64,000 bases of DNA from Geomonas limicola (GTDB lineage: Bacteria; Desulfobacterota; Desulfuromonadia; Geobacterales; Geobacteraceae), in NCBI RefSeq assembly GCF_014193675.1, contig NZ_BLXZ01000002.1, positions 434,001-498,000 on the forward strand. The letters run 5' to 3'. Positions 1 through 64,000 of the stretch are shown piece by piece. Each line of letters starts with the position of its first letter. The first letter of the stretch is position 1. Position numbers and translations under genes: made by a program. A model generated the notes under the pieces. The model had not been told where the DNA came from. It ran no database searches and was given only the letters and a program-made list of their open reading frames with translations.

Positions 1-843
1 GACCATGCGCATCTCGCCCAGGATCTCGGTGAGCTGGCGTCCCTGGCCGATCTGGATCCCGACGCTGCGGTTACGGGAGAGGTCGCCGGTGCAGGTGAGC
101 ACCAGGTCTCCCATGCCGGCGAGCCCCGCAAAGGTGCTGGCCTGCGCACCCATGGCGAGCCCCAGCCGGGTCATTTCGGCGAGCCCCCGGGTGATGAGGG
201 CGGCGCGGGTGTTGTGGCCGAACCCAAGGCCGTCGGAGATCCCGGCCGCGATGGCGATCACGTTCTTGATGGCACCCCCAAGCTCCACACCGACCACGTC
301 GTCGTTGCGGTAGACGCGGAAGAAGCTCGAGTTGAAGGCCTGCTGCACCCGGTGCGCCACCTCGAGAGAGGCCGCCGCGACGGTGACGGCGGTCGGCATC
401 TCCTGGGCCACTTCGCGTGCGAAGCTCGGCCCCGAGAGGGCGGCAAAGCGGGCGAAGAGCTCGGGGGGGAGGATTTCGCGGTAGATCTCGGAGACCGTGC
501 AGAGGGTATCGAGCTCGATCCCCTTGGAGGCGCTCACCAGGACGGCGTCGGGCGGCAGGTAGGGGAGGGAGCTCCCCATCACCCGGCGCACCAGCTGGGA
601 GGGGACCACGCAGAGCACCATGGTGCAGCCGGTGTAGGCCTCCTCCAGGTCGTTGGTGAAGCGGAGGTTATCGGCGAGCCTGATCCCCGGCAGGTAGAGG
701 TTGTTCTCGCGGTTTACCCGCATCTCCTGCACGAGCTCCGGTTCGTAGGCCCACAGCGTTACCGCGTGCCCTTTCTTGGCAAGAAGATCGGCCAGGGTGG
801 TTCCCCAGCTCCCGGCACCTATGACGGCGATGATTTCTGACAT
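1..843 (-). CDS. gpsA: NAD(P)H-dependent glycerol-3-phosphate dehydrogenase, 3' end outside window
   Basis: Reduces dihydroxyacetone phosphate to sn-glycerol-3-phosphate in the cytosol for phospholipid synthesis. Translation from the ATG at 843 begins MSEIIAVIGAGSWGTT, a Rossmann GxGxxG dinucleotide-binding loop at residues 9-14. The family motifs ASKGIE (Lys about 107) and LGGAIKNV (catalytic Lys about 193) follow at the expected spacing. 281 codons are present of the roughly 330 usual for the family, so the C-terminal part lies beyond position 1. It is the last visible gene of the minus-strand replication block, 51 bases after the HEAT-like gene. Identification is firm; only the C-terminus is unseen. 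Confidence 0.95.
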   Translation of the reverse strand, partial: MSEIIAVIGAGSWGTTLADLLAKKGHAVTLWAYEPELVQEMRVNRENNLYLPGIRLADNLRFTNDLEEAYTGCTMVLCVVPSQLVRRVMGSSLPYLPPDAVLVSASKGIELDTLCTVSEIYREILPPELFARFAALSGPSFAREVAQEMPTAVTVAAASLEVAHRVQQAFNSSFFRVYRNDDVVGVELGGAIKNVIAIAAGISDGLGFGHNTRAALITRGLAEMTRLGLAMGAQASTFAGLAGMGDLVLTCTGDLSRNRSVGIQIGQGRQLTEILGEMRMV

Positions 844-894
844 GAATGCTCTCTTTTCCGACTGCGCTGGCGCAGGTGTCTGGTGTTGGTGTGG

Positions 895-2409
895 TCAGCC
901 GCGTTCCGCGGCCATGAGGCTCCCGGAGTCGGCGCCGTCCAACGACTGGCCGGCGATCTCCATGCTCTCGAGGGCGAACCCGCGCAAAAAGGGGTGCAGG
1001 TGGTGCGGTAGCCGGTAATCCTCCAGGCTCTGGGCCAGGGCCACCACCTGGGAAACCAGGCTGTGCTCCCGTCCGCAACGGCGCATCAGGTCCGCACTTG
1101 CCAGGAGCCGCTCGCGGATCAGCTCGAGGTGAGGGGTGATGAGCTCGGTACAGAAGCGGGAGAGGATCTCGTCGTGATCCCCGCCCTGGCGGAGTTCCCC
1201 GGCATAGGAGCAGACCCGCTCCCCCTCGATGAACCAGCCGGCGAAGAAGGGATCGGCGAACAGTGTCAGGACGATCTCTTCCCCCTGGCGATAGCTCAGC
1301 CGCGGCTGGGGAGGGAAGGCGGGCCGGTAGGGGAGGGGGGTCAGGTCGACGCCGGCGAACATGCTGCGGCGCAGGTAGAAGTCGGCCGGGAGGTAGCAGA
1401 GATCGCCGCTGTGGTAGAGGGCGTCGCGCAACAGGTCGATGACGTGTTCCGGCGTGACCCGGTGCAGGTCGTCCTGGGCACCGAAGGCGTCAAGCTCGGC
1501 GTCGAACTGCTCTTCGGTGAGGCTGCCGCCCCCCCAGGCGGCCAAAAGGCCGCGCCGCTCGTGGACCTGCAGGTACAGGGCAGCCAGCCGCCCTTCGCCC
1601 ACCCAACGCGCGATCATCAGCGAACGGTAGCCGTCTCCGTCGGGAGGCGTGGCGTAGCCGGCATGAAACGGGAGAAGGGGAGCGGGAGGCGGCTCGGCAA
1701 TCCCCAGGAAACGGAGCCGGCGCAGCGAGCGCTCGGCAACCGGGAAGTTCTCCGGTTTTCCCTCCGTGAGGTAGAGGGAGAGCACCGCGGCCGCCATGGG
1801 GTCGCGCATCCCCCCCAGGGCCGCCAAGGCGGCGAGAACCATGGAGCGGTCCTCATGCCAGAGCATCGCCTCGAGCATGCGGGCCGCGCGCGGGTCCCCA
1901 CCTTCGGCCAGCTCGCGTATCACCACCTGCTGGATCTCGGCGGGGCAGCCGAGAAACTCGTCGAGGAAGGTGACGATGCCGTCTTCACCCAGTTGCAGCG
2001 CTCCCTGGGTCACCCGTTGCAGGGGGCTCCCCCCGGAGGCGCCGAAGACCCTCTGGAACACCGGCGCCGTCAGGTCGACACCGTAGCCTTCCAGGATGAT
2101 CTGCAGGGCGGCCTTGCCGTCGGCACCCAGATCGCGACGCTTCAGGGCGATCTGGATCAGCTGGTCCAGCCAGCTTTCCGTTTCGAAAAAGTCGAGGATA
2201 TATGCGTATTTGGAGATGAGGTCGCCGGAGTTTTCGCGCCAGAGTTCGCGCACCAGGGGGCGCAGGGCGCGGCGGCCTGCCTTCTGGAACTTGCGGCCGA
2301 TCTCCTCCATCTCGTGGATGGAGAGCCCCTCGTGGCGCACCCGCCCGATGAGGGCCAGGATGTCCCGGCGCTCCTGGAGCGAGGTATCTATCTCCGCACT
2401 TCGATGCAT
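895..2409 (-). CDS. HEAT-repeat-like protein of unknown function
   Basis: 504 aa. No catalytic motif recognised. The first half is a run of amphipathic helices resembling HEAT/PBS-lyase-type repeats (stretches such as AVLSLYLTEG and AARMLEAMLWHEDRSMVLAALAALG), which suggests a protein-interaction scaffold. The second half is mixed alpha/beta without a family I can name. There is no signal peptide or membrane segment, so it is probably cytosolic. The ATG at 2409 is chosen over one nine codons upstream because AAAGGG lies just before it. It sits between gyrA (275-bp gap containing palindromic repeats) and gpsA, and may be cotranscribed with gpsA. The coding call is solid; function is unknown. 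Confidence 0.8.
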   Translation of the reverse strand: MHRSAEIDTSLQERRDILALIGRVRHEGLSIHEMEEIGRKFQKAGRRALRPLVRELWRENSGDLISKYAYILDFFETESWLDQLIQIALKRRDLGADGKAALQIILEGYGVDLTAPVFQRVFGASGGSPLQRVTQGALQLGEDGIVTFLDEFLGCPAEIQQVVIRELAEGGDPRAARMLEAMLWHEDRSMVLAALAALGGMRDPMAAAVLSLYLTEGKPENFPVAERSLRRLRFLGIAEPPPAPLLPFHAGYATPPDGDGYRSLMIARWVGEGRLAALYLQVHERRGLLAAWGGGSLTEEQFDAELDAFGAQDDLHRVTPEHVIDLLRDALYHSGDLCYLPADFYLRRSMFAGVDLTPLPYRPAFPPQPRLSYRQGEEIVLTLFADPFFAGWFIEGERVCSYAGELRQGGDHDEILSRFCTELITPHLELIRERLLASADLMRRCGREHSLVSQVVALAQSLEDYRLPHHLHPFLRGFALESMEIAGQSLDGADSGSLMAAERG

Positions 2410-2509
2410 AGCAACCCTTTCACAGAAGGGATTCAAGTACCGCCGTCGGCGGCTGCTGCAGAGGGGGGTAGGGCAGGGTGGTTTACCTGCCCTGGCTTTC
2501 AGATTGCGT

Positions 2510-2629
2510 CCCCCTCCCTTGACGGGAGAGGGTAGGGGGGGCGAAGTCGGCTATGGCTTACCGTTGCCAAGCAGAGCTGTCACCTTCCCCCGCACCCCGA
2601 CCCTCTCCCGGAAGGGGAGAGGGGGAGTG
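2510..2629. repeat. pair of dispersed GC-rich palindromic (REP-like) units
   Basis: Two imperfect inverted repeats lie in the gap between the HEAT-like gene and gyrA. One is at 2510-2540 (CCCCTCCCTTGACGGGAGAG and onward) and the other at 2592-2629 (CCCTCTCCCGGAAGGGGAGAG core). The same CCCTCTCCC...GGGAGAGGG theme recurs at 15783-15885 and 53951-54060, always between genes. They may also act as transcription-attenuating hairpins, but no clean T-tract follows. Confidence 0.7.
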
Positions 2630-2684
2630 TGGTTAGCTTGCCGGAGAGGGGAGGGCGGGCTGGCGCCGTCCCCAAGAGCCGGAA

Positions 2685-5216
<2,532 letters not shown>

Positions 5217-5289
5217 GTAAAACCCTCTTCGTCTTTATCGATCCCACGCGCAAGCGTGGGTCGCGAAATTTTTTCAGCAGCAGCCTTGG

Positions 5290-8780
<3,491 letters not shown>

Positions 8781-8945
8781 GAGGCAAACGGGCCAACGAA
8801 AAAGCCTCTCATAAGGAGCGGTTGTTTTTCAAGCCCTGTTTTGCTGCCCTCCCGTATACAGATCCCAAAAATCGCCTGGAAAGGGTGACGGTCCAGCGAG
8901 GTAACGCCTTGGCTACCCGGATTTTTTCCACCCTTTTTATGCAGC

Positions 8946-8978
8946 TTTAGCCGCGTCGTTTTTTGCGTCGCGGCTAAA
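8946..8978. other. hairpin in the recF-dnaN gap
   Basis: TTTAGCCGCG and CGCGGCTAAA form a 10-bp stem around a T-rich loop in the 239-bp space between recF and dnaN. A run of six T (8981-8986) follows on the plus strand. No U-tract follows in the direction dnaN is transcribed, so it is not a convincing rho-independent terminator for dnaN. The rest of 8781-9019 shows no gene. Confidence 0.5.
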
Positions 8979-9019
8979 AGTTTTTTGCAGCACCCAAGCT
9001 TTGGCTCCCCGGCCGGAGT

Positions 9020-10138
9020 CTACAGGCGCATCGGCATGATGACCGCCATGAAGTCGTTGTCCGCAAGCGGCTTCATGATAACCGGCGAGAGCTCGTCCTT
9101 GAACTTGAGCTCCACCTCCCGGTCCGCCATCACCGAGAGCACGTCGATCAGGTACTTGGCATTGAAGCGGGTGGAGATGTTGTTCCCCTCGTACTGCACC
9201 TCGATCTCCTCGCGCGCCTCGCCCAGTTCCGGGTTCGAGGAGGAGATCACGATGATCTCCGGGTTCACGTCGATCTTGATCCCCTTGAACTTCTCGGACG
9301 AGAGGATGGCCATCCTTTTCAGCGAGTGCAGGAACTTGTCGCGGCTTATCTGCACGTTGCGCTCGTTGTTCACCGGGATGACCTTGGTGTAGTCCGGAAA
9401 TTCGCCGTCGATGAGGCGCATCACCACCACGCTGTTCCCTTTTTTGATCACCGCGGAGTTGTCCATGAAGCCGAGCATGATCTCGGCAGACTCCTCCTCG
9501 GCCATCTTTTTCAGTTCGAAGATCCCTTTCTTGGGGAAGATGACCCCTTTGGAGAGTTCGGCGGAGATGCTCCCCTCGATCACTTCCTGGGCGACCGAGA
9601 GCCGGTGACCATCGGTTGCCACCATGCGCAGCACGTTGGTGTCGTTCTCTTCGAAGGCTTTGATGAACACGCCGTTCAGGTTGTACTTGGTCTCGTCGTA
9701 ACAGATGGCGTACGAGGTCTTCTCGATCATGTTGGCGAGGATCTCGTTTTTGAAGACGATGAAGCTCTCATCCTTGACCTTCGGGAAGTAGGGGAACTCC
9801 TCCGAGGAAAGGCCGACGATGTTGAAGCGCGCCTTGCCGCAGACGATCTCGACCCAGTCGTTCTCCTTGGTGGCGACGTGGATCTCCTCGTCCGGCATCT
9901 CCTTGACGATCTCGTAGAGCTTCTTGGCGGACACCGTGATCTTCCCTTCCTTGATCACCTTGGTGGGATAGGAACTCTTCATGCCGACCTCGAGGTCCGT
10001 CGCGGTGACGTAGAGAAGGTCGTTGTGCACTTCCAGCAGAGCATTGGAGAGGATGGGCATGGTGTTTCGTTTTTCCACGATCCCCTGGATTCTCTGGAGG
10101 GCCTTCAAAAATATCTCTTTGCTAATTTTGAATTCCAT
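9020..10138 (-). CDS. dnaN: DNA polymerase III beta subunit (sliding clamp)
   Basis: 372 aa. Forms the dimeric ring that tethers polymerase III and other clamp-binding proteins to DNA. The opening MEFKISKEIFLKALQRIQGI, the internal LRMVATDGHRLSVAQ and the C-terminal FMAVIMPMRL are all diagnostic. The length is the family norm. Start at 10138 is preceded by GGAG (CCAGGGAGAGACC). It follows dnaA across the presumed origin and precedes recF. Confidence 0.99.
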   Translation of the reverse strand: MEFKISKEIFLKALQRIQGIVEKRNTMPILSNALLEVHNDLLYVTATDLEVGMKSSYPTKVIKEGKITVSAKKLYEIVKEMPDEEIHVATKENDWVEIVCGKARFNIVGLSSEEFPYFPKVKDESFIVFKNEILANMIEKTSYAICYDETKYNLNGVFIKAFEENDTNVLRMVATDGHRLSVAQEVIEGSISAELSKGVIFPKKGIFELKKMAEEESAEIMLGFMDNSAVIKKGNSVVVMRLIDGEFPDYTKVIPVNNERNVQISRDKFLHSLKRMAILSSEKFKGIKIDVNPEIIVISSSNPELGEAREEIEVQYEGNNISTRFNAKYLIDVLSVMADREVELKFKDELSPVIMKPLADNDFMAVIMPMRL

Positions 10139-10360
10139 GGTCTCTCCCTGGAGGTTTTCTTCTTTTACTTATATTTTTTTATCTCTTCAGTAGTAGTAGA
10201 TAGTTGCCTGTTGATAAGTTGATAAGAGGTCTTAGCCCCCGTTTTCCTGCAGCTTTTGGTCAGGAGAACCATGCGCACCTTGGGGGGTGCTTTGGTGGAG
10301 TTGTACACAGGCACACGCTCAATCCCCATTTCGGGGCAAGTTATGCACAGGTTTCCACGG
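10139..10360. other. probable replication origin (oriC) with unwinding element
   Basis: Gene-free space between dnaN and dnaA. Read on the minus strand it shows tandem DnaA-box-like 9-mers TTATCAACT and TTATCAACA (10209-10225), a six-base spacer, then CTACTACTACT (complement of the TAGTAGTAG at 10191-10199) and an AT-rich tract (10163-10185). This is the arrangement described for basal unwinding systems with DnaA-trio motifs. A consensus-type box TTATGCACA lies at 10341-10349 and a one-mismatch box TTGTACACA at 10301-10309. Position beside dnaA and dnaN supports the call. The box count and the unwinding role are inferred. Confidence 0.7.
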
Positions 10361-11704
10361 CTACATGAACAACTTTTTCTTGATGTCTTCCACAGTCGCC
10401 TTCAGGTCCGGATCGCTGGCGAGCTGCTTCTCGATCTTGCGCACGGAATGGATGATCGTGGAGTGATCTTTCCCTCCGAACTTCTCGCCGATCTCGGGGA
10501 ACGAGGACTTGGTGAGCTCGCGGCAGATGTAAATGGCGATCTGGCGCGGCACCACCAGGGTCTTGATCCGCTTGTCCGATTTAAGTTCCGACACCTTGAT
10601 GCGGAAGTGCTCGGCCACCTGCTTCTGGATCATCTCGACCGAAATCTCCTTGGTCTTCTCGACGATGATGTCCTTCATCACCTCGCGGGCCATGGAGAGG
10701 GTGATCTCGTTGCCGGTCAGGCTCGCGAACGCTTCCAGGCGGATCAGCATCCCTTCCAGTTCGCGGATGTTCGAGGTAGCCCCTTCGGCGAGGAAGAGGG
10801 CGACGTCGTCCGGGAGGTTCACCTGGTGCTGGTCGGACTTCTTCTTGAGGATGGCGACCTTGGTCTCCACGTTGGGCGGCTGGATGTCTGCGATGAGACC
10901 CCACTCGAAGCGCGATCTCAGGCGCTCCTCGAGCCCCGGGATGTCCTTGGGGAACTTGTCCGAGGTGACCACGATCTGCTTGTGGGACTCGTAGAGGGCG
11001 TTGAAGGTGTGGAAAAACTCTTCCTGGGTCGCTTCTTTTCCGGCCATGAACTGGATGTCGTCGATGAGCAGGAGGTCCATCTTGCGGAACTTGTTGCGGA
11101 ACTCGTCCATCTTCTTGTAGCGCAGCGAGTTGATCATCTCGTTCATGAACTTCTCTGACGAGTAGTAGCAGATCTTCGCCTTGGGGTTTTTGGCCAGGAT
11201 CTGGTTTCCGATGGCGTTCACCAGGTGGGTCTTGCCCAGACCCACGCCGCCGTAGATGAAGAGCGGGTTGTAGTTGGTGGCCGGCTTGTTGGCGACCGCC
11301 TGGCTTGCCGCGTAGGCGAACTGGTTGCTCGCGCCGCAGACAAAAGACTCGAAGGTGTACTTGGGATTGAGGTTCGGGATGAACTCGGACTTCTTGTCCT
11401 TTTCCTTCTCTTTCTTCTCTTCCTTGGCCGGCTTCATTTCCGGCTCGGCAGCCGGCTCCGGTTTGGGCTCGACGATCTGGAACTCGATCTGGTAGGTTTT
11501 CGGGCTGACCGCAGAGATCGCCTCCCTGATCATGCCGAGGTACTTCTCGATGACGTACTTTTGGAAGAAAGAGCTGGGAACTTCGAGGATTATCGCTTCA
11601 TCGGTGTTGCCGAGGAACTTGAGGGGTTCGATCCAGGTGCTGAAGGTTTGTCCCGTGAGTACTTTTTTCAGATTTGCCTGGGCTTCCAGCCAAATATTTT
11701 CCAT
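10361..11704 (-). CDS. dnaA: Chromosomal replication initiator protein DnaA
   Basis: 447 aa AAA+ initiator that binds DnaA boxes and melts oriC. Domain I is residues 1-80, followed by a charged linker rich in Glu, Lys and Pro (80-108). The AAA+ domain has Walker A GGVGLGKT at 152-159 and Walker B LLLIDDIQFM. The C-terminal domain IV ends with the DNA-binding signature DHSTIIHSVRKIE. The frame also opens at a TTG (11752), but the ATG at 11704 (MENIWLEAQANLKKVL) matches family N-termini, while the TTG lies in a DnaA-box-like site. First gene of the minus-strand replication series. Confidence 0.98.
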   Translation of the reverse strand: MENIWLEAQANLKKVLTGQTFSTWIEPLKFLGNTDEAIILEVPSSFFQKYVIEKYLGMIREAISAVSPKTYQIEFQIVEPKPEPAAEPEMKPAKEEKKEKEKDKKSEFIPNLNPKYTFESFVCGASNQFAYAASQAVANKPATNYNPLFIYGGVGLGKTHLVNAIGNQILAKNPKAKICYYSSEKFMNEMINSLRYKKMDEFRNKFRKMDLLLIDDIQFMAGKEATQEEFFHTFNALYESHKQIVVTSDKFPKDIPGLEERLRSRFEWGLIADIQPPNVETKVAILKKKSDQHQVNLPDDVALFLAEGATSNIRELEGMLIRLEAFASLTGNEITLSMAREVMKDIIVEKTKEISVEMIQKQVAEHFRIKVSELKSDKRIKTLVVPRQIAIYICRELTKSSFPEIGEKFGGKDHSTIIHSVRKIEKQLASDPDLKATVEDIKKKLFM

Positions 11705-11977
11705 GGAGAGAGGCCTTTTTGAGGGACGATTTTTGCACAGCTTTATCAACAAGTCATCGTGCTGATTTAGGCCGGAAAATTCAAGGGGTTACAAGGTTAT
11801 GAACAAAATAAGTTGACACTAATTTTTTCGCAGCAGAAGACTAACAGAGCTACCCCTTTTTTGCAAGGCAAAAGTTGGCCGCGGAAAAACCTCTTGACAC
11901 CCAAATTTCTTTATGTTTAAGTTCCATGCTTCCCTTTATATCTAAAGTCGCTAAAACCGCGCAAGGAGCAGATAAAG
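11705..11977. promoter_or_regulatory. dnaA-rpmH divergent control region with DnaA-box-like sites
   Basis: The space between the divergent dnaA and rpmH contains TTTTGCACA (11731-11739, fits TTWTNCACA), TTATCAACA (11743-11751) and TTATGAACA (11797-11805), the last two with one mismatch to the usual box. They lie just upstream of the dnaA start and could serve autoregulation or a second half of a bipartite origin. A T-rich stretch (11821-11828) and a promoter-like element for rpmH are also here. Confidence 0.55.
11894..11921 (+). promoter_or_regulatory. sigma70-type promoter candidate for rpmH
   Basis: A perfect -35 TTGACA (11894-11899) is followed after 16 bases by TTTAAG (11916-11921), a 4/6 match to the -10 consensus. 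The first gene downstream is rpmH at 11978. Only the -35 element is strong. Confidence 0.45.
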
Positions 11978-12127
11978 ATGAAAAGAACCTTTCAGCCCAG
12001 CAACACCTCCCGTAAAAGAACCCACGGCTTTCTCGTCCGTATGTCCACCAAGAACGGCCGTCTCGTCATCAAGCGCAGAAGGGCTAAAGGCCGCAAGCGG
12101 TTGGCTGTCGGCATCGCAACCAAGTAG
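11978..12127 (+). CDS. rpmH: 50S ribosomal protein L34
   Basis: 49 aa, very basic. The sequence [20 protein letters not shown] is the conserved L34 start, and RRAKGRKRL is the conserved C-terminal core. It is too short to pass a length filter but unmistakable. AAGGAG at 11963-11968 precedes the ATG by nine bases. It heads the plus-strand series rpmH-rnpA-yidD-yidC, the common order beside dnaA. Confidence 0.98.
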
Positions 12128-12135
12128 CACATAGT

Positions 12136-12489
12136 TTGTCCGGCTCAGCTTTTCCCAAGGCTGAAAGACTGCGCAGGCGCCCGGAGTTTACCCAGTTCAA
12201 CTCGGGCGCCCACAAACTGCACACCCCGCATTTCCTCTTGCTGTTGAGGGACACTGCTCCGGCCGGTCCCCGCATCGGTTTCACGGTAAGCAAGAAGGTG
12301 GGCAACGCCGTGGTCAGAAACAGCATCAAGCGAAGGCTGCGCGAGTATTACCGGCAGAACAAGCAGCTCTTCCCACTGGCAGATATTAATATCGTCGCCA
12401 AAAAAGGGGCGGAAGTACTTGACTTTCACCACCTCTCATCCGAGCTCGCAGCCGCCTTCGGGCGGCTGCGCAACAGATATGCTAAATAG
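12136..12489 (+). CDS. rnpA: Ribonuclease P protein component
   Basis: 117 aa. Basic protein cofactor of the RNase P ribozyme, which matures tRNA 5' ends. The family signature appears as [20 protein letters not shown] (RNR motif). The likely start is TTG at 12136, eight bases after the rpmH stop, giving [18 protein letters not shown]. No clear Shine-Dalgarno precedes it, so coupling to rpmH translation is likely. Its stop overlaps the start of yidD. Confidence 0.96.
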
Positions 12490-12691
12490 ATTCCTGCGGG
12501 GCCTGGTTGTCTGTTATCAACGGTTCATCTCTCCGTTAAAGGCTCCCTCCTGCCGGTTTTACCCCACCTGTTCCCATTATTCCTTACAAGCTTTGGAAAA
12601 GTACGGCCCTGTCAAAGGTGTCTGGCTGACGGTTGCGCGCATCGCGCGTTGTCATCCCTGGCATCCGGGCGGATACGATCCGGTTAAATAG
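12479..12691 (+). CDS. yidD: Membrane protein insertion efficiency factor YidD
   Basis: 70 aa. Small membrane-associated protein that assists YidC-dependent insertion. The family core [19 protein letters not shown] and the ending [13 protein letters not shown] are present. The ATG at 12479 ([19 protein letters not shown]) overlaps rnpA by 11 bases. A longer in-frame start at 12419 lies inside rnpA and adds residues that do not fit the family. Confidence 0.95.
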
Positions 12692-12708
12692 CGTCTTTCG
12701 GAGATACC

Positions 12709-14328
12709 ATGGAAAAAAGAACCATCATAGCTATCGTGCTTTCTATTGGGGTGCTCTACGCCTACTCCTACCTGTTTCCCCCGGCAAAGCCGGCGCTGGC
12801 CCCCGGTACCTCCGCTAAACAGGCGCAGCTGAGCTCGGCAAAATCCGTTACCCCGGTCGTCAGCGCTCCGGCAGTCGCCACTGCAACGCCGGTTGCAACA
12901 CCGGCCCCGGTGGCCGGGCAGCCTGCAGCTGCTCCGCGCGACATCACCGTCGATACCGACCTGTACAGCGCCGTGTTCTCCACCCAGGGTGCCGGCCTCA
13001 AGAAGCTGGTGCTGAAAAAGTACAAGGAGACCGCCGGTCCGCAGGGGAAGGACATCGTGCTCATCGACGAGAGCAATCCTACCCGCTTTGCGCTGCTCAC
13101 CGACTCCCGCGAGCTTGGGATTGCTTCCAACGCCGTGTACCAGGTAACCGGTGAAAACCTGAAACTGACTGACGGGAACAAGGGAAGCGTCGAGTTCAGT
13201 ACCGTAACTCCGCAGGGTGTTGAGCTGAAGAAGCGTTTCAGCTTCTCCGGTAACGCCTACCATATCGGACTTACCGAAGAGGTGAGGAACGTTGGCGCAG
13301 GCCGTGTTGACGGCAAGCTGCACATCCTTGAAAACGATCGGGTGGTTCCGCACAAGAGCGAGGGGCGCTACGAAGTCTACGGGCCGACGACCCTTACCGA
13401 AGGGAAAGTCGTCTCCGAAAAGCTTGATAACCTGCTGAAGGCTCCGGTTCAGCATGCCACCAATGTGACCTGGTCTGCCTTCGCCGACAAGTATTTCATG
13501 GGTGCCATCATTGCCGACAAGGGGAGTATCGCCACGGTGTCCCTGTCCCGTCCCGCAACCGACGTGGTGGTCCGCGACATCACCGCCCCTGCCGTCTCCC
13601 TGCAGCCCGGCCAGAGCGCCGCACTCAACTACTCGGTCTACTATGGACCGAAGGATCTCGATATCCTGAAAGCCCAGGGGAACCGGCTCGAGGACGTCAT
13701 CGACTACGGCTGGTTCGGTCCGGTTGCCAAGCCGCTGGTCTACTCCCTCAAGTACCTTTACAGGTACACCGGCAACTACGGCATCGCCATTATCATCATC
13801 ACCTTCATCCTGAAACTCATCTTCTTCCCGCTCACTCACAAGAGCTACAAGTCGATGAAAGAGATGCAGAAACTGCAGCCTAAGATGACGGAGTTGAAGG
13901 AGAAGTTTAAGAACGACCGCGATGCCCTCAACAAGGCGGTGATGGAGCTCTACAAGACCCACAAGGTTAACCCGATGGGCGGCTGCCTGCCGATGGTGGT
14001 GCAGATCCCGGTCTTCTTCGGTCTCTACCGCGCCCTCATGTACTCCATCGAGCTGCGTCATGCACCGTTCATGCTCTGGATCACCGACCTCTCTGCCAAG
14101 GATCCGTACTACGTGACCCCGATCATCATGGGCGCCACCATGTTCATCCAGCAGAAGATGACCCCGAGCAACATGGACCCGGTCCAGGCCAAGATGATGC
14201 TGATGCTCCCCATCGTCTTCACCTTCATGTTCCTGAACTTCCCGTCCGGCCTGGTTGTCTACTGGTTGGTGAACAACGTGCTCACCATCGCCCAGCAGAT
14301 GTACATCAACAAGACGGTCCAGGATTAA
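12709..14328 (+). CDS. yidC: Membrane protein insertase YidC
   Basis: 539 aa. Inserts and folds inner-membrane proteins, alone or with Sec. An N-terminal membrane segment (about residues 4-20), an Ala/Pro-rich linker and a large periplasmic beta domain (to about 335) precede the conserved five-helix core (GNYGIAIIIITFILKLIFFP; NPMGGCLPMVVQIPVFFGLY; FPSGLVVYWLVNN). The RBS CGGAGA lies five bases ahead of the ATG. It is followed after 18 bases by mnmE, without the jag/khpB gene often found here. Confidence 0.98.
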   Translation: MEKRTIIAIVLSIGVLYAYSYLFPPAKPALAPGTSAKQAQLSSAKSVTPVVSAPAVATATPVATPAPVAGQPAAAPRDITVDTDLYSAVFSTQGAGLKKLVLKKYKETAGPQGKDIVLIDESNPTRFALLTDSRELGIASNAVYQVTGENLKLTDGNKGSVEFSTVTPQGVELKKRFSFSGNAYHIGLTEEVRNVGAGRVDGKLHILENDRVVPHKSEGRYEVYGPTTLTEGKVVSEKLDNLLKAPVQHATNVTWSAFADKYFMGAIIADKGSIATVSLSRPATDVVVRDITAPAVSLQPGQSAALNYSVYYGPKDLDILKAQGNRLEDVIDYGWFGPVAKPLVYSLKYLYRYTGNYGIAIIIITFILKLIFFPLTHKSYKSMKEMQKLQPKMTELKEKFKNDRDALNKAVMELYKTHKVNPMGGCLPMVVQIPVFFGLYRALMYSIELRHAPFMLWITDLSAKDPYYVTPIIMGATMFIQQKMTPSNMDPVQAKMMLMLPIVFTFMFLNFPSGLVVYWLVNNVLTIAQQMYINKTVQD

Positions 14329-14346
14329 GCACCGACAGGAATTACC

Positions 14347-15714
14347 ATGTACGTTCGCGATACCATAGCGGCAATAAGCACTCCGGTAGGAGAGGGGGGG
14401 ATCGGGATCATCAGGGTCAGCGGCCCCGCCTCCCAGCAGATTGCCCAGAACATCTTCAGAGCAAAAGGGAACGGTGGCCTAAAAAGCCACCGTTTTTCTT
14501 ATGGCACGGTTGTCCATCCTGCGACAGGTGACGTCCTTGACGAGACCATGCTGGTCTACATGAAGGCGCCCAACTCCTATACCCGGGAGGATGTGGTCGA
14601 GATCCAGTGCCACGGCGGCACACTGGTGGTTTCCCGGATTCTTTCCCTGGTCATCGAGGCCGGTGCCCGGTTGGCCCAGCCGGGCGAGTTCACCAAGCGT
14701 GCCTTCCTGAACGGCAGGATCGACCTGGTCCAGGCAGAAGCCATCATGGACGTGATCTCCAGCCGTACCGAGGCCTCGCTCTCCCTGGCCCAGCATCAGC
14801 GCGAGGGACTCTTGTCCCAGCGGATCTCCGCCATCCGGGAGGCGATGCTCTACGCCCTGGCCTATGTCGAGGCACTCATCGACTTCCCCGAAGAGGATAT
14901 CGACGTTGCTGTTGAGCGCGATGTGCAGGGGAGGGTGGCGCCAGCTCTCGCCGAGCTTCAGGGGTTGATCGACGGATTCGAGGAAGGGAAGGTGCTGCGC
15001 GATGGCGTCTCCGTCGTCCTTGCCGGTCGCCCCAACGTCGGGAAGTCGAGCCTGCTCAACACCCTTCTCAAAGAGAAGCGGGCCATCGTCACCGCGGTTC
15101 CCGGCACCACCCGTGATGTCATTGAGGAAGTGGTCAACCTCAACGGGCTGCCGGTGAAACTCCTCGATACTGCCGGGATCCGCCATTCGGAGGATCAGGT
15201 GGAACAGGAAGGGGTGCGTCTCTCTCTGGAGCGGATTCCCAGGGCCGATCTGGTTCTCTTTGTGGTTGATTCTTCTGCTCCCTTCACCGATGATGATCGG
15301 GTCATCCTTGATGCCATCGGCAGCAAGAGCTGCATCGTGGTGCGCAACAAGTCGGACCTTACCTCGCACTGCGAGCTCCCCGAAGGTGTTACGTCTCCCG
15401 TTGTTGCCATTTCGACCCTGACTGGTGAGGGCGTTCCCGAACTTCGTGCAGCCATTCACCGTACCTTTGTTCATGGTAAGGCCGTCGACAGCCGCGAGTA
15501 TGTTGCCGTCTCCCATGCCCGACATCGCGATGCCCTGATCAAAGCCCAGCGCTCGCTGCAACGCTTCGTCGAAAACCTGGCGGCTGGTGTGAACATGGAA
15601 CTGCTTCCCATCGATCTGAGGGACGCGCTCGATGCAGTAGGTGAGGTCACCGGTGCGACCACCGCTGACGATGTCCTCGACAGGATCTTTTCCAGCTTCT
15701 GTATTGGGAAGTGA
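14347..15714 (+). CDS. mnmE: tRNA modification GTPase MnmE
   Basis: 455 aa. With MnmG it installs the 5-carboxymethylaminomethyl group (or taurino/aminomethyl variants) on U34 of tRNAs. The N-terminal tetrahydrofolate-binding domain opens MYVRDTIAAISTPVGEGGIG. The G domain has G1 GRPNVGKS (227-234), GTTRD, DTAGIR and NKSD, and the protein ends with the catalytic Cys in FCIGK. RBS is ACAGGAAT. Within its first 55 codons lies a terminator-like hairpin (listed separately). mnmG follows after a 308-bp gap carrying parS sites. Confidence 0.98.
   Translation: MYVRDTIAAISTPVGEGGIGIIRVSGPASQQIAQNIFRAKGNGGLKSHRFSYGTVVHPATGDVLDETMLVYMKAPNSYTREDVVEIQCHGGTLVVSRILSLVIEAGARLAQPGEFTKRAFLNGRIDLVQAEAIMDVISSRTEASLSLAQHQREGLLSQRISAIREAMLYALAYVEALIDFPEEDIDVAVERDVQGRVAPALAELQGLIDGFEEGKVLRDGVSVVLAGRPNVGKSSLLNTLLKEKRAIVTAVPGTTRDVIEEVVNLNGLPVKLLDTAGIRHSEDQVEQEGVRLSLERIPRADLVLFVVDSSAPFTDDDRVILDAIGSKSCIVVRNKSDLTSHCELPEGVTSPVVAISTLTGEGVPELRAAIHRTFVHGKAVDSREYVAVSHARHRDALIKAQRSLQRFVENLAAGVNMELLPIDLRDALDAVGEVTGATTADDVLDRIFSSFCIGK
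14470..14500 (+). terminator. terminator-like hairpin inside the mnmE coding region
   Basis: AACGGTGGC (14470-14478), a seven-base loop and GCCACCGTT (14486-14494) form a perfect 9-bp stem followed by TTTCTT, with A residues upstream. It has the full look of a rho-independent terminator but falls about 125 bases into mnmE, encoding GNGGLKSHRF. It could attenuate mnmE or be tolerated because the RNA is covered by ribosomes. Confidence 0.55.
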
Positions 15715-15717
15715 TTT

Positions 15718-15733
15718 TGTTTCACGTGAAACA
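15718..15733. other. parS centromere-like site 1
   Basis: TGTTTCACGTGAAACA, a perfect 16-bp palindrome identical to the widely conserved chromosomal ParB-binding consensus. It starts three bases after the mnmE stop codon. Known role of the family: ParB loading for origin segregation. Confidence 0.9.
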
Positions 15734-15782
15734 TTTTTGATTTCCTGCGTCTTTAAAGCAGCTTAGGTAGGCTAGGCAAGTT

Positions 15783-15885
15783 CCCTCTCCCTTCGGGAGG
15801 GGGGCAGTGTGCGTGCGGAGCTACAGAGTGAAAATGCCGACGCTGCCAGCACCCTCACCCCCGGGCCTCTCCCAGAGGGAGCGAG
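15783..15885. repeat. REP-like GC-rich palindromes between the parS sites
   Basis: CCCTCTCCCTTCGGGAGGGG at 15783-15802 and a second arm around CCTCTCCCAGAGGGAG (15866-15881) belong to the same family as the units at 2510-2629 and 53951-54060. They fill the gene-free space between the two parS palindromes. Confidence 0.6.
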
Positions 15886-15916
15886 GTTACTTCAATCCCG
15901 GAAACGGCAGATAATT

Positions 15917-15932
15917 TGTTCCACGTGGAACA
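15917..15932. other. parS centromere-like site 2
   Basis: TGTTCCACGTGGAACA, a perfect palindrome that extends to 20 bp (15915-15934). It matches the parS consensus with C/G at the variable position. It lies 199 bases from site 1, upstream of mnmG. Two closely spaced sites near the origin are typical of a segregation centre. Confidence 0.88.
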
Positions 15933-16022
15933 AATCCAAAAAAACCCGTAGTAGTGCCAGGTTAACAAGGCACGTGCAAATAAGCCGTTCGAGACCCGGA
16001 CGGCAGCACCAATCAGACGTAC

Positions 16023-17905
<1,883 letters not shown>

Positions 17906-17909
<4 letters not shown>

Positions 17910-18562
17910 ACCAGCGCGCCAAAGATTTGCTGGTTTCCGGGGCCCGCGAGCTGGGGATCGAGCTTAACAAGGAGCAGCTGCAGCGCCTGGATCTCTTTGC
18001 GGAAGAGTTGAAAAAGTGGAACAAGAAGATCAACCTCACCGCCATAACTGATGACGACGGCATTGCCCAGAAGCATTTGGTCGATTCGCTGAGCCTTTTG
18101 AAGGTGGTTCGCGGTCCGGGCAAGTTGCTCGATATTGGTTCGGGCGGCGGTTTCCCCGGTATTCCGGTCCAGGTGGTGGCTCCGGATCTGGAGGTGGTGT
18201 CTGTCGATGCGGTGGTGAAAAAGATCAGCTTCCAGAAGCAGGCGGTGCGTCTGCTCAAGCTGACCAACTTCACCGCACTCCACGTGCGCGCCGAGACCCT
18301 TGCCGAGAGTTATCCGAAAACCTTTCATTGGATTGTCTCGCGCGCTTTTTCCGATCTTTCCTCATTTGTTTCAATGGCCATGCCTCTCATGAGAGATGAC
18401 GGGCGCATCGTGGCCATGAAGGGGCGTAACGCCGCCGAAGAAATCGCCGAGGCGGAAACAGACCTCCAGGCCCTTGGTGTTGCCGTAGATAAAGTAGAAC
18501 ATTTTAATCTGCCGGGTACGGAAGAGGCGCGTGCGCTCATCGTGCTGCGAAAAGTGTTGTAA
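17906..18562 (+). CDS. rsmG: 16S rRNA (guanine527-N7)-methyltransferase RsmG
   Basis: 218 aa SAM-dependent methyltransferase acting on G527 of 16S rRNA. The SAM-binding motif LLDIGSGGGFPGIP lies at about residues 74-87. The N-terminal KKWNKKINLTAI and the later FHWIVSRAF are family features. It overlaps mnmG by four bases. In many genomes parA-parB follow here; in this window the next gene is lysA, 543 bases away. Confidence 0.97.
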
Positions 18563-19105
18563 AGAAATTTAATGTGGGCTGAAACGAGCAAAATTACCCC
18601 TTACTGCGACTTTTACCTCTCATGAAGGTCGTGGGTTGTCTTGGTCGGGGAAGATAGGTTTAATTGGCAAAAACGGCAGCCTAATTTTTAGGCAAAACGC
18701 ATCAGGATGTCCCCTGGGAAGGGGTGCGGATGGCCGGGTCGGTCTGACTTTCATTTCCTACCTGACCAATGAATATTTAGATTATTGGATACTTGATGTG
18801 AACCGGGAAATGTGAGTTCGTTCATCACGTAAGGGAGAGTTCCGGAATTTATCAGTCTACTTGTTTAGTAGTCTTTTCGGGCTGAGCGAGTAACCACGAG
18901 CATCCTCATTTTGGTTGACGCAGGAGGCGAGGGGAGGGCGGAATGACTCCGAAGACTACCTTCTCAAACTTCAGTTTCACGGTCGCAAACCTGAGAACTG
19001 GCGGAGCATTAATTTTGACTTTTGCCTCGGTTGTATGTTAGAAGTAAAAACTTTTTTTGTTTACGGTTGCTTTTTCACATAGATTCACAAGGGGGAAAAA
19101 GGGTC
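18563..19105. other. gene-free region between rsmG and lysA
   Basis: 543 bp with no convincing ORF on either strand. It contains short hairpins (GCCTAATTTTTAGGC; CCCCTGGGAAGGGG with flanking CGCA/TGCG) and an AT-rich lysA leader. No recognised riboswitch motif (lysine, c-di-GMP, TPP) was found by eye, and no clear promoter or terminator. The stretch separates the origin cluster from the lysine operon and may be a rearrangement junction or encode a structured RNA. Confidence 0.5.
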
Positions 19106-20359
19106 ATGCATCATTTCCAGTACAAAAGTGACGAGCTGTTTGCGGAAGACGTTGCGATAAAGGACATCGTGGCGAAAGTTGGTAGTCCGGTCTACATCTA
19201 CTCCCAGGCTACGCTGGAGCGTCACTTCAAGGCGATGGACAACGCGTTCGCCGCCACGCCGCACACCATCTGCTACTCGGTGAAGGCGAACTCGAACCTG
19301 GCCGTGCTGAAGACCTTCATCAACCTGGGCGGCGGCGTGGACATCGTCTCCGGTGGCGAGCTCTACCGCGCGCTGCAGGCCGGTGTCGATCCCAAGAAGG
19401 TGGTCTACTCCGGCGTGGGCAAGCGTGACGACGAGATCGCCTACGCGCTGGAGACCGGGATCCTCATGTTCAACGTGGAGTCCGAGATGGAACTGGACCG
19501 CCTGAATGAGGTTGCCGGGCGTCTGGGGAAAAAAGCCGGCATCGCCATCCGCGTTAACCCGGACGTTGACCCGGAAACCCACCCGTACATCACCACCGGC
19601 CTTAAAAAGGCCAAATTCGGTATTAATATCGAACGCGCCCTCGATCAGTACGGTCGCGCCAAGAATATGGCCAACATCGAGATCCTGGGGATCGACTGCC
19701 ACATCGGCAGTCAGCTCACCAAGGTCTCGCCGTTTGTCGATGCAATCAAGAAGCTCAAGCGCCTCCTGACGGGGATGCAGGACATGGGTATCCAGGCGAA
19801 ATATCTCGACCTGGGCGGTGGCTTGGGCATCCAGTACAACGATGAAGCTCCGCCGCTGCCGGCAGATTACGGCACCTCTATCCTCGCGGAGACCAAAGAT
19901 CTCGGACTGCACCTGTTGTTCGAGCCGGGGAGGAACCTGGTGGGAAATGCCGGCATTCTGGTCGGTACCTGCCTCTACACTAAAAAGGGCGAGGAAAAGA
20001 ATTTCGTCATCGTCGATGCCGGCATGAACGACCTGGCCCGCCCGGCCCTCTACGGCTCCTTCCACGGTGTCGCCCCGGTCAAAAAAGACCAGGACGGCAG
20101 CATCGTGGGCGATATCGTCGGTCCGATCTGCGAGTCCGGCGACTTCCTCGTGAAAGACCGCGAGTTCCCGAACTTCAAGCAGGGCGACCAGATCGCCTTC
20201 CTGTCCGCAGGCGCCTACGGCTTCACCATGAGCAGCAACTACAACAGCCGCCCCCGCGTGGCCGAGGTAATGGTGAAAGGCGACAAGTTCGAGGTGGTCC
20301 GCGAGCGCGAAAAGGTCGAGGACCTGGTGCGCGGCGAGCAGATCCCGAGCTTTCTGTAG
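19106..20359 (+). CDS. lysA: Diaminopimelate decarboxylase
   Basis: 417 aa PLP enzyme converting meso-diaminopimelate to L-lysine. PLP-binding Lys60 sits in CYSVKANSNLAVL. The glycine-rich phosphate loop VSGGELYRAL and the cross-subunit CESGD motif are present. The ATG at 19106 is chosen because AAGGGGG precedes it and MHHFQYKSDELFAEDV fits family N-termini; the frame runs further upstream into the leader. First gene of lysA-dapA-dapB-dapL, which covers the last and middle steps of lysine synthesis. Confidence 0.97.
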   Translation: MHHFQYKSDELFAEDVAIKDIVAKVGSPVYIYSQATLERHFKAMDNAFAATPHTICYSVKANSNLAVLKTFINLGGGVDIVSGGELYRALQAGVDPKKVVYSGVGKRDDEIAYALETGILMFNVESEMELDRLNEVAGRLGKKAGIAIRVNPDVDPETHPYITTGLKKAKFGINIERALDQYGRAKNMANIEILGIDCHIGSQLTKVSPFVDAIKKLKRLLTGMQDMGIQAKYLDLGGGLGIQYNDEAPPLPADYGTSILAETKDLGLHLLFEPGRNLVGNAGILVGTCLYTKKGEEKNFVIVDAGMNDLARPALYGSFHGVAPVKKDQDGSIVGDIVGPICESGDFLVKDREFPNFKQGDQIAFLSAGAYGFTMSSNYNSRPRVAEVMVKGDKFEVVREREKVEDLVRGEQIPSFL

Positions 20360-20439
20360 AGGCTGAGGGGAGCCGACATCGGCAGCTGCCCAAACGTATT
20401 ACCTACTGATACACAAGAGGCACCACAAGGAGGTAGCCC

Positions 20440-21312
20440 ATGTTCCAAGGAAGCATCGTAGCCATCGTCACCCCGTTCATCAACGGCGCGGTGGACGAGG
20501 AAAAACTGCGGGAACTGGTGGAATTCCAGATCGAAAACGGGACGGACGCCATCGTGCCCTGCGGCACCACCGGCGAGTCCTCAACCCTTGATTACGAAGA
20601 GCACGACCGGGTCATCAAGATCGTGGTCGAGCAGGTTAACAAGCGCGTTCCAGTCATCGCCGGCACCGGCTCCAATTCGACCCGCGAGGCCATCGAGATC
20701 ACCCAGCACGCCAAGGAGTTGGGAGCCGACGGTGCGCTCCTGGTCACCCCGTACTACAACAAGCCGTCGCAGGAAGGGCTCTACCAGCACTACATGGCGG
20801 TGGCCGACGCCGTCGCCCTGCCGCAGGTGCTCTACAACGTCCCGGGGCGCACCGGCGTGAACCTCCTGCCGGAAACCGTGGCGCGTCTCTCCAAGCACGC
20901 CAACATCGTTGCCATCAAAGAGGCCACCGGCTCGCTGCAGCAGGCCTCCGAGGTGCTCGCCCTGTGCGGCGACAACCTGACCGTGCTGTCGGGCGACGAC
21001 TTCATCACGCTCCCCATGATGGCCTGTGGCGCCAAGGGGGTCATCTCGGTGACCGCCAACATCATGCCCAAGGAAGTGGCCGCACTGGTGGACGCCTTCA
21101 ACGCGGGTAACCTGGCGGAGGCCAAGCGCCTGCACCTGTACCTCTTGAAGATCTCCAACGCCATGTTCATCGAGACCAACCCGGTCCCGGTGAAGACCGC
21201 GGTATCGCTCTTGGGCAAGTGCCGCGACGAGGTCCGCCTGCCGCTGGCTCCGCTGGTCGACGCCAACCGCGCCAAGCTGACCGCCATCATGAAGGAATAC
21301 GGTCTCATCTAA
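20440..21312 (+). CDS. dapA: 4-hydroxy-tetrahydrodipicolinate synthase
   Basis: 290 aa. Condenses pyruvate with aspartate semialdehyde, the committed step to diaminopimelate. Schiff-base Lys160 is in NIVAIKEATGS, the catalytic Tyr132 in VLYNVPGRTG, and Thr43/44 in PCGTTGES. AAGGAGG stands six bases before the ATG. It is nine bases from dapB, so one transcript is likely. Confidence 0.98.
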   Translation: MFQGSIVAIVTPFINGAVDEEKLRELVEFQIENGTDAIVPCGTTGESSTLDYEEHDRVIKIVVEQVNKRVPVIAGTGSNSTREAIEITQHAKELGADGALLVTPYYNKPSQEGLYQHYMAVADAVALPQVLYNVPGRTGVNLLPETVARLSKHANIVAIKEATGSLQQASEVLALCGDNLTVLSGDDFITLPMMACGAKGVISVTANIMPKEVAALVDAFNAGNLAEAKRLHLYLLKISNAMFIETNPVPVKTAVSLLGKCRDEVRLPLAPLVDANRAKLTAIMKEYGLI

Positions 21313-21321
21313 GGAGTCGAT

Positions 21322-22125
21322 ATGATTAAGATAGCAGTTTGCGGCGCGGCCGGCCGCATGGGCGGGCGCATCATCGCCGCCATCAAGGAGACCGAGGGCG
21401 TGGAACTTTCCGGCGCCCTGGATCGCCCCGGCCACCCCATGGTGGGACAGGATGCCGGCTACAACGCCGGACTGGGAGCCATCGGCGTCCCCATCAGCGA
21501 CGATCTGAACGCCGTCGTTGCCGGCTGCGACGTGCTCATCGACTTCACCACCCCGAAGGTATCGCTCAAAAACCTGGAAGTCTGCGCGCTGCACAAGAAA
21601 TCCATCGTGATCGGCTCCACCGGGTTCACCCCCGAGGAGCGCGCCCTTGCAGCCGAACTCGCCCGCGAGATTCCGGCCGTGATCGCTCCCAACATGTCGG
21701 TGGGGGTCAACGTCTGCTTCAAGGTACTGGCCGACGTGGCCAAGATCCTGGGCGAGGACTTCGACGTGGAGATCGTCGAGGCGCACCACAAGATGAAGAA
21801 GGACTCCCCTTCCGGCACCGCCGTCCGCATGGGCGAGGTGGTGGCGAACGCGCTGGGACGCGACTACAACAAGGTCGCCAACTTCCACCGCGAGGGGATC
21901 TGCGGCGAGCGCACCCACGAAGAGATTGGCATGCAGACCATCCGCGGTGGCGACATCGTGGGCGAGCACACCGTGTACTTCATCGGCATGGGCGAGCGCG
22001 TCGAGCTCACCCACCGCGCCCACACCCGCGACATGTTCTCCCGCGGCAGCGTGCGCGCCGCCAAGTGGGTGGTAACCGCGAAACCCGGCGTCTGGGACAT
22101 GCAGGACGTCCTGGGCCTCAAATAG
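21322..22125 (+). CDS. dapB: 4-hydroxy-tetrahydrodipicolinate reductase
   Basis: 267 aa. NAD(P)H-dependent reductase acting on the DapA product. The nucleotide-binding loop VCGAAGRMGG is at residues 6-15, and the catalytic EAHHKMKKDSPSGTA motif lies in the middle. RBS AAGGAG precedes the ATG. A 98-bp gap to dapL contains an imperfect hairpin (GGATCC...AGACGC/GCGTCT...GGATCC, 22135-22167). Confidence 0.98.
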   Translation: MIKIAVCGAAGRMGGRIIAAIKETEGVELSGALDRPGHPMVGQDAGYNAGLGAIGVPISDDLNAVVAGCDVLIDFTTPKVSLKNLEVCALHKKSIVIGSTGFTPEERALAAELAREIPAVIAPNMSVGVNVCFKVLADVAKILGEDFDVEIVEAHHKMKKDSPSGTAVRMGEVVANALGRDYNKVANFHREGICGERTHEEIGMQTIRGGDIVGEHTVYFIGMGERVELTHRAHTRDMFSRGSVRAAKWVVTAKPGVWDMQDVLGLK

Positions 22126-22223
22126 TTGCCGACGGATCCTGAGACGCGTGGCGTCTGAGGGGATCCACGATTCCTCCGCAAACCTGAAATCGAATACTGT
22201 ATTGATGTTAAAGGAGTGGCCAC

Positions 22224-23456
22224 ATGGCAAAAATTAACGATAACTACTTGAAATTGAAGGCCGGCTACCTGTTCCCGGAAATCGGGCGCCGGGTGCGCGG
22301 CTTCGCGGCGGCCCATCCGGAAGCCAAGGTGATCCGCCTGGGGATCGGCGACGTGACCCAGCCGCTCACCCCGACCATCCTGAAGGCGTTCCACGACGCC
22401 GTGGACGACCTGGCCCAGGCCAGCAGCTTCATGGGCTACGGCCCGGAGCAGGGCTACGATTTCCTCATCGAGGCGATCATCGAGAAGTCCTATAAGCCGC
22501 TGGGCGTTGAGCTGAAGAACACCGAGATGTTCATCTCCGACGGCTCCAAGTGCGACTGCGCCAACATCCTTGACATCTTCGCGCTGGACAATACCGTCGC
22601 CATCGGCGACCCGGTCTACCCGGTCTACAACGACACCAACGTGATGATCGGGCGCACCGGCGAGGCCGACGAGAAGGGGTACTACCAGGGACTCGTGTAC
22701 CTCCCCTGCACCGAAGAGAACGGCTTCATGCCGGCATTCCCGAAGGAGCGGGTGGACATGATCTACCTCTGCTTCCCGAACAACCCGACGGGTGCTGTGG
22801 CCACCAAGGAGCAGCTCAAGGGGTGGGTGGACTACGCCCTCGCCAATGACTCGGTGATCCTCTTCGATGCGGCCTACGAGGCGTTCATCACCGATCCTTC
22901 GATTCCGCACTCCATTTACGAAATCGAAGGGGCCAAGAAGTGCGCCATCGAGTTCCGTTCCTTCTCCAAGACCGCCGGCTTCACCGGCGTGCGCTGCGGC
23001 CTGGTCGTGGTGCCCGAGGAGCTGGAAGGGACCACCTCCACCGGCGGGAAGTACAGCTTCAACAAGCTCTGGCTGCGTCGTCAGACCACCAAGTTCAACG
23101 GCGCCTCCTACCCGGTGCAGAAGGCCGCGGCTGCCGTCTACTCCGAAGCGGGGTGGAAGGAGACCAAGGAGAACATCGACTACTACATGGAGAACGCCCG
23201 CATCATCCGCGAAGGGCTCTCCGAAGCTGGTCTTACCGTGTACGGCGGCGTGAACGGCCCCTACATCTGGCTCAAGACCCCGGCCGGGCTTACCTCCTGG
23301 GACTTCTTCGACAAGCTGTTGAACGAGTGCAACGTGGTGGGCACCCCGGGAAGCGGCTTCGGCCCCTCCGGCGAAGGCTACTTCCGTCTCTCCGCCTTCG
23401 GTAACCGCGACAACGTCATCGAGGCAGTGGAGCGCATCAAGAAGAACCTGAAATAG
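22224..23456 (+). CDS. dapL: LL-diaminopimelate aminotransferase
   Basis: 410 aa fold-type I aminotransferase that converts tetrahydrodipicolinate directly to LL-diaminopimelate, bypassing succinylated or acetylated intermediates. PLP Lys249 is in [13 protein letters not shown]. The N-terminus [20 protein letters not shown] is typical of DapL. RBS AAAGGAG precedes the ATG. A strong terminator follows, closing the lysine operon. Confidence 0.97.
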
Positions 23457-23483
23457 GAACTGCGTAGGCAGTGAGGCACAAGG

Positions 23484-23515
23484 AAAGGGCGTCCCCAAGG
23501 GGGGCGCCCTTTTTG
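23484..23515 (+). terminator. rho-independent terminator of the lysine operon
   Basis: AAAGGGCGTCCCC, loop AAGG, GGGGCGCCCTTTTTG. GC-rich stem with one G-T wobble followed by five T. It lies 28 bases after the dapL stop. Confidence 0.9.
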
Positions 23516-23562
23516 TTTGGTGCGGTTGTTAGGGTCAGCGGCGATCTGGAAACATCCGAATC

Positions 23563-24066
23563 CTAGCGTGCTATGAGCCGCATTATCTCGCGGTTGAAGG
23601 CCGGGAGGTCGTCAGGCTGCCGCGAGGTAACCAGTTGGCCATCGACCACCACCTCGCTGTCCTCGTACTGCGCTCCGGCCTCCTTGAGTTCCGGGGTGAC
23701 AGACTGGTAGCAGGTGGCGCGCCTGCCGCGGATGAGCCCCGCCGATACCAGGATCTGTGGCCCGTGGCAGATGGCGGCTACCGGCTTGTTGTCGGCGAAG
23801 AAGGACCGGGCAATCTCCTGTACCGTCCGGTCGTCCCGGATGGCAGCCGGCGCCTTGCCGCCCGGGAGCAAGAGCATCCCGTATTCGCCGGGGACTACAT
23901 CCTTGAACACCTTGTCCACCGGGACCTCGTAGCCATGTTTTCCCTTGATGGCCCCCGTGCTCAGGGAAGCAACTTCCACGGTAAAGCCAGCCTCCCGTAG
24001 ACGGTACAGGGGAACCAGCAGTTCACTGTCTTCGAAATCGTTCGCGCTTAAGATAAGTACTTTCAT
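23563..24066 (-). CDS. DJ-1/PfpI family protein
   Basis: 167 aa cytosolic protein of the PfpI/YhbO branch, whose members have been described as proteases or deglycases. The nucleophile-elbow Cys100 is in VAAICHGPQIL, followed by His101. Glu15 in DFEDSELL is the usual partner acid. GMLLLPGGKAP is the family glycine loop. The ATG at 24066 is preferred because GGAGGTCAC directly precedes it. It is convergent with dapL and monocistronic as far as can be seen. Substrate cannot be told from sequence. Confidence 0.9.
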   Translation of the reverse strand: MKVLILSANDFEDSELLVPLYRLREAGFTVEVASLSTGAIKGKHGYEVPVDKVFKDVVPGEYGMLLLPGGKAPAAIRDDRTVQEIARSFFADNKPVAAICHGPQILVSAGLIRGRRATCYQSVTPELKEAGAQYEDSEVVVDGQLVTSRQPDDLPAFNREIMRLIAR

Positions 24067-24294
24067 GTGACCTCCATCTGGTGCAACGTGGTGCACCTGC
24101 CTTAAGGAGTAGCCAGCCGGCCCCCGTTAGACCAGCTGCCAATTCTTATCGTACCATACGACATTGCGTAGAGGTCTCTAGTCTTCTCCGAGCTCGGCCT
24201 GCACCCTGGTCAATATAGGGACCGGGTAGCTGGGTCCCGGCCGAAAATAAGGGTACCGGGGGCGCCTCGCATTTCCCTCGCAAAGCCGGGCAGT

Positions 24295-24330
24295 AAAAAA
24301 GCCGCCTCCTGTACCAGGGGCGGCTTTTTC
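24295..24330. terminator. bidirectional terminator hairpin
   Basis: AAAAAGCCGCC and GGCGGCTTTTT form an 11-bp stem. It terminates the minus-strand membrane XRE gene, whose stop is 24 bases away, and would also work on the plus strand. The rest of 24067-24353 shows no gene. Confidence 0.85.
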
Positions 24331-24353
24331 GTCGCAAATCTTTGAAGTTTCAG

Positions 24354-25271
24354 CTACTTCAACACCTGAAATCCACCCTTGGCATCCCACCGGTAGCCTT
24401 TGCCGCTCCAGATCGCCTCGATGGTCTTCCAGTCCAGCCCGATCCCCTTCATGTCTTCGCAGAGATAGTAGGCCGGCATGATCTCGTCGTCGTCGATCCT
24501 GCCATCCCCGTTACTGTCGGCCCAGTGGTAGGCGCCGACCTGGATGCCGGTACTGCCGGCCACCGGCTCGGTACGGTTGGTTTCCCCTTCGTGGAGGACT
24601 ACCTCGCCGCGCAACGTCCCGGATTTGCCGGACGGCAGGTTTGCGGGAAGCTGCACGGTGTACGAGACGGTCACCGGCCCCTGCCCGGCGGGCACCAGCC
24701 ACTTCACAATGGAGCCGTCGTGGTCGACGGCGGCGTTCCCGGGCTGGGCGCTGACCAGGTGCCACCCCGACGGCAGGTGTTCCTTAAGGATGAAGCCGTT
24801 ACTCTCCTCGGCGGTCCTGGTGATCTTGATCTGAACTGGAACCACCTCGCCGGGGGCGGCAAAATGCGGCGCCCAGCGCAGCGCCTTGGGAGCCCCGACC
24901 AAGAGCCGGCTGGCAACGAAGATCAGCAGCGCCAGAACGGGAATGAGGGCCAACAGCAAAAGGGTCCAACGCCGCGGTTTCGAGGTGTCGGGGCCCTCGG
25001 CGACCTCCGGGTCGGGCTCAGGTTCATCCTGGCGGAGAATCTCCTCGAGAGTCACCTCGAGAGCCCCCGCAAGCTTCTCGGCGTTGTCCCGCTTGATGCT
25101 CGGGTAGCGGTTGTTTTCCCAGCGCGAAATGGTGTCGGTGGTGACGCCGACCACGTTGGCTACGTAGAGCTGGGTCAGTTTCTTCCCCTCGCGCACCGTC
25201 CGGATGCGAGCGCCGTCGATGGCGACACTGGGAAGAGCACTTTTATCGATCTTTGGGGTGTCCTGCATCAT
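24354..25271 (-). CDS. Membrane-anchored XRE-family regulator with external EF-hand-like segment
   Basis: 305 aa. Residues 21-80 form a Cro/C1-type helix-turn-helix (KKLTQLYVANVVGVTTDTIS). A single membrane helix (about 102-124) follows, then a roughly 180-residue domain predicted outside the membrane that contains an EF-hand-like DSNGDGRIDDDE loop. This is the layout of a one-component transmembrane sensor (ToxR- or RodZ-like organisation, though not a match to either). ATG at 25271 follows AAAGG; a second ATG is adjacent. It is divergent from a c7 cytochrome gene with a palindrome between them, which suggests it could control that gene or itself. Ligand is unknown; calcium is a guess from the loop. 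Confidence 0.75.
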   Translation of the reverse strand: MMQDTPKIDKSALPSVAIDGARIRTVREGKKLTQLYVANVVGVTTDTISRWENNRYPSIKRDNAEKLAGALEVTLEEILRQDEPEPDPEVAEGPDTSKPRRWTLLLLALIPVLALLIFVASRLLVGAPKALRWAPHFAAPGEVVPVQIKITRTAEESNGFILKEHLPSGWHLVSAQPGNAAVDHDGSIVKWLVPAGQGPVTVSYTVQLPANLPSGKSGTLRGEVVLHEGETNRTEPVAGSTGIQVGAYHWADSNGDGRIDDDEIMPAYYLCEDMKGIGLDWKTIEAIWSGKGYRWDAKGGFQVLK

Positions 25272-25328
25272 GGAAGACCTTTCTTCCTGAAACTTCGGAT
25301 GGTTATCGGGTGCCAGGCCAGGAATTCC

Positions 25329-25344
25329 GGGTACCCGGGTACCC
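25329..25344. promoter_or_regulatory. tandem palindrome, possible operator
   Basis: GGGTACCCGGGTACCC is a 16-bp perfect palindrome made of two GGGTACCC units, followed by the partial arms CCCGACATCGGG. It lies 57 bases upstream of the XRE gene start and 106 bases upstream of the c7 cytochrome start. Operator function is inferred from position only. Confidence 0.4.
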
Positions 25345-25450
25345 GACATCGGGTCGCATTGCTATAGATGTCGATACCGGCCCGGGGTGCACCATGCTAA
25401 TTTTTAACACAACTTCGGACCAAAAATCCAAACGCAAAGGAGAAGCACCC

Positions 25451-25723
25451 ATGAAAAGAGCAATTGCAGCCGTAGCACTTACCCTGATGACCGCAACCAT
25501 GGCACTGGCCGCCGACGTGATCACCCTGCCCGCCAAAAACGGCGACATCACCTTCAACCACAAGAAGCACCAGGAGAAGGTTGCCAACTGCAAAGCCTGC
25601 CACGAGAAGGCACCGGGCAAGATCGAGGGCTTCGGCAAGGACTGGGCGCACAAGACCTGCAAAGGGTGCCACGCCGACAAGGGCGCTGGCCCGACCAAGT
25701 GCTCCGAGTGCCACAAGAAGTAA
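25451..25723 (+). CDS. Periplasmic triheme cytochrome c7 (PpcA family)
   Basis: 90 aa. A signal peptide (cleavage near Ala20/21) is followed by about 70 mature residues with three CxxCH haem sites: C47/C50/H51, C70/C73/H74 and C84/C87/H88. Distal His candidates are H37, H40 and H67. GKIEGFGK and GPTKCSECHKK match the PpcA type, periplasmic electron shuttles to outer-membrane pathways in Geobacter. RBS AAAGGAG lies seven bases before the ATG. A paralogue is encoded at 30257-30538. Single-gene unit with its own terminator. Confidence 0.95.
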   Translation: MKRAIAAVALTLMTATMALAADVITLPAKNGDITFNHKKHQEKVANCKACHEKAPGKIEGFGKDWAHKTCKGCHADKGAGPTKCSECHKK

Positions 25724-25751
25724 CGCCTGTCGCCTCCCGGCGTGTACAGGA

Positions 25752-25782
25752 AAAAGGCGGTCCCCTTTGGGGCCGCCTTTTG
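25752..25782 (+). terminator. terminator of c7 cytochrome gene
   Basis: AAAAGGCGGTCCCC, loop TTT, GGGGCCGCCTTTT; stem with a single bulged T, A-tract before and T-tract after. It lies 28 bases after the stop. Confidence 0.88.
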
Positions 25783-25854
25783 TCGTTGTCGAGAAGCTGA
25801 GAGGCTCTCCAGGAGGAGAAGTACCACAGGCCCATACCGAGACCAGGGGGAGGG

Positions 25855-26949
25855 TCAGAAAAGGGCTACAAGCCGGTCAAAATCGAGCCGCTCCTCCGCA
25901 AGTCTGCGCACCAGGTCGAGCTTTTCGGTGTCCTCGGGGGTGATCTTGGAGATATCCTCGGTGATGATCCGGTACAACTCGGCCGTCGAGTGCCGCTGGG
26001 TGCGCAGGTAGGGTATGTTGCTGCGGTCGAGGATCAGCTGGGTGATGGTGCTCACCGGTGCTATTCCCGGAATCACCAGCCCGCAGAGTTGGGAGCGGTA
26101 CTCGGGCATCTGGTACAGGTTTGCCAGGGTGACCAGGAGCTCGTCCCGGCTGCTGGTCACCACGAGCAGGCTCGAGTCGCGCAGCATCTCGGTCACCCGC
26201 TGCGTCGAGGCGGCACCGATCTGCACGTGCTGGATGATCCGGCTTACCTCGCGGCGGTTGCCGTGCAGCGGCAGGTCGAGGAGGCGAGAGACCCGGCGCA
26301 GGGTAGGGTTGGCGAGTACCGGCTGGTAGTCGAATCCGCCGAAGACGCTGAAGGGCTGGTCGGCTAGGGCACGGGTCAGGTAGTCGAGGGTCGAGGCGCG
26401 CTTCTCGGCAAAGAGCTTGTTGGTCAACACGGCACGCACCTGGGCCCCTTCCAGCTGGAACAGCGCGATGTTCATGAAGATGGTGTCGATCACGTTCCCG
26501 ACACCGCCGCCTGTCACCATGAGCACCGGCGCATCGAGCAGGCGGGCGATCCGCGCGTTGGAGAGCTTGAGCACCGAGCCGACCCCCGGGTGGCCGGATC
26601 CCTCGATGATGATGAAGTCGCACTTCTTCTCCAGCTCGGCGTAACTGGTAAGTATGCGCTCCTCGAGTTCCGCGCAGGATATCTCTCCATCGATCACCTT
26701 GCGGGTGGTGTCGGGATAGACCACCACCGGCGACATGTGGCGCAGGTCCTTGGTGAGGTCGAAGACCTGCGCGATGAGGGCGGCATCCTTGTCCATCGCG
26801 TGCCCGCGCAGGGTGGTCGGCTTGGGGCCGAGCGGCTTCATGAAGCCGACGCGGCCATACTTTTTCTGCGCCAGGTGCAAAAGGGAGACGCTCACCGTGG
26901 TCTTGCCGATGTTCTGTCCTGATGCCGCGACGAAGATTTTCTTGGCCAT
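25855..26949 (-). CDS. BioD-like P-loop protein with DRTGG domain
   Basis: 364 aa. The N-terminal dethiobiotin-synthetase-like ATPase has Walker A SGQNIGKTT (residues 10-18) and a conserved IIIEGSGHPG motif. The C-terminal half (from about 215) is a DRTGG-type domain like the N-terminal region of long phosphotransacetylases. Such stand-alone proteins have been linked to acetate/phosphate metabolism or regulation but lack a proven reaction. The start MAKKIFVAASGQ at 26949 fits the family. It converges with the c7 gene. Cytosolic. Confidence 0.85.
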   Translation of the reverse strand: MAKKIFVAASGQNIGKTTVSVSLLHLAQKKYGRVGFMKPLGPKPTTLRGHAMDKDAALIAQVFDLTKDLRHMSPVVVYPDTTRKVIDGEISCAELEERILTSYAELEKKCDFIIIEGSGHPGVGSVLKLSNARIARLLDAPVLMVTGGGVGNVIDTIFMNIALFQLEGAQVRAVLTNKLFAEKRASTLDYLTRALADQPFSVFGGFDYQPVLANPTLRRVSRLLDLPLHGNRREVSRIIQHVQIGAASTQRVTEMLRDSSLLVVTSSRDELLVTLANLYQMPEYRSQLCGLVIPGIAPVSTITQLILDRSNIPYLRTQRHSTAELYRIITEDISKITPEDTEKLDLVRRLAEERLDFDRLVALF

Positions 26950-27132
26950 GGGCGGTGGTCCTCGGACACCCGTTACGCCAGGCGCACCGGGGATTGGGGT
27001 GTGTATACAAAATCCTGCTCATAATCGTACGGCGGCAGGCAGAAGTCAAGCGGGTTCGCGGGAGGGGAGAGCACCGTATCGGAAAAGGGGCTCCTCTTGT
27101 TTCAGTGCCCCCTTCTGCGGTACCATTACCTC

Positions 27133-27798
27133 ATGAAACCGGAAAATATCCATGAACGCCTGGTCTACTATACCGAGGCGGAAGAACTGCTGAATCGCTG
27201 CACACACGGGCTGGGGGTGATCCTGAGCATCTTCGGGGTGAGCGCCCTGATCTCGCTTGCCGTGCAGGCCAACGACAGCTACCGCCTGGTGAGCAGCTGC
27301 ATCTACGGTGGAGCATTGCTCACCTTCTACAGCATGTCCACCGCCTACCACAGCGTGCGCAAACCCTACCTGCGCTACATCTTCCGGATCCTGGACCATG
27401 CGAGCATCTATCTCATGATAGCAGGGAGTTATACCCCTTTCACCCTGGTCACCCTGCGCGGCCCCTGGGGGTGGTCCCTCTTCGGGGTGGTCTGGGGGCT
27501 CGGCACCGTGGGAGCCATCATGAAGATCTTCACCACCCACCGCATGCGCATCGTCGGGCCGCTGCTCTACATCGCCCTGGGGTGGAGCGTCCTCGTCGCC
27601 TTGAAACCACTTTCGGCCGCCATCGCGGCGAACGGGCTTATCCTGCTCTTCGCGGGTGGCGCCGCCTACACCGTTGGAGTCCTCTTCTACCTCTGGGAGC
27701 GGCTCCCCTACAACCACGCCATCTGGCACGTCTTCGTGCTGATCGGCAGTGCCTGCCATTTCGGAGCCATCTTCTACTACGTGACGCCGCGCAGTTGA
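27133..27798 (+). CDS. Hemolysin III / PAQR-family membrane protein
   Basis: 221 aa with about seven hydrophobic helices. The conserved SMSTAYHSVRK, LDHASIYLMIAGSYTP and C-terminal NHAIWHVFVLIGSACHF carry the His and Asp residues that bind metal in the PAQR/CREST superfamily. Bacterial members are named hemolysin III although haemolysis is not their established role. The ATG at 27133 is used; no good Shine-Dalgarno is visible, and an upstream TTG at 27097 is possible. Confidence 0.92.
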   Translation: MKPENIHERLVYYTEAEELLNRCTHGLGVILSIFGVSALISLAVQANDSYRLVSSCIYGGALLTFYSMSTAYHSVRKPYLRYIFRILDHASIYLMIAGSYTPFTLVTLRGPWGWSLFGVVWGLGTVGAIMKIFTTHRMRIVGPLLYIALGWSVLVALKPLSAAIAANGLILLFAGGAAYTVGVLFYLWERLPYNHAIWHVFVLIGSACHFGAIFYYVTPRS

Positions 27799-28164
27799 GC
27801 TTGGTAATTCCGGCCACCTCACCGTAATCCCTCCCTCACGGAAAGAGTTCCTACAACCTCTGAGCACCGGGTGACAGTAAGACTACGACCTAGGCAAAGA
27901 AAAAAATTAAAATAAAAATTTTGCTAATCAAAAACTTCAAATTGTGCTATAGCTGTCTCTGCTGGGTTATCCTCGCCACAGTTTTTCCCTGATAGGGGGC
28001 CGTGGTGCGAGTTTGACAGTCCTCACCTTGATCATCCCACGTCCTTTACTGCGATTGCTTCTGGACCCAGTTCATAACGCGTAATTTTAAGAGAGATTGC
28101 AGGGGTGCCTACACCCGGGAGAATCAGCTTCGTCAGCGGCTCCGGGGACGAGAGGGAGAGCGCC
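27799..28164. other. gene-free region upstream of histidine kinase gene
   Basis: 366 bp without a convincing ORF. It has a very AT-rich stretch (27897-27946) and an extended -10-like TGCTATAGC (27945-27953) without a matching -35. No known RNA motif recognised. Confidence 0.4.
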
Positions 28165-30111
28165 ATGGTTTGGGAAGCACGAGAGAAGAGTCCAAAGCTG
28201 GTTTTGCTGTTGACCCCGCTGCTGCCGGCGGGGGCGGCGCTGAGCCGCGTCATGTGCCACGGAGCCCTCGGTGCGATCAGTCCTTTTCTCACCTTCTATC
28301 CTGCGGTAGTGCTGGCGGCGCTCTTGGCAGGATTTCCCGGCGGCCTGATGGCGACCGCCCTCTCGGCGTGCCTTGCCTCCTACCAGTGGAGCGTTCCCCT
28401 GGGAGCCTCCTTCTCCGTGACCAGTGTGGACCGCCTGGAAACCGTGGTCTTTCTCGTCAGCGGCATCTTTCTCTCGGTACTGGTCGAGGTCATGCTGAGG
28501 GCGCGCGTGCGCGCGGAAAAGGCCGAGGTGCGTGCGCGGTGCGCGGCCGAGCGCGAGCAGGCGGCCCTGACCATCCAGCGCGAGCGCAACTTCCTGCGCC
28601 AGGTCATCGATGCCGCGCCGGGGAACATCTTCGTCCTGGACGCCTCGGGGCAGCTTTGTCTGGTGAACGAGGCCATGGCACGCTTCTACGGCACCTCGGT
28701 GAAGGAGATGGAAGGAAAATCGATCCACGAGTACCTCCAGGGGCCCAAGGAGGTGACGGACCGGTTGCAGGAAGAGAACCGCGCGGTGATAGCCGGCAGG
28801 ATCCTCGGTTCGGAATTGAGCATTCCTGACGCCGGCGGCAGGGTGCACCACTTTGAGTCGGTGAAATCGCCGGTGTACGAGGACGACGGCAGCTGCGACA
28901 AACTCCTCGTGGTATCCAACGATGTGACCGAACGGCGCCAGGCCGAGCAGGCGCTGAAGCAGAACCAGGAGCTCCTCAATTCCATCATCTCCGGCACTCC
29001 GGATGCGATCTACGTAAAGGACACCGCCGGAAAGTACTTGCTGCTCAACGACGCCGCAGAGCGGATCATCGGCAAGAAGGCCGGACAGTTCCTGGGGCGC
29101 AGCGATCGCGAGCTGTTCCCGCGCCAGGAGGTGCCGGCGATCCTCAGGGAGAATCGGATCGGTCACGACCCGGCCGAGGTGGAACTCTTCGAGGACACCA
29201 TGACCGACGCCCAAGGGAAACGGCGCACCTTCCTCACCACCCGGGGGCCCCTGTACGACCTGCAGGGGAACCTCACCGGAAGCTTCGGCATCGCCCGCGA
29301 CATAACGGAGCAAAAACTGGCGGAAGAGGAATTCCACAAGTTAAACGAGGAACTGGACAATCGGGTGGCCGAGCGCACGGAGCAGCTCGAGCTGGCCGTG
29401 AAGGAGCAGGAGGCGTTCAGCTACTCGGTGTCCCACGACCTGAGAAGTCCGCTGCGTCATATCAACAGCTATGCGGCGATCCTCAGGGAAGAGCAGAGCG
29501 CCCAGATAAGCGACGAGGGGCGCGAGCTTCTGGACCGCATCTGCAAGGCGAGCAGCAAGATGGGAAACCTCATCGACGATCTTCTGGAACTCGCCCGTAC
29601 CAGCCGTGCTCCGCTCAACGAGGAGCCGATCGACCTCTCGCGCATAGCCACCATCTCGAGCCTCATGCTGCGTCAGACCGACAAGGGGCGCCGGGTAGAG
29701 TTTCTCATCGCCGAAGGGATCCAGGTCCTGGGCGACAAGACGCTGATGCGCATCGTCATGGACAACCTGCTCAGTAACGCCTGGAAATACACGGTGCAGG
29801 AGAAGATCGCCCTCATCGAGGTGGGGATGGAGCTCATGGACGGCCAGGAGGTTTTTTACGTCAGCGACAACGGCACCGGATTCGACATGCAGTACAAGGA
29901 CAAGCTGTTCGGGCCGTTCCAGCGCCTGCACGGCGCCGAATTCGAAGGAAACGGGATCGGCCTGGCTACGGTGAAGCGGGCCATCGAGCGCCACGGCGGG
30001 ACCATCTGGGCGGAAGGGGAGGTGGGAAACGGCGCCACCTTCTACTTCACGCTGGGGAAGGAAGCGCTCTCCTACCCGCCGCAGCTCAGGCAGAACAGCG
30101 CGTTCAGTTAG
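28165..30111 (+). CDS. Membrane PAS sensor histidine kinase
   Basis: 648 aa. An N-terminal hydrophobic region with about four helices (residues 10-115) resembles the DUF4118 membrane module. A coiled-coil linker, two PAS domains (about 140-270 and 275-395), HisKA with phospho-acceptor His424 in SVSHDLRSPLRH and HATPase_c (N box MDNLLSNAWKYT; G boxes DNGTGFDM and GNGIGLATVK) follow. No receiver domain and no response-regulator gene are adjacent, so the partner is unknown. ATG at 28165 follows GGGAGAG and avoids a 20-residue extension with poor context. Confidence 0.92.
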   Translation: MVWEAREKSPKLVLLLTPLLPAGAALSRVMCHGALGAISPFLTFYPAVVLAALLAGFPGGLMATALSACLASYQWSVPLGASFSVTSVDRLETVVFLVSGIFLSVLVEVMLRARVRAEKAEVRARCAAEREQAALTIQRERNFLRQVIDAAPGNIFVLDASGQLCLVNEAMARFYGTSVKEMEGKSIHEYLQGPKEVTDRLQEENRAVIAGRILGSELSIPDAGGRVHHFESVKSPVYEDDGSCDKLLVVSNDVTERRQAEQALKQNQELLNSIISGTPDAIYVKDTAGKYLLLNDAAERIIGKKAGQFLGRSDRELFPRQEVPAILRENRIGHDPAEVELFEDTMTDAQGKRRTFLTTRGPLYDLQGNLTGSFGIARDITEQKLAEEEFHKLNEELDNRVAERTEQLELAVKEQEAFSYSVSHDLRSPLRHINSYAAILREEQSAQISDEGRELLDRICKASSKMGNLIDDLLELARTSRAPLNEEPIDLSRIATISSLMLRQTDKGRRVEFLIAEGIQVLGDKTLMRIVMDNLLSNAWKYTVQEKIALIEVGMELMDGQEVFYVSDNGTGFDMQYKDKLFGPFQRLHGAEFEGNGIGLATVKRAIERHGGTIWAEGEVGNGATFYFTLGKEALSYPPQLRQNSAFS

Positions 30112-30130
30112 GCTCCCCGGGCGTTCCGGG

Positions 30131-30155
30131 GGGTAATCATTCGCCCCTACAGGTC
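30131..30155. repeat. degenerate copy of a 26-bp dispersed palindrome
   Basis: GTAATCATTCGCCCCTAC here matches the right half of the perfect palindrome at 43963-43988; the left arm is decayed to a G-run. Confidence 0.5.
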
Positions 30156-30200
30156 AAAAACGCCCAGACCGCTGTTCGGGTGAATCCCGCGGGTGTACAA

Positions 30201-30233
30201 AAAAAGGCGAAAGCTGAGAGCTTTCGCCTTTTT
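30201..30233. terminator. bidirectional terminator between kinase and c7 genes
   Basis: AAAAAGGCGAAAGCT and AGCTTTCGCCTTTTT form a perfect 15-bp stem with a GAG loop. It can serve both the plus-strand kinase gene and the minus-strand cytochrome gene that ends at 30257. Confidence 0.93.
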
Positions 30234-30256
30234 GCGTGTGCCGAAGGAGGGAGAGT

Positions 30257-30538
30257 CTACTTCACGTGGCACTCGCTGCACTTGGTGGGACCCTTGTTCT
30301 TGTCGGCGTGGCAACCCTTGCAGGTCTTGTGGGCCCAGTCCTTGCCCAACGCGGGAATCTTGCCCCCCTTCTCGTTTTCGTGGCAGGTGGTACAGGCCAT
30401 CAAATCCTGGTGCTTTTTGTGCGGAAAGGTGACGTTGCCGTTTTTTGCAGGGAGCGTGACGACAGTGTTGTCGGCACCGAGGGCCAGACCGGATGAGAAG
30501 ATGGACAGGGCGCAGGCCGCGAGAAGCCACTTTTTCAT
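30257..30538 (-). CDS. Periplasmic triheme cytochrome c7 (PpcA family), second copy
   Basis: 93 aa. Signal peptide to about residue 22, then three CxxCH sites: C49/C52/H53, C73/C76/H77 and C87/C90/H91. The block GKDWAHKTCKGCHADK is identical to the cytochrome at 25451-25723, and GPTKCSECH is shared, so the two are close paralogues. The segment around haem I differs (MACTTCHENEKGG), which could shift its potential or partner. AAAGGAG lies eight bases before the ATG. Monocistronic with a strong terminator. Confidence 0.95.
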   Translation of the reverse strand: MKKWLLAACALSIFSSGLALGADNTVVTLPAKNGNVTFPHKKHQDLMACTTCHENEKGGKIPALGKDWAHKTCKGCHADKNKGPTKCSECHVK

Positions 30539-30784
30539 GATCGTTCTCCTTTATGAAATTGTATTAGAAAAGACCCAGACAATAGTACCGTGTTATTGCG
30601 GAAATGCAACGCCGTAAGAGGGAAATTCGACGCTCTTTCGTTGATTTGCCCCCCCGTGCGCAGGTGTTTCCCCCGTTGACGAGCGGCGCAATCCGCTTGA
30701 CAAGTTGGCCGGATATAGCGGAAAGTAGCCCTGAACTCACCCCTCCGGAAACTGCACAACTGCACCTGCGAGACACGCTGCCAC

Positions 30785-33250
30785 GTGAAACCTTCCCTGG
30801 AACTTTTCGACTCACCGCTCATCACCCTCTCCTTGGGCGAGTTCGCCATGCCGGTCCCCCGACGCGGCCACCTGGAGAACCTGGCCGGCTCCGGAGCCGC
30901 CTCCGAAGGGCTGGAGATCCACCAGCGTGTGCAGCGCCGGCGGGCCAAGGCCGACCCCGGCTACCGCTGCGAGGTCGCGGTGAGCCGGGAATTCACCGCT
31001 CAGCAGTACCGGTTCCTGGTCAAGGGGCGCCTGGACGGCATCTTCCCGGGCAATCCCCCGCACATCGAAGAGATCAAGACAACCTTCAACATCCACGAAC
31101 TCGCACGTCGTCTCAACGCCGACCCCGAACACCCCTACTGCCTGCAGCTTAAAAGTTACGGCTATTTCCACTGGCTGGAACACGGCGTCATTCCCGAACT
31201 CTCCTTCCACCTGGTTTCCACCCGAAACGGCAAGAGCCAGGAGGTACGGGTCGAGCTGGACCTGGCAGCCTACGAACACTGGCTGGAGCGGCGCCTGGAG
31301 TCCCTGGTGCTGGAGGCGGTGCAGGCTGAGCGCTGCCTGGCCCGGCGCCGGAAACTAGCTGCTACCCTGGTGTTCCCGTTTGCCGCGGCGCGTCCCGGCC
31401 AGCGTGAGCTGATCGACTGCGTGGAGCAGGGGTTGGCCCAGAAAATGCCGCAACTGCTCCAGGCACCTACCGGGCTCGGCAAGACGGTCGGGGTGCTCTA
31501 CCTGGTACTCAAGGAAGCGCTGGGGCGCGGACAGCAGGCCATCTACGTGACCCCGAAAAACAGCCAACACGGGGTTGCCGAGGATGCCGTGGAGCGCTTC
31601 CGGGGCGCCGGCGCTGCGCTTAAGTCCCTCACCATCACCGCCAAACACAAGATCTGTTTCAAGGACGAGCCGCTTTGTCACCCGGAACTCTGCGAGTTTG
31701 CCCGGGATTACTACGAAAAGCTGGAACGTGCGGGGCTCGTCGCCATCCTGGCCCGGAAGAAAAAACTCAAGTCCCGCCACTTCAGGGCGCTCGGCGAGGA
31801 GCACCAGGTCTGCCCCTTCGAATTGCAGCTCGCGGCACTCCCGGAGGCGGACCTGGTTATCTGCGACTACAACTACGTCTTCGCCCCGCGTTCCGCCTTG
31901 GGCCGGGTCACCGCGTTGAACGTCGGGCAGCGCGGCAAGCCGAGCCTGATCATCGACGAGGCGCACAACCTGCCGTCCCGGGCGATGGATTACTATTCCC
32001 CGCAGCTCTCGGCACAGCTCCTGGAGTCCTGGCGTGAAGGACTCGGTGCGCTGCCGCGCCCCTTCGGGAACAGGGGCGTGGAGCTTCTGGAAGGGTGCCT
32101 GGAGACCATCGCGCAATGCCGGGCAGGGGAGGGGAGCCGCGCGCGGGCGATCCAGCCGCCGGTGCGCGCCTTTGCCGACCAGGAGGCGCGCATCGCACAG
32201 GTGCTGTCGCGCTACCTGGAGTCCACCCTGGAGATCGGCCAGGGGGATCCGCTCCTGGCCCTGGCCCGCTCCTGGTCCGAGTTCACCGGGACCCTCGAAC
32301 TGGTGCGGGACGCAGCCAACCAGGAATTCTCTACCACCTTTCATCCGGGCGCAGGGGGCATCCTCAAGATCACCTGCTGTGACGCGGGAGAGCTGTTGGC
32401 CGGCTGCTATGCCGGGTTCGAGCAGGTCATCGGGTTCTCCGCGACCCTGAAACCGTTCGACTACTACGCCCGCCTCTCCGGTCTCGACCCCGGAAAGGTG
32501 CTGACCGAGGAGTTCCAGAGCCCCTTTCCCCCGGAGCGGCGCAAGCTCTTGATCATCCCGCAGGTCTCCACCCGCTACAGCGAGCGCGAGCGCAACTACG
32601 GGAAGATCACCGATGCCCTCGAGCGGATGGTTGCCCTTAAACGGGGGAACTACTTCGCCTTTTTCCCGAGCTTCAGCTTCCTGGAGCGGGTTGCCCAACT
32701 GTTCCGGGCCCCGCAGGGGTTCCAGGTGCGCTCCCAGGAACGCAAGATGAGCGCTGCTCGCGTGGAGGCGCTTCTCGAGGAGCTGCGCGACCCCGGGGCC
32801 GCCACCGTGGTCTTCGCGGTTCAGGGGGGCTCCTTTTCGGAAGGGATCGACTACCAGGGGGACATGGCGATCGGCGCCTTCGTAGTCGGCCCTCCCTTAC
32901 CCAACTACGACCTGGAGCGCGAGTTGATGCGGGAGTACTACCAGCGCCGCTTCGGCTTGGGCTTTGAGTATGCCTACGCCATTCCCGCCATGGCCAAGGC
33001 GGTGCAGGCCGCGGGACGGGTGATCCGCTCGGAGACGGACCGCGGCATTATCGTCCTGATGGACGGCCGCTTCCTGGAGCCCGGGTTCAGCTCGGCGATG
33101 CCGGTTGACTGGTATGAGGACCAGGCCAGCGAACTCGTTTCCGCAGGCATCCTCAAAGACATTGCCGACTTCTGGGACGGCTGCGCAGAAACAGGTGTCG
33201 TACCCGCAGGTCCCGAGCTGTCAGCCGTCTCTGAGGGCACCCCGCCCTAG
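30785..33250 (+). CDS. XPD/DinG-type Fe-S helicase with N-terminal PD-(D/E)XK nuclease-like domain
   Basis: 821 aa. Residues 1-200 look like a Cas4/RecB-type nuclease: GRLDGIF (Asp84) and EEIKTT (Glu96, Lys98) give the D...E-x-K active site. The helicase follows with Walker A PTGLGKT (228-234), four Fe-S cysteines (C291, C298, C303, C343), DEAH box IIDEAHN (391-394) and the SF2 C-terminal block including GSFSEGIDYQGD and QAAGRVIRS. This predicts a 5'-3' DNA helicase-nuclease. The start is taken as GTG at 30785 because the nuclease-domain N-terminus is in frame from there; ATG at 30848 is possible. No repair or CRISPR genes adjoin it. Confidence 0.88.
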   Translation: MKPSLELFDSPLITLSLGEFAMPVPRRGHLENLAGSGAASEGLEIHQRVQRRRAKADPGYRCEVAVSREFTAQQYRFLVKGRLDGIFPGNPPHIEEIKTTFNIHELARRLNADPEHPYCLQLKSYGYFHWLEHGVIPELSFHLVSTRNGKSQEVRVELDLAAYEHWLERRLESLVLEAVQAERCLARRRKLAATLVFPFAAARPGQRELIDCVEQGLAQKMPQLLQAPTGLGKTVGVLYLVLKEALGRGQQAIYVTPKNSQHGVAEDAVERFRGAGAALKSLTITAKHKICFKDEPLCHPELCEFARDYYEKLERAGLVAILARKKKLKSRHFRALGEEHQVCPFELQLAALPEADLVICDYNYVFAPRSALGRVTALNVGQRGKPSLIIDEAHNLPSRAMDYYSPQLSAQLLESWREGLGALPRPFGNRGVELLEGCLETIAQCRAGEGSRARAIQPPVRAFADQEARIAQVLSRYLESTLEIGQGDPLLALARSWSEFTGTLELVRDAANQEFSTTFHPGAGGILKITCCDAGELLAGCYAGFEQVIGFSATLKPFDYYARLSGLDPGKVLTEEFQSPFPPERRKLLIIPQVSTRYSERERNYGKITDALERMVALKRGNYFAFFPSFSFLERVAQLFRAPQGFQVRSQERKMSAARVEALLEELRDPGAATVVFAVQGGSFSEGIDYQGDMAIGAFVVGPPLPNYDLERELMREYYQRRFGLGFEYAYAIPAMAKAVQAAGRVIRSETDRGIIVLMDGRFLEPGFSSAMPVDWYEDQASELVSAGILKDIADFWDGCAETGVVPAGPELSAVSEGTPP

Positions 33251-33446
33251 TGCCGTTTCCCCCGGACCCCGCCGGCCTTACCACGTCACCCATCGAGGCA
33301 ACCCGCCACGCCTCTCCGCCGCTCCAACATCCTGTCATGAATTAAAAATAATCCAATGATTGCTACAGCTTTTGCGAGTTTTGGCCGATAGCCCGAAGAG
33401 GATATTTCAAGGTATTAATTTATCGATCGGCAATTCCGAGACCGTC

Positions 33447-35336
33447 ATGACCAAACTACCAAAGGACCCCGGACCCGTTCAGGGTGGCGGGGCCATCGCC
33501 CAGCTGCTGGTCCAGGAAGGGGTGATCGGCGAAGATCAACTGGGCTATGCGCTGCGGGTACGCTCGAAGCTGGTCTCCAACAAGACCCTGCTGGACGTGC
33601 TGCAGGAGCTGGGCTACGTGACGCCGGAGCAGGTGGCGGCCACCCTGCGCAGGAACAGCATCTCCATCAGGATCGGCGATTTCCTCATCGAGCTCGGGCA
33701 TATTCGGGAGAGTGACCTGACCGCCGCGCTCAACCTCCAGAAGGAGGGGGTCGAGCGCAAGATGCTGGGGGACATCTTCGTCGAAAACGGCTTTATCGAC
33801 GAGCGCAAGTTCATCGAGGTGCTCTCCTTCCAGCTCGGGTTTCCCGTCGAGGAGCTGGAGTTCCGCAAGCTGGACCGCAAGCTGCTCGCCAAGGCCCCGT
33901 TTTCCACCTACCGCGAGCTGCAGTTCCTGCCGATTGCCGTCGAAGAGGGCGCGGTCACCGTGGTGTTCGCCAACCCACTGGAGCAGGGCTCACGCAGTGC
34001 AGCAGAGGGGCTCTTCGGCCGCAACCTCAAGCCTGCCATCTCCAGCCGGAAGTCGCTTTTGGCGGCCATCGCCAACGCCGAGCGCAGTGCCGGGAACGAG
34101 GAGGTGGGGGCCGACGAGAGCACCGTGGTCGGGATGATCAACAAGCTCTTCGACGATGCCATCACCGAGGAGGTGAGCGACATCCACATCGAGCCGCTCA
34201 AGGACCGGCTCCGGATCCGTTTCCGCCACGACGGCATCATGATCCCGCATATCGAGCTGCCGCTCGAGATCGCTCCGCAGCTCACCTCGCGCATCAAGGT
34301 GATGGCGCAGGCCGACATCGCCGAGAGGCGCCGCCACCAGGACGGCCGCATCCTCTACGACAGCCGCCAGCACGGCTTCACGCTTGATCTCAGGGTCTCC
34401 TTCTTCATCACCATCTTCGGCGAGAAGATCGTCTTGCGGCTCTTGAGCAAGAAAAAGGCGATCCTGGAGATCGGCCAGATCGGCATGGCGCCCAACATGC
34501 TGGACCGCTTCATCGGCGAGGCGCTGGACACCCCGAGCGGGGTCATGATCATCACCGGGCCGACCGGCAGCGGCAAGACCTCGACGCTCTACGGCTGCCT
34601 GGGCTACCTGAACAACGTGAACACCAGCATCATCACGGCCGAGGAGCCGGTCGAGTACGTCATCGAAGGGGTCTCCCAGTGCTCGATCAACTCGAAGATC
34701 GGGGTGACCTTCGAGGAGACGCTGCGCCACATCGTGCGCCAGGACCCCGACATCATCGTCCTGGGGGAGATCCGCGACTCCTTTTCGGCGGAGACCGCCA
34801 TCCAGGCGGCGCTCACCGGCCACAAGGTGCTCACCACCTTCCACACCGAGGACTCCATCGGGGGGCTCTTGCGCCTGATGAACATGCAGATCGAGGCGTT
34901 CTTGATCTCCTCCACGGTGGTCTCGGTGGTCGCCCAGCGTCTGTTGCGCCTGGTCTGCAACGACTGCGCGGAGCCCTACCTGCCGACCCCCATCGAGTAC
35001 ACCAAGCTGGGCTACACGGCAAAGGACCTGGGGAACGCGCGTTTCAGGATGGGCAGGGGGTGTAAGAAGTGCCGTTTTACCGGCTACCGGGGCAGGGTGG
35101 CGATTTTCGAGGTGCTGATCATGAACGAGGAGGTAAAGGAGGCCATCATGCAGCGCCGCTCCTCTTCCGAGATCCGGCGCCTGAGTATCGAGACCTCCGG
35201 GATGGTGTCGCTGTTCGAGGACGGGCTGGTGAAAGCGGCCAACGGCCTGGTTTCCATCCAGGAGGTGCTGCGCGATCTGCCGCGTATCGGCCGCCCCCGC
35301 CCGCTGGCTGAGTTGAAGAGGATTCTCGGGAGTTAG
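33447..35336 (+). CDS. PilB/GspE-family secretion or pilus-assembly ATPase
   Basis: 629 aa hexameric ATPase of type II secretion/type IV pilus systems. Two N-terminal MshEN/GspE-N modules (about 1-200) precede the ATPase core with Walker A GPTGSGKTST (Lys377), Asp box and Walker B region DPDIIVLGEIRD. Four cysteines in CNDC and CKKC form the metal site typical of GspE/PilB. No pilin, GspF or GspD gene is adjacent, so it is an orphan here; the HDOD gene follows after 37 bases. The ATG at 33447 lacks a strong RBS. Confidence 0.92.
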   Translation: MTKLPKDPGPVQGGGAIAQLLVQEGVIGEDQLGYALRVRSKLVSNKTLLDVLQELGYVTPEQVAATLRRNSISIRIGDFLIELGHIRESDLTAALNLQKEGVERKMLGDIFVENGFIDERKFIEVLSFQLGFPVEELEFRKLDRKLLAKAPFSTYRELQFLPIAVEEGAVTVVFANPLEQGSRSAAEGLFGRNLKPAISSRKSLLAAIANAERSAGNEEVGADESTVVGMINKLFDDAITEEVSDIHIEPLKDRLRIRFRHDGIMIPHIELPLEIAPQLTSRIKVMAQADIAERRRHQDGRILYDSRQHGFTLDLRVSFFITIFGEKIVLRLLSKKKAILEIGQIGMAPNMLDRFIGEALDTPSGVMIITGPTGSGKTSTLYGCLGYLNNVNTSIITAEEPVEYVIEGVSQCSINSKIGVTFEETLRHIVRQDPDIIVLGEIRDSFSAETAIQAALTGHKVLTTFHTEDSIGGLLRLMNMQIEAFLISSTVVSVVAQRLLRLVCNDCAEPYLPTPIEYTKLGYTAKDLGNARFRMGRGCKKCRFTGYRGRVAIFEVLIMNEEVKEAIMQRRSSSEIRRLSIETSGMVSLFEDGLVKAANGLVSIQEVLRDLPRIGRPRPLAELKRILGS

Positions 35337-35373
35337 GCCGGTCGAGAGCCGGTTTTGAAGGATACCCACCCCA

Positions 35374-36216
35374 ATGGCTGAAGAACGCTCCATAGTCGAA
35401 CACATCAAGGACCAGCTCTCCAGCGGGATCACCAGTGTACCGGTGTTCCACGCGGTAGCTCTCAAGCTTCAGCAGGTGCTGGGGCGCCCCAATTTCCGCC
35501 TCGAAGAGGTGAACCGGCTGATCAGTGCCGATCCCGGGTTGGTGAGCCAGGTGCTGCGGGTCGCGAACTCCTCCTACTACGCGGGCCTCAGCAAGGTCGG
35601 CACCATGCACGAGGCGATCGTCCGGCTGGGCTCCCGGGAGGTGGCCAGCATCGCCATGCTGGCCACCCAGCAGGACCAGTACCGCTCCGACGACCCGCGC
35701 TTCAACGCCATGATGCAGATCCTCTGGAAGCACGCCTTTTGCTGTGCGGTGGGGAGCAAGTGGCTGGCGCAGCGTACCGGGTACGACATGCTGGTCCAGG
35801 AGGCCTTTCTCGCCGGCCTTTTGCACGACATCGGCAACCTGTTCCTGTTGAAGCTGATGGAGCAGATCGGCAAGGCGCAGCAGCTGCCGGGGGGGCTGAA
35901 CCAGTCCATCATCAGCGAGGTGCTGGCCAGTATGCACGTCGAGCAGGGGTACCAGCTTTTGATGGCCTGGCACCTGCCGGAAGCGTACTGCACCGTGGTG
36001 GCAGGACACGAGGCGGAGCAGTGGGACCAGGGAAACCCCCTGCTGGCGATGGTCCGCCTGGCGGATCAAAGCTGCAAAAAACTGGGTATCGGCATGCACC
36101 GGGACCCGTCGCTGCACCTTTTCGGCAGTGCCGAGGCGCAGGTGCTGGGATTAAAGGAGATCGCCCTGGCCGAGCTGGAGATCGTGCTGGAGGACGCGCT
36201 GAAAAACCCGGTGTAG
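35374..36216 (+). CDS. HDOD domain protein
   Basis: 280 aa. An HD-related output domain with the pattern ISADPGLVSQVLRVANSSYY, typical of HDOD proteins, and AFLAGLLHDIGNLFL, which keeps an HD pair. HDOD proteins act in signalling, often with c-di-GMP, motility or secretion. Start MAEERSIVEHIKDQL after AAGG. The close spacing to the PilB/GspE ATPase gene suggests cotranscription and a regulatory link, which is inference. Confidence 0.9.
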   Translation: MAEERSIVEHIKDQLSSGITSVPVFHAVALKLQQVLGRPNFRLEEVNRLISADPGLVSQVLRVANSSYYAGLSKVGTMHEAIVRLGSREVASIAMLATQQDQYRSDDPRFNAMMQILWKHAFCCAVGSKWLAQRTGYDMLVQEAFLAGLLHDIGNLFLLKLMEQIGKAQQLPGGLNQSIISEVLASMHVEQGYQLLMAWHLPEAYCTVVAGHEAEQWDQGNPLLAMVRLADQSCKKLGIGMHRDPSLHLFGSAEAQVLGLKEIALAELEIVLEDALKNPV

Positions 36217-36291
36217 CGGGGAAGCTCAGGTTGCCGCGGGAGACGCGGGCATATTGGGCTCCACGCGACCTCAGGATGGAAAAAACCGTTA

Positions 36292-36756
36292 CTACCAGTT
36301 CCGGTAGGGGGAGCTGACCAGGCTGGCGTTCGAGTAGCGCCCATCGTCGCTCACCTCGGGGCCGGCCCAGGAAGGGAGTTCCACCTGCTGGTCCTCGGAG
36401 TCGAGCTCGACCTCGGCCAGGACCAGCCCCTCGTTCTCACCGGAGAAGACATCGATCTCCCAGGTGAGCCCCGCGTGGGGCACCTCGTAGCGCACCTTCT
36501 CGATCAGGGGACGCAGGCAGAGCTTGAAGAGCTTCTCGGCGTCGGCGAGCGGGATCGGGTACTCGAATTCCGGCGCCGAAATCCCCTGCCGCTCACCTTT
36601 GATGGTGAGCACCCCCTGGGTCCCTTTCACGCGGACCCGGACCACGCGACCCCGCTCGGTGCTCAGGTACCCCTGCCGGTACGCGGTCCCCTGGTCTGCG
36701 GCGGCCCGCCAGGAATCGTCCTTTACCAGGAACTTCCGCTCGATCTCTTGTGCCAT
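36292..36756 (-). CDS. CYTH domain protein (triphosphate tunnel metalloenzyme)
   Basis: 154 aa. The opening MAQEIERKFLV contains the defining ExExK motif (Glu4, Glu6, Lys8). Alternating basic and acidic strands (RVRVKG, LTIKGE, WEIDVFSGENEGLVLAEVEL) complete the tunnel fold. Bacterial relatives hydrolyse inorganic triphosphate or act on nucleotide phosphates; the substrate here is not known. ATG at 36756 follows AGGAGG. It is convergent with the HDOD gene. Confidence 0.93.
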   Translation of the reverse strand: MAQEIERKFLVKDDSWRAAADQGTAYRQGYLSTERGRVVRVRVKGTQGVLTIKGERQGISAPEFEYPIPLADAEKLFKLCLRPLIEKVRYEVPHAGLTWEIDVFSGENEGLVLAEVELDSEDQQVELPSWAGPEVSDDGRYSNASLVSSPYRNW

Positions 36757-36855
36757 CTGGCACCTCCTATCCTGCACTGGTGATCAGCTAACTGTCTGTG
36801 ATAAGATGTAAATGTAACAGGTGGCGTCAAATAGGACCTGCTTTATCTTTTTTGC

Positions 36856-36884
36856 TTGACGAGCAGCACCGGAAAAGGTAAAGT
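36856..36884 (+). promoter_or_regulatory. sigma70-type promoter of small transcription unit
   Basis: TTGACG (36856-36861), 17-bp spacer, TAAAGT (36879-36884). It would start RNA near 36891, about 30 bases before the 20-codon ORF. Confidence 0.65.
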
Positions 36885-36920
36885 CCATCCAACGCCACCT
36901 TACGAAAGGAGATTACGCCG

Positions 36921-36983
36921 ATGTGGACCGCTAGATTCCGTATTCGTCCTGTTTCGCACTGCAAGGAAGGTTGCAGTCTGTAG
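36921..36983 (+). CDS. 20-residue peptide, possible leader or small RNA-borne ORF
   Basis: ATG to TAG encodes MWTARFRIRPVSHCKEGCSL. AAAGGAG (36905-36911) is nine bases ahead of the ATG, an excellent ribosome-binding site. The peptide is basic with a CxxxC (Cys14, Cys18) at the end. It lies between a good promoter and a strong terminator, and its last codons are part of a hairpin. It could be a regulatory leader peptide for the downstream dehydrogenase gene, a small secreted/modified peptide, or an ORF on a small RNA. No family recognised. Confidence 0.6.
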   Translation: MWTARFRIRPVSHCKEGCSL

Positions 36984-37006
36984 CCCGTCAAGTCACATTG
37001 ACGGGC
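36958..37006 (+). ncRNA. consecutive hairpins of leader-like or small RNA
   Basis: ACTGCAA (36958-36964), loop GGAAGG, TTGCAGT (36971-36977). Then GCCCGTCAA (36983-36991), loop GTCACA, TTGACGGGC (36998-37006). The first loop exposes a GGA motif of the type bound by CsrA. Together with the terminator at 37023 the RNA would be about 160 nt. Confidence 0.5.
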
Positions 37007-37022
37007 GGCGCAAGTGAACCCG

Positions 37023-37050
37023 AAGCCCCCGTACCACACGGGGGCTTTTT
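37023..37050 (+). terminator. terminator of the 36856-37050 unit
   Basis: AAGCCCCCGT, loop ACCAC, ACGGGGGCTT then TTT. Ten-bp stem with T-tract. It separates the small ORF from the dehydrogenase promoter. Confidence 0.9.
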
Positions 37051-37070
37051 GCGTTTGGGGCACACGGGTT

Positions 37071-37098
37071 TTGACGCCGACGGAAGCGTTGGTATAGT
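37071..37098 (+). promoter_or_regulatory. promoter of the SDR gene
   Basis: TTGACG (37071-37076), 16-bp spacer, TATAGT (37093-37098) with an extended TGG just before the -10. The gene starts 52 bases downstream. Confidence 0.75.
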
Positions 37099-37149
37099 AA
37101 CGGGCGCCCCGGCGCTTAAGCCGGCGAGCCCGCCCTCAAGGAGGAGCAC

Positions 37150-37902
37150 ATGAAGATAGCACTGATAACCGGCGGCAGCCGCGGCCTGGGCCGCAACATC
37201 GCCCTGCATCTCGCCCAAAAGGGGGTCGACGTCATCCTCACCTACCACAGCCGGGAGGCCGAGGCGCAGGACACGGTGCGACAGATCGAGGGGGTCGGGT
37301 GCAAGGCGGTGGCCCTGCAGCTCGACGTGGCACAGCACGCGCTCTACCCCGCTTTCGCCGGGCAGGTCAAAAAAGTCCTGGCGGAGACCTGGCAGCGGGA
37401 TGATTTCGACTACCTGGTCAACAACGCCGGTTTCGGCGTCTGGTCGCGGTTCATGGAGACCAGCGAGGAGCAGTTCGACCAGTTGGTGAACGTGCACCTG
37501 AAGGCCGCCTTTTTCCTCTCCCAGAAATTGCTGCCCATCATGAAAAACGGCGGCAGCATCGTGAACATCTCCTCGGGGCTGGCCCGCTTCTCACTCCCCG
37601 GCTACTCGGCTTACGGCTCTTTGAAGGCGGCCATGGACGCCCTGAGCCGCTACATGGCCGTGGAACTGGGCGAGCGGCAGATCACAGTGAACTCGCTTGC
37701 CCCCGGCGCCATCGAGACCGATTTCGGCGGTGGCGTGGTGCGTGACAACCCGGAAGTGAACGCCGGCATCGCGGCGCAGACCGCGCTGGGGAGGGTGGGG
37801 CTCCCGGACGACATCGGCGCGGCGGTTGCGGCCCTCTTGTCCGACGACTGCCGGTGGATCAACGGCCAGCGCATCGAGGCCTCGGGCGGCATCCATCTCT
37901 AG
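37150..37902 (+). CDS. Short-chain dehydrogenase/reductase
   Basis: 250 aa classical SDR. The cofactor motif TGGSRGLGRN is at residues 8-17, NNAG near 94, the catalytic Ser in VNISSGLARF, and YxxxK as YGSLK (Tyr about 157). The Arg after the cofactor loop suggests NADPH preference. The C-terminal WINGQRIEASGGIHL is typical of FabG-like enzymes. RBS AAGGAGG. The substrate is not predictable; FabG-like 3-oxoacyl reduction is one possibility. Confidence 0.93.
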   Translation: MKIALITGGSRGLGRNIALHLAQKGVDVILTYHSREAEAQDTVRQIEGVGCKAVALQLDVAQHALYPAFAGQVKKVLAETWQRDDFDYLVNNAGFGVWSRFMETSEEQFDQLVNVHLKAAFFLSQKLLPIMKNGGSIVNISSGLARFSLPGYSAYGSLKAAMDALSRYMAVELGERQITVNSLAPGAIETDFGGGVVRDNPEVNAGIAAQTALGRVGLPDDIGAAVAALLSDDCRWINGQRIEASGGIHL

Positions 37903-37925
37903 GCCCTAAGCAGCGTCGCAGAAAC

Positions 37926-37978
37926 GTTCAGCCTTCCCCTCCACCTGGGATGTCTTTTGGTGGAAAGGAAGGCTGAAC
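37926..37978. repeat. long inverted repeat between convergent genes
   Basis: GTTCAGCCTTCC and GGAAGGCTGAAC (12-bp arms) enclose inner arms TCCACC/GGTGGA. No T-tract follows, so it is a strong hairpin rather than a canonical terminator; it may end both the SDR and peptidase transcripts. Confidence 0.6.
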
Positions 37979-38010
37979 TGTTGGTACCGCGCAAGGCTTC
38001 CCGCGTTGCG

Positions 38011-38916
38011 CTAGGGCCTCAGCCGGGCCAGGTCCAGCACGGCGCCGGTTGCGGCGCGACAGACCTGCGCCGCGAAATCGAGGTTCAGGGTCTCCAGCGT
38101 GTCGCTCGGCTCGTGGTAGTGGGGACTGCGGAAATTGGTGGTATCGGTGAGCATGAGGGCCGGGTAGCCGCGATCCCAGAAGGGGGAATGGTCGGAGCGC
38201 CGGGTATCCGGGAACGGCTCTCCGTTGCCGGGGACCACCATCAACAGGTAGGGGAGCTCGATTCCGGGTGCCTGTGCCGCGGCAACGTAGGTCTCGGCGA
38301 GTTCACGCGAGCGCTCGTTGGCCACCACCGCGATGAAATCCCCCACCTCGGAGACCTGGACCGGCAATCCCGGGGGCGCCTGCTGCACCAGGCCGGGGCC
38401 CGCATAGCCGATCGATTCCAGCACCAGCACCCCCGCTATCTGCCACGCTTCGCCCACGGCCAGCTCGGCCAGCGCCTTACTCCCCATGAGCCCGGTTTCG
38501 CGGTTGCCGGTGATCTGGTTCTCCTCGAGGCAGACCGCGACGAACTGCAGGGTACGCTCAAAGCTCGCTCCGGCCAGCCGGCGGGCGATCTCCAGCAGGC
38601 CGGCCGTCCCCGAGGCGTTGTCGTCGGCACCGGGGGAGTTCGCCACGGTGTCGTAGTGCGCCACCACGAGGACCCGCTCCTCGGGACACCCGATCCCCGG
38701 CAAGGTAGCAACGATGTTGCGGAACATCCGGTCGTGGGCCGGGAAGAGCTGCTCGCTCACCTGGTACCCCAGGGCGGTAAGTTCACGGGCCGCGTAGTCG
38801 GCCGCCCGCTCCAGGGCCTCCGGTGCCGCCAACGGATGGCGCACCCCCTCGAGCGCCACGATGTGCCTGCCAATCCGCTCGCTCCACCCTTCGGGCGCGA
38901 GAATCCCCTGCGTCAT
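38011..38916 (-). CDS. M28-family zinc aminopeptidase-like protein
   Basis: 301 aa. Metal ligands and catalytic residues fit M28: VVAHYDT (His87, Asp89), GADDNASG (Asp98), CLEEN (Glu131/132) and SPHYHEPSDT near the C-terminus. There is no signal peptide, so a cytosolic location is likely, unlike many secreted M28 enzymes. RBS GGAGGG precedes the ATG. It lies 39 bases after the TraB/ChaN-like gene on the same strand and may be the last gene of that series. Confidence 0.9.
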   Translation of the reverse strand: MTQGILAPEGWSERIGRHIVALEGVRHPLAAPEALERAADYAARELTALGYQVSEQLFPAHDRMFRNIVATLPGIGCPEERVLVVAHYDTVANSPGADDNASGTAGLLEIARRLAGASFERTLQFVAVCLEENQITGNRETGLMGSKALAELAVGEAWQIAGVLVLESIGYAGPGLVQQAPPGLPVQVSEVGDFIAVVANERSRELAETYVAAAQAPGIELPYLLMVVPGNGEPFPDTRRSDHSPFWDRGYPALMLTDTTNFRSPHYHEPSDTLETLNLDFAAQVCRAATGAVLDLARLRP

Positions 38917-38955
38917 GTACTCCCTCCTCGATACGCCCGAAATCGGGCCAGTAAA

Positions 38956-40911
38956 TTACCAGATATAGTCCTTGGCGAGCTCCCGCTTGTCCTTGCCGAA
39001 CAGCACGTGGAACACGCGCAGCTTCTTGAGCCGCACCGGGGAGAGGCTCCCCAGCGGCAGGTAGACGATCCGCTTGCCGATCCGCCCGGCGTACTGCTTC
39101 AGGTAGCTCCTGGGCGGGTGCGCCGCGACGTAGACCACGTCCTTTTCCAGCGAGTAGTCAAGCGCCGCCAGGAGGAGCACCTCGGCCTTGGTGAAGTCGC
39201 CCCGGTAGTCGGGATCGCTCCAGACGTCGTACAGGCGGCGCGGCGGGTAGCTGAGCAGGAATCCGCCGTACTCGCAGCGCGAGATCCCCGGGCCGACGAT
39301 GTGGTCCGTCGGGGGGGTGGCGAAAAACGCCATGTCCGATTCCTGCTGGTGCTCGCCGAGCCAGGTCATGCAGTAGGGGAAGCGCTCGCCGCCGGCGTCC
39401 TCGTCGAAGACCACCACGATGCAGCCGATCCCGCCGCGCAGGCGCCGGTTCTCCCGGACGTAGATCTTCCCCTCGTGCAGGTTCCTGAGCGTCTCGCGCA
39501 TGTCGATGCCGTCCAGCATCGAGGTGGAGAACGGCTCGCTGCGCCCCTGCTCTTCGCTTAACTGGACGACCCCCCTGCGCTTCAGGTCGCGCCCGTACTC
39601 CTCGATCGCCAGGTCTTCCGGGGGATAGGAGCAGATCGAGGGATCGTCGAACCCCTCCAGCCATTCGCCGGGGGCACGCTCCTTTTTCCTGTTCAGCATC
39701 TTCACCAGGGAGCGTCCCTTGGTGCGTTGCGGCTCCCTGGGGCGGAAGCGGATACGCCGGGTGGCGGACCAGAGGTCGGCGGCGGAGAGCCTCAGCGTCG
39801 GGAGGTCGCTCGACTCACGCTGCCAGGGGTAGTGCGCGGCCAACCGGAAGAAGGCATAGGCGAAGTTGTCGTCCAGGCAGCTGCGGGCCGCGGCAAGCAT
39901 CTGGAACAGGTCGGGGAGCAGCCGGCGCGTCACCAGTGCGTAGTTGCGGGCAAAGCGGAAGAAGGCGCGCTTCTGCCAGTGCTGCACCCGGTCGCCGGTC
40001 TCCTGGCGGTAGTGGCGCGCGGACTCCAGGAAGAGCCGCAGCATGATCTTCTGCCGGTCGGGCAACTCCCCCTCGGGCCCCAGGCGCCGCGCGCTGCGCT
40101 GGACCGATTCGGCGAGCACCGTCTCCTCGCGGATCTTACGCTTGCCGCCGCTGAGGAGCTCGAAGGCGTGGAAGCTCTTGCGCAGCGAGGGGCCGCCCTG
40201 CGCCGGCTCCGGTGGCAGGGGGGTACGCCGCGTCTCGTAGAGCGCGCTCAGGAAGGGGTACTCGGCGAGCACCTCCTGGCAGCATTCCGGGTGCAGGTTG
40301 GCGACCTCCACCCCGGCGCGCCGGGCCCGCACCAGGGGCTGGGCCAGGGGGCTTGCGTAGAATCCGCGGATCCGCTCCAGGTGGGCCATACCGCAGATGA
40401 AGAGGATCCGGGAGTGCTCCCGGGAGAGCTGCTGGAGCCGGTAGGCCATGGCCTTTTCCCGGCGCAGGTCCTCAGCCGCCGGGGGGATCACCCGGTAGCT
40501 TGCGGCCACCTCGCGGTAGAAGGGCTCCAGCCCGATGCGCTGGACGGCGTAGGGGTCGGGGAGCGGCTCGTCGTGGGCCGGGTAGGCGTCCAGGTCCGCG
40601 TCGACCAGGAAGAGGGGGATGTTAAGCTCGAGCGCCAGGCGTGCCCCCTCCACCAGCGGATCGGCAGGCTCGACGATCAGGTAGACGCTCTGCTCCTGGG
40701 TGGGGTAGGAGAGTACCGAGATCTCGGGGAGGCGCCGCACGGCGCGCTGAAAGGGAGCCTCCAGGGTGCTGGGGAGTTCCAGGGCGATGCAGTCGGGCTT
40801 AAGCGCCTGAACCGCCTCGCGCACCAGGTGGGCGAACTCCATGCGGTAGTGCAGGACGGGGAGGGCGTGGACCGGCCCGAAGGTTTCCAGGTACAAGAGC
40901 TCGGGCATCAC
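38956..40911 (-). CDS. TraB/ChaN-fold-like protein of unknown function, MoxR partner
   Basis: 651 aa, no signal peptide or clear membrane helix. The N-terminal third (ETFGPVHALPVLHYRMEF, KPDCIALELPST, ILFICGMAHLERI) resembles the TraB/PrgY/ChaN (TIKI-like) fold, with the GxxH...ExP...GxxH histidines and glutamate expected of a metal hydrolase. The remaining 400 residues are helical, with a final domain (GGIGCIVVVFDEDAGG; VVYVAAHPPRS) I cannot assign. It starts 11 bases after the MoxR ATPase gene. Such proteins are seen with MoxR ATPases and von Willebrand factor A genes; no VWA gene is in this window. Function is open. Confidence 0.7.
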   Translation of the reverse strand: MMPELLYLETFGPVHALPVLHYRMEFAHLVREAVQALKPDCIALELPSTLEAPFQRAVRRLPEISVLSYPTQEQSVYLIVEPADPLVEGARLALELNIPLFLVDADLDAYPAHDEPLPDPYAVQRIGLEPFYREVAASYRVIPPAAEDLRREKAMAYRLQQLSREHSRILFICGMAHLERIRGFYASPLAQPLVRARRAGVEVANLHPECCQEVLAEYPFLSALYETRRTPLPPEPAQGGPSLRKSFHAFELLSGGKRKIREETVLAESVQRSARRLGPEGELPDRQKIMLRLFLESARHYRQETGDRVQHWQKRAFFRFARNYALVTRRLLPDLFQMLAAARSCLDDNFAYAFFRLAAHYPWQRESSDLPTLRLSAADLWSATRRIRFRPREPQRTKGRSLVKMLNRKKERAPGEWLEGFDDPSICSYPPEDLAIEEYGRDLKRRGVVQLSEEQGRSEPFSTSMLDGIDMRETLRNLHEGKIYVRENRRLRGGIGCIVVVFDEDAGGERFPYCMTWLGEHQQESDMAFFATPPTDHIVGPGISRCEYGGFLLSYPPRRLYDVWSDPDYRGDFTKAEVLLLAALDYSLEKDVVYVAAHPPRSYLKQYAGRIGKRIVYLPLGSLSPVRLKKLRVFHVLFGKDKRELAKDYIW

Positions 40912-40921
40912 GCGCTCCGGA

Positions 40922-41740
40922 TCACTTGAGATAGCGGAGCGCCTCGTCGCCCAGTATGCGGGAGACCGCCAGCGGCAGGAGTTCGCGCGGGTCCTTGAGG
41001 GTCGCAGTCATCATCTTCAATGCGTAGCGGGCGATGTTGATCCCGTCGCGCACCGAGTAGGGCTCGTCGGCGGCGTGGCCGCGCTGCAGGAACTCCACCA
41101 CGTAGGAAAGGATCGCGCTGCTCGCGAAGGGGAGGTTCTCCTTCAGGATGGCGAGCTCCTCGTCGGCCTGCGGGAAGTCGATGTAGAGCTGGGGCTGCAG
41201 CCGGGAGTGGATGTACTCGGGGACCTCGAAGGTGGAGGAGTCCTCGTTCATGGTGACCACGATGCGGAAGTCGGGGTGCGCCTTCACCCGCAGGCCGGTG
41301 ATGATCGATTCCACGTAGCGCCTGTCGTCGAGAAGCGGCGCGAGGGAGGCCCAGGCCTTCTCGCTCATCCGGTTCCCCTCGTCGAGGATGAGCACACCCC
41401 CCTGGAGCATGGCGGAGACCAGTGAGGAGGCGGCGTACTGGATGGCGCCGGTCGGGCCGATCACGGGGGTGATGATCAGGTCTTCGGGGCGGGTGTCCAT
41501 GGTGGCCTGGAAGAGGTAGACCGGGCGCCCGAGTCGCTTTGCGGCCGCGTAGCCCAGGGTCGTCTTGCCGACCCCCGGTTTGCCGATCAGGCGCGGGTTG
41601 AAGGGGAGGTCGCGCTCGTCGATCACCATCCAGGCCGCCAGAAGCTGCCTGAGGATCTCCTCGTCGCCCACCCAGTTAAGCGGCAGCTCGATGGGGTTCG
41701 CCAGGGTGAGCGCGATGCCGTCTAAGGTGATGGTCTGCAT
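40922..41740 (-). CDS. MoxR-type AAA+ ATPase
   Basis: 272 aa. Walker A GKPGVGKT (53-60), Walker B GVLILDEGNRM (Asp120, Glu121) and the sensor-1 segment FRIVVTMNE define a MoxR/AAA_5 ATPase. MoxR proteins act as chaperones that mature or activate partner proteins, usually with VWA-domain adaptors. Here the immediate downstream partner is the TraB/ChaN-like protein, and the upstream neighbour is a Cys4 mini-protein 13 bases away. Tight spacing suggests one operon. Confidence 0.92.
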   Translation of the reverse strand: MQTITLDGIALTLANPIELPLNWVGDEEILRQLLAAWMVIDERDLPFNPRLIGKPGVGKTTLGYAAAKRLGRPVYLFQATMDTRPEDLIITPVIGPTGAIQYAASSLVSAMLQGGVLILDEGNRMSEKAWASLAPLLDDRRYVESIITGLRVKAHPDFRIVVTMNEDSSTFEVPEYIHSRLQPQLYIDFPQADEELAILKENLPFASSAILSYVVEFLQRGHAADEPYSVRDGINIARYALKMMTATLKDPRELLPLAVSRILGDEALRYLK

Positions 41741-41753
41741 AAAAGGTTCGCCT

Positions 41754-41933
41754 CTAGGTATTGAACTCGTGGTTGTACATCATGGAGAGCCGGGCCCGGT
41801 TCTCCAGGCAGCTCTGGCAGAGCTCTCCGGCGTCCTTCCAGAGCTCCTCGGCGAGCCACTCCCCCGCCTCGCCGTAGAGCGAGCGCGGTGCGTTCTCGTC
41901 GAATTCCGCCTTGCAGATGCTGCAGGTTTTCAT
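41754..41933 (-). CDS. 59-aa CxxC...CxxC mini-protein
   Basis: Starts [19 protein letters not shown]; Cys4/Cys7 and Cys39/Cys42 form two CxxC knuckles, likely a single zinc site. The middle is acidic and helical. Its ATG overlaps the hemH stop (ATGA), so it is translationally coupled to ferrochelatase, and the MoxR gene follows closely. No family name recognised. Unrelated in spacing to the other two 59-aa Cys proteins in this window. Confidence 0.8.
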
Positions 41934-42889
41934 GACGCGGCGTGGCGGCGCACCAGGTCGGCCAGGCATTCGAGGAACAAGGGCGAGGAGTTGAGCGACG
42001 GCGAGCGCACGAAGCGCTCGATCCCCAGGCTCTTGGCCTCCTCGGCGTACTGGATGTCGATCTCGTGCAGGGTCTCGATGTGGTCGGAGACGAAGGAGAG
42101 CGGCACCATGAGGATTTCTTTCTTCCCCTCGCCGGCCAGGCGCTTCAGGGTCGCCTCGGTGGAGGGCTCCAGCCACTTCACCGGGCTCGCCTTGGACTGG
42201 AAGCAGAGGTGGTGCGGGCTCGCGTCGCCCAGCTGTTCCATGACCAGGCGCACCGTGGTCTGGATGTGCTCCAGGTAGGGGTCCCCCTCGTCGATGAAGG
42301 ACTGCGGCAGGGAGTGCGCCGAGAAAAGGATCTGGGCCTTGGCCGGATCCGGGAACTGGGCGAGCCCCTCGCGGACCTTCTCGGTGAGCGCCTGGATGTA
42401 GATGGGATGGTCGTAGAAGCGGTCGATAAAACTCACCTCGAAGCGGTGCCCCGCCTGCTTGAGCACCCGGTTCAGCTCGTTCAGACTCGAGCCGGTGGTG
42501 GCCTTCGAGTAGTGCGGGTAGAGCGACACCGCTACGATCTTCTGGATCCCCTCCTTCCTGATGGCGGCCAGTGCCTCCAGGGTCGAAGGGCGCGAGTAGC
42601 GCATCGCCACGAAGTAGCGGTAGTCGTCGCCCAAAAGCGCCTGGAGCCCCTGCCCCTGGGCGTCGGTCAGCTCGCGAATCGGGGACTTGCCGCCGATCTC
42701 GCGGTAGTGTTCCGCCACCTTGGGCGCGCGCTTCTTCACGATGCGCCGCGCGATGAAGGGCTGCAGGAAGGAGGGCCCGATTTTAATGATATCGCGGTCG
42801 GTGAACAGGTTCATAAGAAACGGTTCCACGGCGGCGATGGAGTCGGGGCCACCCATCTGCAGCAAAAGGAGTGCGGTTTTCTCGGACAT
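41930..42889 (-). CDS. hemH: Ferrochelatase
   Basis: 319 aa. Inserts Fe2+ into protoporphyrin IX (or coproporphyrin in some lineages). The start [18 protein letters not shown], the SLYPHYS motif, the [17 protein letters not shown] signature with the catalytic His, and [17 protein letters not shown] with the conserved Glu are present. ATG at 42889 follows GAGG; the frame extends upstream without support. Haem supply fits a cytochrome-rich organism. First gene of the series hemH / Cys4 / moxR / traB-like. Confidence 0.96.
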
Positions 42890-43087
42890 GCGTACCTCGC
42901 GGGAAGTGGTATCGTCCGAATGTAGCAGAAAAATGCTGTGAGGAGAACAGGTTATTGAGGTGGTGCCGGCCGGCTGGTTCGCTGCGCTTGCAGGGAACCT
43001 GAGGATTGCGCGCGTTGCAATGTCTGCGCTCGCCGGTATCATTGGCAATCGTTAATACATTAATCGCTACCAGGAAAGGAGAAACCC

Positions 43088-43891
43088 ATGGCCATCCCGA
43101 CACCCCAGCAGCAAGCAACCCCAGCCGTACGCAAGCTGTCGCGCTACGGCTGGGTTCCGGACCTCCCCGACTTCCGGGACAAGATGTATGGCGCCGTACG
43201 CCCGATACCTGCCTCACTTCCCGGTTTCGTGGACCTCAGACCCCACCTATCCCCCATCGAGGACCAGGGGCAATTGGGGAGCTGCACCGCGAATGCCCTG
43301 GTGGGGGCGCTGGAATACCTGGAGCTGAAGGACAAGGTGCAACGCTTCGTGAACCTGAGCCGGCTCTTCGTCTACTACAACGAGCGGGTCATCGAGGGGA
43401 GCGTGAATTCCGATTCGGGGGCCATGCTGCGCGACGGGATCAAGACGCTCGCCAAGCAAGGGGTCTGCTCGGAGACCAACTGGCCCTACAGCATCGCCAA
43501 CTTCACCAAGAAGCCCCCCAAGGGGTGCTACCAGGAGGCGCTCAACTACCAGATCCTCTCCTACGCCCGCCTCAACACCATCGACGAGATGCGCGCCACC
43601 CTGGCCGAAGGGTTCCCTTTCGTTTTCGGCTTCGCGGTGTACGAGAGTTTCGAATCACCGCAGGTAGCCAAGACCGGTGTGGTCAATCTCCCCGAGAAAG
43701 GCGAAAAGCAGCTGGGTGGCCACGCGGTACTGGCGGTCGGCTACGACGACGCCAACAAACGCTTTACCATCAGGAACTCCTGGGGTACCGGCTGGGGGAT
43801 GAAGGGGTACTTCACGATCCCCTACGCCTACCTGCAGGACCGCAACCTGGCCGACGACTTCTGGACCATCCGGCGCGGCGAGCAGCTCTAA
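43088..43891 (+). CDS. C1-family (papain-like) cysteine protease
   Basis: 267 aa. The catalytic set is complete: Gln60, Cys66 in EDQGQLGSCTANA, His212 in GGHAVLAVGYDD and Asn230 in IRNSWGTGWG. There is no signal peptide and no long inhibitory propeptide, so the enzyme appears cytosolic and made in near-mature form, or exported by a non-Sec route. RBS AAAGGAG. Monocistronic. Related short bacterial C1 peptidases lack defined roles. Confidence 0.92.
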   Translation: MAIPTPQQQATPAVRKLSRYGWVPDLPDFRDKMYGAVRPIPASLPGFVDLRPHLSPIEDQGQLGSCTANALVGALEYLELKDKVQRFVNLSRLFVYYNERVIEGSVNSDSGAMLRDGIKTLAKQGVCSETNWPYSIANFTKKPPKGCYQEALNYQILSYARLNTIDEMRATLAEGFPFVFGFAVYESFESPQVAKTGVVNLPEKGEKQLGGHAVLAVGYDDANKRFTIRNSWGTGWGMKGYFTIPYAYLQDRNLADDFWTIRRGEQL

Positions 43892-43962
43892 CCGGACACC
43901 ATCGCGCCCCCCACCCGAAAAAAAGTTCATCCCAGCTAAGGCGTGGGGTATTTCAGACATGG

Positions 43963-43988
43963 TAGGGGCGAATAATCATTCGCCCCTA
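43963..43988. repeat. 26-bp dispersed palindrome
   Basis: TAGGGGCGAAT, loop AATC, ATTCGCCCCTA; perfect 11-bp arms. A degenerate copy lies at 30131-30155. It is extragenic, between the C1 protease gene and a terminator. Confidence 0.75.
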
Positions 43989-44022
43989 GGTACCTTCCCC
44001 AAAAGTTTCCAAATAGGCAGCG

Positions 44023-44065
44023 AAAAGCCCCCCCTGCTTCGTGAGAAGGCAGGGGGGGCTTTTTT
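44023..44065. terminator. bidirectional terminator
   Basis: AAAAGCCCCCCCTGC and GCAGGGGGGGCTTTT, 15-bp perfect stem with an 11-base loop and T-tract. It serves the plus-strand protease gene and the minus-strand small ORF ending at 44099. Confidence 0.92.
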
Positions 44066-44098
44066 GTGTTGCAGCGCAGCTTGGGCAAGGGTGCCGCG

Positions 44099-44314
44099 TC
44101 AGGGGGCCTCGAGCCGCGCGGCCAGTTCCCGGGCCAAGGTGTGCTCGGGACGGGCCCCCTGTACGCTTGGGTACAGTTCCTGACGTTTGGCAGCCAGCTT
44201 GCCGGAGCCGGTGCGCTTCGCCTTGTGCTCGCCAGCGGAAGGGTCGGTGTGGGCAAAAAATCCGCAGGAGAGAATGATCGCAGCCATCACCACTTTTTCA
44301 GGCAGGTGTTTCAT
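44099..44314 (-). CDS. small exported or lipid-anchored hypothetical protein
   Basis: 71 aa. MKHLPEKVVMAAIILSCGFF looks like a signal sequence with a possible lipid-modified Cys17, followed by a charged Lys/Arg/Glu-rich tail (KAKRTGSGKLAAKRQELYPS). GGAGGACTGCT just before the ATG at 44314 is a strong ribosome-binding site, and a terminator follows the stop. No family recognised. Confidence 0.6.
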   Translation of the reverse strand: MKHLPEKVVMAAIILSCGFFAHTDPSAGEHKAKRTGSGKLAAKRQELYPSVQGARPEHTLARELAARLEAP

Positions 44315-44449
44315 AGCAGTCCTCCACGCTTTACGCATTGACCGGATATCTTCGCAGGTTAGTTATGAGAAAACTTATTTGCGCATTCTAATTTATTTGT
44401 TGAAGAAGTCAAGACCGCAGCGAAAGATTTTGTACGTCACCTCGGGGAG

Positions 44450-44492
44450 ACAGAAAAAAAAAGAGGGCCACCCCCAAGAGGAGGTGGCCCTC
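44450..44492 (-). terminator. terminator of chemoreceptor gene
   Basis: GAGGGCCACC/GGTGGCCCTC 10-bp stem, followed in the minus direction by CTTTTTTTTTCTG. It lies 26 bases after the stop. Confidence 0.9.
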
Positions 44493-44517
44493 GCTGCTGC
44501 CGTACTGGCTTAAGAGG

Positions 44518-46980
44518 TCAGCTCAGCCTGAACTGGCGCACCAGTGCCTGCAGATCCTCGGCATAGCGGGCCAGGTTCGTGGCTGCAGCCGCCGAGTCCT
44601 GGGCACCGTTGGCGGTGGTGTGGATCACCTCGGTGATCTGCTGCATCTTCCCGTTGATTTCGCGCGTGGTGGCGGTCTGCTGCTCGGCGGCGGTGGCGAT
44701 CTGGTTCACCTGCTGGAATACCGCGCTGATCTGGTCCTGGATCGCATCCAGGGCGTTCCCGGATCGGGCTGCCTGCTGGGTTCCCTGCTCAACCTCGCGC
44801 ACCCCCTGTTCCATGGTGGCGACGGCCCGGCTGGTCTCCTCCTGGATCCCCTTGATGAGTGCGCTGATCTCCTGGGTGGCCTCGGAAGTCCGCTCGGCCA
44901 GCGAGCGTACCTCGTCCGCCACGACCGCGAAGCCGCGTCCGGTCTCGCCGGCCCGGGCCGCCTCGATGGCCGCGTTCAGGGCCAGGAGGTTCGTCTGGTC
45001 GGCGATCTCCTTGATGGTCCCCACGATGGTGCCGATCTGCTCGCCGCGGCTCCCCAGGCTGTCCACCGTGAGCGCCGAGGCCTTCACCTGCTCGCTGATG
45101 CGCCCCATCACGGTGACCGTCTCGAGGACCGCCTGGGCGCCGCAGCCGGCCACCTCGTTGGCCGACTGGGCGCTCGTCGAGGCCTGCTGGCAGCTCGTGG
45201 CGATCGCTTCGGAGGTGGCGGCCATCTGCTCGCTGGCGACGGCGACGGTCTCGGCCTGTCCTGCGGCGCTGCGCGAGCCGCCCGCCATCTCCTGCGAGGT
45301 GGCGGAGAGCTGCAGCGTTGCCGTGGCGACCTGGGCCGAGTTGTGTGCCACCTGCTGGATGATCTTGTTCAGCTTCCCCAGGAACAGGTTGAACCAGCGC
45401 GCCGCCTCGCCGAACTCGTCGCGTGCCGAGTCGTCCAGGCGTTTGGTGAGGTCACCTTCGCCCTGCGCGATGTCTTCGAGCATCCGGTTCATGGTGCGCA
45501 TCGAGACGCTGACCCGGCGGATGGTGAGCCAGGAACTGACCAGCGAGATCAGGGCGACCGCGAGCGAGATCACCAGTATGAGCGAGGACAGGTAGCCAAC
45601 CCGGGTGTTGATGTCGCTCACCATGCTCTCCTGGCGCGAGGCAGTCTCCTTCACCCGGCTTTCTCCGGACTGCACCTCCTTGAGCGTCACCGTTTTCACC
45701 GTCTGCACCGTCTTGGCGACCCGGTCGTTGTTCTCCAGGATCCGTTTCTGGGTCTCGATGATCCGCTCGATGGCGGTGCCTGCCTCGCCCAGGGCGCCAG
45801 CGGCGCTCCTGAGTTCCTGGCCGAGCCGGGGTTGCTGCAGGGAGCCTATGTCACGCTGCACAACGGAAAGGGAGCGGTTCAGCCGGGTGAGCACCCCCCT
45901 GATTTCGGCGACCGTCTTCTGGTAGCTCGGCACCGAATCCGAGAGCATCAGCACGCGTACCTTGCTGTCCAGCGACTTCATGTCGATGGTGATGCTGTTG
46001 GCGGCGGCGCTGATGCCGCCAACCCTCCCTTGGGTCCCCAGGGCGCTTTCCACCTCGCCTCTGTTCTTGTTGACCCGGTTTTCCATGGTGCTGATGATGG
46101 TGCTCAACTTGAAGTGGAGCTCGGTCAGGGTGTTGAGGATGGGGCGCTTTAACTCGTGAAACCGGGTATCGCTCCCCTTGCCGGAGAGGAGCTCCATCTT
46201 GAGCGCCACCAGGCCGTCGCCCGCCCGCACGAACTTGTCGTAGATCCCCGCAACGCTCCCCTTAACCTCGCGCACCCCGGGTTCATCGACCGGAAACCCC
46301 TGCATGGCCTGGTTCAGGTTCTTGATCTTCTGCTTGAGGGCGATCACCTCGGTCTTGGTCTTGGCGAGCTCCAGGTCGTCGACGGTGATCTGGATCTCGC
46401 GCAGGTTGAGCATCATCTCCTTCACGGTGTTGCTGGCAGCGAAGAGCTGGGAAGAGGATTTGACCGCGCCGGTCACCTTGCCGCGCCCCTGGCTGGTGAG
46501 CCCCTCCATCTCGCGTCGCATCCTCTCCAGGGACTGCTCGACTTGGCTGAGGGCCCCGTCCACCCGCCCGGTCTCCTGTTTGAAGAGGGCAATTCCGGCC
46601 AGGCGCCCCTCGACCGCCTTGAGCACCGTCTCGTGCAGTTCCTTGAAGCTGGCCAGGTCGACCCTGCCGCTGCCGGCATCGAGCCGGACGATCTCCTGGC
46701 TGGTCCGCTCGATGGCATCCCGCTGCTGGTCGATGGCGGTGGAGAGCCGCTTGACTTCCTGGGCATCGGCGGCAACGCCGAGTTGCAGCAGGTTGCCCGA
46801 CAGCCCTTCGATCGCCTTCTGCAATTCGGTGGTCCGGATCTGCAGCGGGGTCGATTTTGCGGTAAGCGAGGCGATCCCGCTGCGGATGCTGCCGATCGCG
46901 TAGATGCTGAGGGCAACCACCAGCACGAGGCCGGCAATGGTGATGGCGGAGCTGACGACAAGCTTGGTTTTGATGGTCAT
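44518..46980 (-). CDS. Methyl-accepting chemotaxis protein
   Basis: 820 aa. Membrane helices at about 7-29 and 463-485 bound an unusually long (about 430 residues), helix-rich external domain. HAMP follows, then the cytoplasmic coiled coil whose tip is [21 protein letters not shown]. It lacks a C-terminal CheR-binding pentapeptide. No other che genes are here. The gene for a secreted Cache protein lies just upstream on the same strand (104-bp gap), and the two may work together in sensing. Ligand unknown. Confidence 0.95.
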
Positions 46981-47084
46981 TGCGTCACCGTGGTAAGCAG
47001 GCGCCGAAAGCGCCTGCCGGATAAGAGAGCGGCCTGGACTCGCCTGAGCCCCGGCCGGGGTTCGCGTCCGTGAGACGGCTTTGC

Positions 47085-47531
47085 CTACTTGAAGATCCCG
47101 CAGCAGATGATGATGTCCTCGACCTTCTCCACGTAGGTAGTCTTCTGCTCCATCTGCTTGGTCTTCGGGTTCTGGTACTTGTAGTCGACCCAGCCGCTCC
47201 CCTTGGTCATCGCCACCGTGACAAACTCCTTGCGGAACAGTTTGCCATTGGCATCAGGCACATCGGTCAGGTTTTGACCGATCAGGGCGGGGTTGGGGTG
47301 AGCCAGCATGGTGCCTGTCAGGTCGTAGGCGAAGATGTAGACCTCGCCCTCCTTGAACTGCCCCTTCGGGTTGCTGAACTCTTCGAGCGCCTTTTCCAGC
47401 CCCTGCTCCTTGTAGAATGCGGCCGCTTTCTTAACCAGGCGTATGGCTTGGTCAGGTGAGTCGGCGAGGCAGGGGGAGACACATGTCAGGGTGATCAAAG
47501 AGACCAGTACTGCAGCAATCAGCTTTCTCAT
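47085..47531 (-). CDS. Secreted single-Cache domain protein
   Basis: 148 aa. Signal peptide to about Ala23, then a sCache_2-like domain with [35 protein letters not shown] and [20 protein letters not shown], the usual small-ligand-binding core. It lacks a membrane anchor, so it should be free in the periplasm. It sits immediately upstream of the chemoreceptor gene, as a candidate soluble sensor subunit. RBS AAGGAG. Confidence 0.88.
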
Positions 47532-47970
47532 AGGTGTTCTCCTTAGCGATGGTTGCCCCCTACTGTCAAAACAGCTGAGAGGCTGTGGTTATCGACGCCA
47601 GCCGGAACTTAGATGACGGGGAGGTAAGAGGCTGGAGAGGTTGGTGAAGGAAAATAAACTACAATGAAACCCGTTAGTGTATTCACTCCACGACAGCTCC
47701 TATCGGCAGTGCTAAACGACTGCTTTAGTTGAAACAGTGGACTGATCGCCAGGAAGGAAATATGTGCTCACGTTAAGGAGCTGGTAACGAAAAGAGCAGG
47801 GCCTGGTAGCGGAGCCGCCAGTTCGCGGGGTTGCGGGGGAACGGGGCGGGAAAAGTGCGGTGGCAGACCAAGATGCACTGAAAAAGGACTCAAGATGCCG
47901 GCGGGAACTCCGATAGCTAATGATAGAAATTCCTTGGGGCCTGTTGGTAGGGAAAAAGGTGTTCAAATGA
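47532..47970. other. gene-free region upstream of oxidase operon
   Basis: About 440 bp between the divergent Cache and SCO genes. No convincing ORF; an 84-codon minus-strand frame (47712-47966) has no RBS and odd composition. No known riboswitch recognised. It ends in the oxidase promoter. Confidence 0.5.
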
Positions 47971-47998
47971 TGGACAGTTGCGAGCTTTCTATTATAAT
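47971..47998 (+). promoter_or_regulatory. sigma70-type promoter of the oxidase operon
   Basis: TGGACA (47971-47976, one mismatch), 16-bp spacer, perfect TATAAT (47993-47998). RNA would begin near 48005, which favours a SCO start at or after 48023. Confidence 0.8.
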
Positions 47999-48022
47999 GA
48001 GTGACTTGTGCGAGTTCCTCTC

Positions 48023-48877
48023 ATGACAATTCCAACCTCACGACACCGGCTGAAACGTATGGTGCGGCGCACCGGCCTCTTCCTGGTGCTGGCCGCCTGC
48101 TGGGCATCCCTGTGTGCCGCGGCACCGGCCACTTCCCAGCCCAGTCCCGACGGCGGCGAGACGGCGACCAAGGTGGGGCTCGACGAGCGCCTGGGTGCCC
48201 GGCTCCCTCTCGACCTGGTGTTCCGGGACGAAACGGGCAAAGAGGTCCGGCTGCGCGAGCTGATCACCGGGCCGACCATCGTCCTGCCGGTCTACTACGG
48301 CTGTTCCAACGTCTGCAACTACCTGCAGGGGGGGCTGGCGCGTGCGCTCCCCGAAGTGAAGCGCGAGCCGGGCAAGGAGTACCGGGTCATCTCGGTGAGT
48401 ATCGACGAGACCGAGACCCCGGAGCTCGCCGCCCGCTACCAGCGTATGTACTTAAGCGCCCTCAGGGTCAACTTCCCGCCGGGGGGGTGGAAGTTTCTCA
48501 CCGGCGACGCGCAGAACATCAAGAGATTCGCCGACGCGGCCGGGTACCGCTTCCAGCGTAAGGGACGGGACTTCCTGCACCCGGTGGCGAGCTTCGTGGT
48601 GGCAGGCGACGGCATGATCGTGCGCTACCTCTACGGCACGAATTTTCTCTCCAAGGACCTGACCCTCGCACTTTTAGAGGCGCGGGAAGGGAAGGTGGGG
48701 ACCACCATCCGCAAGGTGGTGGACTACTGCTTCAGCTTCGATCCCAACAGTAAAAGCTACGAGTTCAACCTGCTGCGGGTGAGCGCCACGGTGGTGATCC
48801 TGTGCTGCGGCGGGTTCTTTTTATTCCTGGTGCTCACGGGCAGAAAAGGCAAACAACATCCTTTGGGGGACAAATGA
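48023..48877 (+). CDS. SCO1/SenC-family copper chaperone for cytochrome oxidase
   Basis: 284 aa from the ATG at 48023. A signal/anchor segment (GLFLVLAACWASLCAA), thioredoxin-like domain with the copper ligands C94xxxC98 (YYGCSNVCNYL) and His186 (FLHPVASF), and a C-terminal membrane helix (VVILCCGGFFLFLVLTG). It delivers copper to the CuA site of subunit II. The exact start is unsure: 48059 is also possible and gives a shorter leader. Its stop overlaps the coxA start (ATGA). Confidence 0.9.
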   Translation: MTIPTSRHRLKRMVRRTGLFLVLAACWASLCAAAPATSQPSPDGGETATKVGLDERLGARLPLDLVFRDETGKEVRLRELITGPTIVLPVYYGCSNVCNYLQGGLARALPEVKREPGKEYRVISVSIDETETPELAARYQRMYLSALRVNFPPGGWKFLTGDAQNIKRFADAAGYRFQRKGRDFLHPVASFVVAGDGMIVRYLYGTNFLSKDLTLALLEAREGKVGTTIRKVVDYCFSFDPNSKSYEFNLLRVSATVVILCCGGFFLFLVLTGRKGKQHPLGDK

Positions 48878-50499
48878 GTTCGGCAGAAAGTAGGCAACCC
48901 ATCGCGGCAGGGTTCTGGGGCGACACCGGCAAAACCGGCATAGGCTCCTGGATCTTCTCCACCGACCACAAGAGGATCGGACTGCTCTACCTCTACTCGG
49001 TGACCGGCTTCTTCCTGGTCGGCGTCATCCTGGGGCTGCTGATCCGGCTCGAGCTGATGGCGCCCGGCAAGACCATCGTGGACGCGCCGACCTACAACGC
49101 GCTCTTCACGGTGCACGGCGTGGTGATGATCTTCTTGTTCATCATCCCGGGGATCCCGGCCTCCTTCGGTAACCTGGTGATGCCGATCCAGATCGGCGCC
49201 CGCGACGTCGCCTTCCCGAGGCTCAACCTCTTCTCCTGGTGGCTCTACGCGATCGGGGCGGTGGTGGTGCTCACCTCGCTCTTCACCGGCGGCGGGGCCC
49301 CGGACACCGGCTGGACCTTCTACGTCCCCTTCTCGGCCAGAACCGGCACCAACGTGTCCCTCGCGGTCTTCGGGGTCTTCATCCTGGGCTTCTCCTCCAT
49401 CCTCACCGGGGTGAACTTCGTGACCACCATCCACCGGCTGCGCGCCGAGGGGATGAGCTGGGGGCGGCTGCCGCTCTTCACCTGGTCGCTCTACGCGACG
49501 GCCTGGGTGCAGATCCTGGCCACCCCGATCATCGCCATCACGCTCGTCCTGGTGATCGCCGAGCGCGTCCTGGGCGCGGGGCTCTTCGATCCGGGGCGCG
49601 GCGGCGACCCCATCATGTTCCAGCACCTCTTCTGGATCTACTCGCACCCGGCGGTCTACATCATGATCCTCCCCGCCATGGGGGTCATCTCGGACATCAT
49701 CCCGGTTTTCTCCCGAAAGCCGATCTTCGGCTACAAGATGATCGCCGCCTCCAGTATCGGCATCGCGGCGGCAGGCTCCCTGGTCTGGGGGCACCACATG
49801 TACACCTCCGGGATGAGCGACACCGCCATCATGGTCTTCTCGTTTCTCACCTTCATCGTGGCGATCCCGTCGGCCATCAAGGTCTTCAACTGGGTTTCCA
49901 CGCTGTACAAGGGGTCCATCTCGCTCGAGGCGCCCATGCTCTTCGCGCTCTCCTTCGTGCTGCTCTTCTCCATCGGCGGGCTTTCCGGGCTGATCCTGGG
50001 CGCTGCGGCCACCGACATCCACGTGCACGACACCCATTTCGTGGTGGGGCACTTCCACTACGTGATGTTCGGCGGCACCGGTTTTGCCTTCTTCGCCGCC
50101 GCCCATTACTGGCTCCCCAAGTTCTTCGGGCGCCGCTACAAGGAAAAACCGGCCATCGTAGGGTGGGCGCTCATGTTCGTGGGCTTCAACATCCTCTACT
50201 GGACCATGCAGGTGCTGGGGATGCACGGGATGCCCCGGCGTTACTACGATTACCTCCCCGAGTTCGCGCCGTTGAACTTCGTGGCCACTGTCGGGAGCTG
50301 GATCCTGGCCGTGGGGCTCATCGTCATGCTGGTGAACCTGGTCAAGGGACTCAAAAGCGGCGAGCCGATCGGCGAAAACCCCTGGGGCGGGGCCACCCTG
50401 GAGTGGCAGATCGCCACCCCGCCCCCCACCGAGAACTTCGAGGAGGACCCGGTGGTGACGCGCGGACCTTATGACTTCAAGGGGGTCGTCAAGCCATGA
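48874..50499 (+). CDS. coxA: Cytochrome c oxidase subunit I (A2-type haem-copper oxidase)
   Basis: 541 aa, about 12 membrane helices. Haem and CuB ligands are seen in HGVVMIF, YSHPAVYIMILP, WGHHMYTSG and HDTHFVVGHFHYVM. The YSHP motif, in place of the Glu of GHPEVY, marks the A2 class whose D-channel ends without that glutamate. It reduces O2 to water with proton pumping. The ATG at 48874 overlaps the SCO gene; the frame extends upstream inside it. Coupled to coxC by another ATGA overlap. Confidence 0.97.
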   Translation: MSSAESRQPIAAGFWGDTGKTGIGSWIFSTDHKRIGLLYLYSVTGFFLVGVILGLLIRLELMAPGKTIVDAPTYNALFTVHGVVMIFLFIIPGIPASFGNLVMPIQIGARDVAFPRLNLFSWWLYAIGAVVVLTSLFTGGGAPDTGWTFYVPFSARTGTNVSLAVFGVFILGFSSILTGVNFVTTIHRLRAEGMSWGRLPLFTWSLYATAWVQILATPIIAITLVLVIAERVLGAGLFDPGRGGDPIMFQHLFWIYSHPAVYIMILPAMGVISDIIPVFSRKPIFGYKMIAASSIGIAAAGSLVWGHHMYTSGMSDTAIMVFSFLTFIVAIPSAIKVFNWVSTLYKGSISLEAPMLFALSFVLLFSIGGLSGLILGAAATDIHVHDTHFVVGHFHYVMFGGTGFAFFAAAHYWLPKFFGRRYKEKPAIVGWALMFVGFNILYWTMQVLGMHGMPRRYYDYLPEFAPLNFVATVGSWILAVGLIVMLVNLVKGLKSGEPIGENPWGGATLEWQIATPPPTENFEEDPVVTRGPYDFKGVVKP

Positions 50500-51095
50500 G
50501 CCATGAGCACAAGGACAACGTCGGCGCCAAGCTGGGGATGTGGCTCTTCCTCTTCACGGAACTGCTCCTCTTCGGCGGGCTCTTCATCCTCTACTCGGTT
50601 TACCTGAGCCGCTACCCGCACGAATTCACCCTGGCCGGCAAGGAGTTGAACGTGGTGTTCGGCGCCACCAACACCGTGGTGCTCTTGACCTCGAGCCTCT
50701 TCGCCGCCATGGCGGTCACTTCGATCAAGCGCGGCGAGAAGAAGACCACCCTGTCGCTTCTGGTGGCGACGCTCGCCTGCGCCGCCACCTTCATGGTGAT
50801 CAAGTACTTCGAGTGGACCGCCAAGTTCCACCACGGCATCTACCCGGGCTCGCCGAAACTGACCGCGGGCCCTCCGGGGGAGTCGGTCTTCTTCAGCCTG
50901 TACTACATCACCACAGGTCTGCACGGCATCCACGTGCTGATCGGCGGCGCGCTCTTGGCCTGGATCGGCAGCAAGGTGCAAAGCGGCCGGATCCACGCAG
51001 GCGACAACGTCACCCTGGAGAACGGCACCCTGTACTGGCACCTGGTTGACCTGGTCTGGATCTTCATCTTCCCGCTCTACTACCTGATTCTCTAG
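50496..51095 (+). CDS. coxC: Cytochrome c oxidase subunit III
   Basis: 199 aa with five hydrophobic helices, the short form lacking the first two helices of mitochondrial-type subunit III. KLGMWLFLFTELLLFGGLF, YFEWTAKF and YYITTGLHGIHVLIGG are family hallmarks. Starts at ATG 50496 within the coxA stop. A 96-bp gap to coxD follows. Confidence 0.95.
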   Translation: MSHEHKDNVGAKLGMWLFLFTELLLFGGLFILYSVYLSRYPHEFTLAGKELNVVFGATNTVVLLTSSLFAAMAVTSIKRGEKKTTLSLLVATLACAATFMVIKYFEWTAKFHHGIYPGSPKLTAGPPGESVFFSLYYITTGLHGIHVLIGGALLAWIGSKVQSGRIHAGDNVTLENGTLYWHLVDLVWIFIFPLYYLIL

Positions 51096-51191
51096 AAAGA
51101 GCTGCCGGCAAGAAACCGTGCGCCGAAAAAGCGGTACCAGTGCACGACGAGCACAACGAGAAACCTCAGGCAGTGGTCAAGGAGCATCCCT

Positions 51192-51488
51192 ATGAGTCAT
51201 GAAAGCGCAGAACACGCGGAACATATCGTAAGCTACAAAACCCTGGTGAGTGTCTGGGCCGCCCTGCTGGTCCTCACGGTGATTACCGTGGCCATCACCC
51301 GGGCGGAACTCGGGGCGCTTAAAGTCTGGGCGGCGCTGGCGGTCGCCTCGGTCAAGTCGGCGCTGGTGATCGCCGTCTTCATGCATATGAAGTACGAGGC
51401 GCGCCTGTTCCGCATCATCCTGCTCGTGGCATTGGTTACCCTGGCGATATTCATCGGGTTTACCTTCTTCGACGTACTCTACCGCTAA
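51192..51488 (+). CDS. coxD: Cytochrome c oxidase subunit IV, prokaryotic type
   Basis: 98 aa with three membrane helices. SHESAEHAEHIVSYKTLVSV then VKSALVIAVFMHMKYE and a terminal hydrophobic helix match caa3-type subunit IV (COX4_pro family). Small accessory subunit that stabilises the complex. Ten bases separate it from coxB. Confidence 0.92.
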   Translation: MSHESAEHAEHIVSYKTLVSVWAALLVLTVITVAITRAELGALKVWAALAVASVKSALVIAVFMHMKYEARLFRIILLVALVTLAIFIGFTFFDVLYR

Positions 51489-51498
51489 AGGGGCCACC

Positions 51499-52713
51499 GT
51501 GGAAAAGCATCTGATGACGACAACTGAAGCGATCGACCCGGTCTTCATGTTCATCCTGGGCTCCTGCCTGGTGCTGCTCATCGGCATCACCGTGGCGATG
51601 GTGGTCTTCGTGGTACGCTACCACCGAAGCCGTGCCCCGGAGCCGACCTCCCAGGTGGACGGCAGCCTCTGGCTCGAGGTGATCTGGACCGCCTTCCCGA
51701 CCCTTTTGGTGCTGGCCATGTTCTACTACGGCTGGGCGAGCTACCTGACCCTGCGCAACGTGCCGCCCGGCGCCCTGCAGGTGACGGCGGTCGGGCGCAT
51801 GTGGTCCTGGAACTTCCTGTACCAAAACGGCAAAAACAGCCCGAAACTCTACGTCCCGGTGGGGAAACCGGTCCAGGTGGCGCTCGAGTCCAAGGACGTG
51901 CTGCACGGCTTCTACGTGCCCGCCTTCCGCGTCAAGCGCGACGTGGTGCCGGGCATGAAGAACCACGTCTGGTTCGTGGCCTCGAAGCCCGGCTCCTACG
52001 ACATCTTCTGCTCGCAGTACTGCGGCACGAGCCACGCTGCGATGATCGCCACCATCGAGGCGGTTCCTCCCGAACAGTTCGAGGCCTGGCTCAAGGAGAC
52101 CAAGTCGACCGGCGCACAGCACCCGGCTTTGGCGCTTCTGGAGAAGCACGGCTGCCTGGGGTGCCACTCGCTGGACGGCTCGCAGAAGGTGGGACCGACC
52201 TTCCAGGGGATCTGGGGCAGGAAGACCGAGGTGAAGACCGCCGGCAAGGAGCACGAGATCATCGCCGACGAGGCCTACCTGAAGCGCTCCATCGTGGAGC
52301 CCAACGCCGACGTGGTGGAAAAGTACCCGCCGGTGATGCCGGCTTTCGCCGGAGTGCTCACCGAGGAGGAGATCAGGCTCATCATCGACTACTTCAAGAC
52401 CGGCGGCCAAGCCGGCGCTGCCAAACTGGACGGCGCCAAGCTCGCCAAGGACAAGGGGTGCCTCGCCTGCCACTCGCTCGATGGCTCCAAGGGGGTCGGT
52501 CCCAGCTTCAGGGCGATCTTCGGCACCAAGGTGAAGGTGGTGCGTAACGGCAAGCCGGAGATGGTGACCATCGATGAGCCCTACCTGAAGGAGTCGATCC
52601 TGAAGCCTGCCGCTGCGGTGGTGGACGGCTACCAGCCGATCATGCCGGTGGAGGACGATCTCTCGCCGGACGAGGTGTCGGCGCTGGTGCAGTTCATCAA
52701 GGAGCTCAAGTGA
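51499..52713 (+). CDS. coxB: Cytochrome c oxidase subunit II with two C-terminal cytochrome c domains
   Basis: 404 aa. Two membrane helices, a cupredoxin domain with the CuA site C171xxxC175xxxHxxM (CSQYCGTSHAAM, Gln where Glu is common), then two haem c domains CLGCH (C219-H223) and CLACH (C321-H325). The two domains are similar to each other (CLGCHSLDGSQKVGP versus CLACHSLDGSKGVGP), so they arose by tandem duplication. GTG start at 51499 after AAAGGGG. This arrangement makes a caa3 oxidase that can take electrons from periplasmic cytochromes directly. Confidence 0.96.
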   Translation: MEKHLMTTTEAIDPVFMFILGSCLVLLIGITVAMVVFVVRYHRSRAPEPTSQVDGSLWLEVIWTAFPTLLVLAMFYYGWASYLTLRNVPPGALQVTAVGRMWSWNFLYQNGKNSPKLYVPVGKPVQVALESKDVLHGFYVPAFRVKRDVVPGMKNHVWFVASKPGSYDIFCSQYCGTSHAAMIATIEAVPPEQFEAWLKETKSTGAQHPALALLEKHGCLGCHSLDGSQKVGPTFQGIWGRKTEVKTAGKEHEIIADEAYLKRSIVEPNADVVEKYPPVMPAFAGVLTEEEIRLIIDYFKTGGQAGAAKLDGAKLAKDKGCLACHSLDGSKGVGPSFRAIFGTKVKVVRNGKPEMVTIDEPYLKESILKPAAAVVDGYQPIMPVEDDLSPDEVSALVQFIKELK

Positions 52714-53531
52714 TAGGGACCCTGAGCCGACTGTTGCGGCTGCGGCTCGCCCTGATGAACGGGGTAGCCGCAGTGGGCGGCTCGCTGCTCTTTCCGGGGA
52801 GCGCGGAAACCGGGGAGCTCGTTGCCCTGGGGGGCGGCGTGGCGCTCTTGGCCGGTGCCGGGTCGGCGCTGAACCAGCTCCTGGAGCGCGACCTCGACGC
52901 GCTGATGCAGCGCACCCGGCTGCGGCCGCTCCCCACGGGCGAGCTCACGCCGCTTCTGGTCCTGCTCATGGGGCTTTGGTGCCTGGTGGCCGGCTCGCTC
53001 CTCCTTTTCGCGGCGGGCGGCGCGCTCGCAGCCCTTTTGGGGTGGGGGACGCTCGCCTGGTACCTGGCCGTCTACACCCCGCTCAAGCGACGTACCCCCT
53101 TCGCCCTCATGCTCGGCGCCCTGTGCGGCGCCGTCACTCCGGTTATCGGCTGGAGCGCTGCCGGCGGCAGCCTCAGCGATTTCCGGATCATCCTGCTTGC
53201 CGGTGTGCTCTACCTGTGGCAAATACCCCACTTCTGGCTCTTGCAGCGCCGCCACGCCGACGATTACCGGCGCGCCGGCTTCCCGCTCTTTGCCCCCCCG
53301 GCCAAAGCGAGCGGGGCGGCGCCCTTTTTCCAGCTCTGGGTGGTGGCCATGATCGCCAGTGCGCTGATGCTCCCCGCCTTCGGGGTGATCAGCCGTGCCG
53401 CAGCTCCCTGGTGTCTCGTCTTCTTTGCGCCGCTGCTGCTCGCAGGGTTCAGAAAGCTCGAGCCGGTGCTCTTTGCCAGCTTAAACCTTTTTCCCTTGGT
53501 GGTCACCGCGGCGCTCTACGCCGGCCGGTAA
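52710..53531 (+). CDS. ctaB: Haem O synthase (protohaem IX farnesyltransferase)
   Basis: 273 aa UbiA-family membrane prenyltransferase that adds farnesyl to haem b for haem O/A. The prenyl-diphosphate/Mg motif is NQLLERDLDALMQRTRLRPL and the second acidic loop region is WQIPHFWLLQRRHADDY. It starts with GTG overlapping the coxB stop, with AAGGAG ahead. No ctaA (haem A synthase) follows, so the oxidase may use haem O or ctaA is elsewhere. Last gene of the operon. Confidence 0.94.
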   Translation: MIGTLSRLLRLRLALMNGVAAVGGSLLFPGSAETGELVALGGGVALLAGAGSALNQLLERDLDALMQRTRLRPLPTGELTPLLVLLMGLWCLVAGSLLLFAAGGALAALLGWGTLAWYLAVYTPLKRRTPFALMLGALCGAVTPVIGWSAAGGSLSDFRIILLAGVLYLWQIPHFWLLQRRHADDYRRAGFPLFAPPAKASGAAPFFQLWVVAMIASALMLPAFGVISRAAAPWCLVFFAPLLLAGFRKLEPVLFASLNLFPLVVTAALYAGR

Positions 53532-53623
53532 GGTTTTCCCTTCGAAAAATCTCCCGTTGCGGATAGAATGGTCCGACGCAGGTACCGGTAGCCTGCTGAA
53601 CTACAGTAAAAAAGGAGCCTTGG

Positions 53624-53803
53624 ATGGCCGATAAGGGACACGGCGCAACGCCGGTGAAGCACAAGCTTTGCAAACTGAGTAAGGACGGGAAGTTGGAAGA
53701 GGTCGAGGCACTTTCGGTGAAGCCGATCGTGTACTGCAACAAGTGTCGGGCGAAGTCCAACGATCCCGCGAGCCTGTGCAACCCTCGGACGCTCAAGGCT
53801 TGA
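53624..53803 (+). CDS. 59-aa Cys4 protein, copy A
   Basis: Begins MADKGHGATPVKHKLCKLSK. Cysteines at 16, 38, 41 and 52, with VYCNKCRAKSN as a probable metal knuckle. AAAGGAG stands eight bases ahead of the ATG, and a terminator follows. It has the same length and the same cysteine spacing (22, 3, 11) as the protein at 57039-57218. Probably a zinc- or iron-binding mini-protein; no family name recognised. Confidence 0.85.
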   Translation: MADKGHGATPVKHKLCKLSKDGKLEEVEALSVKPIVYCNKCRAKSNDPASLCNPRTLKA

Positions 53804-53877
53804 GAGAGATAGCGTAAGAAGGTGAGCTGTAGGAGGCTTCTACAGCGGGAATCCATAGCTTCGACAGCAGCAACGCA

Positions 53878-53907
53878 AAAAGGCGGCCCCCAAAAGGGCC
53901 GCCTTTT
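53878..53907 (+). terminator. terminator downstream of 59-aa Cys4 gene A
   Basis: AAAAGGCGGCCC, loop CCAAAA, GGGCCGCCTTTT; perfect 12-bp stem with flanking A and T tracts. Confidence 0.9.
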
Positions 53908-53950
53908 CTGCTGGTACGTAGGTGCACTTAGTACCTGCGACTAACGCCGC

Positions 53951-54060
53951 GTCCCCTCTCCCCCTGCGGGAGAGGGACAGGGTGAGGGGGAAGCTGCCAC
54001 CTCCTCAGAGCTTCCGGCTTCACCCACCCCCCGACCCTCTCCCGTCAAGGGAGGGGGAGG
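53951..54060. repeat. REP-like palindrome pair
   Basis: CCCCTCTCCCCCTGCGGGAG at 53952-53971 and CCCTCTCCCGTCAAGGGAGG at 54034-54053 form two inverted units that also pair with each other in part. Third site of the family also seen at 2510-2629 and 15783-15885. Confidence 0.7.
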
Positions 54061-54092
54061 TCCCAGGGGCGCTTGCGAATGAGGGAGGTCAT

Positions 54093-55283
54093 CTACCTGA
54101 TCACCCCGAGTTCCTTCCCGACCGTGGTGAACACCTCGAGCCCGGTGTCCAGGTCCTCACGCGAGTGCGCGGCGCTGATCATGACGCGGATGCGCGCCTT
54201 TCCCTGCGGCACTGTGGGGAAGCCGATGGGCATCGCAAAAACGCCCGGGGTGGACTCGAAGAGCCGGCGCGAGAACTGCTGGGCGAGCGTGGCGTCTCCC
54301 AGCATGATCGGCGTGATCGGCGTGATGCTGGCCCCGGTATCGAAGCCAGCCTGGCGCATCCGCTCCTTGAAGTAGCGGGTGTTTTCCCAGAGCTTGTTGA
54401 CCAGTTCGGTGCTCTCCTCCAGGATATCGACGGCGGCCAGGCAGGCGGCGGTGTCGGCGGCAGTGACCGCGCTGGAGAACAGGAAGGGGCGTGCCTTCTG
54501 GCGGATCCAGTCGACGACCAGCTTGCGACCGGCAATGACCCCTCCCATGACGCCGAAGGCCTTGGAGAGGGTGCCGATCTCGAGGTCGAACTTGCCGTTC
54601 AGGCCGAAGTGGTCCACGATGCCGCGCCCGCCGTGCCCCAGGACACCTTCACCGTGGGCGTCGTCCACCATGGTCATGATGCCGTGGCGCTCACAGAGTT
54701 CGAATATTTTGTCCAAGGGGGCCACGTCGCCGTCCATCGAGAAGACACCGTCGGTGATCAGGAGTGCGCGGCGGAACTTTCCGATGTTCTCCGTGATCAC
54801 CCGCTCGGCGTCGGCCACGTCGCAGTGCTCGTAGACCATGATGGTGGCCGAGGAGAGCCGGCAGCCGTCGATGATGCTGGCGTGGTTCAGGCGGTCAGTG
54901 AAGATGACGTCGCCCTTGCCGACCATGGCGGGGATGGCGGCCTGGTTGGCGCAGAAGCCAGACTGGACGTAGAGCGCGTCTTCGACCCCCTTGAAGCTGG
55001 CCAGGCGCTCCTCCAGTTGGCGGTGCAGTTCCAGGGTCCCGGCGATGGAGCGTACTGCGGCCGGGCCAACACCCCAGACCCCGACCGCCTGTTGGGCCGA
55101 GGCCTTGAGGCGCGGGTGATTGGCGAGCCCCAGGTAGTTGTTGGTGCAAAAATTGAGGACCTTCTTGCCGTCCACGACCATCCAGGCTCCGCAGGCGGAT
55201 CCGATGGTGCGGATGGCTGTGCGCAGCCCCTGCTTCTCGAGGGTCGCGAACTCTTCGGAAATCCAGGAAAATTTGTCAGCCAT
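54093..55283 (-). CDS. kbl: Glycine C-acetyltransferase (2-amino-3-ketobutyrate CoA ligase)
   Basis: 396 aa PLP enzyme of the alpha-oxoamine synthase group. It cleaves 2-amino-3-ketobutyrate with CoA to glycine and acetyl-CoA. PLP Lys241 lies in [12 protein letters not shown], and [17 protein letters not shown] and [11 protein letters not shown] are family motifs. RBS AAGGAG. It follows tdh on the same strand; the two encode consecutive steps of threonine breakdown, though a 252-bp gap with a MITE-like element lies between them. Confidence 0.97.
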
Positions 55284-55307
55284 TGCGGCACTCCTTAAAA
55301 AAGCATG

Positions 55308-55523
55308 TTAGCCACGGAGCCACCAAGAACACGGAGAAATTCAAGTCATGCGCACCTAGCCTTTTCCCTAAAAGAAAAGGAAAACACCGCCATCTGTTCG
55401 GCCTGTCACGTTAACGGAAAAGGCCGAACAGAAGAGAGAAACGGTCGTTTTGTTTCAGCGCTGTGGCGTCAGTCTGCGCCATGCAAAAGATTTTCTCCGG
55501 GTGCTTGGTGGCTCCGTGCAAAC
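55308..55523. mobile_element. MITE-like element between tdh and kbl
   Basis: About 32-bp inverted terminal repeats (55308-55339 and 55492-55523) share the core CACGGAGCCACCAAG and its complement. The inside holds two hairpins: CTGTTCGGCC/GGCCGAACAG (55394-55431) and CCTTTTC/GAAAAGG (55360-55380). No ORF of note. The ends resemble a CTCTGTG...GGTG repeat arm at 56923-56961. A non-autonomous transposon-like repeat is the simplest reading. Confidence 0.6.
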
Positions 55524-55535
55524 CCGGTGGTTGCT

Positions 55536-56573
55536 TTAAACCCAGTTCAGGATGACCTTGCCGGAGTTCCCCGACGCCATCGCCTCGAATCCCTTCTCGA
55601 ACTCCGTGTAGTGCATCCGGTGGGTGATGATCGGGTTCAGGTCCAGGCCGATCTTGATGAGCGACTGCATCAGGTACCAGGTCTCGTACATCTCCCGCCC
55701 GTAGATCCCCTTCACGGTCAGCATGTTGAAGATCACCTGGTTCCAGTCGATGGCGAGCTCCTGGTCCGGGATTCCCAGCATGGCGATCTTGCCGCCGTGG
55801 CACATGTTGGCCAGCATCTCCTTGAAGGCGGTGCCGTTACCGGACATCTCCAACCCCACGTCGAAGCCTTCCTTCATCCCCAGTTCCTTGCGCACGTCGG
55901 CAAGCGAGCGCTCTTTCACGTTGAGCGCCACGGTCGCCCCCATCTTTTTGGCGAGTTCCAGCCGGTAGGGGTTCAGGTCGGTGGTGACGATGTAGCGCGC
56001 TCCGGCGTGCCGGGCGATGGCGGTTGCCATGATGCCGATGGGACCGGCGCCGGTGATCAGCACGTCCTCCCCGAGCACGGGAAAGGCGAGGGTGGTGTGG
56101 GTCGCATTGCCGAACGGGTCGAAGATGCTCAGGATGTCCATCGGGATGCTGGGATCGGCATGCCAGACGTTGGTGACCGGGATGCAGATGTATTCGGCGA
56201 AGGCGCCGGTGCGATTTACGCCGACGCCGGTGGTGTCCTTGCAGAGGTGGCGCCGGCCGGCCAGGCAGTTGCGGCAGCGCCCACAGACGATGTGCCCTTC
56301 GCCGGAGACCACGTCGCCGATATTCAGGTCGTAGACGTTGCTGCCGATGGCGGCCACGGTCCCTACGAACTCGTGTCCCACCACCATGGGGACCGGGATG
56401 GTTTTCTGGGCCCAGGCGTTCCAGTCCCAGATGTGCAGGTCGGTACCGCAGATGGCGGTCTTGTGCACCTTTATGAGTACGTCGTTGATCCCGACCTCGG
56501 GAACCGGGACCTCGTCCAGCCACAATCCCGGTTTGGAATATTTCTTCACCAGTGCGTGCATGGTTTTCTGCAT
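55536..56573 (-). CDS. tdh: L-threonine 3-dehydrogenase
   Basis: 345 aa zinc-dependent medium-chain dehydrogenase oxidising threonine to 2-amino-3-ketobutyrate with NAD. Catalytic zinc ligands Cys42 (AICGTDLH), His67 and Glu68 (GHEF), structural-zinc cysteines 97, 100, 103 and 111, and the Rossmann loop [11 protein letters not shown] are all present. AAGGAG precedes the ATG at 56573. Pathway partner of kbl downstream. Confidence 0.97.
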
Positions 56574-57038
56574 CAGATGGCGCTCCTTTGCGTCAGACAG
56601 TGATACTCATTAATATAGCAATCCAGGGGCATATGTAAACCGCGATCCGCGTATACCGGAAACCGTGAACCAACAGGGATGAATGGGATAAAGGGGATAC
56701 CTCCCCAAAAGCCCGGCTATAATGAGAGGCAAACCGAACCACCGGAGGGGAGGGGGACTGGCCCCGCAGGTGCCTATCCCCCTAGCCGGAGGCTTTTCAC
56801 CCTCGTGAGCTCGCCTACCTGGCCGAGCAACGACCGTGACCGTTCGTCCTGCTTCACATTAAATGGTGCCTGCCCCCTTTGACCTGTGACCCCTTTGACC
56901 TGCCCGTCCGCCCCATCCTCAGGTTTCCTCTGTGTTCCTCCGTGCGCCTCTGCGGTGAAAGCTTTTGGCCTGGCCGCGCAAATCCGCGAAATCTGCTATG
57001 ATAAGACAGTCCGGATTTCACATGAGAAGGAGAAGGCG
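56574..57038. other. gene-free region with a dispersed repeat arm
   Basis: 465 bp between tdh and the second Cys4 gene. No ORF supported on either strand. TTTCCTCTGTGTTCCTCCGT and its continuation to 56961 match the terminal arm of the element at 55308-55523 and a repeat theme common in environmental genomes. GACCTGTGACCCCTTTGACC contains a short direct repeat. Confidence 0.5.
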
Positions 57039-57218
57039 ATGAGCGAATTGAAAAGCTGCCCGATGCCCGAGGGGCACAAGGCGCATATGTGCCAGTTGAA
57101 AGCCGAAGGGCGCATGGAGGAGATCGACCAGCATTCGGCCAAACCCAAGTTCGTCTGCAACAAGTGCGGCTCGAAGGCTGATGAGGAAGGTTACCTCTGC
57201 CAGCCCAGGCCACTGTAA
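57039..57218 (+). CDS. 59-aa Cys4 protein, copy B
   Basis: Begins MSELKSCPMPEGHKAHMC. Cysteines at 18, 40, 43 and 54 reproduce the 22-3-11 spacing of the protein at 53624-53803, plus an extra Cys7. KPKFVCNKCGSKADEEG parallels KPIVYCNKCRAKSNDPA. GAGAAGGCG precedes the ATG and a terminator follows. Likely a metal-binding mini-protein of the same unnamed family. Confidence 0.85.
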   Translation: MSELKSCPMPEGHKAHMCQLKAEGRMEEIDQHSAKPKFVCNKCGSKADEEGYLCQPRPL

Positions 57219-57357
57219 CGCCCACGACAACCGGGTAACAGGTACGGCACCGACCACACGGGCCGGAGCCCTGAGACCACGCGGGAAGACACCACCCGGA
57301 AGAGAAAGGACATGAGGTGATCCGGGTCCCGCACTCGACCTGAAACCTTCGAAATAC

Positions 57358-57385
57358 AAGGGGCGGCCCCCGGGCCGCCCTTTAC
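57358..57385 (+). terminator. terminator downstream of 59-aa Cys4 gene B
   Basis: AAGGGGCGGCC, short loop, GGCCGCCCTTT. GC-rich stem with short T-tract, about 140 bases after the stop. Confidence 0.75.
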
Positions 57386-57461
57386 TGTTTCAAATTAGCC
57401 ACACTGTCAAAATGTGCTAAACTTGCGGCACCATTACTCTACTAGTCAAGGAGACTTGCTC

Positions 57462-59567
57462 ATGGACCTGCGCAAGACCCATACGACCATACTCAACGAA
57501 GGCGATCCGGAAGACAAAAGAGCGGAGATTCTCCAGTACTTCCACGCCACCTTCGACATAGACGAGAAGCTATATGAGACCCTGAAGGAGGATAGCACCT
57601 TCTACCTCAGAGCCGACCGGCTGCGCCATCCGCTCATCTTCTACTTCGGCCACACCGCTACCTTCTTCGTCAACAAGCTGATCATCGCCAAGGTGATCCA
57701 TGAGCGCATCAACCCGCGCTTCGAGGCGATGTTCGCGGTCGGCGTGGACGAGATGTCCTGGGACGACCTGGACGCCACCCACTACGACTGGCCCACCCGT
57801 CAGCAGGTGAAGGAGTACCGCGACAAGGTGCGCCAGATGGTCGACGGCCTGATCCGCACCCTGCCGCTTACCCTCCCCATTACCTGGGAGAGCCCCTTCT
57901 GGGGGATCATGATGGGGATCGAGCACGAACGGATCCACCTGGAGACCTCCTCGGTGCTGATACGCCAGTTGCCCCTGGACCAGGTGCGCCCCATGGAGCT
58001 CTGGTCCATCTGCAAGGACGCCGGCGAGCCGCCCCAAAACGAGCTGGTCTACGTGCCGGGTGGCAAGGTGGTCCTGGGCAAGGACGCCAGCCACCCCCTC
58101 TACGGCTGGGACAACGAGTACGGCAGCCACGAAGCCGAGGTCGCCGGCTTTGCCGCCTCCAAGTACCTGGTCTCCAACCGGGAATTCCTCGCCTTCGTCG
58201 AGGATGGCGGTTATCGCGAAGAGAAGTGGTGGACCGAGGAGGGGTGGAACTGGCGCACCTTCAAGGGGGCGGAATTTCCGCTTTTCTGGCGGCGCCGGGA
58301 GAACGGCTGGGCCTTGCGCACCATGCTCGAGGAGGTCGATCTCCCCTGGAACTGGCCGGTCGAGGTGAACTACCTGGAGGCCAAGGCCTTCTGTAACTGG
58401 CTGGCCGCCAAGACCGGGAAGGCGATCCGGCTCCCCACCGAGGACGAGTGGAACCTGCTGCGCGACGCGGCCCACATCCCGGACCCGCCGGCCTGGAATA
58501 GCGCGCCGGGCAACCTCAACCTCGAGTACTGGTCCTCCTCCTGTCCGGTGGACCGCTTCGCCGTAGGGAACTTCTACGACGTGCTGGGCAACGTCTGGCA
58601 GTGGACCGAGACCGCCATCTACCCGTTTCACGGCTTTCAGGTGCATCCCTGGTACGACGATTTCTCGACGCCGACTTTCGACACCCGGCACAACCTCATC
58701 AAGGGTGGCTCCTGGATTTCCACCGGTAACGAGGCGACCCGCGAGGCTCGCTACGCCTTTAGGCGCCACTTCTTCCAGCACGCCGGCCTGCGCTACGTGG
58801 AGAGCACGGCAACGGTCGAGGTGCAGCAGGACCCCTACGAGACCGATGCCCTCACCGCTCAGTACTGCGACGCCCATTACGGCTCTGAGCACTTCGGGGT
58901 GCGCAACTTCCCGGCAACGCTCGCCAAGATCTGCCTGGAACTCTCCCAGGGGCGTCAGCGCGGCCACGCGCTGGATATCGGCTGCGCCGTGGGGCGCGGC
59001 AGCTTCGAATTGGCCCGCGGCTTCGACAAGGTGACGGGGCTCGACTTCTCGGCGCGCTTCTTCCACCTGGCGGCCCGCATGCAGGAGGGTGGCTACCTGC
59101 GCTACGCACTCCCCGAGGAGGGGGAGATCCTCTCCTTCCACGAGATCACCCTTGCCGACCTGGGGCTTGCGGAGCTGCGCGAGAAGGTGCAGTTCTTTCA
59201 GGCCGACGCCTGCAACCTGCCGGACAAGTTCACCGGCTACGACCTGGTGCTGGCCGCGAACCTGATCGATCGGCTCTACTCGCCGCGCCGCTTCCTCTCC
59301 ATGATCCACGAGCGGATGAACCCGGGTGCCCTCTTGGTGATCGTCTCCCCCTACACCTGGCTGGAGAGCTTCACCAAGAAGGAGGAGTGGCTGGGCGGCT
59401 ACCGTGCCGCCGGCGAGCCGGTCTACACCCTGGAAGGCTTGACCGAGGTGCTCGCGCCGCGCTTCTCCATGCTGGGCGAGCCGCGCGACGTGCCGTTCGT
59501 GATCCGCGAGACGCGCCGCAAGTTCCAGCACACCGTGGCCGAACTGACCGTATGGGAGCTCAAGTAA
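57462..59567 (+). CDS. ovoA: 5-histidylcysteine sulfoxide synthase with methyltransferase domain (OvoA)
   Basis: 701 aa. A DinB-like N-terminal domain carries the non-haem iron ligands H155-x3-H159-x-E161 (GIEHERIHLET). A formylglycine-generating-enzyme-like domain (about 200-460, LGNVWQWTETAIYP) follows, then a SAM methyltransferase (from about 490; ALDIGCAVGRGSFELA). This is the OvoA layout: oxidative coupling of histidine and cysteine, and N-methylation of the mercaptohistidine, to make ovothiol. RBS AAGGAG before ATG 57462. The next gene overlaps by one base and fits the missing lyase. Confidence 0.9.
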   Translation: MDLRKTHTTILNEGDPEDKRAEILQYFHATFDIDEKLYETLKEDSTFYLRADRLRHPLIFYFGHTATFFVNKLIIAKVIHERINPRFEAMFAVGVDEMSWDDLDATHYDWPTRQQVKEYRDKVRQMVDGLIRTLPLTLPITWESPFWGIMMGIEHERIHLETSSVLIRQLPLDQVRPMELWSICKDAGEPPQNELVYVPGGKVVLGKDASHPLYGWDNEYGSHEAEVAGFAASKYLVSNREFLAFVEDGGYREEKWWTEEGWNWRTFKGAEFPLFWRRRENGWALRTMLEEVDLPWNWPVEVNYLEAKAFCNWLAAKTGKAIRLPTEDEWNLLRDAAHIPDPPAWNSAPGNLNLEYWSSSCPVDRFAVGNFYDVLGNVWQWTETAIYPFHGFQVHPWYDDFSTPTFDTRHNLIKGGSWISTGNEATREARYAFRRHFFQHAGLRYVESTATVEVQQDPYETDALTAQYCDAHYGSEHFGVRNFPATLAKICLELSQGRQRGHALDIGCAVGRGSFELARGFDKVTGLDFSARFFHLAARMQEGGYLRYALPEEGEILSFHEITLADLGLAELREKVQFFQADACNLPDKFTGYDLVLAANLIDRLYSPRRFLSMIHERMNPGALLVIVSPYTWLESFTKKEEWLGGYRAAGEPVYTLEGLTEVLAPRFSMLGEPRDVPFVIRETRRKFQHTVAELTVWELK

Positions 59568-60718
59568 TGGAGGAAACCTTCGACTTCGACGAGATCATCG
59601 ACCGGCGCGGCACGTCCTGCGAGAAGTGGGACAAGTACCGGGGGCAGGACATCATCCCGCTCTGGGTGGCGGACATGGATTTCCGCTCTCCGCCGGCGGT
59701 CATCGAGGCCCTGCAGGAGCGGGTGAGCCACGGCATCTTCGGTTACACCCACGCGCCGGACAGTCTCTACGAGGCGGTGCTCACCTCGCTCAAGGAGGAG
59801 TACGGCTGGGAGGTGAAGCGCGAGTGGATCACCTGGCTCCCCGGTCTGGTCACCGGCCTCAACGTCGCCTGCCGCGCGGTGGGCGAACCCGGCGACGACG
59901 TCATCACCTTTACCCCGGTGTATCCGCCGTTTCTTTCGGCGCCGCCGCTCTCGGGCCGGCAGACCGTGAAGGTGCCGCTGGCCTGTCGTGACGGGCGCTG
60001 GGTACTCGACCTGGAGGCCCTGGAGGCAGCGCTCACCCCGCGCACCAGGCTAATGTTGCTCTGCAGCCCGCACAACCCGGTCGGCCGGCTCTGGAGCCGC
60101 GAGGAGCTGGCGAGCCTCGCCGCGTTTGCCGGGCACCACGATCTGGTCATCTGCAGCGACGAGATCCACGCGGGGCTCGTGCTGGAGGAGTCGCTGCGTC
60201 ACCTCCCCATTGTGACGCTCGCGCCTGAGATCGACCGGCGCACCATCACGCTGTTGGCGCCCAGCAAGACCTTCAACGTCCCCGGGCTGGGGTGCTCCTT
60301 CGCCGTCATCTCCGACGATTCGCTGCGCCGCGCTTTTAGAAAGGCGATGGGGCGCGTGGTGCCGCACGTGAACCTGTTGGGCTTCACCGCCGCCGAGGCT
60401 TCTTACCGGCACGGCGAGCCCTGGCGGCGCGAGCTGGTCCGCTACCTGCGCGGCAACCGCGACCTGGTGGCCCGGGAGCTGGAGGCCATGGGGCTTGCCG
60501 TGGCACAGGTGGAGGCGACCTACCTCTCCTGGATCGATGTGCGGCATCTGGGGATGGACGACCCGGTGGGGTTTTTCGAGGAGGCGGGGGTTGGGCTTTC
60601 CTGCGGGGCAGACTTCGGCCTCCCCGGTTACCTGAGGCTCAACTTCGGCTGTCCCCGTTCGCTCCTGGTCGAGGCGCTCAGGCGGATGCGGGCGGCGCTG
60701 AACAGCCGGTCCGTCTAG
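59567..60718 (+). CDS. PatB/MalY-type PLP C-S lyase, probable OvoB
   Basis: 383 aa fold-type I PLP enzyme. Lys234 is in LLAPSKTFNVPGLG; the start FDFDEIIDRRGTSCEKWDKY and VADMDF are typical of MalY/PatB cystathionine beta-lyases. The TAATG overlap with ovoA makes translational coupling likely. Known ovothiol pathways need a PLP sulfoxide lyase (OvoB) that splits the OvoA product, so this is its best assignment, though a general cystathionine beta-lyase cannot be excluded. Confidence 0.85.
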   Translation: MEETFDFDEIIDRRGTSCEKWDKYRGQDIIPLWVADMDFRSPPAVIEALQERVSHGIFGYTHAPDSLYEAVLTSLKEEYGWEVKREWITWLPGLVTGLNVACRAVGEPGDDVITFTPVYPPFLSAPPLSGRQTVKVPLACRDGRWVLDLEALEAALTPRTRLMLLCSPHNPVGRLWSREELASLAAFAGHHDLVICSDEIHAGLVLEESLRHLPIVTLAPEIDRRTITLLAPSKTFNVPGLGCSFAVISDDSLRRAFRKAMGRVVPHVNLLGFTAAEASYRHGEPWRRELVRYLRGNRDLVARELEAMGLAVAQVEATYLSWIDVRHLGMDDPVGFFEEAGVGLSCGADFGLPGYLRLNFGCPRSLLVEALRRMRAALNSRSV

Positions 60719-61072
60719 CCTGGGACGTGGGGAGTTCTGCTGAGTTTCCGCTGCTCCTCCTCCCAGCCGACACACGCCAACTCGACGGTTCGGGGGATGG
60801 GGCGTGCTCCGGTGCCGTAGGCGCTGGCGGTACGGATCGTGATGCCGAGTTCACGGCTCACCGCAGCAAGCGAGAGCCCGTTTCGGATGCGCCAGACGGT
60901 GAAGCGCTCGGCCGGTCTGGGCACGTTGTTCCAGCAGGTCGGCAAACAGGGTGTCGGCTCCGATTTGAATATCGAAATCCGGCCACTCCGCTTCCCAGCC
61001 GAATTCACCCAGTGTTGCCTGGGTGAAGGCATCAGGTTCCCGTAGCGGCGCCAAGCCCGGAAGGGCGAACAC
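60715..61072 (-). pseudogene. truncated, frameshifted DUF2442-HTH gene
   Basis: One frame (GTG at 61072) gives LREPDAFTQATLGEFGWEAE then WPDFDIQIGADTLFADLLE, the C-terminal half of a DUF2442 domain. Near 60930-60945 the similarity jumps to another frame that reads FTVWRIRNGLSLAAVSRELG and GARPIPRTVELAC, an XRE-type helix-turn-helix. DUF2442-HTH fusions of this order are common antitoxin-like proteins. The first part of DUF2442 and any toxin partner are missing. Read as a decayed gene. Confidence 0.65.
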
Positions 61073-61105
61073 CGATTAATATCTTTCGTCCCCGGGAGTT
61101 AACGC

Positions 61106-62422
61106 GTGACCTCCAAAAACAAATCCCCCAGAAATCTCGCCGAATCGGTCTGTGCCGAGCTCAGGAAGCGGCACGTCGCCTTTCCCGACGAGCGGATCAT
61201 CGTCGACCTGTTTGAGACCACCTACTACTCGAGCCTGAGAACCGAGGAGTCCGAACCGGTCACCTTCCACCTGGTCTTCCTGGACCCGGCCCAGCCGGAT
61301 CCCAAGCCCCCCAAAAACCCGGTGAAGGACCGCTGGAGCTTTATCCCCTTCGCCGAACCGATCGAGTTCTCCATCCTGAACGTGGTGAAGATCGCCAAGT
61401 CCTCCGGGCTCACTACCTCCTCGCTGGTGGTCTGGCCCGGCACCGAGGGGAAGCTCTTCATCTGGGGGCTGGTGGACCAGCAAAACCGCTTCCACAAGTT
61501 CCTGAACCGCAGCGCCGAGGTGGAGGCCGAGCGGCCGGGGCTCTTCCAGGTGAGCGTGGAGGGGATCGGCGTCATCGTGGTTTACTTGCGCTACGAGAAG
61601 GTCGCCGAACTGAGGGTGAACGAGCTGATCCGCAACTCCCTGGATGTCTTCGGCGAAAGCCCGATCCGCGATTTATTGGCGCCGGGCATTGCGGACCACA
61701 TCGACTCCCTGCACGATAACCTCCCCGAGGACCTCCCCTGCAGCTGCTACAACGAGGAGATCCACGTGCAGCAGTGGCTCTCGGTGCTCTGCCGGATCCT
61801 CCTGCGGGTCCAGAAGCTGAAGCACGGCGGCGCTCTCCTGATCACCCCGGAACTCGCACGGCAGGGGCTGAACGTCAAGTACCGCATCGACTACGAGCGG
61901 CTGCAAGGCGCCCTGGCCACCAACGCGGTCCTCAAAAGCCGCTTCGACTGCATGGAGCTGAGTCTGCTCGAGCAGGACGAGTCGAAGGCGAGCGACATCC
62001 CCGCGTCGCGCTTTCTCCGGCTCCGGCGCCTGGAAAAGGAGCTCAGGTCCAGCAAGAACGAGATCGACGGCGTCATCTGGTTCATCGCCCTCTTGACCCG
62101 GGTGGACGGGCTGGTCCTCATGGACAGGAACCTCGCGGTGCGCGGCTACGGTGTCGAGATCACCACCTCGGCGGAGCCGGAGAACCTTTTCATTGCCGGC
62201 GATCGGCTGGGGAGCGAGGCGAAGCTGCGCCCGGCGGGCTACAACCACTTCGGCACCCGCCACCGCTCGATGATGCGCTACTGCTTCGAAAACCCGGGGA
62301 GTATCGGTTTCGCCATCTCGCAGGATGGCGAGGTGCGGGTGATCTCCAAGATCGGGGAGCGGCTCATCATGTGGGAAAACATCAAGCTCAAGTACTACAG
62401 TTACGTTTCCAAGAAAAAATGA
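61106..62422 (+). CDS. diadenylate-cyclase-like protein with N-terminal sensor-type domain
   Basis: 438 aa, no signal peptide or membrane helix. The C-terminal region has the two DAC (DisA_N) motifs: VDGLVLMD (Asp334-Gly335, Leu in place of Ala) and FGTRHRS (Gly383 to Arg387), followed by SIGFAISQDGEVRVIS as in CdaA/DisA. The first 300 residues, starting PRNLAESVCAELRKRHVAFP, resemble the DACNV-type sensor module found with such cyclases. It probably makes c-di-AMP or a related dinucleotide. GTG start after GGGAG. A small lipoprotein gene follows. Confidence 0.75.
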   Translation: MTSKNKSPRNLAESVCAELRKRHVAFPDERIIVDLFETTYYSSLRTEESEPVTFHLVFLDPAQPDPKPPKNPVKDRWSFIPFAEPIEFSILNVVKIAKSSGLTTSSLVVWPGTEGKLFIWGLVDQQNRFHKFLNRSAEVEAERPGLFQVSVEGIGVIVVYLRYEKVAELRVNELIRNSLDVFGESPIRDLLAPGIADHIDSLHDNLPEDLPCSCYNEEIHVQQWLSVLCRILLRVQKLKHGGALLITPELARQGLNVKYRIDYERLQGALATNAVLKSRFDCMELSLLEQDESKASDIPASRFLRLRRLEKELRSSKNEIDGVIWFIALLTRVDGLVLMDRNLAVRGYGVEITTSAEPENLFIAGDRLGSEAKLRPAGYNHFGTRHRSMMRYCFENPGSIGFAISQDGEVRVISKIGERLIMWENIKLKYYSYVSKKK

Positions 62423-62460
62423 TAGGATCGCGTCCGGATTTCTAGTGAGGAGGAAACCTT

Positions 62461-62670
62461 ATGAAGCGAGTGATGCTGACGGCTCTACTGGCACTGGCCG
62501 CATCCGGTTGCACTCGGCAGGCCTGGTACGAAGGTTTCAAGTCGCAACAGCGTCTGCAGTGCGAACACCTGACGCAGGACTACGAGCGCCAGCGCTGCCT
62601 CGAGCGGGTCAACGGCTTGACCTACGACCAGTATCAGCGGCAGACCGAGGCTCTGAAAGAGCGGCAGTGA
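62461..62670 (+). CDS. small lipoprotein
   Basis: 69 aa. MKRVMLTALLALAASGCTRQ has a clear lipobox (AASGC, Cys17). The mature part is polar and helical with two more cysteines (QCEHL and RCLER). GAGGAGG lies eight bases before the ATG. It follows the DAC-like gene after 38 bases, probably cotranscribed. No family recognised. Confidence 0.85.
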   Translation: MKRVMLTALLALAASGCTRQAWYEGFKSQQRLQCEHLTQDYERQRCLERVNGLTYDQYQRQTEALKERQ

Positions 62671-62853
62671 CTTGTCTGCCAGTCAATCGCGGTCCTCATC
62701 TGGTAGCCCACGATATCCCGCAGCCCCCTCCCTTTCCTTACCGTTGGTAACGACGCACTAGCAAATCACTCCAGCTTGTCGTAGAATGCCCGGCGCTGCC
62801 GGCCCCGCCCGGCTCGATCCCATCCCGGCCTCCCGCCGGAGAAGGAGACCCAC

Positions 62854-63387
62854 GTGCCCGACGCTCCCCTCACCAAGGACGCTATTGCCACCCTCCCGCC
62901 GGTTCTGGGCCGCTGGCCCGGCTCCTGCTTTGTCTGCTCGCCCGGGCACCCGCACGGACTCGGGCTGCGCTTCCACCACACCGAGGATGGCGTGGCCTGC
63001 ACCACCACGATTTCCACGCACTACTGCGGTTTCGACGGCATGGTGCACGGCGGGATCATCTCGACGCTCATGGACGAAACCGCCGCCTACGCCCTCTTTG
63101 CCCGCCACGGCAAGCTCGGGGTGACCCGCGAATTGACCACCCGCTTCCTGAAGCCGGTCCCCACCGCTGCCGAACTCACGGTGGTGGGGAGGGTGGCGAG
63201 CTACACGCCGCCGACGGCCGAGGTGACCATGGCGATCTACGACCAGGCGGGCGAGGTTTTGGCCGAGGCCAAGAGCTCCTGGTCCTTCCCGCGCCTGTCG
63301 CGCATCGCCGCTCTGGCCGGGGTGCCAGAGGAGGTCCTGCAGCAGTTTCTGGACGACTGCCAGAGGATCGAAGACCGGAAAGCCTAA
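62854..63387 (+). CDS. PaaI-type hotdog thioesterase
   Basis: 177 aa. A hotdog-fold acyl-CoA thioesterase: CGFDGMVHGGIISTLMDETA has the HGG turn and the acidic residue of the PaaI/YbgC-like active site. An N-terminal CFVCSPGHPHGLGLRF segment with two cysteines is seen in a subgroup of this family. GTG start with AAGGAGA ahead. It is followed after 37 bases by an acyl-CoA ligase, a sensible pair in acyl-CoA metabolism. Confidence 0.9.
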   Translation: MPDAPLTKDAIATLPPVLGRWPGSCFVCSPGHPHGLGLRFHHTEDGVACTTTISTHYCGFDGMVHGGIISTLMDETAAYALFARHGKLGVTRELTTRFLKPVPTAAELTVVGRVASYTPPTAEVTMAIYDQAGEVLAEAKSSWSFPRLSRIAALAGVPEEVLQQFLDDCQRIEDRKA

Positions 63388-63424
63388 CACCTGCCATTGA
63401 ATTCACTACCTTGGAGGCTCAACG

Positions 63425-64000
63425 ATGAGTGACCTGCTGATACCGCGTACCCCCTCGGCGTACGACTACCAACTGTTGATCAAGAACCTGCTCTTCTGCC
63501 CGGCGGTGGACAACCCGGACCAGGAGATCGTCTACCGCGACCAGTACCGCGGCAGCTATCGCCAGCTGCGCGAAAGGGTGCGGCGCCTGGCGCGCCTGTT
63601 GACCGACCTGGGCGTCAAACCGGGGCAGACCGTGGCGGTCATGGACTGGGACAGCCACCGCTACCTCGAACTCTTCTTCGCGGTGCCGATGATCGGCGCG
63701 GTGCTGCACACCATCAACGTGCGCCTCTCCCCCGAGCAGATCCTCTACACCATCGACCACGCCGAGGACGACGTGCTCCTGGTGAACAGCGAGTTCCTCC
63801 CCATCCTGGACCAGATCCGCGGCAGGATCGACACGGTGCGCACCTACATCCTGATCTCCGACGAGGACGCCAGCGCCAAGAGCAGCATGGTGCCGTTCGT
63901 CGGGGAGTACGAGGAACTTCTCGCCAAGGCCGCCCCCGAGTTCGAATTCGCCGACTTCGACGAGAACATCCGCGCCACCACCTTCTACACCACCGGCACC
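63425..64000 (+). CDS. AMP-dependent acyl-CoA synthetase, 3' end outside window
   Basis: 192 codons to the window edge. MSDLLIPRTPSAYDYQLLIK opens an ANL-superfamily ligase; the substrate-loading segment YRDQYRGSYRQLRERVRRLA and the start of the P-loop TFYTTGT at the very end agree with medium/long-chain acyl-CoA ligases. GGAGG precedes the ATG. The catalytic C-terminal domain is not visible, so chain-length specificity cannot be judged. Confidence 0.92.
   Translation, partial: MSDLLIPRTPSAYDYQLLIKNLLFCPAVDNPDQEIVYRDQYRGSYRQLRERVRRLARLLTDLGVKPGQTVAVMDWDSHRYLELFFAVPMIGAVLHTINVRLSPEQILYTIDHAEDDVLLVNSEFLPILDQIRGRIDTVRTYILISDEDASAKSSMVPFVGEYEELLAKAAPEFEFADFDENIRATTFYTTGT

Follow-up and report, generated by a model that had tools for sequence, protein, structure and literature searches.

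CutF (DUF2946) of Rhodobacter capsulatus is a copper-responsive nascent peptide which combines a CxxxC motif with an mRNA stem-loop, and for which ribosome pausing has been proposed (PMC9973294). In the field of redox stress, regulators of the Rrf2/NsrR type were shown in other bacteria to sense NO through an Fe-S cluster (PMC2577008). Here, we describe a mini-gene of Geomonas limicola for which CutF may be the nearest functional analogy. It lies in a stretch of 64,000 nucleotides (in the following: the window; assembly GCF_014193675.1, contig NZ_BLXZ01000002.1, positions 434,001 to 498,000 of the forward strand) and encodes a short peptide with the motif CKEGC. The CKEGC mini-gene is apparently an undescribed family, judged by the libraries and literature searched: Pfam, NCBIfam, Rfam and the PDB gave no match for the peptide family or the unit RNA, four family members had no Pfam/NCBIfam match at E ≤ 10, the unit RNA found no Rfam family at the gathering threshold and none in low-threshold scans, and no paper containing the peptide motif was found in the literature searched. 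An earlier interpretation of the bare letters (the sequence-only reading) had likewise known no family for the peptide. We favor, with a probability of roughly 40%, the explanation that the product is a trans-acting cysteine peptide of an anaerobic redox, NO or iron-sulphur stress response, whose mRNA would be built for a ribosome pause at CKEGC.

The unit at 36856-37053 on the plus strand, the strand of all features given here with window coordinates, has the make-up of an autonomous mini-gene with promoter, strong Shine-Dalgarno (SD) sequence, 20-codon ORF, hairpin and terminator. Its sigma70-type promoter (TTGACG-17-TAAAGT, 36856..36884) is located where the sequence-only reading had seen a good one, but is only moderate with a 9/12 consensus match; TTGAC is found at the equivalent position in most relatives. 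Immediately 5' of the -35 element, the imperfect dyad AAATAGGACC..TTATCTTTTTT (36829..36853) is a possible candidate operator and should be read as a lead only, as the dyad search gave none above threshold for the window unit itself. Several other Geomonas units of the same copy type (copy A, see below) carry cleaner dyads, AAAAGGATC-N5-GATCTTTTT, at the equivalent place before the -35. The SD sequence AAAGGAG (36905..36911), called an excellent ribosome-binding site before, precedes the ORF MWTARFRIRPVSHCKEGCSL with its TAG stop (36921..36983). The core codons PVSHCKEGC occupy 36948..36974, including the second Cys codon at 36972-36974; the S/T and H/R positions of this core are variable within the strict family. 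The ORF had been described as ending in CxxxC, and the motif is indeed present, followed by two further residues.

Both hairpins that had been noticed were recovered by folding, namely ACTGCAA-GGAAGG-TTGCAGT inside the ORF (36958..36977), which shows the GGAAGG loop and is partly dictated by the codons, and a post-stop hairpin (36983..37006), whose first pair involves nucleotide 9 after the second Cys codon, i.e., the G of TAG. The strong terminator was also located as a predicted intrinsic terminator, called at 37022-37048 and assigned to 37022..37053 of the unit, the sole one of the unit. For the 168-nt RNA, a folding energy of -67.6 kcal/mol was obtained versus a shuffle mean of -49.6 (z -4.55), and 0/200 shuffles folded as well. 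The window unit thus shows all traits of a CKEGC mini-gene, i.e., an SD sequence, an RPV[ST][HR]CKEGC peptide, a structure in register at nucleotide 9 and a terminator. It is flanked by a divergent gene for a CYTH protein and by an SDR gene (37150..37902; Pfam PF13561/PF00106), which is a neighbor and not a conserved partner. As previously suggested, the latter has a separate promoter outside of the mini-gene unit (37071..37098), matching the consensus at 10/12 positions with an extended -10 (TG before the -10).

The sequence-only reading had made the unit depend on the conservation of peptide and stems, and both are kept in relatives. BLASTN with a 281-base query gave a match in 34/58 relatives of the same order and the 20-residue peptide a match in 58/58 (E ≤ 6e-4), so that a chance origin of the unit can be dismissed. 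Except for the closest relative, the main BLASTN matches start at or near the SD sequence and span the ORF, many of them reaching the 3' hairpin; the closest relative, Geomonas silvestris (L115), shares 88-89% identity around the unit and 96% over 280 bases of the unit. A profile search of the class matched 43/44 genomes of the order Geobacterales and gave five matches outside of it, three of which we read as real (G850, G852, G885; MWTSTYKLRPVTRCKEGC, MWTLTYMLRPITRCKEGC).

Several types of copies can be distinguished within the order. The window's genome contains two of them, copy A in the window and copy B (MWTQHYMVRPVTRCKEGCPS, at G000:C4:437367), which is flanked by DUF362-ferredoxin and LysM-MltD genes and lies downstream of xerC, in a gene order that is identical in another genus. 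By eye, the 5' UTRs of copy B in Geomonas (loci L065-L076) show a possible hairpin CAUCCUC..GAGGGAUG 5' of the SD sequence. Other Geobacterales feature copy C, MWTxRF(R/K)IRPVSHCKEGC(PS/HS), and the profile added copy D (MLRKRYQLRAIAHCKEGC; L256, L257, L258, L262, L263, L264) as a fourth paralogue, which represents the relaxed form RAIAHCKEGC and bears the Omnitrophota-type pseudoknot described below. An in-frame TGA after CKEGC in copy D looks like an ordinary stop; selenocysteine was considered and rejected, as other members show TAG or a sense codon there.

On the evidence of codon-level conservation, 36921-36983 is a translated mini-gene and the peptide its conserved product. Third codon positions have an entropy of 0.4-1.8 bits while the residues are fixed, and position -1, which is free in the search pattern, is Arg in 128/130 cases with CGT, CGC, CGG, CGA and AGA all present as codons. 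Position -2 is I/L/V in 125/130 and position -4 F/Y in 120/130. Overall, the 10-13 residues up to the second Cys are conserved in peptides of 16-24 aa, with a variable N-terminus and C-terminal tail, and an SD-like motif precedes the ORF in 117/117 Geobacterales-type units. Codon usage differs from that of neighboring genes and is shifted to the usage of ribosomal proteins, scoring 15.1 bits for copy A, where a rare AGA codon contributes much, and 5.4 bits for copy B, compared to a 95th percentile of 2.2 bits for the window genes. The Gly codon GGT is used in 93/116 Geobacterales peptides versus 6% of the Gly codons in window genes; GGT-TGC is dominant in Geobacterales and GGC is commonest in other phyla, i.e., the preference is not universal. 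Of the options raised from the sequence, the short Cys-containing peptide gene is therefore the one that prevails, the peptide being the most conserved part of the unit with synonymous change at nearly every codon.

Beyond the Geobacterales, Omnitrophota, some Firmicutes and a few other phyla also have the core [FY]x[ILV]RPV[ST][HR]CKEGC. Strict matches were obtained in 12/237 Omnitrophota genomes and in 2/249 genomes of a further phylum (that of G367), and those in a sample of the window's own phylum are confined to its own order; as strict scans leave few codon positions free, relaxed forms like copy D are under-sampled in these counts. The degenerate pattern PV[ST][HR]CKEGC gave more copies in Omnitrophota, Selenomonadales, a Thermoanaerobacteraceae MAG, Theseobacter and CPR MAGs, a distribution which is a lower bound among the matches listed. 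This pattern fixes codon positions 1-2, by which the invariance of the core in the resulting set is partly imposed. Less biased checks are provided by BLASTN, the peptide search, a one-mismatch scan, the class profile and a scan of Omnitrophota for the pseudoknot. When one mismatch was allowed in 22 distant genomes, all matches were exact, and the reversed-pattern control gave 0 matches. Recent transfer or binning contamination could explain the lone matches in Parcubacteria (L173) and Wolfebacteria (L148). A viral origin of the peptide was rejected, as the strict peptide pattern was not found in viral contigs.

Downstream of the core, the RNA is nearly always structured in a fixed register. 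A fully paired post-stop stem is present in 96/116 Geobacterales units, compared to 40% after an exchange of arms among units and 2% when the downstream sequence was shuffled, and in an alignment of 26 units 97.6% of the cells are paired, with 6/8 pairs changed on both sides. Counted from the second Cys codon, the stem begins at nucleotide 9 in 98/116 units and at nucleotide 8 in 13; the Wolfebacteria hairpin also starts at nucleotide 9, the Parcubacteria helix at nucleotide 7. In Omnitrophota, Negativicutes and copy D of Geobacterales, the same place holds GUCCYGGGYANGACNNUAAAC-UGCCC, so that this 26-nt probable pseudoknot of other phyla has the same register as the Geobacterales hairpin. Its stem GGGCA:UGCCC covaries (GGAUA:UAUCU, GGACA:UGUC and others) and its stem GUC:GAC is invariant, which makes the pseudoknot itself a proposal. 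Two unrelated types of structure share this fixed register of 8 nt behind the second Cys codon. By the geometry of the ribosome, nucleotide 9 is approximately at the mRNA entry when the P or A site is occupied by the second Cys codon. Some lineages stopping right after CKEGC (L129, L150, L140, L229, L230) have their structure in a different register. A pattern for the pseudoknot only found 36 sites in 35/145 Omnitrophota genomes, and a (H/R)C(K/S)EGC peptide precedes, at constant spacing, 30/30 of the Omnitrophota pseudoknot sites examined as loci. One locus (L165, 2360-2416, minus strand) has two tandem pseudoknot-like copies behind a single CKEGC peptide, upstream of a ferritin gene.

The pseudoknot alone is also abundant in viral contigs, with at least 124 unique sites (L297-L416, e.g., L339 2653-8452, L303, L315) and, among the sites listed, up to six copies in one contig. 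Among the viral sites listed, the S2 pairing comprises all five pairs in 94/124 and four pairs in 25/124, and shifted controls almost never reached four pairs. Stop codons end 6-8 nt 5' of the viral pseudoknot in 37, 30 and 14 of the 124 sites listed, versus a background of about 7. Annotated phages gave weak matches only (Moorella phage MTATph1, Nostoc phage NMeng1), Rfam contained no family for the pseudoknot, also in a low-threshold scan, and literature retrieved with a pseudoknot sequence fragment was unrelated by title. The fixed distance of 6-8 nt from stop codons might hint at a general, so far undescribed ribosome-facing RNA element, a rather doubtful reading.

Genomic context differs between lineages. 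An intrinsic terminator follows within 160 nt in 116/117 Geobacterales-type units versus 16/31 units elsewhere. Most Geobacterales copies adjoin other genes, coding for MacA/B-like efflux, MltD, DUF362 or SDR proteins, and a large neighbor cluster directly 3' of many units consists of a membrane-fusion protein with ABC-transporter and MacB-like genes behind it. The neighbors of copy A differ by genome (SDR, YeiH-like, outer-membrane lipoprotein, response regulator and others), and in 9/15 copy-A loci examined, the next ORF found by automatic calling lies on the other strand. Because the terminator is near-universal and the copy-A neighbors vary, it is unlikely that the window copy controls a conserved target in cis. 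In Omnitrophota, units lacking a terminator head operons, and in 26/30 Omnitrophota loci, genes for Rrf2, Hcp, NifU, rubredoxin, ferritin, rubrerythrin, desulfoferrodoxin or FprA lie close by in the same orientation, with Rrf2 directly next in 16/30; these neighbor families were confirmed by Pfam for representatives. Furthermore, the palindrome TGATAC-N7-GTATCA (score ≥11/12) lies inside the promoter of 21/49 pseudoknot-type units versus 0.2% of shuffles, and it overlaps the promoters of Rrf2-Hcp and rubredoxin operons of Omnitrophota (L134, L192, L228, L273-L288 and others). It probably serves as operator for a regulator of the Rrf2 type, and we infer that its ligand is Rrf2 itself.

In the window's genome, the product would act in trans, because no neighboring gene is conserved. 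As a trans-acting cysteine peptide, it could be a small thiol effector, possibly responsive to metal, iron-sulphur clusters or NO, in anaerobic redox or nitrosative stress, because its Omnitrophota relatives are the first cistrons of Rrf2-Hcp and of rubredoxin, ferritin or flavodiiron operons. It is this Omnitrophota context, with same-strand genes for Rrf2, Hcp, NifU, rubredoxin, SOR, FprA, ferritin and rubrerythrin, that suggests the link to redox and NO stress. During translation, the register-locked structure would stand at the leading edge of the ribosome while the second Cys codon is decoded, and, as deduced from spacing alone, the ribosome probably pauses with RPV..CKEG(C) beside the peptidyl-transferase center. 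Such a pause might help a co-translational event, e.g., metal or thiol chemistry, or sensing, and the terminator would keep the mini-gene transcript apart from the SDR gene. A more far-reaching and rather doubtful idea is that the near-invariant ten-residue nascent peptide and the register-locked RNA roadblock form one ribosome-centered device for sensing or maturation under redox, NO or Fe-S stress in anaerobes, and would thus define a new class of genes.

An alternative option, which we consider unlikely, albeit the strongest among the competing explanations, is a cis-acting nascent-chain arrest leader of the CutF/SecM kind, where a stall dependent on redox state, NO or metal remodels the RNA and controls downstream genes, the Geobacterales copies being derived. 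Conservation covers the last 10-13 residues ahead of the hypothetical stall site while N-terminus and tail vary, the RNA structure stands at a fixed spacing, terminator-less Omnitrophota units head Rrf2-Hcp and related operons, and CutF likewise features CxxxC and an mRNA stem-loop (PMC9973294). However, units of Geobacterales, Negativicutes and some Omnitrophota end in a terminator, often with a convergent next gene, the spacing between structure and next gene is variable, and visual comparison of the copies showed no obvious anti-terminator pairing. Pairing of the post-stop hairpin with the terminator is possible by eye in the window, and was rejected since several copy-C terminators are unable to form it. 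A far narrower version, with the unit acting as transcription attenuator of the downstream SDR gene, is hardly credible: both in the window and in Geomonas silvestris, the gene behind the short ORF and terminator is indeed co-directional, but the SDR gene has its own, better promoter and the remaining copy-A units are followed by different genes, often in opposite orientation. The attenuator leader proposed by the sequence-only reading finds no support for the window copy, given the SDR promoter, these varied neighbors and the terminator present in 116/117 units.

A precursor of a RiPP or cofactor, in which Cys, Lys or Glu would be crosslinked by a distant maturase, is improbable, although a short motif of Cys, Lys and Glu is very highly conserved in anaerobes. 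GeoRSP, a radical-SAM system that takes its name from Geobacter, was considered as partner and rejected, as TIGR04303 scored over the cut-off in only 3/29 peptide-bearing genomes and not in the window's genome (G000); a literature search for GeoRSP gave only an unrelated homonym, and no maturase is prominent among the clustered neighbors. We regard it as equally improbable that the unit is a non-coding or dual-function sRNA of about 160 nt, e.g., a CsrA/RsmA-type sponge acting via GGA loops. The fold is stable and the window copy has GGA in the SD sequence and in one loop, but conservation is at the amino-acid level, positions outside of SD sequence, ORF and stems are little conserved and no seed is visible. 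Loop GGA is found in only 39/116 Geobacterales units, and both the CsrA/RsmA-binding sRNA and the earlier proposal of an RNA for a GGA-recognizing regulator were dropped for this reason. Finally, the short ORF, strong SD sequence and terminator would also fit a small toxin of a type I toxin-antitoxin pair, yet the peptide contains no hydrophobic stretch and, to our knowledge, conservation this strict is not typical of known type I toxins, making this explanation very improbable.

Annotation usually misses genes as short as 16-24 codons. The CKEGC mini-gene occurs in nearly every Geobacterales genome searched, often in several copies, with a near-identical motif in distant phyla, and this wide distribution points to a probably important role in anaerobes, including metal-respiring ones. 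Of special interest is the combination of a tiny Cys peptide tied to Rrf2, Hcp and rubredoxin stress operons with an undocumented RNA pseudoknot that is also used by phages.

Pseudoknots that mediate recoding by read-through or frameshift are compact, have an A-rich third loop and stand at a spacing of 6-8 nt. The pseudoknot of the CKEGC family resembles them in all of these features; however, no slippery site or extended frame was found in the family, and the window copy has a plain hairpin. Amino-acid leader attenuators such as the Phe leader (RF01859) share the arrangement of SD sequence, short ORF, hairpins and terminator, but the Rfam score is 18 versus a cut-off of 55, there is no run of regulatory codons and the neighbors are not conserved. 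We know of no description of a conserved mini-peptide with a pseudoknot in Rrf2/NsrR regulons, and a literature query for this combination found none. In leading Rrf2 and Hcp operons, the Omnitrophota relatives resemble the Rrf2/NsrR stress regulons with Hcp and rubredoxin (PMC2577008; PMC1274295). The arrest peptides SecM, MifM and ApdA (PMC10987492) are similar in their patchy but wide distribution, conserved C-proximal residues and short ORF; in contrast, the CKEGC unit has another motif, is not located upstream of sec or yidC, and is predicted to form an autonomous transcript in the window. CutF differs by its Sec signal, its Pro-rich C-terminus and its location immediately upstream of cutO, whereas the CKEGC peptide has 16-24 aa, no Pro-rich end, no apparent signal peptide and, in Geobacterales, its own terminator. 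Membership in DUF2946 (CutF/CruR) was accordingly rejected, given the lack of a Pfam match and, by inspection of the 20-aa sequence, of a Sec signal and Pro-rich end. Direct location upstream of a controlled gene, as in CutF, is not seen in Geobacterales, but many Omnitrophota units do lead operons. What both systems share is a small product with CxxxC, which reads CKEGC in the window peptide as in all of the strict family, an mRNA stem-loop downstream, and neighbors of the metal or redox type.
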